Source of the DNA: Kribbibacterium absianum
GTDB lineage: Bacteria; Actinomycetota; Coriobacteriia; Coriobacteriales; Atopobiaceae
NCBI RefSeq assembly: GCF_030067705.1
Contig: NZ_JASJEX010000004.1
Coordinates: 124,001 to 188,000, forward strand
Direction: 5' to 3'
Length of the DNA stretch: 64,000 bases
Shown here: in pieces, positions 1 through 64,000 of the stretch
Position numbering within the stretch: position 1 is the stretch's first letter
How the letters are laid out: every line of letters begins with the position of its first letter
Notes under the pieces: model-generated
Told to the model about the DNA's origin: nothing
Seen by the model: only the letters and a program-made list of their open reading frames with translations
Database searches by the model: none
Translations under genes and position numbers: made by a program

Positions 1-815
1 TTGTAGGTCTCTTGGCCTTCGACGATCTGCCTCTCGGCCATCTCCTGCACGTCGATGTCGAGGGAGATCACGATGTCCGTGCCGTCCTGGGAGGCCGTCT
101 CGCGGTACGCGCCACCGGCGATCGGGGTGCCGTCGCGTCCCATCTCCATCGTGCGCTCGCCGTCCACGCCCGAGAGGATGTCGTTGTACTGCAGCTCGAG
201 GCCCGTCAGGCCGTCCCCGTCGGCGCCCACGACGCCGAGAATCTGGCCCGCGACGGCGCCATAGGGGTACACGCGCTTCATGTCGGGAAGCTCGTAGACG
301 CCGGTGACCCCCGCCTTGGAGAGGGCGGCCACCACCTCGTCGGCCACCGAGGTGTCGACCTTCTTCTTGAGGTACACGAACGTGGTGTCCTGGGTGAGCG
401 CGGAAAGGTAGTCCTGCGCGGTGCCCCCGAGCTGTTCCGCGAGCACCTGCGCGGCCGCATGGGCGTCCGAGACCTGCTTCGGGTCGCAATAGAGGGTCCG
501 GCACTCCGCGCTCATGGCGAGCACGTTGCCGTTGCGGTCGTAGATGGTGCCGCGCTTGGCTTGGAGCGTCACCGTGTTGGTGCGGTTTGCCTCGGCCTTC
601 GCCGCCAGACGCGGGCCGTCGATGACGGTCAGCCACAAGAGCTTGCCCACCGCGAGCACCGCGAGGGCCGCCACGAAGAGGAGCGGCACACGCATGCGCT
701 CGAGGAAGGAGGCCCGGCGGCGGGACGGCTCCTCGTACGAGGAGCCCCGGAGGCGGCGGTCGCCGCGCGGGGCCCTTCGGCTGGTTCTGTTCTGTGGGTC
801 GTGGTTCCTGCTCAC
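1..815 (-). CDS. ftsI: Penicillin-binding protein 2 / FtsI family transpeptidase, 5' part only
   Basis: Division-specific peptidoglycan transpeptidase, cut by the window edge so that about 271 N-terminal residues are visible. The reading frame begins at a GTG (813-815) and opens with an Arg/Ser-rich cytoplasmic tail, then a single membrane segment around residues 43-62. Next comes the class-B PBP start of the dimerisation domain, with the hallmark RGTIYDRNGNVLA. The catalytic Ser-x-x-Lys domain lies beyond base 1 and cannot be checked. It follows ftsL by 86 bases and is fourth in mraZ-rsmH-ftsL-ftsI, the usual order of the division/cell-wall cluster, so ftsI is more likely than another class-B PBP. 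The ribosome site before the GTG is weak; an internal ATG after the Arg-rich tail is an alternative. Confidence 0.88.
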   Translation of the reverse strand, partial: MSRNHDPQNRTSRRAPRGDRRLRGSSYEEPSRRRASFLERMRVPLLFVAALAVLAVGKLLWLTVIDGPRLAAKAEANRTNTVTLQAKRGTIYDRNGNVLAMSAECRTLYCDPKQVSDAHAAAQVLAEQLGGTAQDYLSALTQDTTFVYLKKKVDTSVADEVVAALSKAGVTGVYELPDMKRVYPYGAVAGQILGVVGADGDGLTGLELQYNDILSGVDGERTMEMGRDGTPIAGGAYRETASQDGTDIVISLDIDVQEMAERQIVEGQETY

Positions 816-901
816 AAGGCCCCTGTCGTCATCGGCGGGACCGTGCGGCCCGTCGTTCCTGTCCGGCTAAAAGGTCCGCCGGCGGGCCGCAACCAGGGCT
901 C

Positions 902-1327
902 CTATCCGGCGTCTGGGACGTTGACCGTCAGCGTCTCCCCGGCGCCGACGTACACCATCCCGTAGTTCTGCGTCGCGATGGTCGTGATGCGCGACGCGTT
1001 CGAAAGCACCGAGGCCTCCATGCGGAGCTGCTTGCCCGTGTCCTCGGCCTCGCTCACCTGGGAGCGCAGCGTCGTGTTGTCCTGGAGCGTCGTCACCGTG
1101 CAGGCCGTGACGGCCACGCGGGCGAGCGCCAACACGAACACGAAGGCCACTGCGGCCAGGACGAAGACAAAGCCCTGAAGGAAGCGGGGCGTCACGCCCT
1201 CGCGCGCGCGGGCGTCGAGCCCCTTGCCCTCGACGACCTCGAAACGTGGAGCGACGGAGCGCCCGTGCGAGCGCTCCCGGCCGGTTCCTGCGTACAGGTC
1301 GACGGCCTCTGAGCCAAGGTAGTGCAT
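902..1327 (-). CDS. ftsL: FtsL-like septum protein
   Basis: Small bitopic division protein (141 aa from the ATG at 1327). A basic cytoplasmic N-terminus is followed by one membrane helix near residues 45-68 (GFVFVLAAVAFVFVLALARV). An extracytoplasmic coiled-coil-like stretch ends in the RI..IA..YGM pattern typical of FtsL/DivIC. In E. coli and B. subtilis, FtsL recruits and activates FtsW/FtsI together with FtsB/DivIC and FtsQ/DivIB. Position between rsmH and ftsI supports the name more than sequence does, because FtsL diverges quickly. A GGGGG stretch six bases upstream favours the ATG at 1327; an upstream in-frame TTG at 1339 has no ribosome site. Confidence 0.75.
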   Translation of the reverse strand: MHYLGSEAVDLYAGTGRERSHGRSVAPRFEVVEGKGLDARAREGVTPRFLQGFVFVLAAVAFVFVLALARVAVTACTVTTLQDNTTLRSQVSEAEDTGKQLRMEASVLSNASRITTIATQNYGMVYVGAGETLTVNVPDAG

Positions 1328-1339
1328 GGGTGCCCCCAA

Positions 1340-1415
1340 TGGTGCGGTGCGTTGCTGGTGCGGTGTGGTGCGTTTAGGCTGCGGTGGTAGTGCGGGTCGA
1401 GTGCGTTTGTGGTGC
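1340..1415. repeat. Degenerate GGTGCG-type tandem repeat in rsmH-ftsL gap
   Basis: On the plus strand this stretch has repeated TGGTGCGG / GGTGCGT hexamer-like units with many interruptions, for example TGGTGCGGTGCGTTGCTGGT near 1335-1354. It lies between the stop of rsmH and the start of ftsL. It has no coding signal of its own; the frame that crosses it reads as low-complexity Asn-Ala-Pro-His. Function unknown; slippage-generated filler is the simplest reading. Confidence 0.4.
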
Positions 1416-1421
1416 CCGCGC

Positions 1422-1461
1422 CTTTATCTCTTCGAACGGCCTCAGCCGCCCGTAGATAAAG
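1422..1461 (-). other. Long stem-loop between rsmH and ftsL
   Basis: The arms CTTTATCT (1422-1429) and AGATAAAG (1454-1461) are perfect inverted repeats. Inside them CGGGCGGC can pair with GCCGTTCG using two G-U pairs, leaving a TGAG-type loop on the minus-strand transcript. About 16 pairs form in total. No T-run follows, so it is not a typical intrinsic terminator; an RNA processing or attenuation site within the division operon is possible. Confidence 0.5.
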
Positions 1462-1508
1462 CTGGAGTACATGGTGCGTTGGCCTCGCAGGGAGGCCGGT
1501 CGAAGCGG

Positions 1509-2474
1509 TCAGTGGGTGCCGAGTCTCACGGCGGCGCGGAGCTTCGCGCTCCTCGCCCGAGGATTGGCCTCGACCTCGTCGGCGGTCGCGACGACCGGCC
1601 GTTTGGTCAAGACCTCGATCGCCGGCACGTTCCCACAGACGCAGACGGGCAGGTCCGGAGGGCAGGTGCACCCTTGGGAGAGCTCGCCGAAGAGCCGCTT
1701 GACGATGCGGTCCTCGAGGGAGTGGTAGGAGATGACGCAGATCCTGCCGCCCGGGTTGAGCCACCGCACCGCTGCCTCCAGGCCGCGCTGGAGCACGTCC
1801 AGCTCGCCGTTCACCTCGATGCGCAGCGCCTGGAAGGCCTTGCGCGCCGGGTGTTTCGCGCGGCGGTCGCGGGCCGGGTACGCGCCCGCGACGATGTCGG
1901 CCAACTGGAGCGTGGTCTCGATCGGGGCCTGCGCGCGCCGGCGGCACACCGCTCTCGCGATGGCCGCGGCGTGGCGCTCGTCCCCAAAGGTCCGGAGGAT
2001 TCGGGCGAGGTCGGCTTCGTTGTAGGTGTTGATGACCTCTGCTGCGGTTAGGGTCTGTGTCCCCGAATCCATCCGCATGTCCAGCGGGGCGTCCTCGTGG
2101 AACGAGAAGCCCCGCTCAGGCACGTCCAGTTGCGGGCTCGAGACACCGAGGTCGAAGAGGAAGCAGTCGACCCCGGGCACCTCGGCCTCAAGGAGCAGGT
2201 CGTCCAGGTCGCCGAAGTTTCCTTTCAGGAATCGGTGGCGACCGGGGTGCCGTTGCTCCGAGAAGCGCTCAGTGGCAGCGGCCAACGCCGCGTCGTCCTG
2301 GTCGATCCCAATCGAAAGGCCGGTCGGTGCGACCTTGTCGGCGAGGGCCAGCGTGTGGCCGGCCCCGCCCAGCGTGCAATCGCACACCGTGTCCCCCGGC
2401 TGGGGATCGAGCAGCTCGAGCACCTCGGGAAGCAGCACGGGAATGTGCCGGTATTCGTCTGTCAACTGGGTCAC
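1509..2474 (-). CDS. rsmH: 16S rRNA (cytosine1402-N4)-methyltransferase RsmH (MraW)
   Basis: SAM-dependent enzyme that methylates N4 of C1402 in 16S rRNA at the ribosomal P site. The 321-aa product matches the family's usual length of about 310. Visible hallmarks are the N-terminal HIPVLLPEV, the SAM-binding DCTLGGAGHT near residues 32-41, FDLGVSSPQLD near 108-118, and the C-terminal ISYHSLEDRIVKR. It lies 14 bases after mraZ, as in most bacteria, and is presumably co-transcribed from the mraZ promoter. The start is uncertain: the GTG at 2474 sits directly against the AAGGGA ribosome site, while an in-frame TTG nine bases later has better spacing. Confidence 0.96.
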   Translation of the reverse strand: MTQLTDEYRHIPVLLPEVLELLDPQPGDTVCDCTLGGAGHTLALADKVAPTGLSIGIDQDDAALAAATERFSEQRHPGRHRFLKGNFGDLDDLLLEAEVPGVDCFLFDLGVSSPQLDVPERGFSFHEDAPLDMRMDSGTQTLTAAEVINTYNEADLARILRTFGDERHAAAIARAVCRRRAQAPIETTLQLADIVAGAYPARDRRAKHPARKAFQALRIEVNGELDVLQRGLEAAVRWLNPGGRICVISYHSLEDRIVKRLFGELSQGCTCPPDLPVCVCGNVPAIEVLTKRPVVATADEVEANPRARSAKLRAAVRLGTH

Positions 2475-2488
2475 TCCCTTGGAACGCC

Positions 2489-2923
2489 TCAGGCCTCGCC
2501 GAACATCAGGAAGTCAAAGTCCTCGGCGAAGTCCGCCTGAAGCTTCTCCCAGGCCTCCACGTTCCAGACCTCGAAGTGGTCGTCGTTGCCCACGACCATG
2601 ACCTCCTGTCCCAGGCCGAGCTTCTCGCGGACGTCCTCGCGAACCTTCCCGAGCGCGATGCGCCCGGCCGAGTCGATGTCGACCCGGATGGAAAGGCCGT
2701 TGAGGTACCGCTTGAGCTCCACCTGGCGCTTGTCCCCGGGCTTGAAGCCATCCGGGAACATGCTCTCCACGTACGCCCTGTGCCCCTCAGGGGTGAACCC
2801 GTACAGCGCGTCTTTGGTGGGCAGGAGGACGACGGTGCGATCGAACTCGCGACGGAACTCAGCAGGAAGGGTGAGGCGCACCTTGGAGTCAAGGCTATGC
2901 TTCTTGCTTCCTGTCAGATACAT
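2489..2923 (-). CDS. mraZ: Transcriptional regulator MraZ
   Basis: Founding gene of the division and cell-wall cluster. MraZ is an AbrB-like, ring-forming DNA-binding protein that represses its own operon by binding short G-rich repeats upstream. The product is 144 aa with two SpoVT/AbrB-like repeats: residues near 5-50 contain LDSKVRLTLPAEFR and residues near 75-120 contain IDSAGRIALGK, each carrying the D-x-x-x/G-R family pattern. The ATG at 2923 has a GGGGGA ribosome site six bases upstream; the TTG at 2929 does not. Its promoter and candidate binding sites are visible upstream at 2981-3042. Confidence 0.95.
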   Translation of the reverse strand: MYLTGSKKHSLDSKVRLTLPAEFRREFDRTVVLLPTKDALYGFTPEGHRAYVESMFPDGFKPGDKRQVELKRYLNGLSIRVDIDSAGRIALGKVREDVREKLGLGQEVMVVGNDDHFEVWNVEAWEKLQADFAEDFDFLMFGEA

Positions 2924-2980
2924 CGACAATCCCCCGCGTTAACCGCCGTGCCCCGGCTCCCCCGCCAGCGCACGCTTGAG

Positions 2981-3009
2981 ATTCTAAGAGCAGCTGCCCC
3001 TTTTCGCAA
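2981..3009 (-). promoter_or_regulatory. Promoter of the mraZ operon
   Basis: Read on the minus strand, a -35 TTGCGA (3004-3009), a 17-base spacer and a -10 TAGAAT (2981-2986) form a near-consensus housekeeping promoter. Predicted transcription starts around 2974, giving a leader of about 50 bases before mraZ. Confidence 0.7.
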
Positions 3010-3014
3010 CACTT

Positions 3015-3042
3015 CCCCCCACCTTGTCCCCCCTACTCCCCC
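3015..3042 (-). promoter_or_regulatory. G-rich direct repeats, candidate MraZ boxes
   Basis: Minus strand shows three G-runs (3038-3042, 3028-3033, 3015-3020) spaced about 10 and 13 bases, immediately upstream of the -35 element. MraZ autorepression through short G-rich repeats spaced about one helical turn is established in other bacteria; assigning these as its operator is inference from position and spacing. Confidence 0.5.
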
Positions 3043-3049
3043 TTCCGAT

Positions 3050-3489
3050 ATTTTGTGCGTCTTCCTAGGGCAACACACCGCATCTGGTACGGGAACAAGC
3101 GTTGCCTAGATATGAGGATTACAACTTTTTGCCAGCGAAAAGGTGTTCTGAGAATTGAGAAACCCCGGCTCACAAAACTGGGGACATGAGCGCACAGTTG
3201 CTTTGTTGATGTATCATTGACAACGTTTTTTTAATTACATTCTTGTCGGTATTCGCTCCCAGGTTTTTCTTTTCCGACCGGTTTCTATGCCTGAACGGCA
3301 CCTGTCTGACTATGAGCGGCACTGCGCCATAACCGAGCGGCCACTCGCCTGGGCTGGGGAAAGGCAAGGAGTTACCCGCGCTCCTTTACCTCTCACATCG
3401 ACGAGCGTGCGCTCAGGTTCCGTATCGGCCTATGGACGCGCCTCCACAATTCGCTTCAGACTGAAAGGAGGCCGTGCCGAAGCACGAAG
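3050..3489. other. Intergenic region, comparatively AT-rich, no supported gene
   Basis: Between the mraZ promoter and the end of the transglutaminase-like gene. The stretch 3100-3290 is clearly more AT-rich than its surroundings. It contains a short segment (3170-3200, with ACTGGGGACATGAGCGCACA) resembling the palindromic repeat seen elsewhere in this window. A 65-codon open frame on the minus strand (3170-3367) has no ribosome site and no recognisable similarity, so I do not call it. I see no convincing promoter. Confidence 0.4.
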
Positions 3490-3492
3490 AAC

Positions 3493-3521
3493 AACGCCCC
3501 TCCCGTGCAGGAAGGGGCGTT
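3493..3521 (-). terminator. Terminator after the transglutaminase-like gene
   Basis: AACGCCCCT (3493-3501) pairs perfectly with AGGGGCGTT (3513-3521) around an 11-base loop, about 85 bases past the stop of the minus-strand gene. The downstream T content is modest (GTTCTTC). Confidence 0.6.
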
Positions 3522-3606
3522 GGATGCGAATGGAACGGCATGCAGGCACCAGGTGGGACAGAGTGGGAGGTCCTGGTGGGAGAAGGTGTGACACCCAGCC
3601 GCCAAG

Positions 3607-6339
3607 CTACGGGGTCTCCCCCTTGGGAAGCACCCTCAGCTGGACCGCCTCGACGCGCCTCGACTGCCCGGTGGTCCCCGCGATGCCGTTCTTCACCCAG
3701 CCCTGCCAGCCGATGCCCTGCACGTGGGCGCGAACCCACACGTCGTAGTTCTTCGCCATCTCCCCGGTCAGTCGCACCTGGACCGCCTCGACGCGCCTCG
3801 ACTGCCCTGAGGTGCCGGCGGTCGCGCCGTCCTTCACCCAGCCCTGCCAGCCGATGCCCTGCACGTGTGCGCGATACTCGATGGACCCCGGAACCGGCTG
3901 CGTGGCCAGTCGGATGCGCAGAGCCTCGACGCGCAAGGAACGCCCGCTCGTCCCACAGAGCATGCCGTCCTGCGCCCAGCGTTGCCACCCGATGGTCTGC
4001 ACGTGACCCTGGTAGGTCACCGACGGCACCACCGTGGGCGTCTGGCCTTTCGGAAGCACCTGAACCTGGATGTCCTCGACGCGCCTCGACTGCCCGGTGG
4101 TCCCCGCGATGCCGTTCTTCACCCAGCCCTGCCAGCCGATGCCCTGCACGTGGGCGCGAACCCACCCGTCGTAGCGCTCGGCCATCGTGCCCGTGAGCCT
4201 CACATGGACGGCCTCCAGGCGCTTGGACTTGCCGGTGGTCCCAGCGTCAGCACCGTTCCGAACCCATCCAGTCCAACCGAGACTCTGCACGTGCACCCGG
4301 TATTCCACAGAGCCGTCGTAGGGCTGCGACGTGAGCTTCAGGCCGAAAGCCTCGACGCGCTTGGACTGACCTGGCGTGCCGCACAGTGCGCCGTTCGTGA
4401 CCCAGTCCATCCAACCATAGCTTTGGACGTGCCCTCGGTACGCGAGGTTCACCTTGTTAAGCGCCGCTCCCTTCTTGAGCACAGCGCCGCAGGAGCTGCA
4501 CACTTGGTCGCCGGTGGAGCCGGGCAGCTTCGTGGTGGCCGTCACGACGTTCTTGGTCACGGGCGTATGGGCAAGCTTGGCCACGGCCTCGGTGGCCAGG
4601 GTGGCCCCGCAGCCCTTGCAGAGGGTGGCCTTGGCCCCCTCGGAGCGGCAGGTGGCCGCCTTGGTGACCCGGGCCTCGGTGCCGCCGGCGTGGGCGGCCG
4701 GGTCCTTGGCCACGGCCTCCCCTCCCGACACCGTGGTTCCGCAGTCCTTGGACACCTGGGCCTCGGTGCGCCCCTCCTTCTGGCAGGTGGCGGCCTGAGC
4801 AGGTTGGGTCTCAGTCTCATGGGCCAGGACCACGGCGGCGCCCTGTTTCGTCACTGCCTTGCAGCCCAAGCAGACGGTGTCGCCGGTGTAGCCGTCGCTC
4901 ACGCAGGCCACGCGCTCCACCACGGTCGAGGCGTCCAGCTGCTGCGCCTTCACGCCATGATTGTTGGGATCCTTGGCCAGCACCAGCTCGTCCGATCCCA
5001 CGGGAACAGCGGCGACCGCGTCCAAGAAGGACGCCCCACACCGCGCGCAGACCCAGTGATGCTTCAAGCCCGTCGCCGTGCACACGGGCGTGACGCCCGC
5101 GACCTCGATCAAGGAGTGCGAACCGCACTCATAGGAGAGTCCCAGCTCCAGCCCATACCGCATCTCATACGAGCCGGTCGACTCGTTCCACGCGTACACG
5201 TCGCACAGCAAGCGTGCGTCCTTGAAAGAGATGCCCGTGATGATGTAGTCGCTCGACACGTCCGGCTTGACCGTCTGGGCGAGCGTGCCGTCGGAGCCGT
5301 AGACATTGACCTGCTGGGCTGAGTTTGAGTAGATGTGCTCGCCGTCCGCCAGGACACGCCGGTAGGCGGAGCAGGTCCATCGACCGACCTCCTGCGCCTC
5401 GCTTCCAGGCAATGCCTCGGCCGTCGAGGACCCAACGGCCCGCTTCATCACCGCAGTGCCGTCAGCGTAGTAGAGGGAGCCGTCCAGATAGGCGAACGCA
5501 CGGTTCGGGACGCTCGAGGACGACCACCACGGGTCGGCGATGGCGGTCGCCGTGGCGACCTGGCCGTTCGCCGCGCTCCACTCGGTGCCGTGCGCGCTGG
5601 TGGTGGTGGCGATCTGCTCGTTCGTGAGCAGGAAGTTCTCATGCTTCACCGTGTCCGCCGACAGGTTCATGGTGTCGTCGTCCCAGCAGCAGTCCACGTG
5701 GTACCACGAGCCGTTCACCCGTACGAGATTCCATGCGTGGTTGGGGTTCGTCGCCGACACCACGGTGCACTCGAGCCCCGCCTCGAGGCACAGCGCGCGA
5801 TACGCCTCCGCGTAGCCCTGGCATGCCGCGCGGCCTTCCACCAAGACCCCGTAGGCGTAATCGGCATAGGTGGCGGACGCGGAGTAGTTGCAATGGGTCG
5901 CGACCCAGTCGTGCAGCAGCAACGCCTTCGTGACCTCGTCCGTCACCCCGTCCACGCAGGCCAGCGCCTGTGTCAGGCGCTCGAAGTACTGATCGATGTG
6001 CTCCTGGGTCCCGATATAGGGGCTGAACTCCACGGTCACCGTCTGCAGGTACCCGCCGGACGCTGCGACTGTGGGCGAGAGCGGGATCGCCATCCGGTAG
6101 AGCGGATGCGTCGTGATGATGTCCCTGCGAATGATGTAGGCCGTCGTCGAGTCGGGCACATGGAGGTCCGAGACGTCGACCGTCTCCTCGTGGTTGCGCC
6201 AGGCGCCATACAGCCGCTCCTGCAACGGCGTTTGGCCGGTGGCCGCCTCGGCAGCGCGAGGTGCGGGCAGCGCGCCCACGGCCAGCGCCACGACGAGCAG
6301 GACGACAAACGAGACGACAAGACGGCCGCAGCGCTTCAT
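3607..6339 (-). CDS. Secreted transglutaminase-like protein with C-terminal ChW repeats
   Basis: A 910-aa exported protein. Residues 1-33 form a signal peptide (MKRCGRL start, hydrophobic core, Ala-rich cleavage region). A transglutaminase-like domain covers about residues 100-240 with an intact Cys173 (GRAACQGYAEAY), His201 (NPNHAWN) and Asp216 (WYHVDCCWDD). A propeller-like stretch follows to about 400, then several Cys-x-x-Cys zinc-ribbon-like repeats to about 630. Last are six ChW-type repeats (HVQ..GW..WV.NG..GT.G.S.R.EA) to the stop. The start is the ATG at 6339, with AAAGGA five bases upstream. Such architecture suggests cell-surface peptide processing or crosslinking; the substrate is unknown. 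It is a single-gene unit between terminators. Confidence 0.85.
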   Translation of the reverse strand: MKRCGRLVVSFVVLLVVALAVGALPAPRAAEAATGQTPLQERLYGAWRNHEETVDVSDLHVPDSTTAYIIRRDIITTHPLYRMAIPLSPTVAASGGYLQTVTVEFSPYIGTQEHIDQYFERLTQALACVDGVTDEVTKALLLHDWVATHCNYSASATYADYAYGVLVEGRAACQGYAEAYRALCLEAGLECTVVSATNPNHAWNLVRVNGSWYHVDCCWDDDTMNLSADTVKHENFLLTNEQIATTTSAHGTEWSAANGQVATATAIADPWWSSSSVPNRAFAYLDGSLYYADGTAVMKRAVGSSTAEALPGSEAQEVGRWTCSAYRRVLADGEHIYSNSAQQVNVYGSDGTLAQTVKPDVSSDYIITGISFKDARLLCDVYAWNESTGSYEMRYGLELGLSYECGSHSLIEVAGVTPVCTATGLKHHWVCARCGASFLDAVAAVPVGSDELVLAKDPNNHGVKAQQLDASTVVERVACVSDGYTGDTVCLGCKAVTKQGAAVVLAHETETQPAQAATCQKEGRTEAQVSKDCGTTVSGGEAVAKDPAAHAGGTEARVTKAATCRSEGAKATLCKGCGATLATEAVAKLAHTPVTKNVVTATTKLPGSTGDQVCSSCGAVLKKGAALNKVNLAYRGHVQSYGWMDWVTNGALCGTPGQSKRVEAFGLKLTSQPYDGSVEYRVHVQSLGWTGWVRNGADAGTTGKSKRLEAVHVRLTGTMAERYDGWVRAHVQGIGWQGWVKNGIAGTTGQSRRVEDIQVQVLPKGQTPTVVPSVTYQGHVQTIGWQRWAQDGMLCGTSGRSLRVEALRIRLATQPVPGSIEYRAHVQGIGWQGWVKDGATAGTSGQSRRVEAVQVRLTGEMAKNYDVWVRAHVQGIGWQGWVKNGIAGTTGQSRRVEAVQLRVLPKGETP
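3610..4445 (-). repeat. Six ChW-type repeats, coding, arranged as two triplets
   Basis: Six units of about 45 codons each. Units 1-3 and 4-6 match in order: units 1 and 4 begin Y-x-G-HVQ and carry LCGT, units 2 and 5 begin YR-x-HVQ, units 3 and 6 begin RAHVQGIGWQGWVKNGIAGT. This indicates duplication of a three-unit block. ChW repeats are linked to cell-surface or extracellular binding in clostridia; here the ligand is unknown. Confidence 0.8.
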
Positions 6340-6396
6340 CGGGGTCCTTTCAAGGTATCTTAAGCCTTCGAGAGGATTATTCCATAGACGCGCGAC

Positions 6397-6428
6397 AAAA
6401 AGGGAGGGCGCTCCAAGAGCGCCCTCCC
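6397..6428 (-). terminator. Intrinsic terminator of pyrG
   Basis: GGGAGGGCGCTC (6402-6413) and GAGCGCCCTCCC (6417-6428) form a perfect 12-bp stem with a 3-base loop. On the minus strand it is followed by TTTTT, 28 bases beyond the pyrG stop. Confidence 0.92.
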
Positions 6429-6455
6429 CTGCAAGATCGAGCCTCTGATGCGCCG

Positions 6456-8117
6456 TCAGTAGCCGCGGTTTTCCGGCTCCTCGACGTCGCGCCGATCGAC
6501 GCGGTCGTGATAGGCGATCGCCGCGCGCATGAACTCCCGGAAGAGCGGCTGCGGATGGGTCGGGCGGCTCTTGAACTCCGGATGGAACTGGGACGCCACG
6601 AACCACGGGTGCACTTCCTCCGGCAGCTCCACCATCTCCACGAGGCGCTCGTCGGGAGATAGGCCGCTCAAGCGCAGGCCGGCGCTCGTAAGGCGCTCGC
6701 GGAACGCATTGTTGACCTCGTAGCGATGACGGTGCCGCTCGTAGATGAGGTCCTCCCCGTAGGCCTCGCGCGCCAAGGTGCCCGGCATCACCTTGCAGGG
6801 GTACGCGCCCAGGCGCATCGTGCCACCCTTGTCGGAGACGTCCTCCTGGTCCGGCATCAGGTCGATGACGGGGTACTCGCAGTCCGGCACAAACTCCGTG
6901 GAGCTCGCGTCCGGCATGCCTGCGACGTTGCGCGCGTACTCGCACACGGCCACCTGGAGGCCGAGGCAGATGCCCAGGAACGGCACCTTGTGGGTGCGGG
7001 CGCGCTCGGCCGCGAGGATCTTGCCCTCGAGGCCCCGGATGCCGAAGCCGCCCGGAACGAGGATGCCGTCCGCGCCGCCCAGCACCTCCTCGACGTCGTC
7101 CTCCGAGAGGTTCTCGCCGTCGATGAGGTCGATGTCAACGTGACGACCGAAGAACACCGCCGCATGGTGCAGCGCCTCGATGATGGAGAGGTAGGCGTCG
7201 GGCAGCTGGGTGTACTTGCCCACCACGGCAATCCGCACGGGAGCGCCCTCGTGGTCCGCCCGGTGCATGGCCTTGGTGAACGCGTTCCACGGGCCGAGCT
7301 CGCGCTCCCGCGGGTCGAGGCCGAGGCGCTCGCAGACCTCCACGTCGAAGCCCTGGTCCGCCAGGTGCGCCGGCACGTCGTAGATGGACGGGCAGTCGGA
7401 GTTCTCGAAGACGTGGTCGGCCGGCACGTCGCAGAAGCTCGCGATCTTGGAGCGGATGGCCTCGTCCACCTCGTGGTCGCTGCGGCACACGATGAAGTCC
7501 GGCTGGATGCCCATGGACCTCAGCTCCTTGACGGAGTGCTGCGTGGGCTTCGTCTTCACCTCGTGGGCGGCGGAGATGTAGGGCACGAGCGACACGTGGA
7601 TGAAGCAGACGTCCTCGGGGCCCTTCTCGTTGCGGAACTGGCGCATGGCCTCGACGAAGGGCTGTCCCTCGATGTCGCCGATGGTGCCGCCGAGCTCTGT
7701 GATCACGACGTCGGCGTCCGTGTGCTCCTCGATGCGGCGGAAGCGGTCCCGGATCTCGTTCGTGACATGCGGGATCACCTGCACCGTGCCGCCGAGAAAG
7801 TCGCCGGCCCGCTCGCGGCGGATCAGCGACTGGTAGATGAGGCCGGTGGTGAAGTTGGACTCGCGGGTGAGGTTCTCATTGATGAAGCGCTCGTAGTGCC
7901 CGAGGTCGAGGTCGGTCTCCTTGCCGTCCTCCGTGACGAACACCTCACCGTGCTGGAACGGGCTCATCGTGCCCGGGTCCACGTTGAGGTACGGGTCCGC
8001 CTTCTGCATCATCACCTTGTAGCCCCGGGATTTGAGAAGTCGTCCGAGGGAGGCCGCCGTGATCCCCTTGCCGAGAGAGGAGACGACGCCGCCGGTGACG
8101 AACACGTGCTTGGTCAT
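6456..8117 (-). CDS. pyrG: CTP synthase
   Basis: Converts UTP, ATP and glutamine to CTP, the last step of de novo pyrimidine nucleotide synthesis. The 553-aa product has the usual two-domain build. The N-terminal amidoligase domain starts [18 protein letters not shown], with the P-loop-like [10 protein letters not shown] and the [15 protein letters not shown] segment. The C-terminal class-I glutamine amidotransferase has the nucleophile motif FLGICLGLQ and the His/Glu pair in SQFHPEF. The ATG at 8117 is fixed by this conserved N-terminus, though its ribosome site is weak. A strong terminator follows. Divergent from the UPF0371 gene. Confidence 0.98.
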
Positions 8118-8386
8118 GCGGACACCTGCGCAATCTGTACGAATGGACCGGCCAATCGTTTTTCGATTGTAGACCGCGGCGACTCCCCGCCTTTTGGTGG
8201 GCGCCCATTTATGGGATCGAAACGGGAAGGTCCAAGGGGGCTGAAACGGGCGCCCGACCCACCAGGTGCCCCGACGGGGCGCCTGAACGCGCTTCCCGGG
8301 TTGTGAGGGTCGCCCGCTGGGCGCCACGCGAGCCGGACGTTGGCCGATAATCTCACCCGAGAACGCACCAGGACGGAAGGACCCCC

Positions 8387-9880
8387 GTGGAGCAGCCCGG
8401 CACCGCACCCTTTGACAACGCCCGCTACGTGGCACTCCAGGCGGAGCGCATCCGCGACCGCATCGGACAGTTCGGCGGGAAGCTCTACCTCGAGTTCGGC
8501 GGCAAGCTCGCCGACGACCACCACGCGAGCCGTGTGCTGCCCGGTTTCGCGCCCGACGCCAAGCTGTCGATGCTCCTGACGCTCCGGGACATGGCGGAGG
8601 TCATCATTTGCGTCTGCGCCAAGGACATCGAGAAGAACAAGGTGCGCGGGGACCTCGGCATCCCCTACGAGGAGGACGTGCTGCGCCTGGCCGACTTCTT
8701 CGAGAGTCGGGGGCTCCCCGTGGCAGGGGTCGCGCTCACGCGTTTCGCCGGCCAGCCCAAGGCGGAGGCGTTCCGGCGGCGTCTCGAGACCCTGGGCATC
8801 CCGTGCAAGCTGCACTACCCCATCGAGGGCTATCCGAACGCGGTGGACCGAATCGTCAGCCCGGACGGTTTTGGCAGAAACGAGTTCATCGAGACGGACA
8901 GGCCGCTCGTCGTGGTCACGGCGCCCGGCCCCGGTTCCGGCAAGCTCGCCACCTGCCTGTCGCAGCTCTACCACGAGCACGAACGGGGCGTGGAGGCCGG
9001 CTACGCGAAGTACGAGACGTTCCCCGTCTGGAACCTGCCGCTCGCGCACCCGGTGAACATCGCCTACGAGGCCGCCACCGCCGACCTCGGCGACTACAAC
9101 TGCATCGACCCCTTCCAACTGGCGGCCACCGGCGAGACCGCCGTCAACTACAACCGGGACGTCGAGAGCTTCCCGGTGGTGCAGGCCCTGATGGAGCGCA
9201 TCCAGAGCGAGAGCCCCTACGCGAGCCCCACCCAGATGGGCGTCAACATGGTGGGCTTCGGCATCGTGGACGACGAGGCCTGTCAGGAGGCGGCCAAGCG
9301 CGAGATCGTGCGCCGGTACTTCGCCGCGGCGTGCCATGTGAAGCGCACCGGCGAGGGCCAGAACCAGGTGGGACGGCTCGAGACCCTCATGCGGCAGGCC
9401 GGCGTGACCCCCGACTACCTGCCCGCCCGCGAGGTGGCCCTCGCCAAGGCCGCCGCCACGGGCGCCCCGGCGGGCGCGCTCGCGCTCCCCGACGGCCGCA
9501 TCGTGACCGGCCGGACCTCCGAGCTGCTCGGCGCCGCGAGCTCGACCCTCGTCAACGCCTGCAAGGCCGTCACCGGCCAGGACCCGGACCTGCCGGTGCT
9601 CGACCAGGACGCCCTCGAGCCCATCTGCGAGCTCAAGACCGACTACCTGCAGAGCAAGAACCCGCGCCTCCACTCGGACGAGACGCTCATCGCGCTCTCC
9701 TACTCCTCCGCGACGAACCCCATGGCCGAGCGGGTCATCCAAGGGCTGCCACGGCTGCGCGGCTGCGACGCGTTCTTCTCGGTCATCCTGTCGCCGACGG
9801 ACGAGGAAGTGTACCGGCGCCTCGGGATCAACGTGTCCTGCGAGCCCGCCTACGAGGGCCTGGGCTACTACCACCGGTAG
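8387..9880 (+). CDS. UPF0371 / DUF1846 family protein
   Basis: A 497-aa protein of the DUF1846 (UPF0371) family, found in Firmicutes and Actinobacteria, whose biochemical role is not established as far as I know. The match rests on overall length, the N-terminal RIRDRIGQFGGKLYLEFGGK segment, the VVVTAPGPGSGKLATCLSQ motif around residues 180-198 (P-loop-like GPGSGK), and the ALSYSSATNP near the C-terminus. The GTG start at 8387 has GGAAGGA eight bases upstream. It is one of the few plus-strand genes in this part and is read convergently to recN and divergently to pyrG, so it is probably monocistronic. No signal peptide or membrane segment is visible. Confidence 0.88.
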   Translation: MEQPGTAPFDNARYVALQAERIRDRIGQFGGKLYLEFGGKLADDHHASRVLPGFAPDAKLSMLLTLRDMAEVIICVCAKDIEKNKVRGDLGIPYEEDVLRLADFFESRGLPVAGVALTRFAGQPKAEAFRRRLETLGIPCKLHYPIEGYPNAVDRIVSPDGFGRNEFIETDRPLVVVTAPGPGSGKLATCLSQLYHEHERGVEAGYAKYETFPVWNLPLAHPVNIAYEAATADLGDYNCIDPFQLAATGETAVNYNRDVESFPVVQALMERIQSESPYASPTQMGVNMVGFGIVDDEACQEAAKREIVRRYFAAACHVKRTGEGQNQVGRLETLMRQAGVTPDYLPAREVALAKAAATGAPAGALALPDGRIVTGRTSELLGAASSTLVNACKAVTGQDPDLPVLDQDALEPICELKTDYLQSKNPRLHSDETLIALSYSSATNPMAERVIQGLPRLRGCDAFFSVILSPTDEEVYRRLGINVSCEPAYEGLGYYHR

Positions 9881-9988
9881 GGGCCTCCGGCAGAGTTCCG
9901 AACCGTCGAGAGGAACAGGGCGCCACCGAACGCCCCGTAGCGCCTCTCCGGCCGCGCTCCGTTGCAGACCGCCGAGGCCGCGCCCACG

Positions 9989-11626
9989 TCAGTGCCCCTG
10001 CGCCTCCAGCATCTCGCGCGCATGGTTCAGGCTCGCGTCACTGGTGTCGCCGGAGAGCATGCGGGCGACCTCCTCGACCCGCTCGTCACCCGTCACCTCG
10101 TGGATCTGGGTCTCGGGGATGCCGTCGTCGCCGGGACGCTTCGACACCACGTACTGACGGTCGGCGAACACCGCCACCTGGGCGAGGTGCGTGACGCAGA
10201 TCACCTGATGTGTCTTCGAGAGGTCACGGAGCACCTCGCCGAGCGCCACGGCCACGGAGCCGCCCACGCCGGCGTCGACCTCGTCGAAGACGAGCGTCTC
10301 CACGTCGTCGGCGTTGCCCTGGACCACCTTGGTCGCGAGCATCACGCGGCTCACCTCGCCGCCGGACGCGATCTTCCTCAAAGGCCGCGCCACCATGCCG
10401 GCGCCCGGCTGGTACAGGAGCTCCACCGATGTGGGGCCCTGGGAGGCCGTCCACTGTGCGCGGGGCAGGTCCCGAACCTCGACGGTCAACCGGGCGCCGC
10501 CCATCTCCAGACGGGCCATCTGCGCCGTGACGGCCTCCGCAAGCCCCGGAGCGGTCTCCCGTCGCAACGCCGAGACGGCGCCGGCGGCAACGGAGAGCCG
10601 CTCCTCCGCTTCGGCCATCGCGGCCTCTGCCTCGCGTTCGGCGTCGCCCGACCCTTCGGCGGCCTCGATGACCTCCTCGGCCTCGGCCTTGCGTTCGAGC
10701 ACCCGTTCCATGCCGGGGCCCATCGTGCGTGCCAGGCCTTGCAGCGCAGCCTGCCGGGCCTGTAGCACGGCCAGGCGCTCCGGGTCCACGTCCACCGCAT
10801 CTCGGTAGGCACGGAGCGAAGAGGCGGCGTCCTCCGCCTCGATGGCCAGAGACGCCAGCGTCTCTGCCACCGACGCGAGCTCCGGATCGTCCACTGGTGC
10901 TTGCAGCAGGTACTGACCGGCCTCGGCGAGCGCGTCAATCGCGCCCCCATCGTGCGAGAGCGCCTGTCGGGCGCCCTCGGCCGCCTGCCTCAGCGCCTCC
11001 GCGTTCTCATAGCGCGGCAGTTCCTCCTCGAGCGCCTCCAGCTCGCCAGGCTGCGGGTCCACCGCCATGATGCGGTCGTAGGTGAACCGCGCCTGGTCCA
11101 GTCGCTCCCGCGCCGTCGCGCTCAGCTCCTGGAGCCGCGCAAGCTCCTTGGCGGCGGCGTTCGCCTCTTTGAGCGCGGCTCGGTACTCGTCGAGCGCGAC
11201 GGCCCCTCGGTCGCCGGCGAAGCCGTCGAGCAGCGCGACATGGCTCGCCACCGAGAGCAGCCGCTGGTGCTCGTGCTGGCCGCAGAGGTCCACCGTGTCA
11301 CCGAGGGTCGCCGCCAGAGCCTTCACCGAAGAGAGCGAGCCGTCGATGGACACGCGCCCGCGGCCGCGCCCATCGACGCGGCGCACCGCCACGTGGCCGT
11401 CCTCGTCGCCGTCGTCCACAAAGAACCGCCCCTCCACGGACAGCTCGTCGGCCCCCTCGCGGATCAGCGACGCGTTCGCCCGCTCTCCCACCAGCAGCTT
11501 GAGCGACCCGAGCAGGGCCGTCTTGCCGGAGCCGGTCTCGCCCGTGATGACCGTGAGGCCGTCGTCGAAGGCGATGGCCGCGTCCTTGATCAGGGCGACG
11601 TTCTTGGCATGGAGCTCGTCGATCAC
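9989..11626 (-). CDS. recN: DNA repair protein RecN
   Basis: SMC-like ATPase that acts in double-strand-break repair. The 545-aa product has the Walker A ITGETGSGKTALLGSL near residues 27-42 and the Gln-loop CGQHEHQRL near 120. A long Glu/Ala-rich coiled-coil centre spans about 160-350. The C-terminal ABC signature is KIASGGEVSRVMLA, followed by Walker B ETLVFDEVDAGVGG and the H-loop VTHLAQVA. The GTG at 11626 has a GAGGAG ribosome site five bases upstream; the open frame extends further upstream only as an overlap. It lies downstream of nadK with a 166-base gap, the usual nadK-recN neighbourhood, and converges with the UPF0371 gene. Confidence 0.96.
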   Translation of the reverse strand: MIDELHAKNVALIKDAAIAFDDGLTVITGETGSGKTALLGSLKLLVGERANASLIREGADELSVEGRFFVDDGDEDGHVAVRRVDGRGRGRVSIDGSLSSVKALAATLGDTVDLCGQHEHQRLLSVASHVALLDGFAGDRGAVALDEYRAALKEANAAAKELARLQELSATARERLDQARFTYDRIMAVDPQPGELEALEEELPRYENAEALRQAAEGARQALSHDGGAIDALAEAGQYLLQAPVDDPELASVAETLASLAIEAEDAASSLRAYRDAVDVDPERLAVLQARQAALQGLARTMGPGMERVLERKAEAEEVIEAAEGSGDAEREAEAAMAEAEERLSVAAGAVSALRRETAPGLAEAVTAQMARLEMGGARLTVEVRDLPRAQWTASQGPTSVELLYQPGAGMVARPLRKIASGGEVSRVMLATKVVQGNADDVETLVFDEVDAGVGGSVAVALGEVLRDLSKTHQVICVTHLAQVAVFADRQYVVSKRPGDDGIPETQIHEVTGDERVEEVARMLSGDTSDASLNHAREMLEAQGH

Positions 11627-11792
11627 GGGGTCTCCTCGGAAGGTGCGTTTCACAACAAAACGGACGCCGGGGCGCCCGGCACTCAGCCTACCACAGGATG
11701 ACAGAACACCCGTTTGAAGTGCTGGGAAACCACCGGTCAGCAGAAACGGCGCCCGCGTCAGACACGACCGTCGCGAAGGGCTTGAGGCCGCG

Positions 11793-12650
11793 TCAGAAGG
11801 ACCGGGGGCCGCCGTAGAACACGCGGGAGACGCTCCGGTAGAAGCTCTGGTCGTCCCCGTCGAGGAGCACCATGTCCCCCGGGCCGCGGCGCGCCGCGAT
11901 CTTCGTCGGGCGCCCGAGCCCCTCCCCAACCAGCTGTCCGTCACAGAACACGCAGCGGTCCACCGGGCGCTCCGGTGCGGTCGTGATCTCCACCACGTCG
12001 GAGGCGCCGGTCAGAAAAGCGCGGGCCTGGATCGTGTGCGGCGCGATGGGCACGCACACCATGCCGTTGAACTCGGGCGTCACAATGGGGCCGCCGGCCG
12101 ACAGCGCGTACCCGGTCGAGCCGGTGGCCGTCGCCACCACAAAGCCGTCGGCCCGCAGGCGGTCGATGTGGCATCCGGAGACCTCCACGTCGAACGACAC
12201 GATGTCGCCCCTCATCCCCCGGGAGAGCGCCACCTCGTTGAGGCAGAAGCGGTCCTCGAGCACCACGTCGCCCTCGTCGGACTCGAAGGTCACGTCCACG
12301 GCGAGCGTCGCGCGGCGCGACACGTGCATCTCCCCTGCAAGCGCGCGCCCCACGGTCCTGATCACCTGGTCCGACCCTGCGCCGGTGAGGAACCCGAGGT
12401 GCCCATAGGACAGCCCGAGGACCGGCACCTCCGAGAACTGCACGATCGAGGCAGCCCGCAAGAGGGTGCCGTCGCCTCCGAGCGAGATCACCAGGTCGCA
12501 CCCGTCGCACGTGGTCCGACTGAGGGGCGCCTTCTTCTTGTCGTGCGCCCACGCCACGTCGATGTCGTTGGCCTCGAGATAATGGGCGATCATCGTCGCG
12601 CCCTCCACGGCGGAGGGACGGGAGTAGTTGGGGACGAGCAGGACCCTCAC
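11793..12650 (-). CDS. nadK: NAD kinase
   Basis: Phosphorylates NAD to NADP. The 285-aa product has the diagnostic GGDGT at residues 58-62 (substrate-binding Asp in a Rossmann-like domain). It also has the later NE.A.SR motif in FCLNEVALSRG near 136-146 and the TPTGSTAY-type loop, here TATGSTGYALSAGGP near 173-187. The ATG at 12650 opens with RVLLVPNYSRP. It sits between tlyA and recN, the order tlyA-nadK-recN seen in many actinobacteria and Firmicutes, and is probably co-transcribed with both. Confidence 0.96.
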   Translation of the reverse strand: MRVLLVPNYSRPSAVEGATMIAHYLEANDIDVAWAHDKKKAPLSRTTCDGCDLVISLGGDGTLLRAASIVQFSEVPVLGLSYGHLGFLTGAGSDQVIRTVGRALAGEMHVSRRATLAVDVTFESDEGDVVLEDRFCLNEVALSRGMRGDIVSFDVEVSGCHIDRLRADGFVVATATGSTGYALSAGGPIVTPEFNGMVCVPIAPHTIQARAFLTGASDVVEITTAPERPVDRCVFCDGQLVGEGLGRPTKIAARRGPGDMVLLDGDDQSFYRSVSRVFYGGPRSF

Positions 12651-12721
12651 GAGCGCACCTCTTCCTGGAACGATCCGACGACTTCAGTATCGCAGCAACC
12701 CCTGCCGGGAACGGCGGCGCG

Positions 12722-13507
12722 TCAGCACCGAAGCGTGGGCACCGTGTCCAGGTCCAGAGGTGCCGGGGGTGCCGCTCGGCTCCCGATCACGAGGTACTCG
12801 TGGTTGCCCTTCGCGCCGGTGACCGGGCTCTCGGCCACCCCCTGCACGGCCAGCCCGACCTCGGAGAGCGCCCTCGCGACCTTCTCCACGGCAGCGCGAC
12901 GCACGGCCGGGTCGCGCACGACGCCTCCGTGGCCCACGTCGCCCGCCGGCGCCTCGAACTGCGGCTTCACCAACGTGAGGAACGCGCCCGTGCCGGTCAG
13001 CAGCCGCCCCACGGCCGGCAGCACCGCGAGGACCGAGGTGAACGACACGTCGCAGACCGCCAGGTCGTAGCGGGCGTCGCGACCAGGGCCTCCCAGGTCG
13101 CAGGCGTTCGTCCGTTCGAGCAGCTCGACCCGCGGGTCGTTGCGAAGGCTCCAATGGAACTGGCCGTAGCCGACGTCCACCGCCGTCACGCTCGCAGCGC
13201 CCCGGCGCAGCAGCACGTCGGTGAACCCGCCGGTGGAGCAGCCCACGTCGAGGCACCTCAAGCCCTTCGGCGAAAGACCGAAGCGATCGAGGCCGGCGGC
13301 CAGCTTGAGGCCGCCGCGGCTCACGTAGGGGCGGCGCCCGCGCACATGGAGCGGCGCGCCCGGCTCCACGAGGGTCCCGGGCTTCTCATATCGAAACGAC
13401 GGCCCAGAGACCTCCCCGGCCAGGACCGCGCGCATCGCGTCGTCCCGGCTCTCGAAGAATCCCTGGGCCGTGAGCTCGGCGTCCAGACGCTGTTTGTGCT
13501 TGCTCAC
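12722..13507 (-). CDS. tlyA: TlyA family rRNA (cytidine-2'-O)-methyltransferase / hemolysin-like protein
   Basis: A 261-aa protein with an N-terminal S4 RNA-binding domain (residues about 5-65, including YVSRGGLKLAAGLDRF) and a C-terminal FtsJ-like Rossmann methyltransferase. The methyltransferase shows motif I CLDVGCSTGGFTDVLL and the VCDVSFTS and LVKPQFEA segments of this family. TlyA of mycobacteria 2'-O-methylates 16S C1409 and 23S C1920 and so gives capreomycin sensitivity; the same activity is inferred here. The GTG at 13507 lies ten bases after the xseB stop. The neighbours xseB upstream and nadK downstream match the standard xseB-tlyA-nadK-recN order. Confidence 0.93.
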   Translation of the reverse strand: MSKHKQRLDAELTAQGFFESRDDAMRAVLAGEVSGPSFRYEKPGTLVEPGAPLHVRGRRPYVSRGGLKLAAGLDRFGLSPKGLRCLDVGCSTGGFTDVLLRRGAASVTAVDVGYGQFHWSLRNDPRVELLERTNACDLGGPGRDARYDLAVCDVSFTSVLAVLPAVGRLLTGTGAFLTLVKPQFEAPAGDVGHGGVVRDPAVRRAAVEKVARALSEVGLAVQGVAESPVTGAKGNHEYLVIGSRAAPPAPLDLDTVPTLRC

Positions 13508-13517
13508 CGTCGCGCGC

Positions 13518-13940
13518 TCACTCGCGCTCCGCCGGATCCGGGCTCCATGCCCCGTCGTCGGCGTCGTGGATGGCACGGTCCAGTGCCTCCTGCTCGGCGG
13601 TCCCGCCATCCGGGTGCCCCGGCGTCGCCATGCCGGCACCGTCCGCGACAACCTCCGCGCCCTGCTCGGCGAGAAGCTCGTCGGCGAGGTTCTCGCCCTC
13701 GCGCTCTTGCGCCTCCGTGGCCTTCTCCTCGGAGAGGTCGGCCATGCGCTCCTTCTCCTCGGGCGAGAAGTCGGTCTTGTCGACGAGCTCGACGGCCTTC
13801 GACCCGAGGCCAATGGCCTCGTCAAAGAGATCGAGCGACTTCTCGAGCGAGGTGTCCTTGGAGCGGACGTCGCGCACGATCTGGTCCATGCGCTCGGTCA
13901 CCTCGTGGAAGCTGTTGTACGCACGGGAGTCGCGGCTCAT
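13518..13940 (-). CDS. xseB: Exodeoxyribonuclease VII small subunit, with long acidic tail
   Basis: Small subunit of exonuclease VII. Residues about 8-60 match the XseB fold, with the conserved FHEVTERMDQIVRDV, LEKSLDLFDEAI and G-x-x-L/V pattern. The family is normally 70-85 aa, but this product is 140 aa. The extra 75 residues are rich in Glu/Asp/Ala with several Gly/Pro and look disordered. The start overlaps the nusB stop by four bases (ATGA), indicating translational coupling. The large subunit XseA is not in the window. Position before tlyA and after nusB supports the assignment. Confidence 0.85.
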   Translation of the reverse strand: MSRDSRAYNSFHEVTERMDQIVRDVRSKDTSLEKSLDLFDEAIGLGSKAVELVDKTDFSPEEKERMADLSEEKATEAQEREGENLADELLAEQGAEVVADGAGMATPGHPDGGTAEQEALDRAIHDADDGAWSPDPAERE

Positions 13941-14485
13941 TGGGAGGCCTCCTCCGACGAGGGCTCCGGTTCGGCAACGGGCTCCTCCTCGACGACGGTC
14001 TCCTCAATCACAGCCGGCTCGGGCGCCGGCTCGGGCTTCGGCTGCGACTCGGCGAGCAGGTCGACGCCGGCGTCGAGGTCGCGGGACACCCGTCCGAGCA
14101 CGCCGTTGATGAAGACGTAGGAGTCCTCGCCGCCGAACACCTTGGCCAGGTTCACGGCCTCGGAGATCGCGACCGCGTGGGACACCTCGTCCGAGAAGAG
14201 CAACTCGTACAGCGCGACCCTGAGGATGTCCTTGTCCACGTGCGCCAGCCGCTCCAGGGACCAGTTGTTGGCCACATGGGCGATGACCTGGTCCAGCTCG
14301 CGACGGTGCTCGTCCACGCCGAGCGCGAGCGACGTGCCGAACTCGTCGATGGGCCCGCGCGTCACGACGTACTCGCCTTCGAGCACGTTGGCCGCCGGGC
14401 GCCCCGCGGACTCGGCCTGGAACAGGACCTGCACCGCCTGGGCGCGGGACAGGAGCCTCCCGTAGAGGCCGTCTTTGCTGGACAC
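13937..14485 (-). CDS. nusB: Transcription antitermination factor NusB, with acidic extension
   Basis: NusB joins NusE/S10 at boxA during rRNA antitermination. Residues 10-135 carry the all-helical NusB domain, with RLLSRAQAVQVLFQAE at the start and VALYELLFSDEVSHAVAISE, the most conserved helix pair, followed by AVNLAKVFGG and FINGVLGRV. The last 40 residues are a Pro/Glu-rich tail absent from most NusB proteins. The GTG at 14485 has AAGGAG seven bases upstream. It follows the Asp23 gene by three bases and overlaps xseB by four, so asp23-nusB-xseB form a coupled unit. Confidence 0.94.
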   Translation of the reverse strand: MSSKDGLYGRLLSRAQAVQVLFQAESAGRPAANVLEGEYVVTRGPIDEFGTSLALGVDEHRRELDQVIAHVANNWSLERLAHVDKDILRVALYELLFSDEVSHAVAISEAVNLAKVFGGEDSYVFINGVLGRVSRDLDAGVDLLAESQPKPEPAPEPAVIEETVVEEEPVAEPEPSSEEASQ

Positions 14486-14488
14486 TCG

Positions 14489-14848
14489 CTACTCCTTCGG
14501 GAAGATGAGCTCGTCGATGCGAACATCCACCGCACCCACCTCGACGCCCACCTGGGTCTGGATGGCCTCGGCCACCGCAGCGCGGATCTGGTCCGCCAGC
14601 TCGGTGAACGTGTAGCCAAAGAAGACGGCGACCGGCACGCTCACGACGAGCTTGCCGTCCTCGACGTCGCAGGCGATGGTGTCGACGGCGACCGTCGGGG
14701 TCTGGGTGAACAGGGACACAAGGCTTGTGGCGACGTTGTGGCCGTTGACGTAGGCGACACCGTCCACCTTCTCCGCAGCGATGGTCACGACGGTCGCGAT
14801 GACATTGCTCGATACGGTGATGCCTCCGATGGAGAGTTCATTGGGCAT
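14489..14848 (-). CDS. Asp23/Gls24 family envelope stress protein
   Basis: A 119-aa protein of the Asp23/Gls24 (DUF322) family. It starts with the typical SIGGITVSSNVIATVVTIAAE and VDGVAYVNG, then a second beta-rich half (VDTIACDVEDGKLVVSVPV) and ends with VDVRIDELIFPKE. In Staphylococcus Asp23 is an abundant membrane-anchored envelope-stress protein; in many actinobacteria and Firmicutes a homologue lies just before nusB, as here (three bases apart). The ATG at 14848 has GAAGGGA upstream, which rules out the longer upstream frame. No membrane segment is present. Confidence 0.9.
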   Translation of the reverse strand: MPNELSIGGITVSSNVIATVVTIAAEKVDGVAYVNGHNVATSLVSLFTQTPTVAVDTIACDVEDGKLVVSVPVAVFFGYTFTELADQIRAAVAEAIQTQVGVEVGAVDVRIDELIFPKE

Positions 14849-14989
14849 GGGTTCGTCCCTTCGTTCGCTGGCACCTGGTGAGCAGATTCCCCGCCAGCGG
14901 TGGGTGCCGTGCGCCTTTACCAAAGACCCATGGTAGCCGAGGCCGGGATCTCTGCCGCAAAGAAGGGTTTCAGCGAACGAGAGGCGCAC

Positions 14990-15016
14990 AGAAAAGCGCA
15001 CCCCGAAGGATGCGCT
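14990..15016 (-). terminator. Intrinsic terminator of efp
   Basis: Minus-strand AGCGCATCC (15008-15016) pairs with GGGTGCGCT (14995-15003), with one G-U pair, around a TTCG loop. TTTTC follows. It lies 36 bases after the efp stop and separates efp from the asp23-nusB unit. Confidence 0.8.
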
Positions 15017-15020
15017 CCGT

Positions 15021-15049
15021 GTGCATTTGGGGACTGTCCCTTTTTGCAC
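15021..15049. repeat. Dispersed palindromic repeat, copy 1
   Basis: The left arm GTGCATTTGGGGA and the right arm TCCCTTTTTGCAC are inverted repeats with three mismatches. The same core is at 41070-41098 and 55380-55414. It sits just outside the efp stop codon (15052). Confidence 0.8.
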
Positions 15050-15051
15050 GC

Positions 15052-15615
15052 CTAGACGCGGCCGACGAACTTGCCGTCACGCGTGTCGACCTTGATCTTC
15101 TCGCCCACGTTGAGGTACATCGGCACCTGAATCTGCGCACCGGTCTCGATCGTGGCCGGCTTCGTGCCGCCCTGCACGGTGTCGCCCTTGAAACCGGGGT
15201 CGGTCTCGGTGATCTCCACTTCGATGAACATCGGCGGGGTCACGCCGAGCAGCTCGTCGTCCGCGTACAGGAGCTGGACGGTGTCGTTCTCGAGCAGCCA
15301 CTTGGCGTTGTCGCCGATGTACTCCGCGGACAGCGGGAGCTGGTCGTAGGTCTCGTTGTCCATGAAGTAGAAGTCCTGGCCGTCGTTGTACAGGTACTGG
15401 TACTCCTTGGTCACCAGCTGCACGTTCTCGAACTTCGTGCCCGCGTTGCAGGTCTGGTCGATCACGCGGCCGTTCTTGAGGTCCTTGATCTTGTAGCGGA
15501 CGAAGGCGCCGCCCTTGCCCGGCTTCACGTGCTGGAACTCCACCAGCGTGTACACCTTGTCCTTGATCTTGAGACCCATGCCGTTCTTGAAGTCCGCAGT
15601 GCTGATCGTTGCCAC
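15052..15615 (-). CDS. efp: Translation elongation factor P
   Basis: Relieves ribosome stalling at polyproline by acting beside the peptidyl-tRNA. The 187-aa product has the three-barrel layout: KOW-like N-terminal domain with the tip loop HVKPGKGGAFVR (the Lys between the glycines, about residue 34, is the usual modified or contact residue), a central OB domain, and a C-terminal OB domain with the signature GDTVQGGTKPATIETGAQI-type segment. The GTG at 15615 gives the expected N-terminus ATISTADFKNGM. No EpmA, EarP or YmfI-type modification gene lies beside it. It has its own terminator; a -10-like TATAGT lies about 60 bases upstream. Confidence 0.96.
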   Translation of the reverse strand: MATISTADFKNGMGLKIKDKVYTLVEFQHVKPGKGGAFVRYKIKDLKNGRVIDQTCNAGTKFENVQLVTKEYQYLYNDGQDFYFMDNETYDQLPLSAEYIGDNAKWLLENDTVQLLYADDELLGVTPPMFIEVEITETDPGFKGDTVQGGTKPATIETGAQIQVPMYLNVGEKIKVDTRDGKFVGRV

Positions 15616-15673
15616 GAAGCGCTCGCTTTCTATCTCACGCGGGCGCCCGCCCGCACGTACACATAACCACACG

Positions 15674-15679
15674 ACTATA
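15674..15679 (-). promoter_or_regulatory. Candidate -10 element upstream of efp
   Basis: TATAGT on the minus strand, about 59 bases before the efp GTG, in the 128-base gap after the DUF956 gene. No good -35 hexamer at the usual distance, so only tentative. Confidence 0.3.
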
Positions 15680-15743
15680 GACCCTCCAGGGTTTGAACTC
15701 CCGAGAGGCACACGCCCCGCCACAGGGCCGTCAAACCGGGCTC

Positions 15744-16220
15744 TCAGGCACCGGCGCCGTCGCCGCCTTTGTCCTTCTTCTTGAAGATGCCGGTCACCTT
15801 GTCCTTGACCGTGACGGCGGCGTTCTTGAAGTTCTGCGGGCCGCGCTCGAGCCGGTCGCGGCCCACGTGGCGATTGATGGCCCTCAAGACGTTCGCCCCG
15901 TCGCTGATCACGAACTGGAGCGGAGCCGCCTCGTCGGTGTGGACCGTGATCGCGTGCACATAGCCCTTCGTCGGCATGTCGACGACCACCTTCTCCACGG
16001 AGCGCCACGGGATCTGCACGTAGCCCACCCCCGTGTCGGCCCGGAACTCCATGCCCACGTCGCCGAGGGTCAGCGTGCCCGCCGTGGGGAACACCGGGTT
16101 CGCGAAGCTGTTGGCCCGCGCCTCGAGCTCCACCTCATGGTTGAGCGCGGGTGCCATCTCGCGCGTGTTGACCGAGCTCCCCGCACCGGTGATGTCGGTC
16201 TTCTTGTCGAACAGGCCCAT
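15744..16220 (-). CDS. DUF956 family protein linked to mannose PTS (ManO-like)
   Basis: A 158-aa soluble protein of the DUF956 family, which almost always follows the IID gene of mannose-type PTS operons; in lactic acid bacteria it is called ManO. Visible features are the N-terminal NTREMAPALNHEVELEARANS-like region, then beta strands of a PH-like fold (TLTLGDVGMEFR, YVQIPWRSVEKVVVDM) and a basic C-terminus (GIFKKKDKGG). The ATG at 16220 has AAGGAGG at ideal spacing. A hairpin at 16317-16351 separates it from IID, so its expression may be lower than that of the transporter. The exact role is unknown; a regulatory function in PTS operon expression is an inference. Confidence 0.85.
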   Translation of the reverse strand: MGLFDKKTDITGAGSSVNTREMAPALNHEVELEARANSFANPVFPTAGTLTLGDVGMEFRADTGVGYVQIPWRSVEKVVVDMPTKGYVHAITVHTDEAAPLQFVISDGANVLRAINRHVGRDRLERGPQNFKNAAVTVKDKVTGIFKKKDKGGDGAGA

Positions 16221-16313
16221 GGATCCTCCTTGCTGGTCCGGCGTCCCATTATGGGACAAAACGTCGGGCGCCACGGCCTCCTTCCCGCCGCGACGGGAGT
16301 GGGTCCGCACAAA

Positions 16314-16351
16314 CGAGAGGCCCGGCCCCGCAGGAAACGGGGCCGGGCCTC
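16314..16351 (-). terminator. Hairpin between PTS IID and DUF956 genes
   Basis: A perfect 14-bp GC-rich stem (16317-16330 with 16338-16351) around a 7-base loop, followed on the minus strand by TCGTTTGT. It could be a partial terminator or a 3'-stabilising structure for the iiAB-iiC-iiD message. Confidence 0.6.
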
Positions 16352-16397
16352 TGCCCTGCTCGATGGGGAACAGGGCGCTGCTTCTCAGAAGAAGCGA

Positions 16398-17423
16398 TTA
16401 CCAGATGCCCAGGAGGGCGCCGAGGATACCAACGCCGAAGAGGGCGAAGATGATCACGATCGGGTTGACGCCCTTCTTGAGCAGCCACATGCAGAGCGCG
16501 GTCAGGCCGAGGGGCAGGAGGCCCGGGAGCAGCTGATCGAGCACGGACTGCAGGGTGGTGGTGCCGACCATGCGGTACTGCTCGGCGCCGGTGTAGGCGT
16601 TGCCGGCCTGGTCAGCCATCTGCTGCACGACGGAGTAGCCGCTGCCAGCGACGCTGCTGAAGGAGTTCAGGCCGTTGGACAGGATGTCCGGGGTGATCGT
16701 GGCGCCGTTCGCAACGCCGTTGAGGGCGTTCACGAGCTCGGTCGCCGCAGGGTACGCGGAGTCGACGCTGCCGTAGTCCGTCGTGGCGAACACGATGGAG
16801 CTCATGTCGATGGAGGTCCAGCGCGGGATCAGCACGCCCATGATGAACATGCCGAGCACGGAGGCGCCCATCGTGACCTTCTGCAGCAGGCCGCCGCCGA
16901 GGTCCTTGGCGATGGAGGCGCCGGCCTGGTAGCCGAACTCCTGCGTGTACCACAGGAAGGCCATACGGACGGCGTTCCAGATCACGAAGAACAGGATCGG
17001 GCCGAGGATGGAGCCAGCGAGCGCCAGGGAAGCGGCGAACGCGCCGAGCACCGGGCGCAGGGTGCCCCAGAAGATGGGGTCGCCGACGCCGGCGAGCGGG
17101 CCCATCATGCCGATCTTGACGCCCTGGATGGCGGCGTCGTCGACGGGGGCACCGTTGGCCTTGGTCTCCTCGAGGGAGAGCTCCACGCCCCAGACGGGGG
17201 CGGCCACGTACGGGTGGGTGTTGAAGAACTCGAGGTGGCGCTTCAGGAACGCCTTCTGGTCCTCGGGATCCTTGTACAGCTTGCGCATCGCCGGGATCAT
17301 GGCGTAGCACCAGCCGACGTTCTGCATACGCTCGTAGTTCCAGTTGGCCTGGAGCAGCCACGTGCGCATAAAGACGGCCTGGCGGTCCTTCTTAGTGAGG
17401 ACGATCTTCTCGGTCTCAGCCAT
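16398..17423 (-). CDS. manZ: PTS mannose/fructose/sorbose family IID component
   Basis: Membrane subunit D of a mannose-class phosphotransferase system; with IIC it forms the sugar channel. The 341-aa length is slightly above the 280-305 usual for IID, with an extended stretch around residues 205-265. Family motifs: the N-terminal RTWLLQANWNYERMQNVGW, HLEFFNTHPYVAAPVWG near residues 63-79, and GMMGPLAGVGDPIFWGTLRP near 106-125. Several hydrophobic segments at the C-terminal end complete the membrane part. ATG start at 17423, 20 bases after IIC. Sugar specificity (mannose, glucose, fructose, others) cannot be read from sequence. Confidence 0.95.
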   Translation of the reverse strand: MAETEKIVLTKKDRQAVFMRTWLLQANWNYERMQNVGWCYAMIPAMRKLYKDPEDQKAFLKRHLEFFNTHPYVAAPVWGVELSLEETKANGAPVDDAAIQGVKIGMMGPLAGVGDPIFWGTLRPVLGAFAASLALAGSILGPILFFVIWNAVRMAFLWYTQEFGYQAGASIAKDLGGGLLQKVTMGASVLGMFIMGVLIPRWTSIDMSSIVFATTDYGSVDSAYPAATELVNALNGVANGATITPDILSNGLNSFSSVAGSGYSVVQQMADQAGNAYTGAEQYRMVGTTTLQSVLDQLLPGLLPLGLTALCMWLLKKGVNPIVIIFALFGVGILGALLGIW

Positions 17424-17443
17424 TGTCTATGCCTCCAATCGGG

Positions 17444-18265
17444 TTACTCGTAGTCGTTCAGGATGTCGTCGAGAGCGTCGCTGCCGCCACCGGCGGTCGC
17501 GACCGCAGCGCTGCCACCGTTGCCGCCGCCGTTGAACTCAGGCGAGAGGTCCAGGTAGACGAGCGCGAGGCACACGCCGATGATGCCCATGGCGATGAGG
17601 CCGAGCTCAGACAGCGAGGCGAGAGAGAAGCCGAGGAAGAAGAACGGCCACACCTTGGGGGAGGCCATCATGTTCATGACCATCGCGTAGCCGACGACGA
17701 CGATGAAGCCGCCAGCGGTGGACAGGCCACCGGTGATCCAGGTCGGAATGGCCTCAAGGCCGGCCTGCACGGCCTCGGCCGGGATGGCCATCAGGATGCC
17801 GGCCGGGATGGCGATGCGGAGACCCTGGCACGCGACGGACAGCCACAGCCAGAGCTCGATGCCGCGGGCGTCGTTCTTCTCGGCGGCGCCGTCGGCGGCG
17901 TGCGCGAAGCCCACGGTGATGGTGCGGACGAAGATGGTCAGCACGGTGCCGGCGACGGCCAGGGGGATGGCCGTGGCGACGGCCACGTCAGCCGAGATGC
18001 CCTGGATGCAGGCGAGGATCGCAGCGCCGACGCCGGCGAGAGCGGCGTCCGGGGCCACGGCGGCACCGATGTTCATCCAGCCGAGGGCGACAAGCTGCAG
18101 GGAGCCGCCGAGCAGGATGCCCGTCTCAATGTTGCCGGTGAAGATGCCGATCAGCGTGCAAGAGAGAATGGGCTGGTGGAACTCCCACTGGTCGAGAACG
18201 GACTCCATGCCGGCCACGAAGGCGACAATGAGAACCAAGATGACTTGAAAGATATTGATGTCCAC
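17444..18265 (-). CDS. manY: PTS mannose/fructose/sorbose family IIC component
   Basis: Channel-forming subunit C of the same PTS, 273 aa, with about seven to eight hydrophobic segments. The family-typical region is WEFHQPILSCTLIGIFTGN near residues 27-45, with GGSLQLVALGWMNIGAAVAPD near 53-73. The last 25 residues are a Gly/Ser/Ala-rich acidic tail. It lies 32 bases after IIAB and 20 before IID, so the three form one transcript. Confidence 0.95.
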   Translation of the reverse strand: MDINIFQVILVLIVAFVAGMESVLDQWEFHQPILSCTLIGIFTGNIETGILLGGSLQLVALGWMNIGAAVAPDAALAGVGAAILACIQGISADVAVATAIPLAVAGTVLTIFVRTITVGFAHAADGAAEKNDARGIELWLWLSVACQGLRIAIPAGILMAIPAEAVQAGLEAIPTWITGGLSTAGGFIVVVGYAMVMNMMASPKVWPFFFLGFSLASLSELGLIAMGIIGVCLALVYLDLSPEFNGGGNGGSAAVATAGGGSDALDDILNDYE

Positions 18266-18297
18266 GAGACTCCTCCTTTACGTGTACGAGTGGGTTG

Positions 18298-19263
18298 TTA
18301 GGGCATCATGTGGTTCTCTTCAATGAGCTTGAAGAGATCCTCGGAGTTGTCGGTCGGCACCTTCTTCGTGTCGAAGGTGATGCCGTCGTCACGCAGGGCG
18401 ATGAACGCGTTCACGTCCTCCTCGGACACGGCGATGGCCTGGGAGACCATCGTCTTGCCGGCGGAGTGCGCGAGGGAGCCGACGTTGATGTGCTTCAGCG
18501 GCACACCGGCCTCCACGAGGGCAAGCGCGTCCTCGGGGTTCTCGAAGATCAGGAAGGCCTTGACGCCGCCGAAGCGCGGGTCCTTGTAGACCTTGGCCAT
18601 CTGGGCGATGGTCGTCACGTTGGCCTTGATCCCCGGAGGCGCGGCCTGGGTGATCAGCGACTTGCGCAGGTCGTCGTGGGCGACGGCGTCGGACACGACG
18701 ATGATGCGGTTGCAGTCGACCGCCTTGGACCAGTACATGGCCACCTGGCCGTGCAGCAGGCGCGAGTCGATACGGGCATGGACGATGTCCATCGGCTCGC
18801 CGTTGCCGGTCATGACGGCAGCGTCGGCGGAAGCGGCCGCAGCCTTCTTCTTGGGCTGGGGCACCAGGCTCTCGGGCTTGACGCGAACGCCCTTGCGGCC
18901 CTCGATGAAGCACTCCGTCGCCACGTCATGGGCAGTCTTCGCCGCGTCGAACCGGGCCGTGTAGGCCTGGATGAGCATCGGCAGGTTGAGGCCGGTCACA
19001 ATGGCCCAACTGTCATGCCCGTCGGCGAACGCGCTGCTCTGGTTGAACGGCGTGCCGCCCCAGAGGTCCACGAGGAAGAGCACCTCGGTCTGGTCGTCAA
19101 AAGAGGCGACCGCGTCCTCGAGCTTCTTCCGGAAGTCGTCGGGTCCTTCGCTCGGCATCAGGGTCACAGCCGCGACATTCTCCTGGTCGCCGAAGACCAT
19201 GGAGCCGGACTGCATGATGCCTTCAGCGAACTTGCCGTGACTTGCCAGGACAATCCCTACCAT
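18298..19263 (-). CDS. manX: PTS mannose family fused IIA-IIB component
   Basis: Cytoplasmic energy-coupling subunit that passes phosphate from HPr to the sugar. The EIIA-man domain (about residues 1-130) has the phospho-His9 in VLASHGKFAEG; a Lys/Ala-rich linker follows (residues 137-150). The EIIB-man domain (about 157-322) has the phospho-His171 in ARIDSRLLHGQV. The ATG at 19263 has AGGAGG seven bases upstream; the in-frame GTG just before it is too close to the ribosome site. First gene of the iiAB-iiC-iiD-DUF956 operon, after a 440-base leader region without genes. Dedicated regulators (ManR/LevR type) are not present nearby. Confidence 0.95.
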   Translation of the reverse strand: MVGIVLASHGKFAEGIMQSGSMVFGDQENVAAVTLMPSEGPDDFRKKLEDAVASFDDQTEVLFLVDLWGGTPFNQSSAFADGHDSWAIVTGLNLPMLIQAYTARFDAAKTAHDVATECFIEGRKGVRVKPESLVPQPKKKAAAASADAAVMTGNGEPMDIVHARIDSRLLHGQVAMYWSKAVDCNRIIVVSDAVAHDDLRKSLITQAAPPGIKANVTTIAQMAKVYKDPRFGGVKAFLIFENPEDALALVEAGVPLKHINVGSLAHSAGKTMVSQAIAVSEEDVNAFIALRDDGITFDTKKVPTDNSEDLFKLIEENHMMP

Positions 19264-19317
19264 CACATAACCTCCTAAGTTTCTCCTAGACTTTTACACG
19301 TACAAAACACGGGCTGA

Positions 19318-19421
19318 ACTATAACGCATCCCTCTCTGTCAGGGGCGATCGCCCGCCGGCTGGCCAGTTGGGGCACCTGACAAAAAAGTGGTTGCTCCTG
19401 AACGATCGTTTCGCTATCGTT
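19318..19421 (-). promoter_or_regulatory. Candidate promoter and operator region of the PTS operon
   Basis: A -10-like TATAGT (19318-19323 on the minus strand) lies about 55 bases before the first PTS gene. Further upstream is the 10-base palindrome AACGATCGTT (19401-19410), with a second AACGAT half-site at 19416-19421. No -35 with good match is seen. The palindrome with a repeated half-site resembles a repressor operator, but no regulator is identified. Confidence 0.35.
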
Positions 19422-19614
19422 ATTCGTTTTTTGGCTGCTTTGAAGATGCTTAAAGGGCCATAGGATTTCAGCTGGGGAAACGCAGCCAAACGGCTCGATC
19501 TAACGGGTGCGACAGGGGGTTCTTAAGGGAGCCTGCCAAGGGCGTCGGGCTCTCTTTTGGCGGCTGTTTCAGCTCCGTCGACAAGGGACAAATCACATTT
19601 TCGGCAGGAATAGG
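19422..19614. other. Non-coding stretch upstream of the PTS operon
   Basis: About 190 bases without a supportable open frame or RNA gene. It includes a weak imperfect hairpin near 19530-19555 (GAGCC...GGCTC followed by TCTTTT on the plus strand), in a region with no plus-strand gene before it. Composition is more AT-rich than the flanking genes. Confidence 0.3.
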
Positions 19615-19648
19615 AAAAAGTTGACCGGTACAAAACGGTCAACTTTTT
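19615..19648 (-). terminator. Terminator after the Xaa-Pro peptidase gene (bidirectional shape)
   Basis: AAAAAGTTGACCG (19615-19627) and CGGTCAACTTTTT (19636-19648) form a perfect 13-bp stem with T-runs on both strands, 55 bases beyond the stop of the minus-strand peptidase gene. Ends the long alaS-to-peptidase gene series. Confidence 0.9.
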
Positions 19649-19703
19649 CTTTCAAGCTATCATCAGGCGGCGGTTTCATGTAGCTGAATGCCACCCAATC
19701 CCA

Positions 19704-20816
19704 TTAGCCTACCGTTCGCAGTTCATGGCCGAGCCTCGTGAACGGGACGTACCCTTCCTCGGTGACCACGCCGGTGTCCTCAAGACGGATACCGAACTCG
19801 CCGGGAAGGTAGATGCCCGGCTCGATGGTGACCACCGAGCCCGCCGGGACGGGCTTGCCCCAGTGCGGAGAGAAGCTCGGGCTCTCGTGGATCTCGATGC
19901 CCACGCCGTGGCCCACGCCGTGGCCAAAGTAGTCGCCGTAGCCGGCCTCGCCGATCACGTCGGCAGCGACGGCATGGACGTCCGCGCCCTTCACGTCCGG
20001 GCGCACGGCCGCCGCCGCGTCCTCGTGGGCCTTGCGGACCACCTCGTAGACGGCCTTCTGCTTCTCGGAGGGCTCCCCCACTGCGACGGTGCGGGTCATG
20101 TCCGCGTGGTAGTCGCAGTAACCGGCGCCGAAGTCCATCACGATGAGGTCGCCCTCACGGATGACCGTGGGGCCAGGCTGGGCGTGCGGGTTCGCGCCGT
20201 TCGCGCCCGTGGCGATGATGGAGCCGAAGGACACCGCGTCGGCGCCGTGGGAGAGCATGTAGTTCTCGAGCTCGGCGCGCACCTCCTGCTCGGTCATGCC
20301 CGGCTTGATGAAGCCGCAGATGTGCTCGAAGGCGTCGTCGGTGATCTCCTGAGCGCGGCGGAGCAGCGCGAGCTCCTCGTCGTCCTTGACCATACGCAGG
20401 GCCTGGAGGTCGCCATGGAGGCGCGGCAACAGGCACGCGGCGCTGCTCTCGAGGAGCCCGGCCTCGAGGCCGTCGACGAAGCCCACCGAGGCGGTGTCCT
20501 CGACGGCCACGACGCGACAGCGGTTCTCGGCCGCGAGACGGGCGACGAACCGCTCGGCGCTCACGCGGTCCATGTCCACCTGCCACGGCGAGTCATCGCC
20601 CAGGCGGTCGAGGAACGCGTGGTAATAGCGGGAGTCGGTGTGGAGCCAGAGACCGTCCTGCGTGACGAACGCGACGTGGGCGGTCTCGTCGTCGAGGACA
20701 CGCTCGGCGCCGGTCAGCCAGCGCAGGTCGGCGTTGCAGCGAATCGCGACGGCATCGTAGCCGCGCTCTTCCATCAGTGCGCGAAGGCGCGCGACGCGCC
20801 CCTCGGTTTGTGCCAT
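19704..20816 (-). CDS. M24 family Xaa-Pro dipeptidase/aminopeptidase
   Basis: Di-metal peptidase that removes N-terminal residues next to proline. The 370-aa product has an N-terminal creatinase-like domain (about 1-130) and a pita-bread catalytic domain. The five metal ligands are visible: Asp in IVMDFGAGY, Asp in HADMTRTVAVG, His in GHGVGHGVGIEIHE, Glu in TIEPGIYLPG and Glu in IRLEDTGVV. The ATG at 20816 has GAGGAGG four bases upstream. In many actinobacteria and Firmicutes a pepP/pepQ-like gene precedes efp; here it instead follows the aroK-aroB pair with a 100-base gap. Confidence 0.95.
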   Translation of the reverse strand: MAQTEGRVARLRALMEERGYDAVAIRCNADLRWLTGAERVLDDETAHVAFVTQDGLWLHTDSRYYHAFLDRLGDDSPWQVDMDRVSAERFVARLAAENRCRVVAVEDTASVGFVDGLEAGLLESSAACLLPRLHGDLQALRMVKDDEELALLRRAQEITDDAFEHICGFIKPGMTEQEVRAELENYMLSHGADAVSFGSIIATGANGANPHAQPGPTVIREGDLIVMDFGAGYCDYHADMTRTVAVGEPSEKQKAVYEVVRKAHEDAAAAVRPDVKGADVHAVAADVIGEAGYGDYFGHGVGHGVGIEIHESPSFSPHWGKPVPAGSVVTIEPGIYLPGEFGIRLEDTGVVTEEGYVPFTRLGHELRTVG

Positions 20817-20917
20817 AGGCCCTCCTCGGTCGTTCATTGGTCACCGAGGGACAGTGTGCCACTCCGGGCCGGCCAAAAGGCGAGACGCGGGACGGAAGAA
20901 TCGACCAGCAGGGGCGC

Positions 20918-22192
20918 CTACTGCTGTTTGGAGGCGCACCACCCGGCCAGGTTGTCCATCAGCACGTCCTCGGGCGCGGCCGTCAGGCGCACGCGGCCCA
21001 CGGCGTAGGGGACTGCGAAGAGGTACCGGTTGGAACGGCGGAAGGCCGCCGCCCTGATGGCCGCTTCGAGGGCCTCGGGGTCGAGCGCCTCCCTCGGCAG
21101 GTCGGCGCCGTCCACCGCAGGGAGCCCCAGACGGTCGAGGAGCGCGTCCTGCGTGAAGACGAAGTCCACGTCGCCGTTCACGATGCCCACGGCAAGGCGC
21201 GCCGAGAACCGCATCCCCTCGCCGAGAAGCGCCCATTGCGGCAGGTTCGGGGCCAACGTCTGCAGCCCCTCGGCGAACGTCTCGCCATAGGCGAGGGACT
21301 GGCGCACCGCAACGGATGTGGACGAGCACACACGGCCGATGCCCCGGGCACTGTCGAGCGCCTGGCGCCCGATGGCCTCGATGTCGCCGGTCGCGATGGC
21401 CTCGCTCCTCATGACGAGCCCGTTGAACCCCTCCTTGCTCTCACAGACGGCCCCCGAGACCTCGTAGGCGCGCGCGAGCAGCGACGCGTCGTCGACGAGC
21501 CCGGCCCCGACGGTGGCGGGCGTCGCGTAGCAGAGCGACATCCGGGGACGTCCCGACACCATGCGCGCCACGGTCCCCACCCCGAGCGCCAACGGGCGCG
21601 CCGGGCAGCGCACGAGGGCGTCCATCGAGGTGGGGAGGGCCGCCAGCGTGGCGCCGCCGCACCAGGTGGAGGCAGCGAAGGCGCAGAGGGACAGCGCGTC
21701 GGCGCCCCCCACGGCCACGATGGCGTCCCCACCGGTTATCGCGTTCTCGGCCAGTGCCTCGAAGAGGCGCTGCGCCTCGGCGACAGTGGCCGCCCGCGCG
21801 CCGGAGGGCACGGAGGCCTCGGACACCGTGAAGCCGGAGTCGGTGGCCTCGCGCCGCACCTTGGTGACGAGGTCCCCGTCCGCGCCCTCTTCCACCACAA
21901 CGAGCGCCCGGCCCGGGCGCCCGACGGCGACCCGCAGGTCCCGGCCGAACCGGTCGAGCACCTCGTCGCCGAAGCGGCAGTCGCACGAGGCGCCGTTGAG
22001 CGAGACGGTCTGGCGCAGGGCCAGGGGTGCCGGTGGCTCCTCGACCTCACCGGCATCGGCGGCGACCTCCTCGGACGCGCCGTCCTGAGGCCCCGGCACG
22101 TCCGTGGCCGGGGCCGCCAGCTCGGACTCCACGAGGGAGGCCTCCTCCCCCAGCTGGGCCTCGACGCCCTTCGGCAGCTCCTCGTGGCTCAT
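20918..22192 (-). CDS. 3-dehydroquinate synthase-like protein (AroB homologue with altered metal site)
   Basis: A 424-aa protein of the dehydroquinate-synthase fold. The NAD-binding loop is recognisable as AIVAVGGADALSLCAF near residues 157-172, and the substrate loop as LAALPTSMDALV near 183-194. The region that normally reads GHTFGHA, with the zinc His, reads YGETFAEG at 302-309; the following HGEAV reads LLGEGM. The usual zinc His residues are therefore Glu or Leu. A 55-residue acidic N-terminal extension precedes the domain. The ATG at 22192 overlaps the aroK stop by four bases. Partner gene context (aroK) points to chorismate synthesis; catalytic ability is doubtful from sequence. Confidence 0.75.
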   Translation of the reverse strand: MSHEELPKGVEAQLGEEASLVESELAAPATDVPGPQDGASEEVAADAGEVEEPPAPLALRQTVSLNGASCDCRFGDEVLDRFGRDLRVAVGRPGRALVVVEEGADGDLVTKVRREATDSGFTVSEASVPSGARAATVAEAQRLFEALAENAITGGDAIVAVGGADALSLCAFAASTWCGGATLAALPTSMDALVRCPARPLALGVGTVARMVSGRPRMSLCYATPATVGAGLVDDASLLARAYEVSGAVCESKEGFNGLVMRSEAIATGDIEAIGRQALDSARGIGRVCSSTSVAVRQSLAYGETFAEGLQTLAPNLPQWALLGEGMRFSARLAVGIVNGDVDFVFTQDALLDRLGLPAVDGADLPREALDPEALEAAIRAAAFRRSNRYLFAVPYAVGRVRLTAAPEDVLMDNLAGWCASKQQ

Positions 22193-22731
22193 AGCAGCCC
22201 CTCCTCCCACAGCAGCTCCGCGCAGTCGCAGGCCACCTCTTCAAAGCTCTTCCCGGTGATCGAGACGCGGTAGTCGCAGACCTCCTCGTAGAGGGGGCGG
22301 CGCCGCTCGTACACACGGGCCGCCTCCGCCAGACCGCCGAGGTCGGGGCGCCGGCGCAGGCTCCGCATCTGGGCCAGGGAGTCCTCGAACGTGCCGTCCA
22401 AGAAGACGACGCTCCCCAGCTCGTGCAGCAGCACGCGGTTGCGCGGCACCTCGACGGTGCCCCCGCCACAGGCCACGAGCAACGACTTCTCGCGAAGCAG
22501 GCCCTCGAGCGCTAGGGTCTCCTCGGCGCGGAACGCGCCCTCCCCTTGCGTGTGCCACACGTTCGGCAGGCTCGCGTGCATCGCGCGCTCCACCAGACGG
22601 TCGAGGTCCACATGGCGGCGATTGAACATCGCGCCCAGATTGCGGGTGACCGTGGACTTGCCGGCCCCGGAGAACCCCACGAACAGGATGTGGTCGCATC
22701 CCTCGTGCTCTATGACCCCGGGGATCCCCAC
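22189..22731 (-). CDS. aroK: Shikimate kinase
   Basis: Phosphorylates shikimate at O3 in the chorismate pathway. The 180-aa P-loop kinase has ILFVGFSGAGKSTVTRNLG (Walker A near residues 15-24) and the substrate Asp in VDLDRLVE. It also has the Arg in GEGAFRAEE and LLVACGGGTVEVPRN, matching the family's GGG motif. The LID region is RRRPLYEEV. The GTG at 22731, with AAGGGA six bases upstream, gives the usual short leader before the P-loop. The four-base overlap with the AroB-like gene shows translational coupling. Confidence 0.93.
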   Translation of the reverse strand: MGIPGVIEHEGCDHILFVGFSGAGKSTVTRNLGAMFNRRHVDLDRLVERAMHASLPNVWHTQGEGAFRAEETLALEGLLREKSLLVACGGGTVEVPRNRVLLHELGSVVFLDGTFEDSLAQMRSLRRRPDLGGLAEAARVYERRRPLYEEVCDYRVSITGKSFEEVACDCAELLWEEGLL

Positions 22732-22762
22732 GTCCGCTCCCTTGTCGCCGCCGGCCGCCGCA

Positions 22763-23251
22763 TTAAGACCATAGCAGCCCCGGGGCCGCCCACGAGACAG
22801 CGCACAGGCCGGCGCACGCACCGTTCATCCATGGGCCGAGCGGGAACGTCCGCTGGCGCCGGATGAGCGAGAAACAGGCGCCAAGGCCGCAGCCGAGAGC
22901 CAGGCCAGCGAGCGCGAACACAGGGCCGGTCACCAGACCCCAGCAGCCGAGCAGCTTCACGTCGCCGAGCCCGAACGCCACTGAGCCGCGGCGTCGGCGC
23001 CAGAGGAGCTCGCCAAACAATGCCGCCGCCGTGACGGCGAGGCCGCCAACCACGCAGGCCGCCGGCGACGGTAAGGAACGACCGAGCAGCGCCCAAAGGG
23101 GCGTCCAGGCCAGAGCATCGGCGCCGAGCGCACGCAGGCATTGCCCGACCACGGCCAACGCGGCCATTGCGGCGAGGATCGGGTTCGGCAGGCGCCGTTC
23201 CCGGGCGTCGACGACGGACGCAGAGGCGGCGAGTGCGAGGAACAAGGCCAT
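22763..23251 (-). CDS. Type IV prepilin peptidase (A24 family), minimal
   Basis: A 162-aa membrane protein with about five to six hydrophobic segments. It carries the two aspartates of A24 aspartic peptidases: the first in VVDARERRLPN (the D...R.PN motif near residues 13-22) and the second in AFGLGDVKLLG (GxGD near 88-91). It lacks the N-terminal methyltransferase domain of PilD and resembles TadV/CpaA-size enzymes that cleave prepilin or flagellin leaders. The ATG shares one base with the yqeG stop (TGATG). No pilin or secretion ATPase gene is in this window, so its substrate lies elsewhere on the chromosome. Confidence 0.87.
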   Translation of the reverse strand: MALFLALAASASVVDARERRLPNPILAAMAALAVVGQCLRALGADALAWTPLWALLGRSLPSPAACVVGGLAVTAAALFGELLWRRRRGSVAFGLGDVKLLGCWGLVTGPVFALAGLALGCGLGACFSLIRRQRTFPLGPWMNGACAGLCAVSWAAPGLLWS

Positions 23252-23775
23252 CAGGCCTCGGAAGCACCGGTATAGGAGGGATCGGGCATCGCGCCCTCCT
23301 CGAACAGGCGGAACACCTGGGTGTACCAGAGGTCCTCGTCGCTTTGCGGGTCCACGAGGATCGGGCGCACCCCGGCCAGGTTGGCCGCCGCCACGTCCGT
23401 GAAGACCTGGTCGCCGATCAGGACGGCCTGCTCGCGCGGGACGCCCATCTTGTCGCACGCGGCCCAGAGGGCGAACGGGGCCGGCTTCATCGCATGGTCG
23501 ATCTTCTCAACGCCGAGGTCCTCGGCAGAGGCGGCCACCTCGGTCCCGTGGAAGTTGTTGGACACGAGGCACAGCGCGAGACCGGCCTTGCGGGCGCGGT
23601 CGAACCAGGCGCGCACGGACTCCGGCGGCGCCGTGCGGTCGCGGGGAACACAGGTGTTGTCCCGGTCGAGCAGGACCAGGCGCACGCCCTGCGTCCTCAG
23701 CTCATCGACGTCCACGTCCTCGACCCGGTGGTACCGGCGCCATGGCTGCGCGAGGGCGTTCTTCAGTGGATTCAT
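23251..23775 (-). CDS. YqeG family HAD-IIIA phosphatase
   Basis: A 174-aa haloacid-dehalogenase-type phosphatase. Motif I is LVLLDRDNTCVPRD near residues 33-46 (nucleophile Asp, with the usual second Asp two residues later). Motif II is CLVSNNF, motif III the Lys in AMKPAPF, and motif IV VLIGDQVFTDVAAAN. YqeG-type enzymes are phosphatidylglycerophosphatase or sugar-phosphate phosphatase candidates; the substrate here is not known. It overlaps mltG by four bases and the prepilin peptidase by one, so all three are coupled. Confidence 0.93.
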   Translation of the reverse strand: MNPLKNALAQPWRRYHRVEDVDVDELRTQGVRLVLLDRDNTCVPRDRTAPPESVRAWFDRARKAGLALCLVSNNFHGTEVAASAEDLGVEKIDHAMKPAPFALWAACDKMGVPREQAVLIGDQVFTDVAAANLAGVRPILVDPQSDEDLWYTQVFRLFEEGAMPDPSYTGASEA

Positions 23776-25046
23776 GAGATGCCTTGGTCCTTCTTGGCCT
23801 GCTCGATGGCCGCGAGGTGCTGCTCGTAGGTCTCCGAGAAGGTGTGGTTGGAATAGGTGCCGTTCTCGATGATGAGGAAGTAGAGGTAGCCCGTGCTCGC
23901 CGGGTTGAGCGCGGCCTCGATGCAGGCCTTGGAGGGCGAGCAGATCGGCGTCGGCGGGAGCCCCTTGTGAAGGTAGGTGTTGTACGCGTTGTCTTCCTTG
24001 AGGTCGTCCGGGGTCACCTCGCGACCGACCACGTACTCGGTGGTCGCGTCCACTTGGAGCGGCATCCCGGCCTTCATGCGGTTGTAGCCCACCGAGGCGA
24101 CGTTGGGACGGTCGGCGTCCGTGGGGGTCTCGCGCTCGATGATCGACGCGAGGATCACGATGTCGTAGTCGTCCATGTCGATGCCGTAGGTGTCCTTGAT
24201 GGACTGCTCCCCTGCGGCGAAGTCGATGGACGCGGTCTGCTTCTGGTACTCGTCGAGCATCGCGCGGATCACGGTGTCGGCCGTCACGTCCTGCCCCGTG
24301 AAGTCGTAGGTGGACCCCCAGAGGAAGCCCTCGAGCGAGTCGTCGGCCACCGCCGAGAGGAACGGGTAGGCGTCCACGTAGTTGGAGGCCTTGGCCTGGG
24401 CCATGAAGTCCTTCGCAGGAATGCCGAGCGCGGCCTCCACCACGTCGGCGGTCTTCGCGACCGTGAGCCCCTCGGCCACGGTCACGCGGCCCTTGGCGCT
24501 GTTGGGGCCCTTCACCAACTGCGCCACAATGTCCTCGACGCTTGTCCCGGCCTTGAACTCGTACGTGCCGGCTTGGATCGAGTTGTCCGCACGCGCCGCC
24601 GAGACGGCCGCGTAGAACGTCTTGAGGTCCTTCACGAGGCCCGCGTCCACGAAGGCCTGCGCGATCTGGTCGCCGCTCGACCCCTCGGGAACCTCCACCT
24701 CCACCGTTCCCGTGGCCGCAGGGGCATCGTTGGCGGGTTTGTTCGGGGCATCGCCGGGCGCCGAGCATCGGGCGATGCCGAAGACGGCGAGACCCACCGC
24801 AGCCACTGCGGCGACGCCGATCACGACGAGGGCGAGCACGCGCCGCGAAGACGGGCCGTTCGACCCGCCGCCGGAACGCCGTGCCGTGGCGCCCCGCGTC
24901 GCGGCAGCCGTGCGCGACGACACGCGGCGCGTCGTCGCGCCCACCGTCGTGCGAGCAGTCCCCGACCCCTGCGAGCGGCCCCGCTGCGTGCGGGGGGTCG
25001 GCCGCCTCGCAGTCGAACCACTGTCATTGCCCATGTGTCGTGCCAC
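23772..25046 (-). CDS. mltG: Endolytic murein transglycosylase MltG
   Basis: Inner-membrane lytic transglycosylase that cuts nascent glycan strands and so sets glycan length. The 424-aa product has a basic, Ser/Thr/Arg-rich cytoplasmic tail (about 1-70) and one membrane helix (RVLALVVIGVAAVAAVGLAV, about 69-88). Then come a LysM-like subdomain and the YceG catalytic domain. The catalytic Glu is in VILASIIERET near 300, followed by SVGYNRMKAGMPLQ and the conserved LPPTPICSPS. The GTG at 25046 has GAGGGG five bases upstream. Sits in the widespread ruvX-mltG neighbourhood. Confidence 0.95.
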   Translation of the reverse strand: MARHMGNDSGSTARRPTPRTQRGRSQGSGTARTTVGATTRRVSSRTAAATRGATARRSGGGSNGPSSRRVLALVVIGVAAVAAVGLAVFGIARCSAPGDAPNKPANDAPAATGTVEVEVPEGSSGDQIAQAFVDAGLVKDLKTFYAAVSAARADNSIQAGTYEFKAGTSVEDIVAQLVKGPNSAKGRVTVAEGLTVAKTADVVEAALGIPAKDFMAQAKASNYVDAYPFLSAVADDSLEGFLWGSTYDFTGQDVTADTVIRAMLDEYQKQTASIDFAAGEQSIKDTYGIDMDDYDIVILASIIERETPTDADRPNVASVGYNRMKAGMPLQVDATTEYVVGREVTPDDLKEDNAYNTYLHKGLPPTPICSPSKACIEAALNPASTGYLYFLIIENGTYSNHTFSETYEQHLAAIEQAKKDQGIS

Positions 25047-25128
25047 TGGTGCCCCTCACCGCAGAGGCATCGCGCCCCCGACGTTCCGGCCGCCCGTCTG
25101 AGGGTCAGCATACGTTTGCTGTGGCGGC

Positions 25129-25569
25129 TCACTCCCCCGCCTGCGGAACCGACCCTGTGCCGGCCCGGGCATCAAGAAACGCCTGAAGGAACAACGACGC
25201 CGCGACCATGTCCACCTTGCCGCGCATCTTCTTCTCGCTCAGGCCTTCTTGTCGCAGGATACGCTTGGCCTCGGCGCTGGATAGACGCTCGTCGGTGAAT
25301 TCCAGAGGAACACCGCAGGTGGACGCCACGTTCTGCGCCACGGCGCGCACGCGCTCGGCCTGGGGGCCCGGCTCGCCGGCCATCGTGAGCGGCAGGCCGG
25401 CGACGAGGACGTCCGGTTCCAGGTCCTCGACAACGCGCCGCCACGTGACGGCGTTGCTCTCCACCTCGACCGCCGGCAGCACGCACACGGGCGAGGCGAC
25501 GCGGCCGGAGCTGTCGCTCACGGCCACGCCGACCCGCTTCTCTCCTATGTCTAGTGCCAGGTACCGCAC
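25129..25569 (-). CDS. ruvX: Holliday junction resolvase-like RuvX (YqgF)
   Basis: A 146-aa RNase-H-fold nuclease involved in 16S rRNA 5' processing and/or Holliday junction handling. It has the first acidic residue in LALDIGEKRVGVAVSD (the classic ALDxGxKRIGVAVSD), and LVAGLPLTMAGEPG, the G-L-P motif. The FTDERLSSAEAK segment and the final Asp in KVDMVAASLFLQAFLD complete the active site. The GTG at 25569 is five bases after the alaS stop. alaS-ruvX-mltG is a conserved order. Confidence 0.94.
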   Translation of the reverse strand: MRYLALDIGEKRVGVAVSDSSGRVASPVCVLPAVEVESNAVTWRRVVEDLEPDVLVAGLPLTMAGEPGPQAERVRAVAQNVASTCGVPLEFTDERLSSAEAKRILRQEGLSEKKMRGKVDMVAASLFLQAFLDARAGTGSVPQAGE

Positions 25570-25574
25570 GGTTC

Positions 25575-28232
25575 CTACTTGAGGAGCTCGCGCACGCCGG
25601 TCAGCGCGCTGTCGATGGCCTCGGCCTTGGTGAGGCCGCCCTGGGCCATGTTCTTGCGGCCGCCGCCGCGACCACCGAACCTGCCGGCGATGTCCTTGAT
25701 GACCTTGCCGGCGTCGAAGCCCGCCTCCACTGCGGCATCGTCGCCCGCAGCGAGCATCGCCACCTTGCCGTCGTCCCCCTGAGAGAAGATCACGCAGGCC
25801 ATCGGCTTGTCGGACTTCTGCTTGATGGTGTCCCACACGGCGCGGAGGTCCTTGCCGGAACGGCCGTCCATGCGGGTCACGACGCAGTCGTAGCCGTCCA
25901 GCTTGAGGGACGCGGCCAGGGCGTCCATCACGGTGTTGGACTGGGCGCCCGAAAGGGCGTGCTTCAGCTTCTCGCGCAGCTCGTGCTGGCGGGCGATGGC
26001 GTCCGCGACCGCACCGCCGATCATGGCCGGGGCCACCTTGAGGGCACGGGCGGCGGAGTCGAGCGCGTCGAGCCGCTGGTCCACGTACGCGAGGGCGCCG
26101 AGGGAGGTCACCGCCTCGACGCGGCGCACCGAGCTGCCGACGGAGCTCTCGGAGACGATCTTGAAGAAGCCCAGCTCGGCGGTGTTACGGGCGTGGGTTC
26201 CTCCGCAGAGCTCGGACGAGAACGGCAGGAAGCCGGACCCCACGGAGACCACGCGGACCTCGTCGCCGTACTTCTCGCCGAAGAGCCCGATGGCGCCGGA
26301 CTCCTTGGCCTCCGCGAGGCTCATCTCGCAGGTCGTCACGGGCAGCGCCTCGAAGATCTTCTGGTTGACGAGGTCCTCGACCTCCTTGACCTGAGGCTCC
26401 GTCATGGCCTCGGGGTGCGTGAAGTCGAAGCGCAGGCGGTCGGGGCCCACATGGGAGCCGGCCTGGTGCACGTGGTCGCCGAGCACCTTGATGAGGGCGG
26501 CGTCCAACAGGTGCGTGGCCGTGTGGTTGCGACGGATGAGCTCGCGTCGCTTCTCGTCGACGGTGGCGGTCACGACGTCGCCAACGCGGACGAAGCCGCC
26601 GGTAATCGTGCCGATGTGGCCGACGAGGCCGCCGTCGTGCGCCTTGGTGTCGGTGACCCGCATGCGCACCTCGATGCCGGAGATGTCGCCGGTGTCGCCC
26701 ACCTGGCCGCCCATTTCCGCGTAGAACGGCGTCCGGTCGAGCACGACCTCCACCTCGTCGCCGAGGCCCGCGCGCATCACGGACTCGCCCTCGCGCACGA
26801 TGGAGAGGACGGTGCAGCCGCCGAGCTTCTCGTCGTCGTAGCCCTGGAAATCGGTGGGGCCCACCTGGTCGGAGAGCTCGGTCCACACGTTGACGTTGCT
26901 CCACGCGTCGTTGTCGGTGGCTCCGGCGTTGCGGGCGCGGGTGCGCTGGGCCTCCATGTCCTCCTCGAAGGTCTCCATCTCGACCCCGTGGCCCTCGCCC
27001 TCGGCGATCTCGCGCGTGAGGTCGATCGGGAAGCCATAGGTGTCGTGGAGCTTGAAGGCGACATGGCCGGAGAGCGGCGCCCCTGCGTCCAGGGACGCGA
27101 GCGCGTCCTCGACGAACTGGCGGCCGCGATCGAGCGCGACGCCGAAGCGCTGCTCCTCGGCACGGACGGTCGTGTCGATCATCGGGCCGTTCTCGACGAG
27201 GGCCGGGTAGGTCTCGCCCATGAGGCGCGTGACCTCGGCCACGTAACGGTCGAGGAAGAGGCCGTCGATGCCGAGCAGGCGCCCATGGAAGACGGCACGG
27301 CGGAGCAGCCGGCGCAGCACGTAGCCGCGACCCTCGTTGGAGGGCAGAATGCCGTCGCCGATCATGAAGGTCACCGCGCGGGAGTGGTCGGCGAGGATGC
27401 GCAGCGACACGTCGTCCTTGACGCTCTCGCCGAACTTCTTGCCCGAGAGCCGCTCGCCCAGCTCGATGAGGCTGTGCAGGATGTCGCCGTCGTAGTTGGA
27501 GCTCTTGTGCTGCATGATCGCCGAGATGCGCTCGAGGCCCATGCCGGTGTCGACGTTCTGATGCGGCAGGTCGACCAGGGTGCCGTCCTCTTGACGGTCG
27601 TACTGCGTGAAGACGAGGTTCCAGAACTCGAGGAAGCGGTCGCAGTCGCAGCCCGGCGCGCAGTCCTCGCGCCCGCAGCCCACGTCCTCGCCCTGGTCGA
27701 AGTAGATCTCCGAGCACGGGCCGCACGGGCCGGTGGGGCCGGCGGCCCAGAAGTTGTCGTCCTCACCGAGGCGCGAGATGTGGTCGGCGGGCACGCCGAG
27801 GGACTGCCAGATCTCCTGACAGTCGTCGTCATCGGTGAAGCAGGTGAAATAGAGGCGTTCGAGGGGCAGGCCGAGCTTCTCCGTGATGTACTCGAAGGCC
27901 CACTCGCAGGCCTGGCGCTTGGAGTACCCGCCAAACGAGAAGTTGCCGAGCATCTCGAAGAACGAGAGGTGGCGGCCGTCGAGCCCGATGGCGTCGATGT
28001 CGTTGGTGCGGAGGCACTTCTGGCAGCTCGTGGCGCCGATGGCGTCCATCGTCTTGGTGCCGAGGTAGTACTGCTTGAACTGGTTCATGCCCGCGTTGGC
28101 GAGAAGTAGCGAGGGGTCGTCCGGAACGAGCGACGAGGACTCGAAGACCTCGCAGCCCTTGTCGTGGAAGAACTCAAGGAAGCCGCTGCGGATCTCGGCC
28201 GTGGTCATCGTAGGGAAGTCAAGCGCGCTCAA
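25575..28232 (-). CDS. alaS: Alanine-tRNA ligase
   Basis: Charges tRNA-Ala and edits mischarged Ser/Gly. The 885-aa product has the class-II aminoacylation domain (FLEFFHDKGCEV, PSLLFANAG-like PSLLLANAGMNQFK), and DVDTGMGLERI-type NVDTGMGLERI. It has the editing domain with RNHTATHLLDAAL and the Zn-binding CGGTHARNTAELG, and a C-terminal DHHA1 domain with RFGGRGGGRKNMAQGG. Start: a TTG at 28232 has AGGAGG seven bases upstream and adds eight residues before MTTAEIR; the ATG at 28208 has no ribosome site. The AGGAG is itself paired with CTCCT in a short hairpin. First gene of the alaS-ruvX-mltG-yqeG series. Confidence 0.97.
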   Translation of the reverse strand: MSALDFPTMTTAEIRSGFLEFFHDKGCEVFESSSLVPDDPSLLLANAGMNQFKQYYLGTKTMDAIGATSCQKCLRTNDIDAIGLDGRHLSFFEMLGNFSFGGYSKRQACEWAFEYITEKLGLPLERLYFTCFTDDDDCQEIWQSLGVPADHISRLGEDDNFWAAGPTGPCGPCSEIYFDQGEDVGCGREDCAPGCDCDRFLEFWNLVFTQYDRQEDGTLVDLPHQNVDTGMGLERISAIMQHKSSNYDGDILHSLIELGERLSGKKFGESVKDDVSLRILADHSRAVTFMIGDGILPSNEGRGYVLRRLLRRAVFHGRLLGIDGLFLDRYVAEVTRLMGETYPALVENGPMIDTTVRAEEQRFGVALDRGRQFVEDALASLDAGAPLSGHVAFKLHDTYGFPIDLTREIAEGEGHGVEMETFEEDMEAQRTRARNAGATDNDAWSNVNVWTELSDQVGPTDFQGYDDEKLGGCTVLSIVREGESVMRAGLGDEVEVVLDRTPFYAEMGGQVGDTGDISGIEVRMRVTDTKAHDGGLVGHIGTITGGFVRVGDVVTATVDEKRRELIRRNHTATHLLDAALIKVLGDHVHQAGSHVGPDRLRFDFTHPEAMTEPQVKEVEDLVNQKIFEALPVTTCEMSLAEAKESGAIGLFGEKYGDEVRVVSVGSGFLPFSSELCGGTHARNTAELGFFKIVSESSVGSSVRRVEAVTSLGALAYVDQRLDALDSAARALKVAPAMIGGAVADAIARQHELREKLKHALSGAQSNTVMDALAASLKLDGYDCVVTRMDGRSGKDLRAVWDTIKQKSDKPMACVIFSQGDDGKVAMLAAGDDAAVEAGFDAGKVIKDIAGRFGGRGGGRKNMAQGGLTKAEAIDSALTGVRELLK

Positions 28233-28296
28233 AGGAGCACCTCCTGCTGGTGAAGTCGTTGCATGTAACCAGAACAGTCTAGCGGTGCGGCACGGA

Positions 28297-29778
28297 TTAC
28301 GGCCGCTCTTTGTGGTCCGGCTGCGAAGGGGCGCCGTCCTCAGGAGCGCCAGGCACCTCGCGGTCGGGCGTCTCGGCCTTGCTGGCGTCGTCCCGGGCCC
28401 CGACCACATAGTCCTCGTCGCGCTTCAGCGCCTCTTCGACGATGGCCCTCGCGTCCTCCGCATGCTTGCGGATCGTGTCGGTGATGGGCGGCTTGGGCGG
28501 CTCGGGAGGGGTCTCTGCGGAGACGTCCGGCTCGGCGGGCTCCGGCACCAGCTTGGACGTGGCAAAGAAGTGGTCGTCGTCCAGGGCGTCGAACGAGGGC
28601 GCCGGCGAGCCGTCCCCGTGCCGGAACGGCGTGCCTTGGAAGATCGCGCCGTCGTAGGAGACGATCTGGCGGCCGGTGCGCGTCTCGAAGTAGTAGATGA
28701 AGACGCCCTTGATGGCCGCCGAGACGGGGATCGAGATGGCCATGCCCACCGCGCCGCCGAGCGTGGAGCCGATCACGATCGCGAGCAGGCTCATGGCCGG
28801 GTGCACCTGGACGGCGGACCGCATGACCACCGGGCTCACGACGTTGTCGGTCACGTTCTCGGCGATCATGGCCACGATGAGGGTCCACAGGGCGCAGACG
28901 GGGCTCACGAAGAGCGCGGTCACCGTGGCTATCGCGGCGGAGAACCACGGGCCGATGACCGGGATGAAGTGCAAGAGCCCCGTGAGGATGCCCATGAGCG
29001 GCGCGTAGGGCTGCCCCACCACCAGAAAGCCGAGGAACGCGAGCACGCCGCCCACGAGGGACGTGATCACGATGCCGCGCATGTACCCGCCCATCGAGCG
29101 GCTGGCCACGGCGAGCAGCAGCGTGAGGTCCTCCTGGTGCTTGGGGCCCGCGATGACGGCGAACTCGCGCACGATCTTCGGGTAGTCGCGGGCGAGCCAA
29201 TAGGCCAGCACGAGGCCGAGGAAGAACATGAAGAACACGTTGACGATGTTCATCAGATTGGGAAGCAGCCCCGAGGATATCTGGGAGGCCATGCCGGTCG
29301 CGAAACGGCTGCCCATCGAGGAGAGGCCGTTCACGAGGCTTGTGACGTTCACCTGGAAGTCCGCCGTGGCGCTGGAGCCGTACTTCTCGAAGAGGCCCTC
29401 GATCCAGACCTGCACCTCGTGGAGGTAGCTCGGGATCTTCTCGAGGAGGGACAGGAGCTGCTCGGTGAAGAGCGGGCCGAGCAGGGCGACGATGCCGGTG
29501 GCCACGCCGAGCACCACGATCAGCGCGACGAGCGCGCCGAGCGCGCGCCCCACGCCGCGGCGCTCGAGGCTGTTCACGATGGGGCTGCAGATGAAGCCGA
29601 CGATGATGCCGACTCCGAGGAACTCGATGACCGGTCCCAGGTAGCCCAATGCCACGACGACGGCGATGAAGATGAGGACGACGCCGATGCAGGTCCACAC
29701 GCGCACCATGCGCAGGCGGTCCTCCAGGGACAGGGCAGAGGAGCCATGCCCCGTGCCGTCGGTGTGCTGCTCGGCCAT
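28297..29778 (-). CDS. AI-2E family transporter (DUF20 permease)
   Basis: A 493-aa membrane protein with about eight hydrophobic segments in residues 27-360, typical of the AI-2E/PerM family. Recognisable parts are LGVGIIVGFICSPIVNSLERRG near the second helix, LARDYPKIVREFAVI, the GILTGLLHFIPVIGPW loop region near residues 285-300 and IVIGSTLGGAVGMAISIP. Members include the AI-2 exporter TqsA and Na+/H+ antiporters, so the substrate is open. The last 120 residues are acidic, Pro-rich and probably disordered, which is unusual for the family. The ATG has GGGGGAG upstream. It lies 65 bases before alaS and after a hairpin following the sigma factor gene. Confidence 0.9.
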   Translation of the reverse strand: MAEQHTDGTGHGSSALSLEDRLRMVRVWTCIGVVLIFIAVVVALGYLGPVIEFLGVGIIVGFICSPIVNSLERRGVGRALGALVALIVVLGVATGIVALLGPLFTEQLLSLLEKIPSYLHEVQVWIEGLFEKYGSSATADFQVNVTSLVNGLSSMGSRFATGMASQISSGLLPNLMNIVNVFFMFFLGLVLAYWLARDYPKIVREFAVIAGPKHQEDLTLLLAVASRSMGGYMRGIVITSLVGGVLAFLGFLVVGQPYAPLMGILTGLLHFIPVIGPWFSAAIATVTALFVSPVCALWTLIVAMIAENVTDNVVSPVVMRSAVQVHPAMSLLAIVIGSTLGGAVGMAISIPVSAAIKGVFIYYFETRTGRQIVSYDGAIFQGTPFRHGDGSPAPSFDALDDDHFFATSKLVPEPAEPDVSAETPPEPPKPPITDTIRKHAEDARAIVEEALKRDEDYVVGARDDASKAETPDREVPGAPEDGAPSQPDHKERP

Positions 29779-29825
29779 GGGACTCCCCCTCTCCTGACCT
29801 ACGATTCTTCCCAGCGAGAACGCAC

Positions 29826-29850
29826 GGGGCCGGCCCCTTCGGCCGGCCCG
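29826..29850 (-). terminator. GC-rich hairpin after the sigma factor gene
   Basis: GGGCCGGCC (29827-29835) pairs perfectly with GGCCGGCCC (29841-29849), 10 bases past the sigma-factor stop. No T-run follows, so termination is plausible but not certain. Confidence 0.5.
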
Positions 29851-29858
29851 TCCGCGCC

Positions 29859-30770
29859 CTAGCCCATCAGCCCTTCGGGGTCGATGCGGTCCTGCACCTT
29901 CTTGAGCGTGCGACGCAGGAAGCGCGAGACCTGCACCTGGGAGACGCCCAGGCGGTTCGCGATCTCCACCTGCGTGAGGCCCTCCACGAAGCGCATCTGG
30001 ATGACCTCCTGCTCCCGGGGCGAGAAGTCCTTGATGGTCTCCTCGATCACCATGCGGTCGTCGGAGGCCAGCAGGTCCTGGTCCTCGGTGGCGTAATGGT
30101 CGATGACGGAAGGGGCGTCTTGGTCGCCGCCGGAGCCGCCGCCTTCGAGGGGCACGGAGCTGTAGGCGCTCGACGACTCCATGGCCTCGAGCACCTCGTC
30201 CACCGACACGCCGAGGTGCTCGGCGATCTCCTGCACGGAGGGCGAGCGCTGGAGGTCCTTGGTGAGCTCGTCGGTGGCCTGGTTCACCTTGGCCGAGAGC
30301 TCCTGAAGGCGGCGCGGCACGCGAACCGACCAGCCCTTGTCGCGGAAGTGGCGCTTGATCTCGCCCATGATCGTGGGTGTGGCATAGGTGGTGAACTCGA
30401 GGCCGCGCTCCGGCTCGAAGCGATCGATGGCCTTGATGAGGCCGATGTTGCCCACTTGGATGAGGTCGTCGAGGGACTCCCCGCGGTTCTTGAACTTGGA
30501 GGCAAGGAACCGCACCAGGTTGAGGTGGCTCACGATGAGCTGCTCGCGCGCGTCCTCGTCCCCCTCCTCCTTGTAGAGGCGGAAGAGCTCGCGGGTGCGC
30601 TCCTTGTCCCAGGCCAGCTTGCCGCGGCCGGCGCCGGCGGACACGCGATGGGCCCGCACCCCGGAGGTGCGGGACACCTGGGGCCGGGGACGCTCGGTCT
30701 TGGACTTGCCGCTCGGCGTGGTCTCCTCGGGTTTCTGGACGGCGGTGGGCTCGGTCTGAGTCTGCGTCAC
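29859..30770 (-). CDS. SigB/SigF-type RNA polymerase sigma factor
   Basis: A 303-aa group-3 sigma factor. After a 55-residue disordered N-terminus come region 2 (ARE..I.SHLNLVRFLASKFKNRGESLDDLIQVGNIGLIKAID, with EFTTYATPTIMGEIKRHFRD), region 3 (VPRRLQELSAKVNQATDEL) and region 4. Region 4 has FSPREQEVIQMRFVEGLTQVEIANRLGVSQ, an intact helix-turn-helix. The segment order and region 2 wording fit the SigB/SigF/SigG family. The GTG overlaps the anti-sigma stop by four bases and has GGGGGGA upstream. It would direct stress or stationary-phase transcription, held in check by the upstream gene's product. Confidence 0.94.
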   Translation of the reverse strand: MTQTQTEPTAVQKPEETTPSGKSKTERPRPQVSRTSGVRAHRVSAGAGRGKLAWDKERTRELFRLYKEEGDEDAREQLIVSHLNLVRFLASKFKNRGESLDDLIQVGNIGLIKAIDRFEPERGLEFTTYATPTIMGEIKRHFRDKGWSVRVPRRLQELSAKVNQATDELTKDLQRSPSVQEIAEHLGVSVDEVLEAMESSSAYSSVPLEGGGSGGDQDAPSVIDHYATEDQDLLASDDRMVIEETIKDFSPREQEVIQMRFVEGLTQVEIANRLGVSQVQVSRFLRRTLKKVQDRIDPEGLMG

Positions 30771-31150
30771 GCCGCTCCCCCCATGGTCTTCACAACGGTG
30801 AGCACGCCCTGCTCCTCGTCCACCACCGCCTCGTCGGTGACGGAGTCCAAGATCAGCTTCGCGTAGTCGAAGTCGCCGTCCTCGAAGTCGCCCACCTCGG
30901 CGGACTCGCCCAGCGAGAACTGGATCTGGATCTTCGCCTCGTCGATGGTGAAGAGCACCTGCACCTCGTCCTGGTCGGTGGAGGAGCTGAACACGAAGCC
31001 CTCCTCGGCGGCCATGCGGACGTCCTCGACGTCATCGATGGAGAGGCCGCAGACCACGGCCAGGTTCGCGGCGAGCATGCGGACGGATCGCGCGAACTCG
31101 GCCTCGGCCGGCACGGTGAGCGAAACGGTCTTGCCTTCGGTATCGGGCAT
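30767..31150 (-). CDS. RsbW-like anti-sigma factor (GHKL fold), N-box altered
   Basis: A 127-aa protein whose placement, size and N-terminal pattern match anti-sigma factors of the RsbW/SpoIIAB family: SLTVPAEAEFARSVRMLAA then GLSIDDVEDVRMAAEEG. In active kinases the next residues carry an Asn that coordinates Mg-ATP (EACTNA in RsbW). Here the corresponding segment is EEGFVFSS (residues 49-56) with no Asn, and the glycine-rich G boxes are not seen. It may bind sigma without phosphorylating an antagonist. Translational coupling (four-base overlap) to the sigma gene supports the pairing. The ATG at 31150 has AGGAGG upstream. Confidence 0.75.
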   Translation of the reverse strand: MPDTEGKTVSLTVPAEAEFARSVRMLAANLAVVCGLSIDDVEDVRMAAEEGFVFSSSTDQDEVQVLFTIDEAKIQIQFSLGESAEVGDFEDGDFDYAKLILDSVTDEAVVDEEQGVLTVVKTMGGAA

Positions 31151-31162
31151 CGTCTGATCCTC

Positions 31163-31711
31163 CTAAGACTGGTCGCGGTCGGTGGGGTAGGTGAAATAAC
31201 CGGAGTCGGACGAGACCGTCTCGACCACGGCGTCCTCGACGTCGGCCTTGGCGGCGTTCGCGGCGTCCTCGACGTCGTCCTTGGCGCGCTCGAGGCGCGC
31301 GGCGGCGGCATCGGCGCGACCGGTGACCTTGGCCACGGCGCTGTTGACGGCATGGGAGGCCTTCTCCACGACGCCGGTGACGGACTCGGTGGCCTTGGAG
31401 GCGGTGCCGGTCATCGTGCTGACGTCGCCCAGGATGTCGTTCACGTGGAGCAGGTCCAACGACAGGGCGTCCACGGTGGTCTCGACCTTGCCGAGCAACG
31501 GCTGCACCTCCTGGACGGCCGGGCCCAAGTCTTGGATGGTCTTGTCGACGGAGTCAATCGTGGCGTTGGCCTTCTTGACGGTGGTGTCCAGCTCGTCGAG
31601 CATCGGCACGAGGCCGGCGCGAGCCTTCTTCACCGTGAGGGCGAGCTCGACGCCCACCCATGCGAATACCGCCACCAAGATGATCAATAGGATGTCGAGC
31701 GCTAGGTCCAT
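31163..31711 (-). CDS. DUF948 family protein (YtxG-like)
   Basis: A 182-aa protein with one N-terminal membrane helix (LALDILLIILVAVFAWVGVELALTV region, residues 3-27) and a long Ala/Val/Thr/Asp-rich helical or coiled-coil tail. The segment LDTTVKKANATIDSVDKTIQDL matches the DUF948 family, to which B. subtilis YtxG belongs; YtxG is a general-stress protein under SigB. First gene of a three-gene unit with the anti-sigma and sigma genes (12 bases apart), so the sigma factor may control it. The ATG at 31711 has GAGGAG five bases upstream; the GTG six bases earlier overlaps that site. Confidence 0.8.
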   Translation of the reverse strand: MDLALDILLIILVAVFAWVGVELALTVKKARAGLVPMLDELDTTVKKANATIDSVDKTIQDLGPAVQEVQPLLGKVETTVDALSLDLLHVNDILGDVSTMTGTASKATESVTGVVEKASHAVNSAVAKVTGRADAAAARLERAKDDVEDAANAAKADVEDAVVETVSSDSGYFTYPTDRDQS

Positions 31712-31783
31712 CGCCACTCCTCACATTGATGCGCCCCGTTCTGGCGGCGCTTGCAGTCTCGGTCATTCTACCCAACCGCTGCT

Positions 31784-33124
31784 TCAGGACTCCCCTCCTG
31801 CGCGGTCTCGGGCCGTCGCCTCCAAACGCCACCCTTCCCAGCCCCGGCCGCTCGGCGCGTAGAAGGCGCCCCGTTCCAGGCCTTCGGGCAGGTAGCGCTG
31901 CTCGACCCAGCCGCCCGGGTACGCGTGCGGGTACAGGTAGGGGCCGTACCCCTCCGAACCTGGGCGGTGGCGGTCGCGAAGGTAGCTCGGCACCTCGCGG
32001 CGCGGCCCTGTGCGCACCTCGTGGAGGGCAGCGTCGATACCGGCCTCGGCCGCGTTGGACTTGGGCGCGAGGGCGAGGTAGATGGCGGCCTGCGCGAGGT
32101 TGATGCGGCACTCGGGATAGCCGATCACCTCGGCGGCCTTGAAGGCGGCCTCGGCCACGAGCAGGGCCTGGGGGTCCGCGTTGCCGATGTCCTCGGAAGC
32201 ACAGATCATGATGCGCCGGGCGATGAAGCGCGGGTCCTCGCCGCCGTCGATCATGCGCGCGAGCCAGTAGAGGGCGGCGTCAGGGTCGCTGCCTCGCATG
32301 GACTTGATGAAGGCCGAGACGATGTCGTAGTGCAGGTCGCCGCCCTTGTCGTACGGCAGCCCGCGACGGGGGTTGGCCTCCTCGACCTGCTGGAGCGTGA
32401 TGGGACGCGGCCCCTCGTCGCCGGGCCCCTGCGGCAGCCGCCCGTCGGGCGTGGCCAGCTGGGCCGAGAGCTCGAGCGTGGTCAGCGCGGCGCGGCCGTC
32501 GCCACCGGCCAGCGAGACGATCCTCGCCCTCGCGCCCTCGTCGAGCGAGAACGCGCCGTTGAGGCCGTCCGCCGACGCCAGGGCGCGGTCGAGCAGCTCC
32601 CCCACCGACGCGTCGTCGAGCGCCGTGAGCTCCACGACGCGGCTCCGCGAGAGGAGCGCGGAGTTCACCTCGAAGTAGGGGTTCTCGGTGGTGGCCCCGA
32701 CGAGCACCACGACGCGGTCCTCGACGGCGTGGAGCAGGGCGTCCTGTTGCGAGCGGTTGAAACGGTGGATCTCGTCCACAAAGAGGATCGTGCGGCGACC
32801 GGACCGATAGAGGCGCTGCTCGGCGGCCTCGACCTCGCGCCGAAGGTCCTTGACGGTGCCCGTGATGGCCGAGACCTCCACGAACTCCGCCTGTGTGACA
32901 TTGGCGATGATGCGCGCGAGCGTGGTCTTGCCGGTGCCGGCGGGCCCGTAGAGGATCACCGAGGAGAGCGTGTCGTGCTCGATGGCCGTGCGGAGCCATG
33001 ACCCGGGGCCGACCGCCTCGGCCTGTCCGACGAACCCCTCCAAGGTGCGCGGCCGCATGCGAGCGGCCAGGGGGGCGTTCTCTGTCCGCTTGCGGCGCTC
33101 TTGTGCGCTGAATAAGGTATCCAT
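31784..33124 (-). CDS. rarA: Replication-associated recombination protein A (RarA/MgsA)
   Basis: Clamp-loader-like AAA+ ATPase that acts at stalled replication forks. The 446-aa product has Walker A VILYGPAGTGKTTLARIIA near residues 54-72 and Walker B ILFVDEIHRFNRSQQDALL near 106-124. Sensor 1 GATTENPYFEVN and the sensor-2 Arg lie further on. The C-terminal MgsA domain contains YDIVSAFIKSMRGSDPDAALYWLARM, MICASEDIGNADP and YGPYLYPHAYPGGW, all characteristic. The ATG at 33124 is the first plausible start; the ribosome site is weak. Divergent from the peptidase gene at 33206. Confidence 0.96.
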   Translation of the reverse strand: MDTLFSAQERRKRTENAPLAARMRPRTLEGFVGQAEAVGPGSWLRTAIEHDTLSSVILYGPAGTGKTTLARIIANVTQAEFVEVSAITGTVKDLRREVEAAEQRLYRSGRRTILFVDEIHRFNRSQQDALLHAVEDRVVVLVGATTENPYFEVNSALLSRSRVVELTALDDASVGELLDRALASADGLNGAFSLDEGARARIVSLAGGDGRAALTTLELSAQLATPDGRLPQGPGDEGPRPITLQQVEEANPRRGLPYDKGGDLHYDIVSAFIKSMRGSDPDAALYWLARMIDGGEDPRFIARRIMICASEDIGNADPQALLVAEAAFKAAEVIGYPECRINLAQAAIYLALAPKSNAAEAGIDAALHEVRTGPRREVPSYLRDRHRPGSEGYGPYLYPHAYPGGWVEQRYLPEGLERGAFYAPSGRGWEGWRLEATARDRAGGES

Positions 33125-33205
33125 ACCCGACACTATACTCCCGAAGCCCGGCGCGTGCGAATACATGTTCGCCTACCGGGCCCTCCGACCTGCGAAGGTG
33201 CCCCC

Positions 33206-33997
33206 ATGCGCGATGCAGCCACGACCACAACCCTGACCCACGCGCGCCCGCTCATCGGCCTCTGCTCGCGACCGCTGGGCGAGCTGCCCGGCCAGGGAGG
33301 GTCCTACGGCCTCGCCGAGACCTACCCCTCGCGCATCTTCGAGGCCGGCGGCGTCCCAGTGCTCCTCCCCTACCATGAGTGCGGCCCTGCTGCGGCGCGC
33401 GAGCTGGCGCAGCGGATGGACGGCGTGCTGTTCACGGGCGGGGCGGACATCGACGCCGCCAGCTTCGACGGGCGCGCCTACGACAGCGCCACGCACCACC
33501 CGCTCGGGGACACCGAGCCCCTGCGGGACAGCTTCGAGAGCGCGCTGCTCGACGCCTGCTGGAACCTCGACGTTCCCTGCCTCGGCATCTGCCGCGGCCT
33601 CCAGATGATGAACGTGTCGCGCGGAGGCACTCTCGTGCGCGACGTCTGCGAGCAGGAATGGTGCGACACGGCGCCGGTGGAGTCCCACATGCAGGGGATG
33701 CCGTTCTCCGTGCCGAGCCACGACGTGATCCTGGAACCGGAGAGCAGCCTGCACCGGATGCTCGGCGTGCTCGAGACGCGCGTGAACTCGATGCACCACC
33801 TGGCGATCTCGTCCGTGCCCCTCGGGGGGCACGTGGTGGCCCGTGCCGAGGACGGCACGCCGGAGGCCATCGACTTCCCAGGCCACACGTTCTTCATGGG
33901 GGTGCAGTGGCACCCAGAGATCATGGCCACCCAGCCCCAGCTGTTCGAGGCGTTCATCGCCGCCGCACGGGAGCGAATGGAGGAGCGGCGAGGGTAG
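33206..33997 (+). CDS. Peptidase C26 / gamma-glutamyl-gamma-aminobutyrate hydrolase family protein
   Basis: A 263-aa class-I glutamine-amidotransferase-like hydrolase of the PuuD type. The nucleophile Cys lies in VPCLGICRGLQMMNV, and the His/Glu pair in GVQWHPEIMA. An early LFTGGADIDAASF marks the GG(A/G)D substrate loop. Such enzymes cleave gamma-glutamyl amides, for example gamma-Glu-GABA in putrescine breakdown; the substrate here is unproven and no polyamine genes are near. The ATG at 33206 has GAAGGTG six bases upstream; an upstream in-frame ATG at 33155 has no ribosome site. Confidence 0.9.
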   Translation: MRDAATTTTLTHARPLIGLCSRPLGELPGQGGSYGLAETYPSRIFEAGGVPVLLPYHECGPAAARELAQRMDGVLFTGGADIDAASFDGRAYDSATHHPLGDTEPLRDSFESALLDACWNLDVPCLGICRGLQMMNVSRGGTLVRDVCEQEWCDTAPVESHMQGMPFSVPSHDVILEPESSLHRMLGVLETRVNSMHHLAISSVPLGGHVVARAEDGTPEAIDFPGHTFFMGVQWHPEIMATQPQLFEAFIAAARERMEERRG

Positions 33998-34032
33998 CGG
34001 GCACCGGGCCGGGACACGAGGCACCAAACGGA

Positions 34033-34068
34033 ACGACCGCGCGGCGTCCTGCGACACCGCGCGGTCGT
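34033..34068. terminator. Hairpin between convergent peptidase and OPT genes
   Basis: ACGACCGCGCGG (34033-34044) pairs perfectly with CCGCGCGGTCGT (34057-34068). It lies between two converging genes and could end both transcripts; it has no T-run. Confidence 0.55.
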
Positions 34069-34134
34069 GACAGCTCCGAAGACCGAGCCGAGGAAAGGCG
34101 AGCCGAGCGTCTGCCGCCCCTTAGACGGCGGTCC

Positions 34135-35820
34135 TCAGGCTGCGACCAGGCCGGCCACGGCCACCAGCGCCGTGAGCACGCCCACCAGCGACTCGCCACC
34201 GAGGATGCCGCTCGCGACGGCCTGTGCGGTGGCCTCGTTCCGCTCGCGCTGCTCGGCGTCGAGGCCGCGGGCCTTCACGCGGCGGTCGTACACCAGGCGC
34301 GCGACCGCGCCGAGCGCCGCCGTCGCCCCCATGTAGAACGGCAGGTAGACGCCCAGGCCCAGCGTCATCACCGGGAGCCCCAGCACCGCCATCACGAACC
34401 CGGCCACAAGGCCGGCGGCGAACACGCCGGCGAACGGGATGCCGCCGGCCATCGTGGCCACAACGCTCGCCTGGGCCGCGACGAACTCGCCGTCGGCGCC
34501 GAAGGCGGACGCGCCGGACACGGAGACGAGCGCCATGAGCATGAGCGGGGCGATCACAGCGCCCACGAGCGCCCCGACCGCCATGCCGCAGAACTGGTCG
34601 CGCGGGTCCGTCTCGAGCACGTCGCCGGCCTTGAGGTCGTTCATCACGTCGCCGGCGATGCCGCAGGCCACGGCCACCACGGCGGCGCCGAGGAACAGGG
34701 ACTCGAGCGACGCGCCGCTGCCGATCAGACGCACCAGCAGAAGCACCAGGACGCCGAAGATCTCCATCGGGTTCACGCCCGTGGTGCCGGTGAGCCACGC
34801 GGACAGGTAGACCGAGAACCACGCGCCGAGGATCACGACGACGCTGGCCACGGGACCGAGGCCGAGCGCCCAGGACGCGACGGCCGCCACGAGCACGACC
34901 ACTGCGGCGACGACGCCGCGCGAGGGATGGAGGCTGCGGGCGTCACGGGCCGCCGGCTTCTCGACCGGCTGGTCCGAGCGGTCCGCAAGGCGCCTGCGAA
35001 CAACCGGCACGAGGCCTTGCACTACCACGCCGGCGCCCACACCCAGCATCAGGCCGAGGCCCAGGCTGGACTGGACCGAGGCGGCGTCGGCGGCGTCGAG
35101 CACCCCGAGCGCAGGGAGCGCGCCCGCGATCAGCAGCGTTCCGACCACGCCGCCGGCCAGCCACATGAACGCCGGCACGGGGCCCACCGTGAAGCCCATG
35201 GCCGCCAGCATCGGCGAGTTGTAGAAGCCGAGCGTGGCGCCAGGGACCACGGCGCCGGTCCCCACGACGGAGGGCATGAGGCCGAAGTTGTCGCGGAGCA
35301 GGGCGAAGACGCCGCTCGCACCCATGGCACCGAAGAGCGCCTTCGCGTCGCGGCCGCCGGACTCGCCGGTGGCCTTGAGCGTGTCGGCCGCCGAAAGGCC
35401 GATGGGGTACGCGAGCCTCTTCTGTCGGATGAAGTACGGCTGCAGCACGGCGCTGGCCACGAGGCCGAGGCACGTGCCGGCGAGCGATGCCAGGAGCACC
35501 TCCGGCAGCGCCGGAACCGAGCCGTCCTCCACCATCCACAGCGCGGGCACCGTGAACGCGAGGCCGCCGGCGACCATCGCCCCGGCGCTCATGGCCGCAT
35601 GGCACACGTTGGCCTCGTGCAGGTCACGGGAGCCGAGGGCGCGGAGCGCCACCACCGACGCCAGCGCCGCGAACACGATGGGCCACGGCAGCGCGCCCAT
35701 CTTGAGGGCAATATAGAGGGAGCTGGCGGTGAGCACGGCGCTGCCCACCGCGCCGATGATCAGCGCGCGCAGCGTGAGGCCGCGCTTGGCCTCGGCCTCC
35801 CCCATCACGAACTCGGCCAT
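34135..35820 (-). CDS. OPT family oligopeptide/metal-chelate transporter
   Basis: A 561-aa membrane protein with about 14-16 hydrophobic segments, fitting the oligopeptide transporter (OPT) family. Features: LTLRALIIGAVGSAVLTASSLYIALKMGALPWPIVFAAL at the start (shown here only as the family N-terminal pattern), later YPIGLSAADTLKATGE and IAGDVMNDLKAGDVLETDPRDQF, the conserved cytoplasmic D-L-K-x-G segment. A second GGIPFAGVFAAG motif follows. Substrates of bacterial OPT proteins are peptides or metal chelates; not resolved here. The ATG at 35820 has AAGGAGG six bases upstream. Monocistronic by position. Confidence 0.92.
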   Translation of the reverse strand: MAEFVMGEAEAKRGLTLRALIIGAVGSAVLTASSLYIALKMGALPWPIVFAALASVVALRALGSRDLHEANVCHAAMSAGAMVAGGLAFTVPALWMVEDGSVPALPEVLLASLAGTCLGLVASAVLQPYFIRQKRLAYPIGLSAADTLKATGESGGRDAKALFGAMGASGVFALLRDNFGLMPSVVGTGAVVPGATLGFYNSPMLAAMGFTVGPVPAFMWLAGGVVGTLLIAGALPALGVLDAADAASVQSSLGLGLMLGVGAGVVVQGLVPVVRRRLADRSDQPVEKPAARDARSLHPSRGVVAAVVVLVAAVASWALGLGPVASVVVILGAWFSVYLSAWLTGTTGVNPMEIFGVLVLLLVRLIGSGASLESLFLGAAVVAVACGIAGDVMNDLKAGDVLETDPRDQFCGMAVGALVGAVIAPLMLMALVSVSGASAFGADGEFVAAQASVVATMAGGIPFAGVFAAGLVAGFVMAVLGLPVMTLGLGVYLPFYMGATAALGAVARLVYDRRVKARGLDAEQRERNEATAQAVASGILGGESLVGVLTALVAVAGLVAA

Positions 35821-35902
35821 GCGATGCCTCCTTAAGACCACACGTCAGGGAGTCAAGAAGGTACCAGACAACTGAAGGGACGCACGGTTACGCGAGGCCG
35901 CA

Positions 35903-37291
35903 TCACCGCTCCAGGAAACGAACCAGTTTCATCAGGGCCGGTCTGTAGGGCTGATAGCGAAGCGGCAGGTCGACCCGCGTCGAGCTCCGCATGATGGACT
36001 TGGACTCGGTGAACGTGTCGAAGCTGTACTTGCCGTGATAGCGCCCGAGACCGGATCCGCCGACGCCACCGAACCCCAGGGTGGAGCTGGTGAGCTGCAT
36101 GACCGCGTCGTTGATGCAGCCGGACCCGAAGGCGAGCGTCTCGCACACGCGCCGTTGCAGCTGCTTGTCCTCGGTGAAGAGGTACGTGGCCAGCGGGCGG
36201 TCCTTGGAGCGGACGAACGAGAACACCTCGTCGAGGTCCTGGAACGTCATGACCGGCAGCACGGGTCCGAAGATCTCCTCGGACATGACCTGGTCGGTCG
36301 CGGCCACGTTGTCCATGACGGTCGGGGCGATCTGCAGCGTGTCGGGGTTGGACTGGCCGCCGAGCACCACCTTTTCCGGGTTGGCCTGGATGAGGGCGAG
36401 CACGCGCTCGTAGGCCTTCTTGTCCACCATGTGCGGCCAGTCGGGGTTCTTGAGCGGCTCCGTGCCGTATTGGCGCCGCCACTCGGCCTTGAGCAGCGTG
36501 ACAAAACGGTCGTGGACCTTCTCGTCCACAAGCACGTAGTCGGGGCACACGCAGGTCTGGCCGGAGTTGAGGCCCTTGCCGAAGACGATGCGGCGGGCGG
36601 CCAGCTCGAGGTTCGCGTCCGCGCACACGATGGCCGGGCTCTGGCCGCCGAGCTCCAGCGTGACGGGTGCCGGGATCTTGGCCGCGGCCGCCATGACCAT
36701 GGAACCCACCCGCTTGGAGCCGGTGAAGAAGACATGGTTGACCGGCTGGGCGAGGAGGGCGTCCGCGACCGTGTGGTCACCGATGACGCAGGCCACGTGC
36801 TGCTCGTCGAAGACCTCGGCGATCAGCTTGGCCATCACGGCGCTCGTCGCGGGGCTGTGGTCGCTCGGGCGACAGATCACGGTGTCGCCAGCGGCAACGG
36901 CGCCCACGAGTGGGTCCATCGTGAGCTGGAACGGGTAGTTCCACGGGCTCAGGACCAAGACCACGCCCTTGGGGCAGTGGTAGGTCACGGCAGTGGACGG
37001 GAAGTCGAGAAGTCCCGGGTAGACGGGCGTGGGGCGCGCCCATTTGCGCACATGGGCGATCTGGAAGGAGATCTCCGAGAGGACGAGGCCCACCTCGGTG
37101 AGGTAGGACTCGTCGGCGCACTTGCCGAGGTCCTCGTGGAGGGCGTCAGCGATCTCGCTCTCGTGGGACTTGATGGCGTCATAGAGGCGCCGGAGCGCGA
37201 TGATGCGGCCGTTGACGTCCTGGGTCGCACCGCTGTTGAAGTAGGCGGTCTGCTTGGCCACCAGTGCGGCGGCGTCGAAAGTCTCGGCCAT
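35903..37291 (-). CDS. Aldehyde dehydrogenase, class-3 type
   Basis: A 462-aa NAD(P)-dependent aldehyde dehydrogenase. Hallmarks: VLVLSPWNYPFQLTMDPLVG near residues 110-130, the nucleotide-binding FFTGSKRVGSMVM, and the catalytic Glu in TLELGGQSPAIV. The catalytic Cys is in FGKGLNSGQTCVCPDY, followed by EEIFGPVLPVMTF. Short length and the absence of a long C-terminal extension match class-3 enzymes (ALDH3-like, fatty aldehyde or aromatic). The ATG has AAGGGAG upstream. Likely monocistronic with the lipoprotein gene behind a gap of 112 bases; the physiological substrate is unknown. Confidence 0.94.
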   Translation of the reverse strand: MAETFDAAALVAKQTAYFNSGATQDVNGRIIALRRLYDAIKSHESEIADALHEDLGKCADESYLTEVGLVLSEISFQIAHVRKWARPTPVYPGLLDFPSTAVTYHCPKGVVLVLSPWNYPFQLTMDPLVGAVAAGDTVICRPSDHSPATSAVMAKLIAEVFDEQHVACVIGDHTVADALLAQPVNHVFFTGSKRVGSMVMAAAAKIPAPVTLELGGQSPAIVCADANLELAARRIVFGKGLNSGQTCVCPDYVLVDEKVHDRFVTLLKAEWRRQYGTEPLKNPDWPHMVDKKAYERVLALIQANPEKVVLGGQSNPDTLQIAPTVMDNVAATDQVMSEEIFGPVLPVMTFQDLDEVFSFVRSKDRPLATYLFTEDKQLQRRVCETLAFGSGCINDAVMQLTSSTLGFGGVGGSGLGRYHGKYSFDTFTESKSIMRSSTRVDLPLRYQPYRPALMKLVRFLER

Positions 37292-37403
37292 GGGTTCGCT
37301 CCCTTGCGTTGGGTCACTTGGAGGTCTTCGTTCCCCGTTGGCACGAGAAGGAGCAGCGTGACGACCCGGCTCCCGAGAACGGACAGGGCAGGGGGCTCTG
37401 CGC

Positions 37404-37919
37404 TCAGCCGTCGACGGCGTATTGGCAGCACTTGTACTGCGTGCACGTGGCGGTGGGGTCGTTGCCCGCGTACTGGCAGGCCTCCACCGAGTGCGTGCCG
37501 CTCTCCAGCTGACTGCCGGTGACCTGTAGCTCCGCCCGCACGTCCTCCACGGGGAACGCGCCTATCAGGCTCCCGTCGATGGACACGAACACCTCGCGCG
37601 ACGTCGCGAACCCGGAGAGGTACACGGTGAGCAGCTGCGGGTCGGTGGGCTCGATCACCGGAACCTTGCCGAGGCCGGTGGTCTGGTCGTCCTCGGTGCG
37701 GATCGTGAGGAGCTCGTCGTCGTCCGGCATGTAGCCGTAGTGCACGCGGCCCGACCCGTCGATGTCCCCGCCCGCACCTGCGGCGTCGCTTGCGGTCTGG
37801 TAGCCGGCGCTCAAATTGGAGGCGGACGCCGAGGCGGATGTGTCCTCTCCTGCGCAGCCCGCAAGCGCCAGCGCCAGCACGACGCAGAGCCCCGCCGTCC
37901 GTATCGTCTGCGCCCTCAT
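37404..37919 (-). CDS. Small lipoprotein with Cys-rich C-terminus, function unknown
   Basis: A 171-aa exported lipoprotein. The N-terminus is a lipoprotein signal peptide, MRAQTIRTAGLCVVLALALA, ending in the lipobox LAGC at Cys22. The mature part starts with a Ser/Ala-rich linker. A beta-rich middle follows (VYLSGFATSREVFVSIDGSL and VEDVRAELQVTGSQLESGTHSVE), somewhat like a PEGA-type repeat. The last 25 residues hold five Cys (ACQYAGN, TCTQYKCCQY). ATG start at 37919 with AAGGGGG upstream. No relation to known families recognised. A conserved disulfide or metal site at the end is possible. Confidence 0.6.
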   Translation of the reverse strand: MRAQTIRTAGLCVVLALALAGCAGEDTSASASASNLSAGYQTASDAAGAGGDIDGSGRVHYGYMPDDDELLTIRTEDDQTTGLGKVPVIEPTDPQLLTVYLSGFATSREVFVSIDGSLIGAFPVEDVRAELQVTGSQLESGTHSVEACQYAGNDPTATCTQYKCCQYAVDG

Positions 37920-38040
37920 GCCGCCCCCTTGCTCACCACGTCCTTTGACGTTGACGTACCCGCACGAGGGGCCTCACGAAGGGACAGACACAATGAGCAC
38001 GCGTCTCAACGGTCCATGAAAGAAGGGGCACCAGTTGCAC

Positions 38041-38073
38041 AAAAAGCCGGTCGGCGCCGAGGCACCGGCCGGC
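38041..38073 (-). terminator. Terminator of yebC
   Basis: On the minus strand GCCGGCCGG (38065-38073) pairs with CCGACCGGC (38046-38054), with one mismatch, and TTTTT follows. About 42 bases beyond the yebC stop. Confidence 0.8.
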
Positions 38074-38114
38074 ACTGTTCTGTGCGCGTGTGCGCACGGC
38101 GATGGCGCGGGAGG

Positions 38115-38912
38115 CTACTCCTCGTCGAGGGCCGCGAGCACCTCGTCGGTCATCTCCATCGTGTGGTAGACGTTCTGCACGTCCTCGAGCTCGTCGAGCT
38201 TGTCCACGAGGCGCATGACCTTCTTGGCGTCGGCCGGCGACACCTCCGTCGGGGTGGTCGGCACCATCGTGAGCTCGGAGCCCTTGACCTCGATGCCCTG
38301 GGCCTCGAGGCCCTTCACCACGTCCTGCATGGCGTCGTAGGCGGTCCAGACGATCCACTGGTCGCCGCCGTCCTCGTAGTCCTCGCCGCCGGCCTCGGCC
38401 ACGGCCATCATGAACTCGTCCTCGTCGACGGCGTTCTCCTTGTCGGGAACCTTCTTCTCGTCGGACTTGATGACCTTGTCCACGGCCACGGAGCCCTTGC
38501 GCTCGAACTGGAAGGCCACCGAGCCAGAAGTGCCGAGCGAGCCGCCGGAGTGCGAGAAGGCGGAGCGGACGTCAGCGGCGGTGCGGTTCTTGTTGTCGGT
38601 CAGGCAGTCGACGTACACCGCGACACCAGCCGGGCCGTAGCCCTCGTAGGTCACCTCGGAGTAGACGGCGGCGTCGGCGCCGGCGCCGAAGGCCTTGTCG
38701 ATGGCGGCCTTGATCTTCGCGTTGGGCATCGAGACCATGCGGGCGCGCTGGACGGCGGCCGCGAGGGTCGCGTTGTTGTCCGGGTTCGGGTCGCCACCGA
38801 GCTTGGCGGCAACGGTGATGTTGCGCGAGAGCTTGGAGAAGAGGGCCGAGCGCTTGGCGTCGATGGCGGCCTTCTTGTGCTTGGTGGTTGCCCACTTAGA
38901 GTGTCCGGACAT
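38115..38912 (-). CDS. YebC/PmpR family transcriptional and translational regulator
   Basis: A 265-aa protein of the YebC family, with the conserved start MSGHSKWATTKHKKAAIDAKR. Further matches are FSKLSRNITVAAKLGGDPNPDNN, AKIKAAIDKAFG, and YEGYGPAGVAVYVDCLTDNKNRT with the following S(G)GSLGTSGSVAFQF block. YebC proteins act on transcription and, in recent work on B. subtilis YebC, on translation of difficult proline-containing sequences. ATG start at 38912. This product is about 15-20 residues longer than most because of an acidic insert in domain 3 (VDEDEFM region). Alone on its transcript by position. Confidence 0.96.
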   Translation of the reverse strand: MSGHSKWATTKHKKAAIDAKRSALFSKLSRNITVAAKLGGDPNPDNNATLAAAVQRARMVSMPNAKIKAAIDKAFGAGADAAVYSEVTYEGYGPAGVAVYVDCLTDNKNRTAADVRSAFSHSGGSLGTSGSVAFQFERKGSVAVDKVIKSDEKKVPDKENAVDEDEFMMAVAEAGGEDYEDGGDQWIVWTAYDAMQDVVKGLEAQGIEVKGSELTMVPTTPTEVSPADAKKVMRLVDKLDELEDVQNVYHTMEMTDEVLAALDEE

Positions 38913-39025
38913 TCAGAGCTCCTTTTTGTGCGGCGCCGCTTCGGCACAACGCGACGCATCATGAACCTCGACAGGATAGCACCACGGCCGAGAGGCGCGC
39001 GAGGCCCAACCGCCTGTCCTCGCAA

Positions 39026-39088
39026 ACCTCCCGAGGTGCCACGCATCCTGGGAGGTTTCCTCCTCAGGTGCGTGGCACCTCGGGAGGT
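39026..39088. repeat. 63-base palindromic element with 20-bp perfect arms
   Basis: The left arm ACCTCCCGAGGTGCCACGCA (39026-39045) and its exact reverse complement (39069-39088) enclose a 23-base loop. The loop has its own inverted repeat GGAGG/CCTCC (39051-39055, 39059-39063). It overlaps the last eight codons of the ECF S-component gene, whose stop is at 39064-39066. Confidence 0.9.
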
Positions 39089-39786
39089 CTGGGCTCGCGC
39101 AGGCCGTGCTGCACGAGGACGCGCTCGAGGGCGCGGCGCCACCGGCCCCAAAAGAGCTGGATGAACGCCACGGTCGCGACGGCGTGCGTCAGGTCCATCG
39201 GCGCTGAAGCGGCAAACGTCGTGAGCCCAGTGACCAGCGTGATCGGCCGCACGTAGCCCACGAGCGTGTAGGCGTCGAGCAACCAGCCGTACAGCCAACA
39301 GGCACAGAAGCCGTACAAGCCCGCGGCCGCGCGGCCCTCCAGGCACCGGCCAAGCAGCCCCGCCCCGTAGCCCATGAGCCCCCAGGCGTACATCTGCCAC
39401 GGCGTCCAGGGGCCCTGACCGAAGAACAGGTTGGACAGGAGCGCCGCCAGGGCGCCGCACAGAAACCCCGACTGCGGGCCGAGCAGCGACCCACAGAGGA
39501 TGACGATGGCGCTCACCGGCTTGACGTCGGGAACGGCGGCGAACGCGACGCGCCCCGCAGCAGCCGCGGAGCCGAGGGCCACCGTCGGCAGCAGCTGTCG
39601 CAGCGAGGGCGTGCGCCGCTCCCACCCCAATGCCATCACGAGCACCGCCGCGAGCACGACGGCCAGCGTGCCGAGCGCCCAAGAGCCCTGCACGAGCATT
39701 GCGACCACAAGCACGGCCGGCACCGCGACAAGCGCACCGGCCTCGACCCAGCGCCACGCGCCCCTCTGGCCGCCCCCATCCCCCAC
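39064..39786 (-). CDS. ECF transporter S component (likely cobalamin or vitamin-type)
   Basis: A 240-aa membrane protein with about six hydrophobic segments, of the S-component type of energy-coupling-factor transporters. Matching segments are AAAAGRVAFAAVPDVKPVSAI near residues 76-96, then GALAALLSNLFFGQGPWTPWQMYAWGLMG near 110-140; this pattern is found in the CbrT-like vitamin/cobalamin class. The nearest ATPase and T component lie 1.3 kb away on the same strand (41100-43345), beyond a plus-strand antiporter. Pairing with them is inference. The C-terminus (PPEVPRT) is encoded by the palindromic repeat. Confidence 0.72.
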   Translation of the reverse strand: MGDGGGQRGAWRWVEAGALVAVPAVLVVAMLVQGSWALGTLAVVLAAVLVMALGWERRTPSLRQLLPTVALGSAAAAGRVAFAAVPDVKPVSAIVILCGSLLGPQSGFLCGALAALLSNLFFGQGPWTPWQMYAWGLMGYGAGLLGRCLEGRAAAGLYGFCACWLYGWLLDAYTLVGYVRPITLVTGLTTFAASAPMDLTHAVATVAFIQLFWGRWRRALERVLVQHGLREPRPPEVPRT

Positions 39787-39860
39787 GGCGCTCCCCTCGA
39801 CGGTCCCGGCACCCGCCCGGACGGGTACATGAGCGAAAACCCCGCAACCAAGAAGGTCCC

Positions 39861-41057
39861 ATGGCTTCCACGCTCTTCTCGCTCGCCATTATCACCGCGA
39901 TCGGCTTCCTAGGCCCGTTCCTGACGTCGCTTCTGCCCGGCAAGTGGGTGCAATCGAGCGCGGTCGTGTTGCTCCTCGGTTGGCTGTGCGGGCCGCACAT
40001 GCTCGGGCTCATCGACCCGTCGGCCGAAGGGCTCGGCCTGTTGAAGCAGCTGGGGCTCGCGTTCCTCTTCCTCATGGGCGGCTACGAGCTGACGCCCGAC
40101 AAGGTGCTCGGCCCCTGCGGGCGGCACGCGATGCTGAGCTGGCTCGTCTCCTTTGGCCTCGGCCTCGCAGTGGTGCGGCTGCTGCCGCTGGGCTTCTCGT
40201 GGACGGCCTCCGTCGCGTGCGCGATAGCCCTCACGAGCACGTCGCTCAACAAGGTGGAGTCCCTGCTGCGCAGCCGCCACGAGCTAGCGACGCCGCTCGG
40301 GTCGGTCGTGACCAGCTATGGGGCGGCCGGTGAGCTGCTCCCGGTGGCCGCGGTCGCGTTGCTGATCGGCGAACACTCCGCCCTTGAGGAGGTGCTCGTG
40401 ATCCTCGCCTTCGTGGCCATCGCGGTGGCCGCGTCCTGGCTCGTGCGCCACGAGGACGGCCGGCGCACGCGCCTCTCGCGCTACGTACGGAGCGGCGACG
40501 ACCCGTCGCAGCTGATGACGCAGCTGGTGGTGGCCGTGCTCGTGGGCTTCACGGCCCTCGGCGCGATCCTTGGGGCGGACATGCTGGTCGCGGGTTTCGC
40601 GGCCGGCTGGGTGCTGCGGCGCCTCGTGCCCGAGGAAGACACCCGCACCATGGGGAAGCTCCGCGGGCTGGCCTACGGGTTCTTCATCCCGGTGACCTTC
40701 GTGCTCTCCGGCACGCGCATCGACATCGAGAGCGCGGCCAGCTACCTCTGGGTGGTCGCGGCGTTCATCGGCCTGCTGCTGGTGGTGCGCGGCGTGCCGG
40801 TGCTGCTGGCCCTGCGGGCGTTCCCCGAGACGCGCGGGCTCGACCGCCTGCAGAAGTGGGACGTGTGCGCCTACAGCTGCATGGCGATGGCGACGGTCGT
40901 GGCGATGACGAACGTGGCCGTGGAGGCCGGCGACATGACGCCGGCCATCGCGGGCGCGCTCGTGTTCGCGGCCGCGCTGACCACGCTGATCGTGCCGGCC
41001 GTGACCTACGGGCTGGAGCGCCGGGAGGCGCGGACGGGCGCCAGGACCGACCGATAA
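39861..41057 (+). CDS. Cation/proton antiporter, CPA2-like (Na+/H+ exchanger domain)
   Basis: A 398-aa membrane protein with about 11-12 hydrophobic segments. Features: LGWLCGPHMLGLIDPS near residues 38-53, GLAFLFLMGGYELTPDKV near 68-85 (the F-x-x-G-x-E/D pattern of CPA2 exchangers), and CAIALTSTSLNKV near 119. Then come LGADMLVAGFAAGWVLRRLVPEE near 240 and the helix YGFFIPVTFVLSGTRID near 273, the P-V-F-F type stretch. No C-terminal RCK/TrkA domain. The ATG at 39861 has AGAAGG five bases upstream. Sits on the plus strand between the S component and the ATPase genes of an ECF region; function in Na+, K+ or pH balance unassigned. Confidence 0.85.
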   Translation: MASTLFSLAIITAIGFLGPFLTSLLPGKWVQSSAVVLLLGWLCGPHMLGLIDPSAEGLGLLKQLGLAFLFLMGGYELTPDKVLGPCGRHAMLSWLVSFGLGLAVVRLLPLGFSWTASVACAIALTSTSLNKVESLLRSRHELATPLGSVVTSYGAAGELLPVAAVALLIGEHSALEEVLVILAFVAIAVAASWLVRHEDGRRTRLSRYVRSGDDPSQLMTQLVVAVLVGFTALGAILGADMLVAGFAAGWVLRRLVPEEDTRTMGKLRGLAYGFFIPVTFVLSGTRIDIESAASYLWVVAAFIGLLLVVRGVPVLLALRAFPETRGLDRLQKWDVCAYSCMAMATVVAMTNVAVEAGDMTPAIAGALVFAAALTTLIVPAVTYGLERREARTGARTDR

Positions 41058-41069
41058 ACCTGCAAAAGT

Positions 41070-41098
41070 GTGCAAAAAGGGACTGTCCTTAACTGCAC
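41070..41098. repeat. Dispersed palindromic repeat, copy 2
   Basis: Left arm GTGCAAAAAGGGA and right arm TCCTTAACTGCAC, inverted repeats with mismatches. Lies between converging genes, next to the stop codon of the double-ATPase gene at 41100. Same family as 15021-15049 and 55380-55414. Confidence 0.8.
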
Positions 41099-41099
41099 A

Positions 41100-42497
41100 T
41101 CACGGACGGTAGAAGAACGCGTCCGAGAAGAACCCCTCGGCCGGCTGTGTGGCCGCGACCGAACCGTCGAACACCATCGACACGGTGTGGCAGGCGTCGC
41201 GCGCGAACCCGAGGTCGTGGGTGGCGAGGAGCACCGCCGTGCCCTGCTCGGCCAGCCCCTGCACGAGCCGCGCCGCCACCTCGCGGCCCGGCTGGTCCAA
41301 CGAGCGGGTGGGCTCGTCACAGAACAGCACGCGCGGGCGCGCCCCCGCCACCTTTGCCAGTGCCAGCAGCTGTCGCTGGCCGCCCGACAGGTCGAGCGGG
41401 TTCTGGTCGAGCGTGCCCGAGAGACCGGCCTCAGCCGCCAAGGCCTCGGCGTCGGGTCCCAGCTCGGCGCGCACCGTCTCCTCGCGGAGCAGCTCGCGCG
41501 GGTCTTGTGGCATGTAGCACTGACGGTCCCCGAGCGGTCTCGTCACGCGCCCGCGCTCGGGTCTGAGAATCCCGGCAGCAGCCTTGAGCAGCGTGGACTT
41601 CCCTGCCCCGTTGCCGCCCACAACGGCTCGGACCTCTCCTTGGGACAGCGCAAGCGACAGACCCCGGAGCACCCACGGGCGCTCCGGCGAGCGTCCGCGC
41701 CAGCCGCCGGCGATGCCTTGCGCGGGATAGCGCACCCACGCACCCGAGAAGCCCAGCGCGAGCCCGTCTCGGGGAGCGCGCAACGGCCGGGGCACGGCCC
41801 CCTGCTCGCGCGGCAGCTCGCCGAGAGCGACCTGCCGCACCTGTCCCTCCTCGACGACGAGCGCCTCGGTCGCGTAGTCCACAGCGGGCCCCGGCCGATG
41901 TGTCGCCATGACCACCGTGACGCCCAGCTCGCGATTGAGCCGGAAGAGCCCATGCAGAAAGCGCTGCTCCGCGACGGGGTCCAGCAGCGCCGTGGGCTCG
42001 TCCAGCAACAGCAGCCCAGGGGCCGCCACCATCGCTGCCGCCAGCGCCACCAGCTGCGCCTGGCCGCCCGACAGGGTCGCGGTGTCGCGCCCCATCCATC
42101 CGTCGATACCAAAGAAGTACGCGCACTCGGCCACGCGCCGGCGCGTCTCCTCCGGCTCCACGCCCAGGTTCTCCAAGCAGAAAGCCAGCTCGTGGTACAC
42201 GTCGCTCGAGACCAGCGAGGCGTCCGGGTCCTGGAGCACGAGCCCTGCAGCCCGTGCGGACTCGGCGACGCCCAGCTCGTGCACGTCACGGCCGCCGAGA
42301 AGCACGGAGCCGTCCCGCTCGCCTGCCGGCGACACCTCGGGCTTCGCCAGCCGCAACAGCGTGGACTTGCCCGAGCCCGTCGGCCCACAGAGCAGCGCGA
42401 ACGCGCCCTGCCCAACGGCGAAGGAAGCATGGCGAACCACCGGGCGCGTCGAGCCCGCGTAGGTGAACGACACGTCCCGGAACGTCAGCGCCGCCAC
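41100..42497 (-). CDS. ECF transporter ATPase with two fused ABC domains
   Basis: A 465-aa protein with two complete ABC ATPase domains. First domain: Walker A CGPTGSGKS at residues 37-45, Q-loop LVLQDPD, signature LSGGQAQLVALAAA and Walker B GLLLLDEPTALLDP, near residues 135-170. Second domain (about 260-465): Walker A GGNGAGKST, signature LSGGQRQLLALAKV and Walker B VLFCDEPTRSLD, with H-loop ATHDL. A duplicated energy unit of this kind is the U-type component of group-I ECF systems (CbrU/MtsU-like). The GTG at 42497 has GAGGAGG five bases upstream; the reading frame overlaps the EcfT gene by 13 bases. Confidence 0.93.
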   Translation of the reverse strand: MAALTFRDVSFTYAGSTRPVVRHASFAVGQGAFALLCGPTGSGKSTLLRLAKPEVSPAGERDGSVLLGGRDVHELGVAESARAAGLVLQDPDASLVSSDVYHELAFCLENLGVEPEETRRRVAECAYFFGIDGWMGRDTATLSGGQAQLVALAAAMVAAPGLLLLDEPTALLDPVAEQRFLHGLFRLNRELGVTVVMATHRPGPAVDYATEALVVEEGQVRQVALGELPREQGAVPRPLRAPRDGLALGFSGAWVRYPAQGIAGGWRGRSPERPWVLRGLSLALSQGEVRAVVGGNGAGKSTLLKAAAGILRPERGRVTRPLGDRQCYMPQDPRELLREETVRAELGPDAEALAAEAGLSGTLDQNPLDLSGGQRQLLALAKVAGARPRVLFCDEPTRSLDQPGREVAARLVQGLAEQGTAVLLATHDLGFARDACHTVSMVFDGSVAATQPAEGFFSDAFFYRP

Positions 42498-43345
42498 AGG
42501 GCCCTCCTCTCGCGCACCGCGCCCCACAGGCCGTCGAGAACCGGCACAAGACAGAACGCTCCGACAAGGGCGTAGCCCCAGCTCCATGTCAGCGGTGGCA
42601 TCGCGGGATAGAACGTCCAGCCCGCGCTCATCGTCAGCGCCGCGACCGTGGCCGCGATACCGAGCGCCAGCACGAGCCCCAGCTCGGCGCGGTCCTCTCC
42701 CGACGCCGCCCTCGGCGCAGCGGTCACCCGGCGCCCGGCGCCCCATCCGCGCGCCCTCATCGAGTCCGCCTGCACCAGGGAGTCGTCGAGCGACCACGCC
42801 ATGAGGCGCGTGGACAGTGCGCCCACCGAGGGTGCGCTCGCGTTGCCGAACGCGGTGTTGGCCTTGTCGGTCGCGCTCATCGACTGCAGGCGCGATGACA
42901 TCTGCGGCACCAAACGCAGCCCCAGCGAAAGGATCAGAGCGCACACGGGCATCCGGCGCCCCAGCAGGTCGCGGAGCTCGGACGCCCCCACTGCCGCCGA
43001 GAAGCCGAGAGACAGGAGCACCATCGCCGCGAGCATCCCGGCCATGACCAGCCCATACACGGCCGCCTCCAGGTACACGCCCTGATGACCGATCCGGAAC
43101 AGCTCGGTGGAACCGCTCGACTGCAACAACGGGTTCAGAACCGCGACCAGCACCGCCAGCGGGGCCAGCCACCGCACGGTCTTCCCCACCGATGTCCAAC
43201 CGCACTCGCCCACCGCGAACGCGCCGCACCCCATAAGGCCGATGGCCACGACCGCCGGCTGGTTGCACCCCGCCACGATCACGGCCATCAGCCCGCACCA
43301 CACTGCCGACACCGCCGGCTTGCTTGTCTCGAAGGGGCGCGACAC
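42485..43345 (-). CDS. ECF transporter transmembrane component EcfT
   Basis: A 286-aa membrane protein with about five to six hydrophobic segments. It has the T-component coupling motif near residue 205: SMRARGWGAGRR contains the Ala-Arg-Gly pattern (canonical A-R-G, here MRARGWG). An earlier SLGLRLVPQMSSRLQSM also fits EcfT cytoplasmic helices. It couples the ATPases to an S component. The GTG at 43345 starts one base after the DUF4430 stop; the fused ATPase follows with a 13-base overlap, so the order DUF4430-EcfT-ATPase is one transcript. Confidence 0.9.
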   Translation of the reverse strand: MSRPFETSKPAVSAVWCGLMAVIVAGCNQPAVVAIGLMGCGAFAVGECGWTSVGKTVRWLAPLAVLVAVLNPLLQSSGSTELFRIGHQGVYLEAAVYGLVMAGMLAAMVLLSLGFSAAVGASELRDLLGRRMPVCALILSLGLRLVPQMSSRLQSMSATDKANTAFGNASAPSVGALSTRLMAWSLDDSLVQADSMRARGWGAGRRVTAAPRAASGEDRAELGLVLALGIAATVAALTMSAGWTFYPAMPPLTWSWGYALVGAFCLVPVLDGLWGAVRERRALWRR

Positions 43346-43346
43346 C

Positions 43347-43814
43347 TTAGCTGGTGTACTCGACGTACGTCCACACGACCGCATCGCCGTCGGCCACCTT
43401 GTAGTCGCCGGAGCCCACGTCGGGCTGCTTGCCGTTGACCGTGTAGGTCCAGCCGTGCCCGGAGTCAGCCGCCGTGCCGTCGATCGAGGTCACGTACTCG
43501 CCGTAGGAGCTGTCCTCGGTCTTGTACGCGATGTTGCTGGCCTTGAGGACGTCGAGCACGGTGCCGTCCTTGGCAACGGTGACCTGCTCGGGAGCCTCGT
43601 CAGCGCCAATCTGCTGCGTCACGGTGACCTGGTCGGCCGTGGGCGAGTCGCTCGTCGCGGCGCCCGTTGTCTCCGTGGTCGCGGCCTTGTCCGCACTGCC
43701 GTTGGCACCGCAGCCGGTGAGAGCCACCGGTGTCGCGATGCAGAGCACCGCGACCAAAAGCGCGGCGAGGGCCTGAGAGCAACGCGCCGTCCACGCGTCC
43801 TTGCGCTCGTTCAT
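43347..43814 (-). CDS. DUF4430 transcobalamin-like lipoprotein
   Basis: A 155-aa lipoprotein: signal peptide of about 35 residues ending in the lipobox LTGC. A Thr/Ser/Ala-rich linker follows, then about 85 residues of the DUF4430 domain, which is homologous to the C-terminal domain of transcobalamin and intrinsic factor. Seen here are DGTVLDVLKASNI, YVTSIDGTAADSGHGWTYTVNGKQPDVGSG-type strands and DAVVWTYVEY at the end. The cobalamin riboswitch directly upstream (43841-44042) and the downstream EcfT/ATPase support a role in cobalamin or corrinoid capture. ATG start at 43814 with AAAGGGG upstream. Confidence 0.85.
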   Translation of the reverse strand: MNERKDAWTARCSQALAALLVAVLCIATPVALTGCGANGSADKAATTETTGAATSDSPTADQVTVTQQIGADEAPEQVTVAKDGTVLDVLKASNIAYKTEDSSYGEYVTSIDGTAADSGHGWTYTVNGKQPDVGSGDYKVADGDAVVWTYVEYTS

Positions 43815-43840
43815 GGGTTCCCCTTTCTGTAGGAACTCGC

Positions 43841-44042
43841 GAGAGAGGGCACGTCTCCTGGCTCGCGGGCGGCGGGGCAAAGACCCTGCCGGACGGGGAC
43901 CCTTCTCAGACCGTCGACCCCTCGGCCGCCGACCCAATGGGAACGCACCCCGTCCTTGACCCGCACACAGTAGTGGCGGCTGTCCCGGATTCGCACCGGG
44001 TTCCGTTTTGACCACCGGCGCGCGGCCGGCGGACCCTCTCTC
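43841..44042 (-). ncRNA. Cobalamin riboswitch
   Basis: Minus strand. P1 arms GAGAGAGGG (44034-44042) and CCCTCTCTC (43841-43849) close a roughly 200-base structure. Conserved core parts are seen: GGAACCCGGTGCGAATCCGG, then GACAGCCGCCACTACTGT, and near the 3' end GAGCCAGGAGACGTGCC (canonical GAGACCTGCC, here GAGACGTGCC). It ends 26 bases before the DUF4430 gene and would repress this operon when adenosylcobalamin is abundant. Confidence 0.93.
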
Positions 44043-44063
44043 GCCTCACTAGATGCACGCATG

Positions 44064-44069
44064 AGTATA
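44064..44069 (-). promoter_or_regulatory. Candidate -10 for the riboswitch transcript
   Basis: TATACT on the minus strand, about 22 bases upstream of the riboswitch 5' end, which places transcription start at the expected position. No clear -35. Confidence 0.45.
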
Positions 44070-44117
44070 GGGCCAAGCCCTGGAGCTGCCCCGGATCGGC
44101 AGGGGCGCGCGGGTCGG

Positions 44118-44237
44118 GCGATAAGGGGTAAACCGTTGCCTCGTTTGCCCCGGATAGGGTCTCAAGCGGGCCTTTTGGAGATCCGTTGCCGGATCCGGAG
44201 CGATAGAGGGCAAACCGTTCGGCCTTTTGCCCCGAAT
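44118..44237. repeat. Pair of 38-bp direct repeats, each a hairpin
   Basis: Copy 1 at 44118-44155 and copy 2 at 44200-44237 share 29 of 38 bases and both start GCGAT. Each contains its own inverted repeat (GGGGTAAAC...GTTTGCCCC in copy 1, GGGCAAA...TTTTGCCC in copy 2). They lie between the lgt stop and the riboswitch promoter. A further hairpin GATCCG/CGGATC lies between them. Confidence 0.6.
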
Positions 44238-44269
44238 CAGCGACCCGGCGCGAAGGGGGCGATCCGGGG

Positions 44270-45202
44270 CTAGCTGCGCCTGTCGGCGTCGTCCTTTTCG
44301 GAGTCCTCCAGCCGCTCATCGCGCGGCACCGCGCCCTTCTCCACCAGGTCGTCGGTGTCCACGGGCACGTCCGAGCCCGTCGCCGTCACATAGAGCCGGC
44401 CCACCTGCGGACGTTGCGTCTTGTGCGCCCAGACCAGGAAACCGATACCCACGAACACGAGCGGCACCGAGAGGATCTGCCCCATCGTGATGAACCCGTC
44501 GATGAGGTAGCCGAGCTGGACGTCGGGCACGCGCACGAACTCGATGAGGATGCGGAAGCAGCCGTACATGATGAGGAACCACCCCGTGAAGGTTCCCTGC
44601 GGGCGCGGCGGGCGCTTGCGCGACAGCAGCCACAGCACGACGAACATCACGAGACCCTCGAGGAGCGCCTCGTAGAGCTGGGAGGGATGGCGCGCCACGG
44701 GGCCCCCGCTCTCGAAGACCACGCCCCACGGCAGGTCGGTGGGCTTGCCCCACAGCTCGCCGTTGACGAAGTTCGCGAGACGCCCCAGGCCGAGGCCGAC
44801 CGGCGTCACGATGCACCCCATGTCGAGGAACGTCAGGATCGAGAGCCTGAGCATCTTGCAGGCGATGGAGCCGCCCACGATGGCGCCGATAAGGCCGCCG
44901 TGGAAGCTCATGCCGCCCTCGCTGAAGGCGAGGATCTCGAGCGGATGGCTCCAGTAGTAGCCGGTGCCGTAGAAGAGTACGTAGCCGAGTCGCCCGCCAA
45001 AGATGGCGCCGAAGGCGATGCCGATGACCACGGACATGATGTCGTCGGGGGTCATGTCGAGCTTCCAGCGCTTCACAAGGCGCCAGACCAGGATGCCGCC
45101 GATGACGAACGCGGCGAGGTACGCGAGGCCGTACCAGCGCACGGAGAGCGGCCCCACGGAGAAGGCGACGGGATCGAGCGAATGGTAGAGGTCGTTGAGC
45201 AA
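44270..45202 (-). CDS. lgt: Prolipoprotein diacylglyceryl transferase
   Basis: Transfers diacylglycerol to the lipobox Cys of prelipoproteins at the membrane. The 310-aa product has seven hydrophobic segments and the family signature GRLANFVNGELWGKPTDLPWGVVF near residues 145-168, with the catalytic-region GGMSFHGGLIGAIVGG near 96-111 and RHPSQLYEALLEG near 178. The acidic C-terminal 50 residues are extra. A TTG at 45202 has AAAGGA six bases upstream; the GTG at 45232 lacks a ribosome site. Consistent with the two lipoproteins encoded in this window. Confidence 0.94.
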   Translation of the reverse strand: MLNDLYHSLDPVAFSVGPLSVRWYGLAYLAAFVIGGILVWRLVKRWKLDMTPDDIMSVVIGIAFGAIFGGRLGYVLFYGTGYYWSHPLEILAFSEGGMSFHGGLIGAIVGGSIACKMLRLSILTFLDMGCIVTPVGLGLGRLANFVNGELWGKPTDLPWGVVFESGGPVARHPSQLYEALLEGLVMFVVLWLLSRKRPPRPQGTFTGWFLIMYGCFRILIEFVRVPDVQLGYLIDGFITMGQILSVPLVFVGIGFLVWAHKTQRPQVGRLYVTATGSDVPVDTDDLVEKGAVPRDERLEDSEKDDADRRS

Positions 45203-45257
45203 GGGAAGTCCTTTGGGTCGGCCGAAGGTCACCTAACGGTAGCAGAGGCCGCCGGGA

Positions 45258-45815
45258 CTAATCGGTGAGCACGTGGCTCGCCGTGGCGCCCCGCTGCCCC
45301 TGGTAGTGGCTGCCGAGCCCTGCGGACCCGTACGGGCGCTCCACTGGGCTGCTCATGCGCTCGAAGGACAGCTGGCCAATGCGCATGCCCGGGCGCAACA
45401 TGATCGGCAGCGTCGCGACGTTGGACAGCTCGAGCGTGAGCTCGCCGTCCCAGCCGGGATCCACGTAACCGGCGGTGGAGTGAATCATCAGGCCGAGGCG
45501 CCCGAGCGTGGACTTGCCCTCGAGCTTGCCGAGGACATCGTCCGGCAGCCCGATGCGCTCCACCGTGGTCCCGAGCGCGAACTGGCCAGGATGCAGGATG
45601 AACGCGCCCCCTTCGGGGACCTCGATCTCCTCGGTGAGGTTGGGCTGGTCGATGGAGGGGTCGATGAAGGTGTGCTCCGAGTTCCGGAACACGCGGAAGT
45701 TCGCACCGAGCCGCACGTCCACCGAGGCCGGCTGGACGTCCTGGGGCTTGAGCGGCTCGATGACGATGCGGCCGGCCTCCAGCTCGCGCTTGATGTCTCG
45801 GTCTGAGAGGACCAT
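45258..45815 (-). CDS. dcd: dCTP deaminase
   Basis: A 185-aa trimeric nucleotide hydrolase. Hallmarks: [17 protein letters not shown] at the start, [18 protein letters not shown], the catalytic Glu and Arg in [28 protein letters not shown], and the C-terminal GQRGATASH. It makes dUTP from dCTP (monofunctional) or dUMP directly (bifunctional DCD-DUT); deciding residues cannot be settled by eye. The ATG at 45815 has GGAGGA upstream. Downstream is lgt, 55 bases away; upstream lies the 33-bp repeat array. Confidence 0.95.
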
Positions 45816-45920
45816 GGCTCCTCCGAGGTCTGGGCGGGTGTGTCCGCAGCCCATGATAGCCGCAGGAACGCACGGTCAGAGAACCCTCACGGGAGAGCGC
45901 GATAGCAGCCCCGCGCCTGT

Positions 45921-46099
45921 GGACGCTTCGGTCAAAGCCATTTGTCCGGACCTGGACGCTTCGGTCAAAGCCAAATGTCCACGCTCCATCCCGCGACAGC
46001 GTGGACAAACGGCTCTCTCCGAAGCGTCCAACCGTGGACAAACGGCTCTCTCCCAAGCGTCCAACCGTGGACAAAGGGCTCTCTCCGAAGCGTCCGGGC
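45921..46099. repeat. Head-to-head array of five 33-bp repeats
   Basis: Copies 1-2 (45921-45947 and 45954-45980) read GGACGCTTCGGTCAAAGCCA then a TTTGTCC-type end, at a 33-base period. Copies 3-5 (46001-46033, 46034-46066, 46067-46099) read GTGGACAAACGGCTCTCTCC then GAAGCGTCC, the reverse complement of the first type with about 60-75% identity in the middle. The inversion point lies in 45981-46000. Copies 3-5 are nearly identical to each other. It occupies the gap between divergent dcd and rlmKL. Confidence 0.92.
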
Positions 46100-46274
46100 G
46101 TCAGGGACGGTTCAGTCTGTCGGGCTTCTCGGAGGTTTTGGCAACAGAGGGACACCCGACCGGCAGAGCGCGGGTACCATAAGCCCCGGTGTCCGCCTTG
46201 TGCCCACGCCCCTTGACAACCCGAGAAGCCCAGCCCTAGCGCCGCCGCGAGCGGCCACACCCCATGGAGGCACC

Positions 46275-48977
46275 ATGCGCTTTTATGCCACCTGTCCCGC
46301 CGGACTCGAGCAGATGCTCGGCCAAGAGCTGGACTCTCTCGGTATCGGTCGGGTGCGCCCGCTGACCGGCCAGGTCTCGTTCGAGGGCCCCCTGCGCGAC
46401 GCCTACACGGCCTGCATGTGGAGCCGCCTCGCGAGCTCCATCGTGGCCGTCATCGCGAGCTTCGAGTGCCATGGCGCCGGCGACCTCTATCGCGGCGCGG
46501 CCGGCGTGGACTGGACCGAACAGCTCTCCCCCACCTCCACGTTCGCGGTCTTCGCGCGCGGCGAGATGGACGGCATCGACAACTCGATGTTCGCGGCCCA
46601 GCGGATCAAGGACGCCGTCGTCGACCAGTTCGTGGCCAAAGTGGGAACGCGGCCCAACGTGGACCCCAAGCACCCCGACCTTCGCATCCGTCTGACCATG
46701 CACCGCGACCACGCGACGCTCGGCATCGACCTCACGGGCGAGCCGCTGTTCCGTCGCGGCTATGAGCGCGCGCAGCAGAAGGCCCGCATCCCGGCCCTCC
46801 GCCCCGATTACGCGGCGGCCGTGCTCTGGGCGGCCGACTGGCAGACCCTCTCGCAGGAGTCCTTCCCGTCGCTCGGCGTGGCCTTCTCGGGAGCGGGCAC
46901 GCTGGCCGTGGAGGGCGCCGCCATCGCGATGGACACCGCGCCGGGCCTCACTCGCGCGCGCTGGGGCTTCACGCACTGGCTCGGGCACTCGGAGCGCTCC
47001 TGGTCGCTCGTGCGCAACGAGGCCGAGCGCCGGCGCGCCGCCGGCGCCGACCGCCCCGTGACCATCGTGTGCACCGACACGCGCCTCGGCTTCGCGACGG
47101 ACACTCGCGCGACCATGCGCAGCGCCGGCCTGGCCATCGAGCCCGTCTTCGTGCCGGTGCGCGAGGCCACCGACTTCGGAGGGAAGCTCACCAGCTCGTC
47201 GCTGCTCGTGCTCGACCTGTCCTGGCCCCACGCGGACGAGGGGCCCCGCGAGGCCGAGGCCCTCTCGCTCACGGCCACCATCGCCGCGACCCTCCCCGAG
47301 AACACCCCGGCCGCGGCCATCGCACGCGACGGCGCGCTCGACGCCCTCTTCGACGAGGAGCCCCTCACCGAGGACCCGGTGCAGACCGGCAAGGACGAGG
47401 CGCGCATCGTCACGTACCGCAACGCCGCCGTGCAACCGGCGGCCACCGTGACGCTCAAGAGCGGCGCCGAGGTCCCCGTGCTCGTGTCCACCACCGACCA
47501 GTTCGCCGCCCGTCTCGAGAAGGACGCCAAGGAGAGGGCCGGCTGGGCGGAGTCCGAGGACGTCACCTGCTACCGCGTCTACGACCAGGACCTGCCCGAT
47601 TACAACGTGGCCCTCGACCTGTACAAGGGCACGGAGGAGACGCCGGGCACCTGGCTCGTGTGCGCGGAGTACGCCGCCCCCAAGGAGATCGACCCCGAGA
47701 AGACCCGGCGCCGCCTGATCGACGTGCTGACCGTCGCCCCGCGCGTGCTCGGCGTGCGCGCGAGCGACGTCGCGCTCCGCGTGCGCAGCCACTCCAAGGG
47801 CGGCTCGCAGTACGCCGCGCCCGCCGACATCACGCGCACCGTGAACCGGCGCATCGACGCCGCGCTGGACCGCAAGCGCAAGGGCAAGGGCGACGGCCGC
47901 CCGCGCACCCGGCGCATCGACGGCGTGGAGCTGCCGCTCGGCGCGGTGCTCGTCGAGGAGGGCGGCCTCACCTTCGAGGTCAACCTCCAGGACCGGCTGG
48001 ACACGGGGCTCTTCCTCGACCACCGCGAGGTGCGCACGGAGATCCGCGAGATGGCCAAGAGAATGACCGGGGCCAAGCGCTTCCTTAACCTCTTTTGCTA
48101 CACGGGCACCGGCACGGTCTACGCGGCCGACGGCGGCGCCGAGTACACCACGAGCGTCGACCTCTCCTGGAACTACCTGGACTGGGCGCGCCGCAACATG
48201 GAGCGCAACGGCTACCGCAACCCGCGGGTCCCCAAGGGCGAGCCGCGGCCGGACGACTACCGCCACGAGTACGTGAAGGCCGACGTGCTGCAGTGGGTGG
48301 ACGAGCAGCGCAAGACGCGCAACCGCTGGGACCTCATCTACTGCGACCCCCCGACGTTCTCGAACTCCTCCGACATGAAGGCCGAGAGCTTCGACGTGCA
48401 GCGCGACCACGCGGAGCTTCTCATCGGCATCTCGCGCCTACTCACCCGTGACGGCGTGTGCCTGTTCAGCTGCAACCTGCGGAACTTCGCGCCCGACGTC
48501 GAGAAGCTCGCCCGAGCCGGCGTGGAGATCGAGGACGTCACCGAGGGCACCATCCCCCACGACTTCGAGCGCAACGCCAAGGTGCACCACGTGTACCTGG
48601 TGAAGCGCACGCCGATGACGGAGGAGAAGCGCCGGGAGATCGAGGAGCGCAAGCGGCGCGGCGACCACGGACGGTACAGCGACCGGACGATGGCGCCGGA
48701 CTCGGTGCGCCGCGCCCAAGAGCGGGGTGGCCGGCCACGCGGCAACGGTGGCCCACGTCGTGACGGCGGACGTGGCCGCGACGACAGCCGAGGAAGCCGC
48801 AGCGGCGGGTTCAAGCGCGACGACCGCAAGGGCGGCTTCAAGCGGGACGGACGCGGCGGCGGCTTCAAGCGGGACGACCGCGGCCACGGCGCCACCGGGC
48901 GCAAAGGCCCGGCCGGCCAGAACCGCAAAGGCCAGGGTTACCGCAGCGGCGGCACAAAGGGCGACGGGAAGCGATAG
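46275..48977 (+). CDS. rlmL: Bifunctional 23S rRNA guanine methyltransferase RlmKL-like (RlmL half degenerate)
   Basis: A 900-aa protein with a THUMP domain (about 40-160), an RlmL-like Rossmann domain (160-340), and a PUA-like plus RlmK methyltransferase half (about 400-770). The tail is basic and Gly/Arg-rich. RlmK motifs are intact: NLFCYTGTGTVYAADGGA and IYCDPPTFSNSSDM. In the RlmL half the SAM loop reads FSGAGT (204-209) where E. coli has MCGSGT, and the usual NPPYGER reads LDLSWPHAD (313-321), so m2G2445 activity is doubtful; m7G2069 is likely retained. The tail has repeats of GGFKRDDR/GGFKRDGR. The ATG at 46275 has TGGAGG four bases upstream. A strong terminator follows. Confidence 0.9.
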   Translation: MRFYATCPAGLEQMLGQELDSLGIGRVRPLTGQVSFEGPLRDAYTACMWSRLASSIVAVIASFECHGAGDLYRGAAGVDWTEQLSPTSTFAVFARGEMDGIDNSMFAAQRIKDAVVDQFVAKVGTRPNVDPKHPDLRIRLTMHRDHATLGIDLTGEPLFRRGYERAQQKARIPALRPDYAAAVLWAADWQTLSQESFPSLGVAFSGAGTLAVEGAAIAMDTAPGLTRARWGFTHWLGHSERSWSLVRNEAERRRAAGADRPVTIVCTDTRLGFATDTRATMRSAGLAIEPVFVPVREATDFGGKLTSSSLLVLDLSWPHADEGPREAEALSLTATIAATLPENTPAAAIARDGALDALFDEEPLTEDPVQTGKDEARIVTYRNAAVQPAATVTLKSGAEVPVLVSTTDQFAARLEKDAKERAGWAESEDVTCYRVYDQDLPDYNVALDLYKGTEETPGTWLVCAEYAAPKEIDPEKTRRRLIDVLTVAPRVLGVRASDVALRVRSHSKGGSQYAAPADITRTVNRRIDAALDRKRKGKGDGRPRTRRIDGVELPLGAVLVEEGGLTFEVNLQDRLDTGLFLDHREVRTEIREMAKRMTGAKRFLNLFCYTGTGTVYAADGGAEYTTSVDLSWNYLDWARRNMERNGYRNPRVPKGEPRPDDYRHEYVKADVLQWVDEQRKTRNRWDLIYCDPPTFSNSSDMKAESFDVQRDHAELLIGISRLLTRDGVCLFSCNLRNFAPDVEKLARAGVEIEDVTEGTIPHDFERNAKVHHVYLVKRTPMTEEKRREIEERKRRGDHGRYSDRTMAPDSVRRAQERGGRPRGNGGPRRDGGRGRDDSRGSRSGGFKRDDRKGGFKRDGRGGGFKRDDRGHGATGRKGPAGQNRKGQGYRSGGTKGDGKR

Positions 48978-49024
48978 GCAGCGGGCCTGGCTCCTTCCGA
49001 GCGCACCTCGTTGAGGACTTGATC

Positions 49025-49072
49025 CCCAGGTGGCCTTCTCGCGCGAGAGGGCCACCTGGGAATCTCTTTTTT
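49025..49072 (+). terminator. Intrinsic terminator of rlmKL
   Basis: CCCAGGTGGCC (49025-49035) pairs perfectly with GGCCACCTGGG (49050-49060), with inner pairs TCTCGCG/CGCGAGA, followed by AATCTCTTTTTT. About 50 bases after the stop. Confidence 0.92.
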
Positions 49073-49327
49073 AACGAACCAGCCTCCAGGCGCGCTTCTC
49101 GGCCACGGGAACGAGCGATTCCGGGGGTCACCGAGGCTGCTCGCGGCGGGAAAGTGTCCCGGGCGCCCGAAAACAGGCCCGTTGATTTCTGAGTTGATCC
49201 CAAGAAAGGCCATTCGCGCGGCCAGCTCTTCTCGGGATCAACTTCTCAATGTGGCACAACCCGACGGGTGCTGACTCATAAGTTAGTGCCAGGGCCCCTG
49301 GCGGTGCACGCGATGGTGCGGCAGCGG
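49073..49327. other. Gap between converging rlmKL and kup
   Basis: No gene supported. It holds an inverted repeat AGTTGATCCC (49192-49201) / GGGATCAACT (49234-49243) that could end kup transcription, and a short palindrome GCCAGGGCCCCTGGC near 49288-49302. Short minus-strand frames here have no ribosome site. Confidence 0.45.
49192..49243 (-). terminator. Candidate terminator hairpin after kup
   Basis: Perfect 10-bp outer stem with a 32-base interior that has a further GGCC/GGCC pairing. About 85 bases past the kup stop. No T-run, hence tentative. Confidence 0.4.
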
Positions 49328-51571
49328 CTACTGCCCCGAATCGTCACCGAACGGTCCCGGCCACCCGATCCCCACCGGGTTGCCGTTCTCGTCAAAGAGG
49401 ATCCTCGGATGCGTGCCGGTACGGTCGGCCGAGGCCTCCCCGCCGATCACACCCTTCTCGACGGCGGCCATCACGTCCGCCATCTCCCCCACGAGGTCCT
49501 GCGAGAGCACGTCGACGTCCTCTTCCTCGAACTCCTCCTCCTCCAGCTCCACCGGCCGGCGCTCGAGCACCGTCGCCGGACGCATCTTGGAGAAGAGCGG
49601 CACGTACTCGAAGATCACGCTCGAGGTGGCGAGCCCGTACCACTGGGCAGGCGAGCCGCACACCCGGCGGATCGCGTACTTGAGCGCCATGATCGAGCGG
49701 TCACGGTTGGAGATGTCGGACTCCGGCGTCAGGAGCTTGCGGAGCATGACGAACTTGAAGTCGCCCACGTTGCCCGGGTCACGGTAGATCGAGTAGCGCA
49801 GCGGCTGCGGATCCATCTCGTTGGACTCGATCAGGTCGCCGATCACCTGGCGGATGTACGTGTTGACCCGCTGGTTCACCTTGAAGCCCAGGTGCAGCGT
49901 CACCCGGAACACGAAGTCCGTGCCAAAACTGTTGCAGGTGTACTCGTGGGTGAACGGCTCGTCGGTCACCTTCACCGTCACGAAGAAGTAGCAACGGGCG
50001 CGCTTGGGCCGCTTGTCGAGGATCGAGTAGAGGATGTCGCGGTCCAGCTTGTCCTGGGACGGGTCGTTGGTGAGAAACACGAGGTTGTCGGCCAGGATGG
50101 GCACCGTCTCGTCGCGGCTCAGCTCGGAGAGCTGCCCCAGGTACAGCTTGACGGGCAGATAGACCGACTGCGCCCGCTCGATGGCGCTGCCACGCCGCCA
50201 AATGAACATGACGCAGAAGATGAGCGCCGCCATGATGAGCGTCACGTAGCCGCCGTGCACGAACTTCGCGAGCGACGAGATGAAGAAGCAGCCCTCGAGG
50301 GCGCCGAAGAACAAAAGGAACACCCAGCTCCAGAACGGCTGGTGCTCCAGCTTGCTCAGGTACACGTGCAGAAGCAGCGTGGTCATGAGCATCGTGAGGG
50401 TGATGGCGAGGCCGTAGGCCGCCTCGAGGTTCTCCGAGGTCTGGAACATGAGCACGACACCGATGCACCCGACCCACATGATGGTGTTGACCATCGGGAT
50501 GTAGAGCTGGCCCTTGGTCTCCGCCGGGTACGTGACGCGCAGGTGCGGCATCAGGTTGAGGCGCGTGGCCTCCGAGACGAGCGTGTAGGAGCCCGTGATG
50601 AGCGCTTGGCTCGCGATGAGGCCGGCCACGGCCGAGAAGACCACCGCGAACGCGCGGAGCTCCTGTGGCAGGCACTCGAAGAACGGGTTGAAGCCCTCGG
50701 CCGCGACGAGCGCGGTGTTGCCGATGTTCTGGACGATCCACGCGCCCTGCCCCAAGTAGTTGAGGAAGAGGCACGCGCACACGAACGGCCAGGTGGCGTA
50801 CACGTTGGCGCGGCCCACATGGCCCATGTCCGAGTAGAGCGCCTCCGCGCCGGTGGTGGCGAGGAACACGAAGCCGAGCACCGCGAAGCCGGCCTTGTTG
50901 AGGGGGCCGAAGAGGAACAGGATGCCGCGGAGCGGGTTGAGGGCGCGCAGCATGTCCCAGTCCAACGTGAGGTTGCAGAGCCCCGAGATGCCAAGGAACA
51001 GGAACCAGGCGCACATCACGGGGCCGAAGAGCTTGCCGATGTTGCTCGTGCCGGCGCGCTGCAGCAAAAAGAGCCCGCACAGGATGACGATCGTGATGAT
51101 CACGACGACCGTGGGCTTGTCTCCCAGGAAGGCATGGCCCACCTCGATGGTGCGAAGGCCCTCGATGGCCGTCGTGACGGTGACCGCCGGAGTGAGGATG
51201 CCGTCGGCCAAGAGGGCGGCGCCGCCGATCATGGCCGGGACGATCAGGTAGCGGCTGCACCGCTTGACGAGCGAGAACAGCGCGAAGATGCCGCCCTCGT
51301 TGTGGTTGTCCGCGCGCATGGCGATGAGCACGTACTTCACGGTGGTGATGAGCATCAGCGTCCAGATGATGAGCGACACGGCGCCGATGATGGTGTCCTT
51401 GGTGAGGCTCGCGATGCCGCCGTTGCCGGCGACGATGGCCTTCATCACGTAGAGCGGGCTCGTGCCGATGTCGCCATAGACCACGCCGAGCGTCACCAGC
51501 GACATGCCCAGAGAGAACGGGATCGCCCCGTGGCCTGCCTTCGCGGCCACAGCGGGAACGGTGGATGCCAC
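49328..51571 (-). CDS. kup: KUP family potassium uptake transporter
   Basis: A 747-aa K+ uptake permease (K+/H+ symport). About 12 hydrophobic segments fill residues 15-450, followed by a large cytoplasmic domain. Family signatures: LGVVYGDIGTSPLYVMKAI near residues 27-45, LLADGILTPAVTVTTAIEGL near 105-125, FLATTGAEALYSDMGHVG near 232-249, and YIPMVNTIMWVG near 350. The last 300 residues contain beta-rich segments and an acidic stretch (LEEEEFEEEDVDV). The GTG at 51571 has GAGGAGG upstream. Monocistronic by position. Confidence 0.95.
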   Translation of the reverse strand: MASTVPAVAAKAGHGAIPFSLGMSLVTLGVVYGDIGTSPLYVMKAIVAGNGGIASLTKDTIIGAVSLIIWTLMLITTVKYVLIAMRADNHNEGGIFALFSLVKRCSRYLIVPAMIGGAALLADGILTPAVTVTTAIEGLRTIEVGHAFLGDKPTVVVIITIVILCGLFLLQRAGTSNIGKLFGPVMCAWFLFLGISGLCNLTLDWDMLRALNPLRGILFLFGPLNKAGFAVLGFVFLATTGAEALYSDMGHVGRANVYATWPFVCACLFLNYLGQGAWIVQNIGNTALVAAEGFNPFFECLPQELRAFAVVFSAVAGLIASQALITGSYTLVSEATRLNLMPHLRVTYPAETKGQLYIPMVNTIMWVGCIGVVLMFQTSENLEAAYGLAITLTMLMTTLLLHVYLSKLEHQPFWSWVFLLFFGALEGCFFISSLAKFVHGGYVTLIMAALIFCVMFIWRRGSAIERAQSVYLPVKLYLGQLSELSRDETVPILADNLVFLTNDPSQDKLDRDILYSILDKRPKRARCYFFVTVKVTDEPFTHEYTCNSFGTDFVFRVTLHLGFKVNQRVNTYIRQVIGDLIESNEMDPQPLRYSIYRDPGNVGDFKFVMLRKLLTPESDISNRDRSIMALKYAIRRVCGSPAQWYGLATSSVIFEYVPLFSKMRPATVLERRPVELEEEEFEEEDVDVLSQDLVGEMADVMAAVEKGVIGGEASADRTGTHPRILFDENGNPVGIGWPGPFGDDSGQ

Positions 51572-51746
51572 AGCTCCTCCTCGCTACGCAGGTGCGGGAG
51601 CCGCCCAGGGCCGGCCCGGGGGCTCCCGCTCTTTTCGGATACCGAATGATACTCGTACCCTCGTGCGTTTGTGGCACCAGGCGGACATTTGTCGCGCCGC
51701 CCCCGAAGAAGGTAAGAGACACAGGAGCCGGGGCGCCCCGCTCGCC

Positions 51747-53225
51747 CTATCGCTCGGCCATCGGCGCGTAGTCGCGGGCCTCGGCCACCGACACGTACGC
51801 CGGGCGAATGATGCGGCTCGCCCCGTACAGCTCCTCCATGCGATGGGCCGCCCAGCCGCTCAAGCGCGCGATCGCGAAGATCGGCGTGTGCATCTCGGCC
51901 GGGATGTCGAGCATGTCGTACACGAAGCCCGCGTAGAGGTCCACGTTCGCGCACAGCGGCTTGCTCGTGCCCCGCGCCTCCTGCACCACGCCCGGCGCGA
52001 GGCGCTCGATGGCGTTGATGAGCCGGAACCGCTCCTCCATGCCCTTCTGGCCCGCCAGCTTGGCGGCATAGCGACGGATGAGCACGGCGCGCGGGTCGCT
52101 CTTGGTGTAGACCGCGTGTCCGATGCCGTAGAGCAGCCCCGTGCCGTCGAAGGCGTCCTTGGCCGCGATGCGCCGCAAGTACGCGCGCACCTCGTCGTCG
52201 TCGCCCGCGCTGCGCACATGCTCCGCGACGTCGTCGATCATCTGGCCCACCTTGTAGTTGGCGCCGCCGTGCTTTGGGCCCTTGAGCGACCCCATCGCGG
52301 CCGCATAGGCGCTGTACGCGTCGGTGCCCGAGCTGGACAGCACGCGTGTGGAGAAGGTTGAGTTGTTGCCGCCGCCGTGCTCCGCATGGAGCATCAGCAT
52401 CGTGTCGAGCACCTGCGCCTCCTCCGGCGTGTAGCCGGCGTCGCCGCGCAGCACGTCGAGGATCGTCTCGGCCATGGAGAGGCCGCCGGTGATGGGCGGG
52501 ATGCGCAGCTGCTCTTGGGCCGCCTCGGCGGAGTACGCGGTGCTCGCCACCGCAGCGATACGGGGCAGTCGGGCGAGCAGCGACAGCGCCACGTCCACCT
52601 CGTGCTCGGGGCTCGTGTCGTCGGGGGCCTCGTCAAAGGCGTAGAGCAGCAGCGTCGCGCGCTGCAGCACGTTCATGATCGAGGAGGACGCCGTTGTGCG
52701 CGGGAACAGGCTCAGGTACCCACGGGGCAGCGAGCGCCGCACGTCGATGCGCTCGTTGAAGTCGTCCAGCTCGGCCTGGTCGGGCAGCTCGCCGGCCAAC
52801 AGCAGGTAGCTGACCTCCTCGTAGCCGAAGCGCCGCTCGGAGCGCGCACCAGCCACGAGGTCGCCGATATGGTAGCCGCGGAGGATGAGGTCGCCCTCAT
52901 CCGGCTCAACGCCGTTCTCGGTCCTGTGGTAGCCGTGCACGTCGCAGATGGCCGTCAGGCCGGCGACCACGCCCGAGCCGTCGGCGTTGCGCAGGCCGCG
53001 CTTGACGCCGTGCTGCTCGTAGAGGGCCTGGTCCTGCATCGCGAGGTCGCTGCCGCCCTTGTAGAGCAGGTCGGAGACAGGAGGGCGCCCCACCGAGACG
53101 GAGGGCATCGGGCTCACGTCCATGACGTGCAAAAGCGCGCTCGTGGCGGCCGCGGGGATCACCGGGCGGAAGTACGGCGGAACAAGCCCCGGGCGCGGGG
53201 CCTTGTGGTGCGGTTCGTTCTCCAT
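51747..53225 (-). CDS. Citrate synthase
   Basis: Condenses oxaloacetate and acetyl-CoA. The 492-aa product is a type-II-like citrate synthase of the actinobacterial/Firmicute group: LILRGYHIGDLVAG, SYLLLAGELPDQAEL in the N-terminal half. The catalytic regions are LHAEHGGGNNSTFSTRVLSSSGTD-type (His near 285), GSLKGPKHGGANYKV and LYGIGHAVYTKSDPRA (His near 365). About 100 residues at the N-terminus exceed the minimal enzyme length. The ATG at 53225 has AGAGGA seven bases upstream. No aconitase or isocitrate dehydrogenase gene is next to it. Methylcitrate synthase cannot be excluded. Confidence 0.93.
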   Translation of the reverse strand: MENEPHHKAPRPGLVPPYFRPVIPAAATSALLHVMDVSPMPSVSVGRPPVSDLLYKGGSDLAMQDQALYEQHGVKRGLRNADGSGVVAGLTAICDVHGYHRTENGVEPDEGDLILRGYHIGDLVAGARSERRFGYEEVSYLLLAGELPDQAELDDFNERIDVRRSLPRGYLSLFPRTTASSSIMNVLQRATLLLYAFDEAPDDTSPEHEVDVALSLLARLPRIAAVASTAYSAEAAQEQLRIPPITGGLSMAETILDVLRGDAGYTPEEAQVLDTMLMLHAEHGGGNNSTFSTRVLSSSGTDAYSAYAAAMGSLKGPKHGGANYKVGQMIDDVAEHVRSAGDDDEVRAYLRRIAAKDAFDGTGLLYGIGHAVYTKSDPRAVLIRRYAAKLAGQKGMEERFRLINAIERLAPGVVQEARGTSKPLCANVDLYAGFVYDMLDIPAEMHTPIFAIARLSGWAAHRMEELYGASRIIRPAYVSVAEARDYAPMAER

Positions 53226-53302
53226 GGCGGGTCCTCTCAACTCTTCCGAGAAGGGCTGGGCCTGCGAGTCGAACGGGCTCGGGTGTTCGAGTCGCGATGG
53301 GG

Positions 53303-53644
53303 CTACAGCCGGTACATGAACCGGAACACGTCCTCGCGCACCAGGGTGATGCGAACGCCAAGGCCGTCGGCCAGGCCGGCCAGCTCGGCGTCGAGCTCCT
53401 GGAAGTCGACGTCCATGGGGCTCAGGTCCACGAGCATCGTCATCGTGAAGATGCCGGTGCCGCCGGCCACGTTGTCCGGCTCGTTGCCCTTGAGGATGGT
53501 CTGGCTGATGTCCAGGATGTTGGCCTCGTGCGTGGCCAGGGCGCCGGCCACTGCGGCCACGATGCCGGCCCGGTCCGAGCCGAGCACCGTGATGACGGCC
53601 CGACCGGAGGGTGCGTTGGTGAGCTCGGCCTGGATGTCTTCCAC
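53303..53644 (-). CDS. ACT domain protein, UPF0237 family
   Basis: A 113-aa protein that is a single ACT-type domain with extra C-terminal strands, as in UPF0237 proteins of the GcvR-like class. Seen: AVITVLGSDRAGIVAAVAGALATHEANILDIS (the ligand-binding N-terminal half; shown as the family pattern D-x-x-G-I-V), TMTMLVDLSPMDVDFQELDAEL and the end VREDVFRFMYRL. ACT domains bind amino acids or other small ligands; a partner enzyme (often a neighbouring DUF711 protein) is absent. The GTG at 53644 has AGGAGG upstream. Confidence 0.88.
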   Translation of the reverse strand: MEDIQAELTNAPSGRAVITVLGSDRAGIVAAVAGALATHEANILDISQTILKGNEPDNVAGGTGIFTMTMLVDLSPMDVDFQELDAELAGLADGLGVRITLVREDVFRFMYRL

Positions 53645-53683
53645 AGGTCCTCCTGGGATTGGATGTCAGTGCGCCGGGACGTA

Positions 53684-53712
53684 AACCAAAGAGCCCCGAC
53701 GGTGCCGGGGCT
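53684..53712 (-). terminator. Terminator of carD
   Basis: AGCCCCG (53692-53698) pairs with CGGGGCT (53706-53712); the minus-strand side continues CTTTGGTTT. It lies 43 bases past the carD stop. Confidence 0.7.
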
Positions 53713-53754
53713 GTCTAAGGCTGTTAGGCAGTATAGGGGCACTCCCCTGTTTGG

Positions 53755-54240
53755 CTAGTGGGAGAGCGCCGCTTGAAAGCGCGCGGTAACCTGGTCCGCG
53801 TCCTCGTCGAGGGCGCAGGTGAGCTCCTCCATGGAACGCTCCTTGGCCTCCTTGAGGATGCGCTCGTAGATCACCGGCGCCTTCTTGTGGGCGGCCTCCA
53901 CCTTGGCGATGCGCTGGGTGAAGGTCTTCGCGATGCGCATCACGTCCACGCAGGAGCCGTGCCGGATCACGCTCTTGAAGTGCTTCTCCTCGAGGACCGC
54001 CGAACGGTCCGTGAAGGAGTCCGGCTCCATCGTCGAGAAGCCCTCGATGAGGGACTGGGCCTCCTCGGCGGAGATCACGGGACGCAGGTTGGCCTCGCTC
54101 GCGACGGGATACTTGATGAGCATGGGGTTGCGGCCGTGGACAGGCATCAAGTGGTAGACGGGGGTCGGGCCCTCTTCCATCCCCTCGACCTGACAGACGC
54201 CCTGACCCGGGTGGACGATGAAATCACCAATCTCGTACAT
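53755..54240 (-). CDS. carD: CarD family transcriptional regulator
   Basis: A 161-aa protein with an N-terminal RNA-polymerase-interaction domain (YEIGDFIVHPGQGVCQVEGM, then YHLMPVHGRNPMLIKYPV) and a C-terminal helical DNA-binding part. The latter contains the helical region FKSVIRHGSCVDVMRIAKTFTQRIAK. CarD-type proteins stabilise the open promoter complex of the housekeeping RNA polymerase, in mycobacteria especially at rRNA promoters. The ATG at 54240 has GGAGGA five bases upstream, and an extended -10 promoter is visible about 28 bases before it. The conserved Trp of mycobacterial CarD that wedges the bubble is not identified by eye. Confidence 0.92.
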   Translation of the reverse strand: MYEIGDFIVHPGQGVCQVEGMEEGPTPVYHLMPVHGRNPMLIKYPVASEANLRPVISAEEAQSLIEGFSTMEPDSFTDRSAVLEEKHFKSVIRHGSCVDVMRIAKTFTQRIAKVEAAHKKAPVIYERILKEAKERSMEELTCALDEDADQVTARFQAALSH

Positions 54241-54267
54241 GCAATTCCTCCGTTTCCCTTGTACGGA

Positions 54268-54276
54268 GTATAGCAC
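54268..54276 (-). promoter_or_regulatory. Extended -10 promoter of carD
   Basis: Minus strand TGCTATACT: an extended -10 (TGn-TATACT). Predicted start about 20 bases upstream of the carD ATG. No clear -35, as expected for extended -10 promoters. Confidence 0.6.
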
Positions 54277-54383
54277 ATGGGTATACTGATGGGTTTTTCT
54301 ATGATGCACAGAATCTCTTCAGGTGCGCCAAAGCGTTGGGCAGTCCCTTTGAAGGGCGCTGCATCACATGCGCGCGGTGGCGA

Positions 54384-54409
54384 GCGGGGCGGCCTCTCGA
54401 CCGCCCCGC
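54384..54409 (-). terminator. GC hairpin after rfbD
   Basis: GCGGGGCGG (54384-54392) pairs with CCGCCCCGC (54401-54409), about 30 bases past the rfbD stop. No T-run, so tentative. Confidence 0.5.
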
Positions 54410-54438
54410 CTCGTCATTTCTTGGATTGTGGGCGCCCG

Positions 54439-55353
54439 CTACAGCTCGACGTCCTCCATGAACTGGTCGAGGGCGACGTCCCAGCTGCGCATGTCGTCAC
54501 CGATGGTGTCGCGCAGGTGCTTGTTGTCGAGGATCGACCAGGCAGGCCGCGGGGCCGGGGCGCCCCACTCCTCGGTGGTGCATCCCTTGACCTCGCACGC
54601 AAGGCCGGCGTTGGCCATGATGCGGCGCGCGAAGTCCGCCCACGTGGTGGCTCCGTTGTTGGTCGCGTGGTACAGGCCGTAGTTCTCGGTGCCGAGCAGC
54701 GCGAGGATCTCGTGGGCCAGGTCGCCAGCGAACGTGGGCGAGCCGTGCTGGTCGTCCACCACGGTGATCTGATCGTGGCTGCGACCGAGCTTGACCATCG
54801 TGCGCACGAAGTTGTTGCCACGGGTGCCGTAGAGCCACGCGGTGCGCAGGATGAAGGACCGAGGGGCGAGCTCCTGGACCGCCTTCTCGCCGTCCAGCTT
54901 GGTGGAGCCGTACACGGTGTTGGGGTTCGCCGGGGCGTCCTCGGGCTGCGGCATGGGGTCGGTGCCGGCGAGCACGTAGTCAGTGGACACATGGACGAGC
55001 ACCGCGCCGCTGTCGGCGGCTGCCTTCGCGAGGTTCGCGGCGGCGTCGGCGTTGAGCTTCTGGGCGAACTCCGGGTTGGCCTCGCAGCCGTCCACGTTGG
55101 TGGCGGCGGCGCAGTTGATGATCGCGTCGAAGTCGCCGTCGGCCACGAACTGGGCCACGGCCTCAGCGTCCGTGATGTCGAGGGGCACAAGGCCGTCGCC
55201 CGCCACGTCGCTGGCGACCACCTCCACGTCCGCCCAGCCAGGGTCGATCGCGCCGATGGGCGAGGTGCCGGACGCGATGATGGACTGGAGCTCGCTCCCC
55301 AGCTGGCCGTTGGCGCCGGTGATGAGGACCTTCTCGATGCCGTTGACGCTCAT
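54439..55353 (-). CDS. rfbD: dTDP-4-dehydrorhamnose reductase
   Basis: Last step of dTDP-L-rhamnose synthesis. The 304-aa product is an extended SDR with the NAD(P)-loop VLITGANGQLGSEL near residues 9-22. Other features: INCAAATNVDGCE, LVHVSTDYVLAGT, and the catalytic Tyr-x-x-x-Lys in NTVYGSTKLDGEKAV, with AWLYGTRGNNFVRTM. The ATG at 55353 has GGAAGGGG seven bases upstream; a longer upstream frame runs into the palindromic repeat and is not used. Product is made with rfbB, rfbA and rfbC in the same direction. Confidence 0.95.
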   Translation of the reverse strand: MSVNGIEKVLITGANGQLGSELQSIIASGTSPIGAIDPGWADVEVVASDVAGDGLVPLDITDAEAVAQFVADGDFDAIINCAAATNVDGCEANPEFAQKLNADAAANLAKAAADSGAVLVHVSTDYVLAGTDPMPQPEDAPANPNTVYGSTKLDGEKAVQELAPRSFILRTAWLYGTRGNNFVRTMVKLGRSHDQITVVDDQHGSPTFAGDLAHEILALLGTENYGLYHATNNGATTWADFARRIMANAGLACEVKGCTTEEWGAPAPRPAWSILDNKHLRDTIGDDMRSWDVALDQFMEDVEL

Positions 55354-55379
55354 GGGCGCCCCTTCCATTGATTGGCGAC

Positions 55380-55414
55380 GATGTGCAAAAAGGGACAGTC
55401 CCTTTTTGCACATC
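55380..55414. repeat. Dispersed palindromic repeat, copy 3 (perfect)
   Basis: Left arm GATGTGCAAAAAGGGAC (55380-55396), centre A, right arm GTCCCTTTTTGCACATC (55398-55414): a perfect 17-bp inverted repeat. It sits between rfbC and rfbD and its last base is the last base of the rfbC stop codon. Could act as an mRNA hairpin between the two genes. Confidence 0.95.
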
Positions 55415-56004
55415 TATTTCAGTTCGATGCCCCGCTCGGCGCAGTACTGCGCGAACGGCGCGTGCCTGGTGTCCTTCTCGGACAGGTTGACCTCCACGCC
55501 CTCCACGAGCGGCCACTCCACGCCGATGGCGGGGTCGTCCCACATGAGGCCCCCCTCGTCGCCCGGGCGGTACACGTCGTCGCACTTGTAGCAGAACACG
55601 GCCTTCTCGCTCATCACGTAGAAGCCGTGGGCGAACCCGCGCGGCACGAAGAACTGGCGGCGGTTCTCGGCGCTGAGCACGACGCCCTCCCACCGGCCGA
55701 AGGTCGGCGAGCCGGGGCGCAGGTCCACGGCCACGTCGAAGACCTCGCCCTCCACCACGCGCACGAGCTTGGACTGCGGGTGCTCGATCTGGAAGTGCAG
55801 GCCGCGGAGCACGCCCTGGGCGCTCGCGGACTGGTTGTCCTGCACGAAGTCGCAGTCGATGCCGCCGGCCACGAAGTCCTCGCGCTTGTAGGTCTCCATG
55901 AAGTAGCCGCGGTCGTCGCCGTAGGCCTTGGCGTCCACCACCGTGACGCCGTCGATGGCGGTCTTGGTGAACGTGAAGTTGCCGGAGGTGATGGTGTCAG
56001 GCAT
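55414..56004 (-). CDS. rfbC: dTDP-4-dehydrorhamnose 3,5-epimerase
   Basis: A 196-aa cupin-fold epimerase. Signatures: DDRGYFMETYKREDF near residues 30-44, FVQDNQSASAQGVLRGLHFQ near 53-72 (catalytic His in LRGLHF), and the second-half FFVPRGFAHGFYVMSEKAVFCYKCDDVY-type segment around 115-145. A short unusual C-terminus (APFAQYCAERGIELK) ends the protein. The stop codon is inside a palindromic repeat. In minus-strand order it follows rfbA by 45 bases. Confidence 0.94.
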   Translation of the reverse strand: MPDTITSGNFTFTKTAIDGVTVVDAKAYGDDRGYFMETYKREDFVAGGIDCDFVQDNQSASAQGVLRGLHFQIEHPQSKLVRVVEGEVFDVAVDLRPGSPTFGRWEGVVLSAENRRQFFVPRGFAHGFYVMSEKAVFCYKCDDVYRPGDEGGLMWDDPAIGVEWPLVEGVEVNLSEKDTRHAPFAQYCAERGIELK

Positions 56005-56021
56005 AAAGGTCCAATCTAGCT

Positions 56022-56052
56022 GTAAACGTGCTCCGTCCCCTTGTGCAGGTTA
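56022..56052. repeat. Short element related to the dispersed repeat (tentative)
   Basis: Minus strand TAACCTGCACAAGGGGACGG followed by AGCACGTTTAC, in the 45-base gap between rfbA and rfbC and overlapping the rfbA stop. It shares the AACCTGCA start and GGGAC core with the segment upstream of 41098 but is not a palindrome. Confidence 0.35.
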
Positions 56053-56952
56053 GTCGCGGTGCGAGTGCGGCATGATGCGACCGGCCGCCAGCTCGCGCAG
56101 GTGCTGGCCATAGGCGCTCTTGCCGTAGCGCTCCGCGGCCGCGACGAGCTGCTCCTGGTCGATCCAGCCGTTCTCGTAGGCAATCTCCTCCAGGATGGAG
56201 ACGGGCAGCCCCTGGCTCTTCTCCACCGCGCGTACGAAGTTGCTCGCGTCGAAGAGGCTCTCCATCGTGCCGGTGTCGAGCCACGCATAGCCGAGGCCGA
56301 GCGTCACGACGCTCAACGATCCGTCCTCCAGGTACAGGCGGTTGAGGTCGGTGATCTCGTACTCGCCACGGTCGCTCGGTTTGACCTGCTTCGCCAGCTC
56401 GCACACGCGCCCGTCGTAGAAGTAGAGGCCGGTCACCGCGTAGTTGCTCTTGGGCTCCGCCGGCTTCTCCTCGATGGAGATCACGTTGTAGCCCTCGTCG
56501 AACTCCACCACGCCGAAGCGCTCAGGGTCCTCCACGTGGTAGCCGAAGACGGTGGCGCCGCCCTCCTCTTCCGCGCGGCGGACGGCCTCGCGGAGCAGGC
56601 CACGCAGGCCGTTGCCGTAGAAGATGTTGTCGCCGAGCACGAGCGCGCAGGGCTCGCCGTCGATGAAGTCCTCGCCGATGACGAAGGCCTGCGCGAGGCC
56701 GTCCGGTGACGGTTGCACCGCGTAGCTCAGGTGAACCCCGAACTTGGAGCCGTCGCCGAGCAGGCGCTCAAAGTTGGGCAGGTCCTGCGGCGTCGAGATC
56801 ACGAGAATGTCCCGGATGCCGGCCAGCATCAGCACGGACAGCGGATAGTAGACCATCGGCTTGTCGTACACCGGCAGCAGCTGCTTGGACGTGACGTCCG
56901 TGAGCGGCGCGAGGCGCGTGCCCGACCCGCCGGCGAGGATGATGCCCTTCAT
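56050..56952 (-). CDS. rfbA: Glucose-1-phosphate thymidylyltransferase
   Basis: First step of dTDP-rhamnose synthesis. The 300-aa product has the nucleotidyltransferase loop [30 protein letters not shown] near residues 4-33 and the metal Asp in [11 protein letters not shown] near 108. Sugar-binding segments are [17 protein letters not shown] and [17 protein letters not shown], with LAWLDTGTM-type [12 protein letters not shown] near 222. ATG start with AAGGAG six bases upstream. Enzymes of this size make dTDP-glucose. Confidence 0.96.
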
Positions 56953-57006
56953 TGGTGCTCCTTCCCCGTGCCTCGCGCGAGCGCTTGTGGCACGGCCGGC
57001 CCGTTC

Positions 57007-58083
57007 CTAGGCGAGCTGCTCCTTCTTGCCGTACATGTTCTGGTAGTAGTCGCGATAGGCGCCGCTCGTGACGTTCTCCATCCAGGGGCCGTTGGCCAGG
57101 TACCACTGGATGGTCCGGACGATGCCGTCCTCGAACTTGGTCTCCGGGTACCAACCGAGGTCCTCGCGGATCTTGTCCGGTGCGATGCCGTAGCGACGGT
57201 CGTGGCCGGCGCGGTCGGTCACGTAGGTGATGAGTGACTCGTTGATCGAGTCGTCGCCGGTGGCCTTGGCCACCTCGTCGATCACCGTCTTCACGATGTA
57301 GATGTTGGAGCGCTCGTTGTGGCCGCCCACGTTGTAGACCTCACCCACGACGCCGTCCGTGGCCACCATGTCGATGGCCTTGCAGTGGTCCTCGACGAAG
57401 AGCCAGTCGCGCACGTTGAGGCCGTCACCGTAGACCGGCAGCGGCTTGTGCTGGAGCGCGTTGTTGATCATGAGCGGGATGAGCTTCTCGGGGAACTGGT
57501 ACGGCCCGTAGTTGTTCGAGCAGCGGGTGATGTTGATGGGCATCCCGAAGGTGTCGTGGTAAGCCACCACGAACATGTCGGCCGACGCCTTGCTCGCGCT
57601 GTAGGGGCTGTGCGGCGACAGCGGCGTCTCCTCGGTGAAGAACGTGTCCGGCTCGTCCAGCGACAGCGTGCCGTAGACCTCGTCGGTGGAGACCTGCAGG
57701 AACTTGTGGTCGCCCCACTCCCCGCCCACGAGCCACGCGTCCTTGGCGCAGTTGAGCAGGTTCACGGTGCCCATCACGTTGGTGTCCGCGAAGGCGCCGG
57801 GGTCCTCGATGGAGCGGTCCACGTGGCTCTCGGCCGCGAAGTTGATCACGTAGTCCGGCTGGTACTCGTCGAACACGGCCTTGATGGCCTCGCGGTCGCA
57901 GATGTCCGCCTGCACGAAGACGTGCCGCGGATCGTCCTTGACGGACTTGAGGTTCTCGAGGTTGCCCGCATAGGTGAGCAGGTCCACGTTGACGATGCGG
58001 ATGTCGCCGTGCTTTTTGAGCATGTAGAGCACGAAGTTGGATCCGATGAAACCGGCGCCGCCGGTGACGAGGTAGGTCTTCAA
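57007..58083 (-). CDS. rfbB: dTDP-glucose 4,6-dehydratase
   Basis: The 358-aa extended SDR of dTDP-rhamnose synthesis. N-terminal TYLVTGGAGFIGSNFVLYML (dinucleotide loop), NFAAESHVDRSIEDP, FLQVSTDEVYGTL and the catalytic Tyr-x-x-x-Lys in SPYSASKASADMFV, then TRCSNNYGPYQFPEKLIPLMI. Start is a TTG at 58083 (AAAGGA nine bases upstream), fitting the short N-terminus usual for the family. First gene of rfbBACD on the minus strand; all rhamnose-nucleotide steps are present. Confidence 0.96.
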   Translation of the reverse strand: MKTYLVTGGAGFIGSNFVLYMLKKHGDIRIVNVDLLTYAGNLENLKSVKDDPRHVFVQADICDREAIKAVFDEYQPDYVINFAAESHVDRSIEDPGAFADTNVMGTVNLLNCAKDAWLVGGEWGDHKFLQVSTDEVYGTLSLDEPDTFFTEETPLSPHSPYSASKASADMFVVAYHDTFGMPINITRCSNNYGPYQFPEKLIPLMINNALQHKPLPVYGDGLNVRDWLFVEDHCKAIDMVATDGVVGEVYNVGGHNERSNIYIVKTVIDEVAKATGDDSINESLITYVTDRAGHDRRYGIAPDKIREDLGWYPETKFEDGIVRTIQWYLANGPWMENVTSGAYRDYYQNMYGKKEQLA

Positions 58084-58362
58084 GTGCGACGGTCCTTTCT
58101 TTGCTTACGCACCAAACGTTTCATGTCAGTGGAATGGTACGGGGCGCCCCAAACGACATAGAGAAATGCTCGAAAAGAACAGGTAGACATGGCTGCAGAG
58201 AACAACTCCCCCACGCCGGACGACGGCGCAACACCGAACATCTTTATCTTGTTCTTGTTAACGTAGGCTTAAGCCACTAGGGCTGTGGCATTGTGTGAGT
58301 GTTTGTGCCACTTCCCAGCGCTCTGATGCTGCGCTCCAGCTCTTGCCGAAAGGATGCCGAAC
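58084..58362. other. Gap between divergent rfbB and DUF4012 gene
   Basis: Should hold promoters for both directions; I cannot place them with confidence. A 25-codon plus-strand frame (58189-58266) begins ATG eight bases after an AGG and ends in a hydrophobic run; it is too short to support. Composition is more AT-rich than genes to the left. Confidence 0.3.
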
Positions 58363-60498
58363 ATGGCGAAGCACTTTCGTACGCCAGAAGAGGACTCCGC
58401 AGGGTCTCTCCCCCAAGGACCCGTTCGGGGCAACCCCCGTGCCCGCTATCCGCAGGAGCAGCAAGCAGCCCGAAACCAAGCGAATCCCGCACGCTCCCAG
58501 GACTCGAACAAAACGCCCGGCTCCGACGAAAACCGCGGCACATCAGAGAAGGCGCCCCGTGGAAGACGCACGCTGGAACCCCTGGACTCCTTCCCTGCCT
58601 ATACCTTCCCCTCTATGGACGAGACCGCGAATCCCACTCGTCAGGAAGACTCACCCGAAGAAGGCGCTGACCAGCCTCCTCGCCCGCTACCCTACGGCTC
58701 GGCGAGCCAGGCGTACGGCCAGTCTGGACGCCGGCGCCGCTCGAATCAGACGCACCGTCATAAACACACCCGACGTCGCTGGCCCTTCATAGCTGCGGGA
58801 GTCTTGGTTGTTCTTGTAGTGGCAATCGGAATCTGCGGCGCACTGCTTCTCAACGACGCGCGCTCGCTTAAATCGGAGGTCGCTACTTACACATCGCAGC
58901 TCGAGGAGCTGCGGACGGCACTGCTCAGCGGCGACGGAGAGAGCACCTCAAGCGTGGCCAAGTCTCTGGCAGTGACCGCGAACAACATGAAGACCAAGAC
59001 TGACAGCGCCTTATGGTCCGCCGGAGCCCTCGCGCCGATCTACGGCTCAGACGTGGCACAGGCCCGTCAGCTCACGACGGCGCTCGACAACCTCACAAGC
59101 GCAGGCATAGTCCCAGCTGCCGAAGAACTCAAGGGCCACAGAATCCAGGACCTTATCCAGAGCGGCGGCTCCGTGAACCTCGATATGTTGACCCTCCTAT
59201 CGAATGCGCTCTCGATGCTCAAGGATCCCTTGCAGAGTACCTCGAATACCGTCAACCAAATGAAGCCCTTCCATGTCCAATCGATTGAGGACACGATGGG
59301 AAAAGTGCGAGACGGCCTGAGCTCCACGGACACGCTCGTGCAGGAAGCAAGCCAGTTTCTCCCCCAGCTGCCCGAAATGCTGGGCGCGAACGGGCAGACC
59401 AAGACCTATCTAATCGTGGCCCTCAACAACGCCGAGCTCCGCTCGTCGGGCGGCTTCCCTGGCTCCTCGGGGGCCCTTTGGGTCACGGACGGCGCGCCCA
59501 CCATTGGAGATTTCACCACAATTGCGGGACGCCGTGATTTCATCACCGATGCCACTGAGGAGGAGATGACCCTTGTCGATAGCGGCATGAATGACAACCC
59601 TGGCGCCGCCACCGCATCTCCCGACTTCGCGCGCGCAGCGTCGCTCTTTGCCCAGAGCTGGGAGCACTACCAGGGAACGAGCGTCGACGGCGTGATCGCG
59701 GTGGACCCCAACTTCCTGCAGAGCCTCATGAAGGCGACCGCCAGCTCCGTCATCGTGGACGGCGTCGAGGTCAATGGCGACAACGCAGCGAAGACCCTCA
59801 TGAGCGACACCTACTGGCGGTACTCCTCCAACACAGAGATGGACGCGTTCTTCGCCGAGACTGCGGCTCAGGCGTTCTCTTCAATCCTGGGCAACATTGA
59901 CAAGGTCGATGTCTTCAAGCTGGCGGAACTGCTGCAACAAGAAGGCTCTCAGCGCCGGTTCCAGCTGTGGTTCAAGAACGCGGATCAAGAGGCTCTAGTG
60001 AAGAGCCTCGGCATGTCCGGCAGTCTCTCCACCGACGAGGAGCGGCCGGTCCTCGGTGTCTTCACGGGCGACTACACGTGGTCAAAGATGGGCTGGTACA
60101 ACAACACACGGACAACAATCGGTGAAGGCGTCCGGAACGCAGACGGCTCAACGACCTATGACGTCACGACTACGGTGACGAACGAAATCTCCGAAGCCGA
60201 AGCCATCGCAGCCCCCACGTACGTGACGGGGGGTAACCCATTGAAGCGCGACAAAGGCGACATGATCAGCATCGTCCTCCTTATGGCTCCGGCCGGTGGT
60301 CGCATCAGCGACGTGCAGACGTCTGGAGGCTCTGCATGGTTCAAAGATGGCACGCTGTACGGCTTCAACATGGTGCACGTGGAAACGAACGACAACCCGC
60401 AAGAAACCACAACGATTACGTACAAGGTGACGACGGCAACGACAGCCGCCCATGCGATGACCCTGCAAACAACACCACTCGCGCGTTCGTTCGAGTAA
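58363..60498 (+). CDS. DUF4012 domain envelope protein
   Basis: A 711-aa single-pass membrane protein. Residues 1-135 are hydrophilic, Pro/Arg/Glu-rich and likely cytoplasmic. A membrane helix follows near residues 138-160 (FIAAGVLVVLVVAIGICGALLL). The extracellular part contains DUF4012, whose hallmark LIVALNNAELRSSGGFPGSS is present near residue 345, and a later FTGDYTWSKMGWYNNTR. DUF4012 proteins occur with polysaccharide-export and envelope gene sets in actinobacteria; the molecular role is unknown. Start: the ATG at 58363 has GAAAGG nine bases upstream, while the ATG at 58354 touches it. The DUF6541 gene follows by 24 bases. Confidence 0.8.
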   Translation: MAKHFRTPEEDSAGSLPQGPVRGNPRARYPQEQQAARNQANPARSQDSNKTPGSDENRGTSEKAPRGRRTLEPLDSFPAYTFPSMDETANPTRQEDSPEEGADQPPRPLPYGSASQAYGQSGRRRRSNQTHRHKHTRRRWPFIAAGVLVVLVVAIGICGALLLNDARSLKSEVATYTSQLEELRTALLSGDGESTSSVAKSLAVTANNMKTKTDSALWSAGALAPIYGSDVAQARQLTTALDNLTSAGIVPAAEELKGHRIQDLIQSGGSVNLDMLTLLSNALSMLKDPLQSTSNTVNQMKPFHVQSIEDTMGKVRDGLSSTDTLVQEASQFLPQLPEMLGANGQTKTYLIVALNNAELRSSGGFPGSSGALWVTDGAPTIGDFTTIAGRRDFITDATEEEMTLVDSGMNDNPGAATASPDFARAASLFAQSWEHYQGTSVDGVIAVDPNFLQSLMKATASSVIVDGVEVNGDNAAKTLMSDTYWRYSSNTEMDAFFAETAAQAFSSILGNIDKVDVFKLAELLQQEGSQRRFQLWFKNADQEALVKSLGMSGSLSTDEERPVLGVFTGDYTWSKMGWYNNTRTTIGEGVRNADGSTTYDVTTTVTNEISEAEAIAAPTYVTGGNPLKRDKGDMISIVLLMAPAGGRISDVQTSGGSAWFKDGTLYGFNMVHVETNDNPQETTTITYKVTTATTAAHAMTLQTTPLARSFE

Positions 60499-60522
60499 AA
60501 GCTACAGCAAGGAGTTAGTAGA

Positions 60523-62589
60523 ATGTGGCTGGTTTTTCTCCTTGGCGTGGTGCTCCTCACGCTCGTGCTGTGGACCCCCGGTTATCTCCTTCTCCGGGGT
60601 GCAGGCATGTGTCGACTGCAGGCCCTCAGCTTCGCGCCCGCTGTTGGGCTCACCTCGTATGGAGTGCTTGGTACCCTCTACGCATTCGGCAGCCTGAGCA
60701 CCTCCTGGCTCGGATTGGTCGCACCAGTGACCGCTGCATCGCTCTTCTACTATGTGGTGCAACGCTTCTGTAAGCATGGGAATGCTAGAGACACAAGGCC
60801 TATCATTGGCAAGCACATCGAGCACAACCGCACTGAACTACCCCGCAGCGGTTCGGCATCCAACGCTATGGTACTGGCGCTCTACATCGTTGTTGCTCTG
60901 GCGCTCACAGGCTGGGTGTTTGTCAAGACGCTCGACGGCCCCGCCTCGTTCGGTCAGTTTTACGACAACTACCATCACCCGTTGATGGTTCGCCAGTTTA
61001 TTGAGGATGGGCTGTTTTCAGCTAGCAACCCCTTCAGCGATTATCCGCCTCTCTTCTTCACGCCGGCAGCTCTCGTAGGCAGCATGCTGCAGTGCGAACC
61101 CACCATGGCTCTCAACATCGCCCTTGTCGTTTTTCTCGGGATGCTACTCCCATGTGGGATGTTTGCGTTCCTGTCAGCCATCCTCGGGCCCAAGACACCC
61201 GGCCCCGCAGGTAGCGGGTCGCGCCTTGCGCTCATCTGCGGAGCGTTCACCGCTCCCGCCTGCGCCGCCTTCCCCTGGCGCCTTCTCGTCGGCGCACTCT
61301 ATCCCTACCTCGCCGGTCTTGTCATGGCTCTCTTTGCCATGGCGGCGCTCGTCCTCCTATTCTCAAGACTGACCACCCATAAACCCAGGTGGATCCTCTG
61401 TACGCTCTGGCTGTCTCTTGGCACAGCGATGGCACATCCGAGCGCGATATTCGTGTGTGTCATCTTGATGGTGCCATTTCTTATAAGCCGACTGCTCCGC
61501 CTGACATTCCCCAAGCATTGGAGCCTCAGACCGCCTGTCGCCAGGCTGCTACATGTCGCAATCTGTGTCGGATTCGCTGTTGTTGTCTGCGCAGGCTGGA
61601 TTGCCTTGAACCAAAGCAAGGCTTTCGCGGGTGTGGTTGGTTTCCCCTACTGGTCCGCCTATGGCGACGTCAGCCAGTTCTTTGCCAACCTGGTAACCAT
61701 GGGCCTCAATCGGCTTGAGGCGCCCCAGTGGATCTTTGCGTTCATGGTCTTCTGCGGCATGGTGTACTGCATTAGCACACGCACCGTTAGATGGACTATC
61801 GGTTCATTCATTTTTACTCTTCCATTCTACTATTTCTCCGTCTGCGGAGACGGATCATTACGATCCTTGTTTATTGGTTTTTGGTACAACGACTCTTATC
61901 GTATTGATCCTATAGTCGCGATAGCCGCAGTTCCACTCGCATCTCTTGGTCTGTCCGCAATCGTGCAAGCCGTTTGGCGTGTTTTCCTCAATCCCGAAAA
62001 CGACACGAAGACAAGACAGCAAAGGGTTCTAGCCATTGCCACAGTCGTAGCGTTCTCAGCCATCAATTACTTGCCGAGCTATCAGCAAGGATCCGAGGAT
62101 TCTCTACAGCAGCAAGTGACAGCTTTTGGTGCAATAAGAACGATGCTCGCTCAGGCGAACACTCTCGCAGATACGCAAAGTGGCCTCACTGGCGAAGAGC
62201 TGCAATTTCTCAATGAGGTAAAATCCATTACTAAGGATGATGTTGTGGTGAACATCCCCTTTGACGGGAGCGGTTTTGCTGACGGCGTCAGTGGAGTGAA
62301 CGTACTTTACAAGAGATGGGATCTTCGCAAGGATGAAGTCAGTAGCATCCAGTCTGGGTTGAAAGATATCGCATTTGATACAAACGTGCAAAGAGACGTC
62401 CGATCCGCAAACGCAAAGTATGTGCTGCTTCTAGATCAAGGCACTCTTTCGGGAGAGAATGTTTATCTCCCGGAGACCATGGAGGATTTGGACTGGACCG
62501 GACTCACAGAGCTGCACGATCAGACTCCCGGCCTTTCACTTGTATTGTCCGAAGGGGACATGAGGCTATACCGCATTGATTGTGCGTAA
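60523..62589 (+). CDS. DUF6541-like multi-pass membrane protein
   Basis: A 688-aa integral membrane protein with about 12-14 hydrophobic segments up to residue 500 and a roughly 180-residue soluble C-terminal domain. It resembles large actinobacterial DUF6541 proteins, thought to be glycosyltransferase-C-like enzymes or flippase-associated. Typical traits: an early GQFYDNYHHPLMVRQFIEDG periplasmic loop with acidic residues near 155-175, and PPLFFTPAALVGSM next to it. Repeated W/Y/F-rich loops follow, as in GT-C enzymes. GC content drops in the second half. ATG start at 60523 with AAGGAG ten bases upstream. Likely acts with the DUF4012 protein on envelope glycan. Confidence 0.65.
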   Translation: MWLVFLLGVVLLTLVLWTPGYLLLRGAGMCRLQALSFAPAVGLTSYGVLGTLYAFGSLSTSWLGLVAPVTAASLFYYVVQRFCKHGNARDTRPIIGKHIEHNRTELPRSGSASNAMVLALYIVVALALTGWVFVKTLDGPASFGQFYDNYHHPLMVRQFIEDGLFSASNPFSDYPPLFFTPAALVGSMLQCEPTMALNIALVVFLGMLLPCGMFAFLSAILGPKTPGPAGSGSRLALICGAFTAPACAAFPWRLLVGALYPYLAGLVMALFAMAALVLLFSRLTTHKPRWILCTLWLSLGTAMAHPSAIFVCVILMVPFLISRLLRLTFPKHWSLRPPVARLLHVAICVGFAVVVCAGWIALNQSKAFAGVVGFPYWSAYGDVSQFFANLVTMGLNRLEAPQWIFAFMVFCGMVYCISTRTVRWTIGSFIFTLPFYYFSVCGDGSLRSLFIGFWYNDSYRIDPIVAIAAVPLASLGLSAIVQAVWRVFLNPENDTKTRQQRVLAIATVVAFSAINYLPSYQQGSEDSLQQQVTAFGAIRTMLAQANTLADTQSGLTGEELQFLNEVKSITKDDVVVNIPFDGSGFADGVSGVNVLYKRWDLRKDEVSSIQSGLKDIAFDTNVQRDVRSANAKYVLLLDQGTLSGENVYLPETMEDLDWTGLTELHDQTPGLSLVLSEGDMRLYRIDCA

Positions 62590-62830
62590 TCACATCCGCT
62601 CATCCAGTGGAGCGTCGGCAACCGCGCGAGAATCGACACGCTGCCATCTTGACAGTGTCGGAGCCGCATCTCCACAGTCTCGGCGCCTCGCCGGCGAAAC
62701 GCCGAGTCCGACGTTCTCGGTATAGGCCGCGCAAGGGCATCTCCGCTTCTTGGTCGCCACTGACTCAAGGGTGAGGCCGGCCGGCAATCGAGCCCGCAGT
62801 ATTCGGAGCCGCACTTTCCCCGCTCGACCG
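62590..62830. other. Non-coding region after DUF6541 gene
   Basis: No gene supported. It contains two related segments with CGGAGCCGCA followed by TCTCC or CTTTCC (near 62660-62676 and 62799-62816), the remains of a short direct repeat. Overlapping frames on both strands look like shadows. Confidence 0.35.
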
Positions 62831-62875
62831 AAAAAGGGGTGCTGGGAATCCAATAGTCGGACTCCCAGCACCCCT
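62831..62875 (-). terminator. Intrinsic terminator of the glycosyltransferase gene
   Basis: AGGGGTGCTGGGA (62835-62847) and TCCCAGCACCCCT (62863-62875) form a perfect 13-bp stem; on the minus strand TTTTT follows (the complement of 62831-62834 plus the base of the stem). About 170 bases beyond the glycosyltransferase stop. Confidence 0.85.
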
Positions 62876-63043
62876 CCCTCCGCGGTGACGGCGTGATACC
62901 CCACTGTTCGCCACTCAATTGCTAGCCATGCGGTCATGTGCAGCGCCACAAGCCGCGTCGTCGCGAATCGTCATTTCGACAAGGATTAGCTTTCGCGCTG
63001 CGGCACCAGCCGCATCTTTCGAATGGCATCCACGGCGCTCGCG

Positions 63044-64000
63044 CTACCAGGCATTTGAATGCTTTACGACAAACTCGTCGGGATCATCCATCAACAGCTC
63101 AAGATCAAGCCAGTCCTGCGGCGTGAAATACGAGGAGTCCAGAGAACCATTCTCGCGAGCATCCCGATACTCCTGAGAAATCCGCTTCGCGAACTCGTGG
63201 TGATAATCCTCAGTAATACGATTATAATTCCATCGGTATGTTCCGAGTTTGAGAAGATTGATAATCTTTCCAAAGTGTTCAAAGAGCTCTGGATTGCGCT
63301 CCATGAATGCTTTCGTGAAAGCATACTCATCACAAACAGAGAATACCTTAGAGTCCGATTTTACTGACGAGTTAGCGTTATCAACGCGATAATGGATATA
63401 TCCACGGCGCACAATCATAACACGTCGCGCACACATCCATACTTGTTGCACAAATGATGTATCCTGGTAAGAAGCTCCAGGCGTCTCATTGAATCTAATA
63501 TGATTATCGACAAGCATATCACGCCGATAAAGTGCAGACCATATGATCGGCAGCGCCGTCAGAAGACCCTGGCTCTCCCGCGGATCATAAACATGACGAT
63601 ACTGGAACTCGGTGAAGGGCTCCTGCAGCACATCGCCTTTCTCGGAATGCTCGTAATAGTTTGCTTTCACAAGATCAAGATGGCGGCGCTTCGCCAAAGA
63701 GTAGAGATTCTTGTACATATGCTTGTCTGCAAAGTCATCCGACTCAAGAATCCCCACGTACTCGCCCAAAGCATGGTCGAGACCCACATTCATTGTCTCT
63801 CCGTACCCACCGTTGGGTTTGGAGATGATTCTGAATCTTGAGTCACGTTCTGCGTAAGACTCCGCAATTGCGAGCGTCGCGTCAGTTGATCCGTCGTCCA
63901 CGCAGATGAATTCGATGGATCTCAGAGTCTGGTCGGCCAGACTATCGAGACACTGACGAAGGTACTTCTCTACGTTGTACATGGGGACAATGACGGAGAC
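63044..64000 (-). CDS. GT2 family glycosyltransferase, 5' end beyond the window
   Basis: About 318 residues of a GT-A-fold glycosyltransferase are visible. The N-terminus is cut at base 64000; the frame continues with VSVIVPMYNVEKYL, the usual start of GT2. Then come ICVDDGSTDATLAIAESYAERD, the nucleotide-binding DDGSTD, PNGGYGETMNVGLDHALGEYVGILESDDF (the first metal D in ESDD) and WMCARRVMIV with a later ED-like acceptor region. GC content is lower than the rest of the window, about half A+T. It transfers a sugar to an envelope polysaccharide or teichoic-type acceptor; the sugar is unknown. Confidence 0.88.
   Translation of the reverse strand, partial: VSVIVPMYNVEKYLRQCLDSLADQTLRSIEFICVDDGSTDATLAIAESYAERDSRFRIISKPNGGYGETMNVGLDHALGEYVGILESDDFADKHMYKNLYSLAKRRHLDLVKANYYEHSEKGDVLQEPFTEFQYRHVYDPRESQGLLTALPIIWSALYRRDMLVDNHIRFNETPGASYQDTSFVQQVWMCARRVMIVRRGYIHYRVDNANSSVKSDSKVFSVCDEYAFTKAFMERNPELFEHFGKIINLLKLGTYRWNYNRITEDYHHEFAKRISQEYRDARENGSLDSSYFTPQDWLDLELLMDDPDEFVVKHSNAW

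Follow-up and report, generated by a model that had tools for sequence, protein, structure and literature searches.

The window analysed here, a 64,000 nt stretch of the Kribbibacterium absianum genome (2.18 Mb; assembly GCF_030067705.1, contig NZ_JASJEX010000004.1, positions 124,001–188,000 of the forward strand), contains a locus that very probably encodes a dedicated ECF-type uptake system for corrinoids (vitamin B12) with an extracellular accessory lipoprotein. On the minus strand, a cobalamin riboswitch is followed by genes for a DUF4430 lipoprotein, an EcfT protein and a fused double ATPase. An antiporter gene on the plus strand comes next, and then, again on the minus strand, the gene of the S component. 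The features of the locus are:

43831–44053, minus strand: cobalamin riboswitch aptamer (RF00174), leader of the lipoprotein gene, ending 16 bases 5' of the ATG
43347–43814, minus strand: DUF4430 (transcobalamin-like SLBB) lipoprotein, 155 aa, PF14478, lipobox LTGC
42485 to ~43384, minus strand: EcfT-type transmembrane protein, kept between the DUF4430 and ATPase genes in relatives
41100–42497, minus strand: fused double ECF ATPase (EcfA-EcfA'), GTG start, 13-base overlap with ecfT
39861–41057, plus strand: Na+/H+ (CPA2-type) antiporter (PF00999, 2.6e-31), between the ATPase and S genes
39064–39786, minus strand: CbrT-type S component, GTG start, PF07155 (3.3e-9)

The riboswitch and the DUF4430 lipoprotein

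A preliminary description of this DNA had named a cobalamin riboswitch ahead of a DUF4430 lipoprotein gene, and both assignments were borne out. The Rfam covariance model RF00174 matched over its entire length (model positions 1–189 of 189) with 86.9 bits against a cut-off of 31.5 (E 4.7e-20), and the aptamer reaches position 44053, beyond the end of the stretch described earlier (44042). This is the sole RF00174 match in the K. absianum genome. We assign the element a putative role in corrinoid binding and expression control, and infer B12 control of at least the lipoprotein. Translational control via a hairpin over the ribosome-binding site was considered. Such a hairpin is possible by prediction but no better than those of shuffled sequences (z -0.96), and a translational mechanism is therefore not claimed. 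A sigma-70 promoter scan of the region gave no match, which carries little weight since the genome is G+C-rich.

The lipoprotein matches PF14478 with an E value of 1.9e-19 (70.3 bits; cut-off 23.8), and is the sole DUF4430 protein of the K. absianum genome. Its signal peptide comprises a hydrophobic segment at residues 15–33 and the LTGC lipobox, with the cysteine at residue 35; by motif only, the protein is predicted to be secreted and surface-anchored. The DUF4430 family profile matches 3u7z, transcobalamin-1 and intrinsic factor. The predicted model of the lipoprotein, confident over residues 61–155, resembles haptocorrin most closely (Z 16.1, rmsd 1.5 over 95 residues), followed by the apo transcobalamin beta domain (Z 15.0) and by 5np4, a structure of the transcobalamin beta domain on its own with cyanocobalamin (Z 14.8). 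Comparisons with transcobalamin and intrinsic factor gave Z 14–15, and the nearest other fold Z 8.7. The kinship of DUF4430 with the C-terminal domain of transcobalamin, put forward in the preliminary description, thus holds at the level of the predicted fold. Judged by profile and model, the lipoprotein consists of a transcobalamin/intrinsic-factor beta-type domain that stands alone and carries a lipidation signal.

Two fragments of intrinsic factor, separated from one another, reportedly keep tight cyanocobalamin binding (PMC6257451), and together with the 5np4 complex this makes binding by a beta domain on its own possible in principle. Against capture, the lipoprotein lacks the alpha/alpha toroid that makes half of the animal binding site, K. 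absianum is without the large toroid or propeller partner encoded upstream in relatives, and 3u7z, a solved stand-alone relative, is annotated as a putative metal-binding protein.

Two other genes in the window touch on lipoproteins. The gene for Lgt, the lipoprotein-lipidating enzyme, lies just upstream on the same strand (44270–45232), probably by coincidence. A lipoprotein-like gene at 37404–37919 (171 residues, lipobox LAGC) had no match in Pfam and NCBIfam searches.

The ECF module and the S component

The EcfT sequence alone had no match in Pfam. It contains six hydrophobic segments, and a profile of 19 sequences (that of the window and 18 relatives) picks up EcfT chains of known structure (2e-10). 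Where its translation starts is uncertain, since the longest open frame runs 38 bases into the lipoprotein gene. The ATPase carries two complete sets of catalytic motifs, each with Walker A, LSGGQ and DEPT, and its best NCBIfam match is ECF_ATPase_1 (2.4e-71), a score under the curated cut-off of that model. An S-family profile of 25 sequences, searched against solved structures, selects CbrT (6FNP, 1.5e-25); the second-best S component is 4hzu_S, at 0.096. By this comparison CbrT is the nearest match of the S component among those of known structure, and we regard the window's S component as a putative transporter of cobalamin and cobinamide. Its neighbours are the antiporter and yebC, unlike the nrdJ-cbrS-cbrT-pduO context in Lactobacillus delbrueckii, which is no requirement of the family. 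As read from these protein families, the locus provides the S component with an ECF module of its own: EcfT and both ATPase domains are encoded nearby, with the antiporter gene between.

A REP-like dispersed palindrome, a 33-base inverted repeat that is 85% complementary, lies at 39023–39091, from the S gene end to yebC. Its core, CCTCCCGAGGTGCCACGCA, has 28 copies in the genome (at most 2 mismatches), often in close pairs, compared with 0 for the reversed control.

The overlapping EcfT and ATPase frames, and an S component about 1.3 kb further on past an opposed antiporter, had likewise been noted beforehand; the distance from S start to ATPase stop is 1313 bases. The description of the module as split needs to be qualified. 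Separation of the S gene by the antiporter is common to the three nearest relatives examined (G159, G004 and G038; S components 55–58% identical), all of which have the order EcfT-ATPase-antiporter-S-yebC, and is absent in most other relatives. We had considered the antiporter a recent insertion in the K. absianum strain, an idea dropped in view of the same order in three relatives; it is thus an old neighbour, and probably no part of the transporter. Because the S gene is not part of the transcript led by the riboswitch, it may be expressed independently of B12.

The riboswitch-DUF4430 unit sits elsewhere in the genome in these three relatives. In G159, riboswitch and DUF4430 gene stand alone, with EcfT-ATPase-S at another place. 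In these genomes the riboswitch accompanies the DUF4430 gene rather than the transporter genes, which gives good grounds for assigning the DUF4430 protein itself to B12 metabolism.

Conservation in relatives and B12 in the host

The preliminary description had proposed a search for linkage of DUF4430 lipoproteins with ECF genes and cobalamin riboswitches, and this linkage was found: the order DUF4430-EcfT-EcfAA-S recurs in Coriobacteriia, Clostridia and Bacilli, and a cobalamin riboswitch often precedes it. DUF4430 is present in 227 of 297 genomes of the order Coriobacteriales. Within the family Atopobiaceae, a cobalamin riboswitch was detected in 20 of 101 genomes, one in each, and DUF4430 lies downstream within ~8 kb in 13 of these 20 (chance P ~4e-23); several of the remaining family riboswitches lead BtuF-type or corrin-synthesis genes. 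No riboswitch was detected in the other 81 family genomes, many of which keep the cassette, and stricter filters may miss weak ones.

Genome contigs gave no match when scanned with the lipoprotein by itself. The S alignment returned 587 loci, the best 80 of which came from Coriobacteriia, Clostridia and Bacilli. For the 67 of these 80 with enough flank, the ATPase is encoded upstream of S in 67/67, EcfT in 65/67 and DUF4430 in 59/67. The order DUF4430-EcfT-ATPase-S is identical among these loci, with S mostly directly after the ATPase and in the same orientation. When 18 of the loci were checked with Rfam, 14 had a riboswitch upstream; this should not be read as a frequency because many of the 18 were chosen via motif-scan pointers. 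The first regular expression of that motif scan was too loose (43 matches in shuffled sequence); the tightened version gave 0 matches in 3.3 Mb of shuffles and recovered 17 of 19 known riboswitches, and the Rfam check of the 18 loci followed. A Desulfosporosinus locus (L171:982–1547) has two tandem cobalamin riboswitches before the same kind of operon. In Enterococcus raffinosus the DUF4430 and S genes overlap, and no EcfT or ATPase is annotated within 7 kb.

The small DUF4430 gene is preceded in many relatives by the gene of a large surface protein that also has DUF4430 domains. The large partner of Coriobacteriales combines DUF4430 with a beta-propeller, and that of Bacilli and Clostridia pairs it with an alpha/alpha toroid, which completes the transcobalamin architecture. 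Anchors of the large partner are LPXTG, S-layer or wall-binding. Examples, by locus, are:

L104:3412–9987, L103:3262–5535, L088:10241–13069, L066:9927–12116, L083:3833–8446, L055:5423–8197: beta-propeller surface proteins encoded directly upstream of the small DUF4430 gene
L168:2577–4625, L180:2–4114, L150:2–4291: toroid-DUF4430 proteins with a wall or S-layer anchor, from Oceanobacillus, Bacillus and Desulfosporosinus

All six propeller proteins end in a membrane anchor, most lie behind a riboswitch, and Pfam recognizes DUF4430 in all but L066. The K. absianum genome contains no second DUF4430 protein, and a search of it for a large propeller protein, run without a positive control, was empty.

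The methionine synthase MetH (810 residues, with homocysteine, pterin and B12 domains) is the only protein with a B12-binding domain found in the genome. One reductase matches the NrdJ model far under the cut-off, and a class II reductase is therefore not claimed. CobS had no match in the K. absianum genome in a search that was positive in most control genomes, and the host is apparently unable to make B12. BtuF-type proteins (Peripla_BP_2, PF01497) were also absent from the genome, in a search that gave matches in 13 of 14 control genomes. With CobS and BtuF-type proteins covered by these searches, the ECF system is left as the one source of corrinoids that was found.

Proposed uptake route, alternatives and known systems

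We propose that low cellular cobalamin would lead the riboswitch to permit synthesis of the lipoprotein and, by read-through, also of EcfT and the ATPase. The lipoprotein, tethered at the outer face of the membrane, would catch or hold corrinoid near the membrane and pass it to the S component, which would then topple and release the corrinoid inside as EcfT and the ATPases turn over. The imported cofactor would feed MetH. A stronger version, which we hold to be rather unlikely, makes the lipoprotein an obligate subunit, with cobalamin held between the tethered beta domain and the CbrT-type S component, the latter replacing the missing toroid. If true, this would be an ECF transporter with a genuine extracellular hand-over protein.

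The role of the lipoprotein could also be a different one. The ECF transporter may import corrinoids with the lipoprotein serving as an assembly or docking partner, for example for a large SLBB protein, so that it would be a relic here and no capturer of substrate. The small DUF4430 protein does often accompany the large surface protein in relatives, surface complexes of paralogous SLBB proteins have been suggested by Burroughs et al. (PMC1796856), and the large protein was not found in the K. absianum genome by the propeller search, which had no positive control. We nevertheless find this account doubtful: the small protein keeps its lipobox, fold and riboswitch here despite the absent partner, riboswitch and small protein stay together in G159 where the ECF genes are not adjacent, and the isolated beta domain of transcobalamin has been solved with its ligand in place (5np4).

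Were the substrate instead cobalt or a different vitamin, riboflavin for instance, the riboswitch would have to act via cobalt that feeds B12 synthesis, or the S component would have to belong to another vitamin family. The Pfam name of the S match is riboflavin-type, the ATPase also matches the CbiO cobalt subfamily model, and 3u7z is titled a putative metal-binding protein. Set against the selection of CbrT and no other S component at a significant E value by the S profile, the relationship of DUF4430 to transcobalamin, and the failure to find CobS in the genome, which leaves cobalt without an evident B12 pathway to supply, this possibility appears very unlikely. It is more improbable still that the S component belongs to a different system from the riboswitch-led genes and merely neighbours them. 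Such a reading would explain the divergent antiporter between them and the position of S outside the riboswitch-led transcript, but in most relatives S directly follows the ATPase in the same orientation, and the order EcfT-ATPase-antiporter-S-yebC is kept in G159, G004 and G038.

A dedicated corrinoid uptake system with an accessory lipoprotein would connect a predicted bacterial transcobalamin-like class with cobalamin riboswitches and with an S component of proven B12 transport, in both Actinomycetota and Bacillota. In the usual account of ECF transporters only the S component binds substrate, a picture that would change if the lipoprotein works as proposed. With one small lipoprotein and one ECF module, the minimal version in K. 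absianum suits testing of a hand-over from extracellular binder to S component. The system also bears on competition for B12 among bacteria unable to make it.

The preliminary description had presented the lipoprotein-assisted ECF route as non-standard; as a new route it is not supported. Burroughs et al. (Biol Direct 2007, 2:4; PMC1796856) described a transcobalamin-like SLBB clade of Gram-positive bacteria with secreted domains, in operons with CbiO/CbiQ-like genes and in hosts lacking B12 synthesis, and proposed B12 scavenging; they also described fusions to toroid and beta-propeller, as well as operons that hold two paralogous SLBB genes. The scavenging idea was thus already predicted in 2007. 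A proteomics paper of 2023 gives 'Additional lipoprotein component of putative cobalamin ECF transporter' as the annotation of a DUF4430 protein of L. rhamnosus, whose gene adjoins rtpR, named in that paper as a neighbour (PMC9963975). Experimental tests of a bacterial DUF4430 protein were not found in the literature searched, which lay mostly outside subscription journals. Our analysis adds the identification of the S component as CbrT-type, its association with the riboswitch, operon counts across phyla, the minimal partner-free version and the shared split.

Like the SLBB set of Burroughs et al., the K. absianum locus combines a secreted beta-grasp domain and a CbiO/CbiQ-like operon in a host without evident B12 synthesis. 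It differs in that an S component and a riboswitch are identified, neither being named in the accessible text of that paper, which predates CbrT, and in having the small stand-alone lipoprotein only (PMC1796856). The S component is of the same family as that of ECF-CbrT of L. delbrueckii (6FNP), for which transport of cobalamin and cobinamide has been demonstrated (PMC5997447). In L. delbrueckii, one ECF module serves eight predicted S components and CbrT is encoded in nrdJ-cbrS-cbrT-pduO (PMC5997447), whereas the S component of the window has its own EcfT and fused ATPase nearby, together with a DUF4430 lipoprotein. The lipoprotein shares the predicted fold of the C-terminal beta domain with animal transcobalamin, haptocorrin and intrinsic factor (Z 14–16); unlike these soluble carriers, it is a predicted membrane lipoprotein and has no alpha/alpha toroid. 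In outline, the proposed route may be likened to that of the Bacteroides surface lipoproteins that capture B12 for a transporter, although, on the accessible text of that report, organism, envelope and transporter are all different (PMC6143338).
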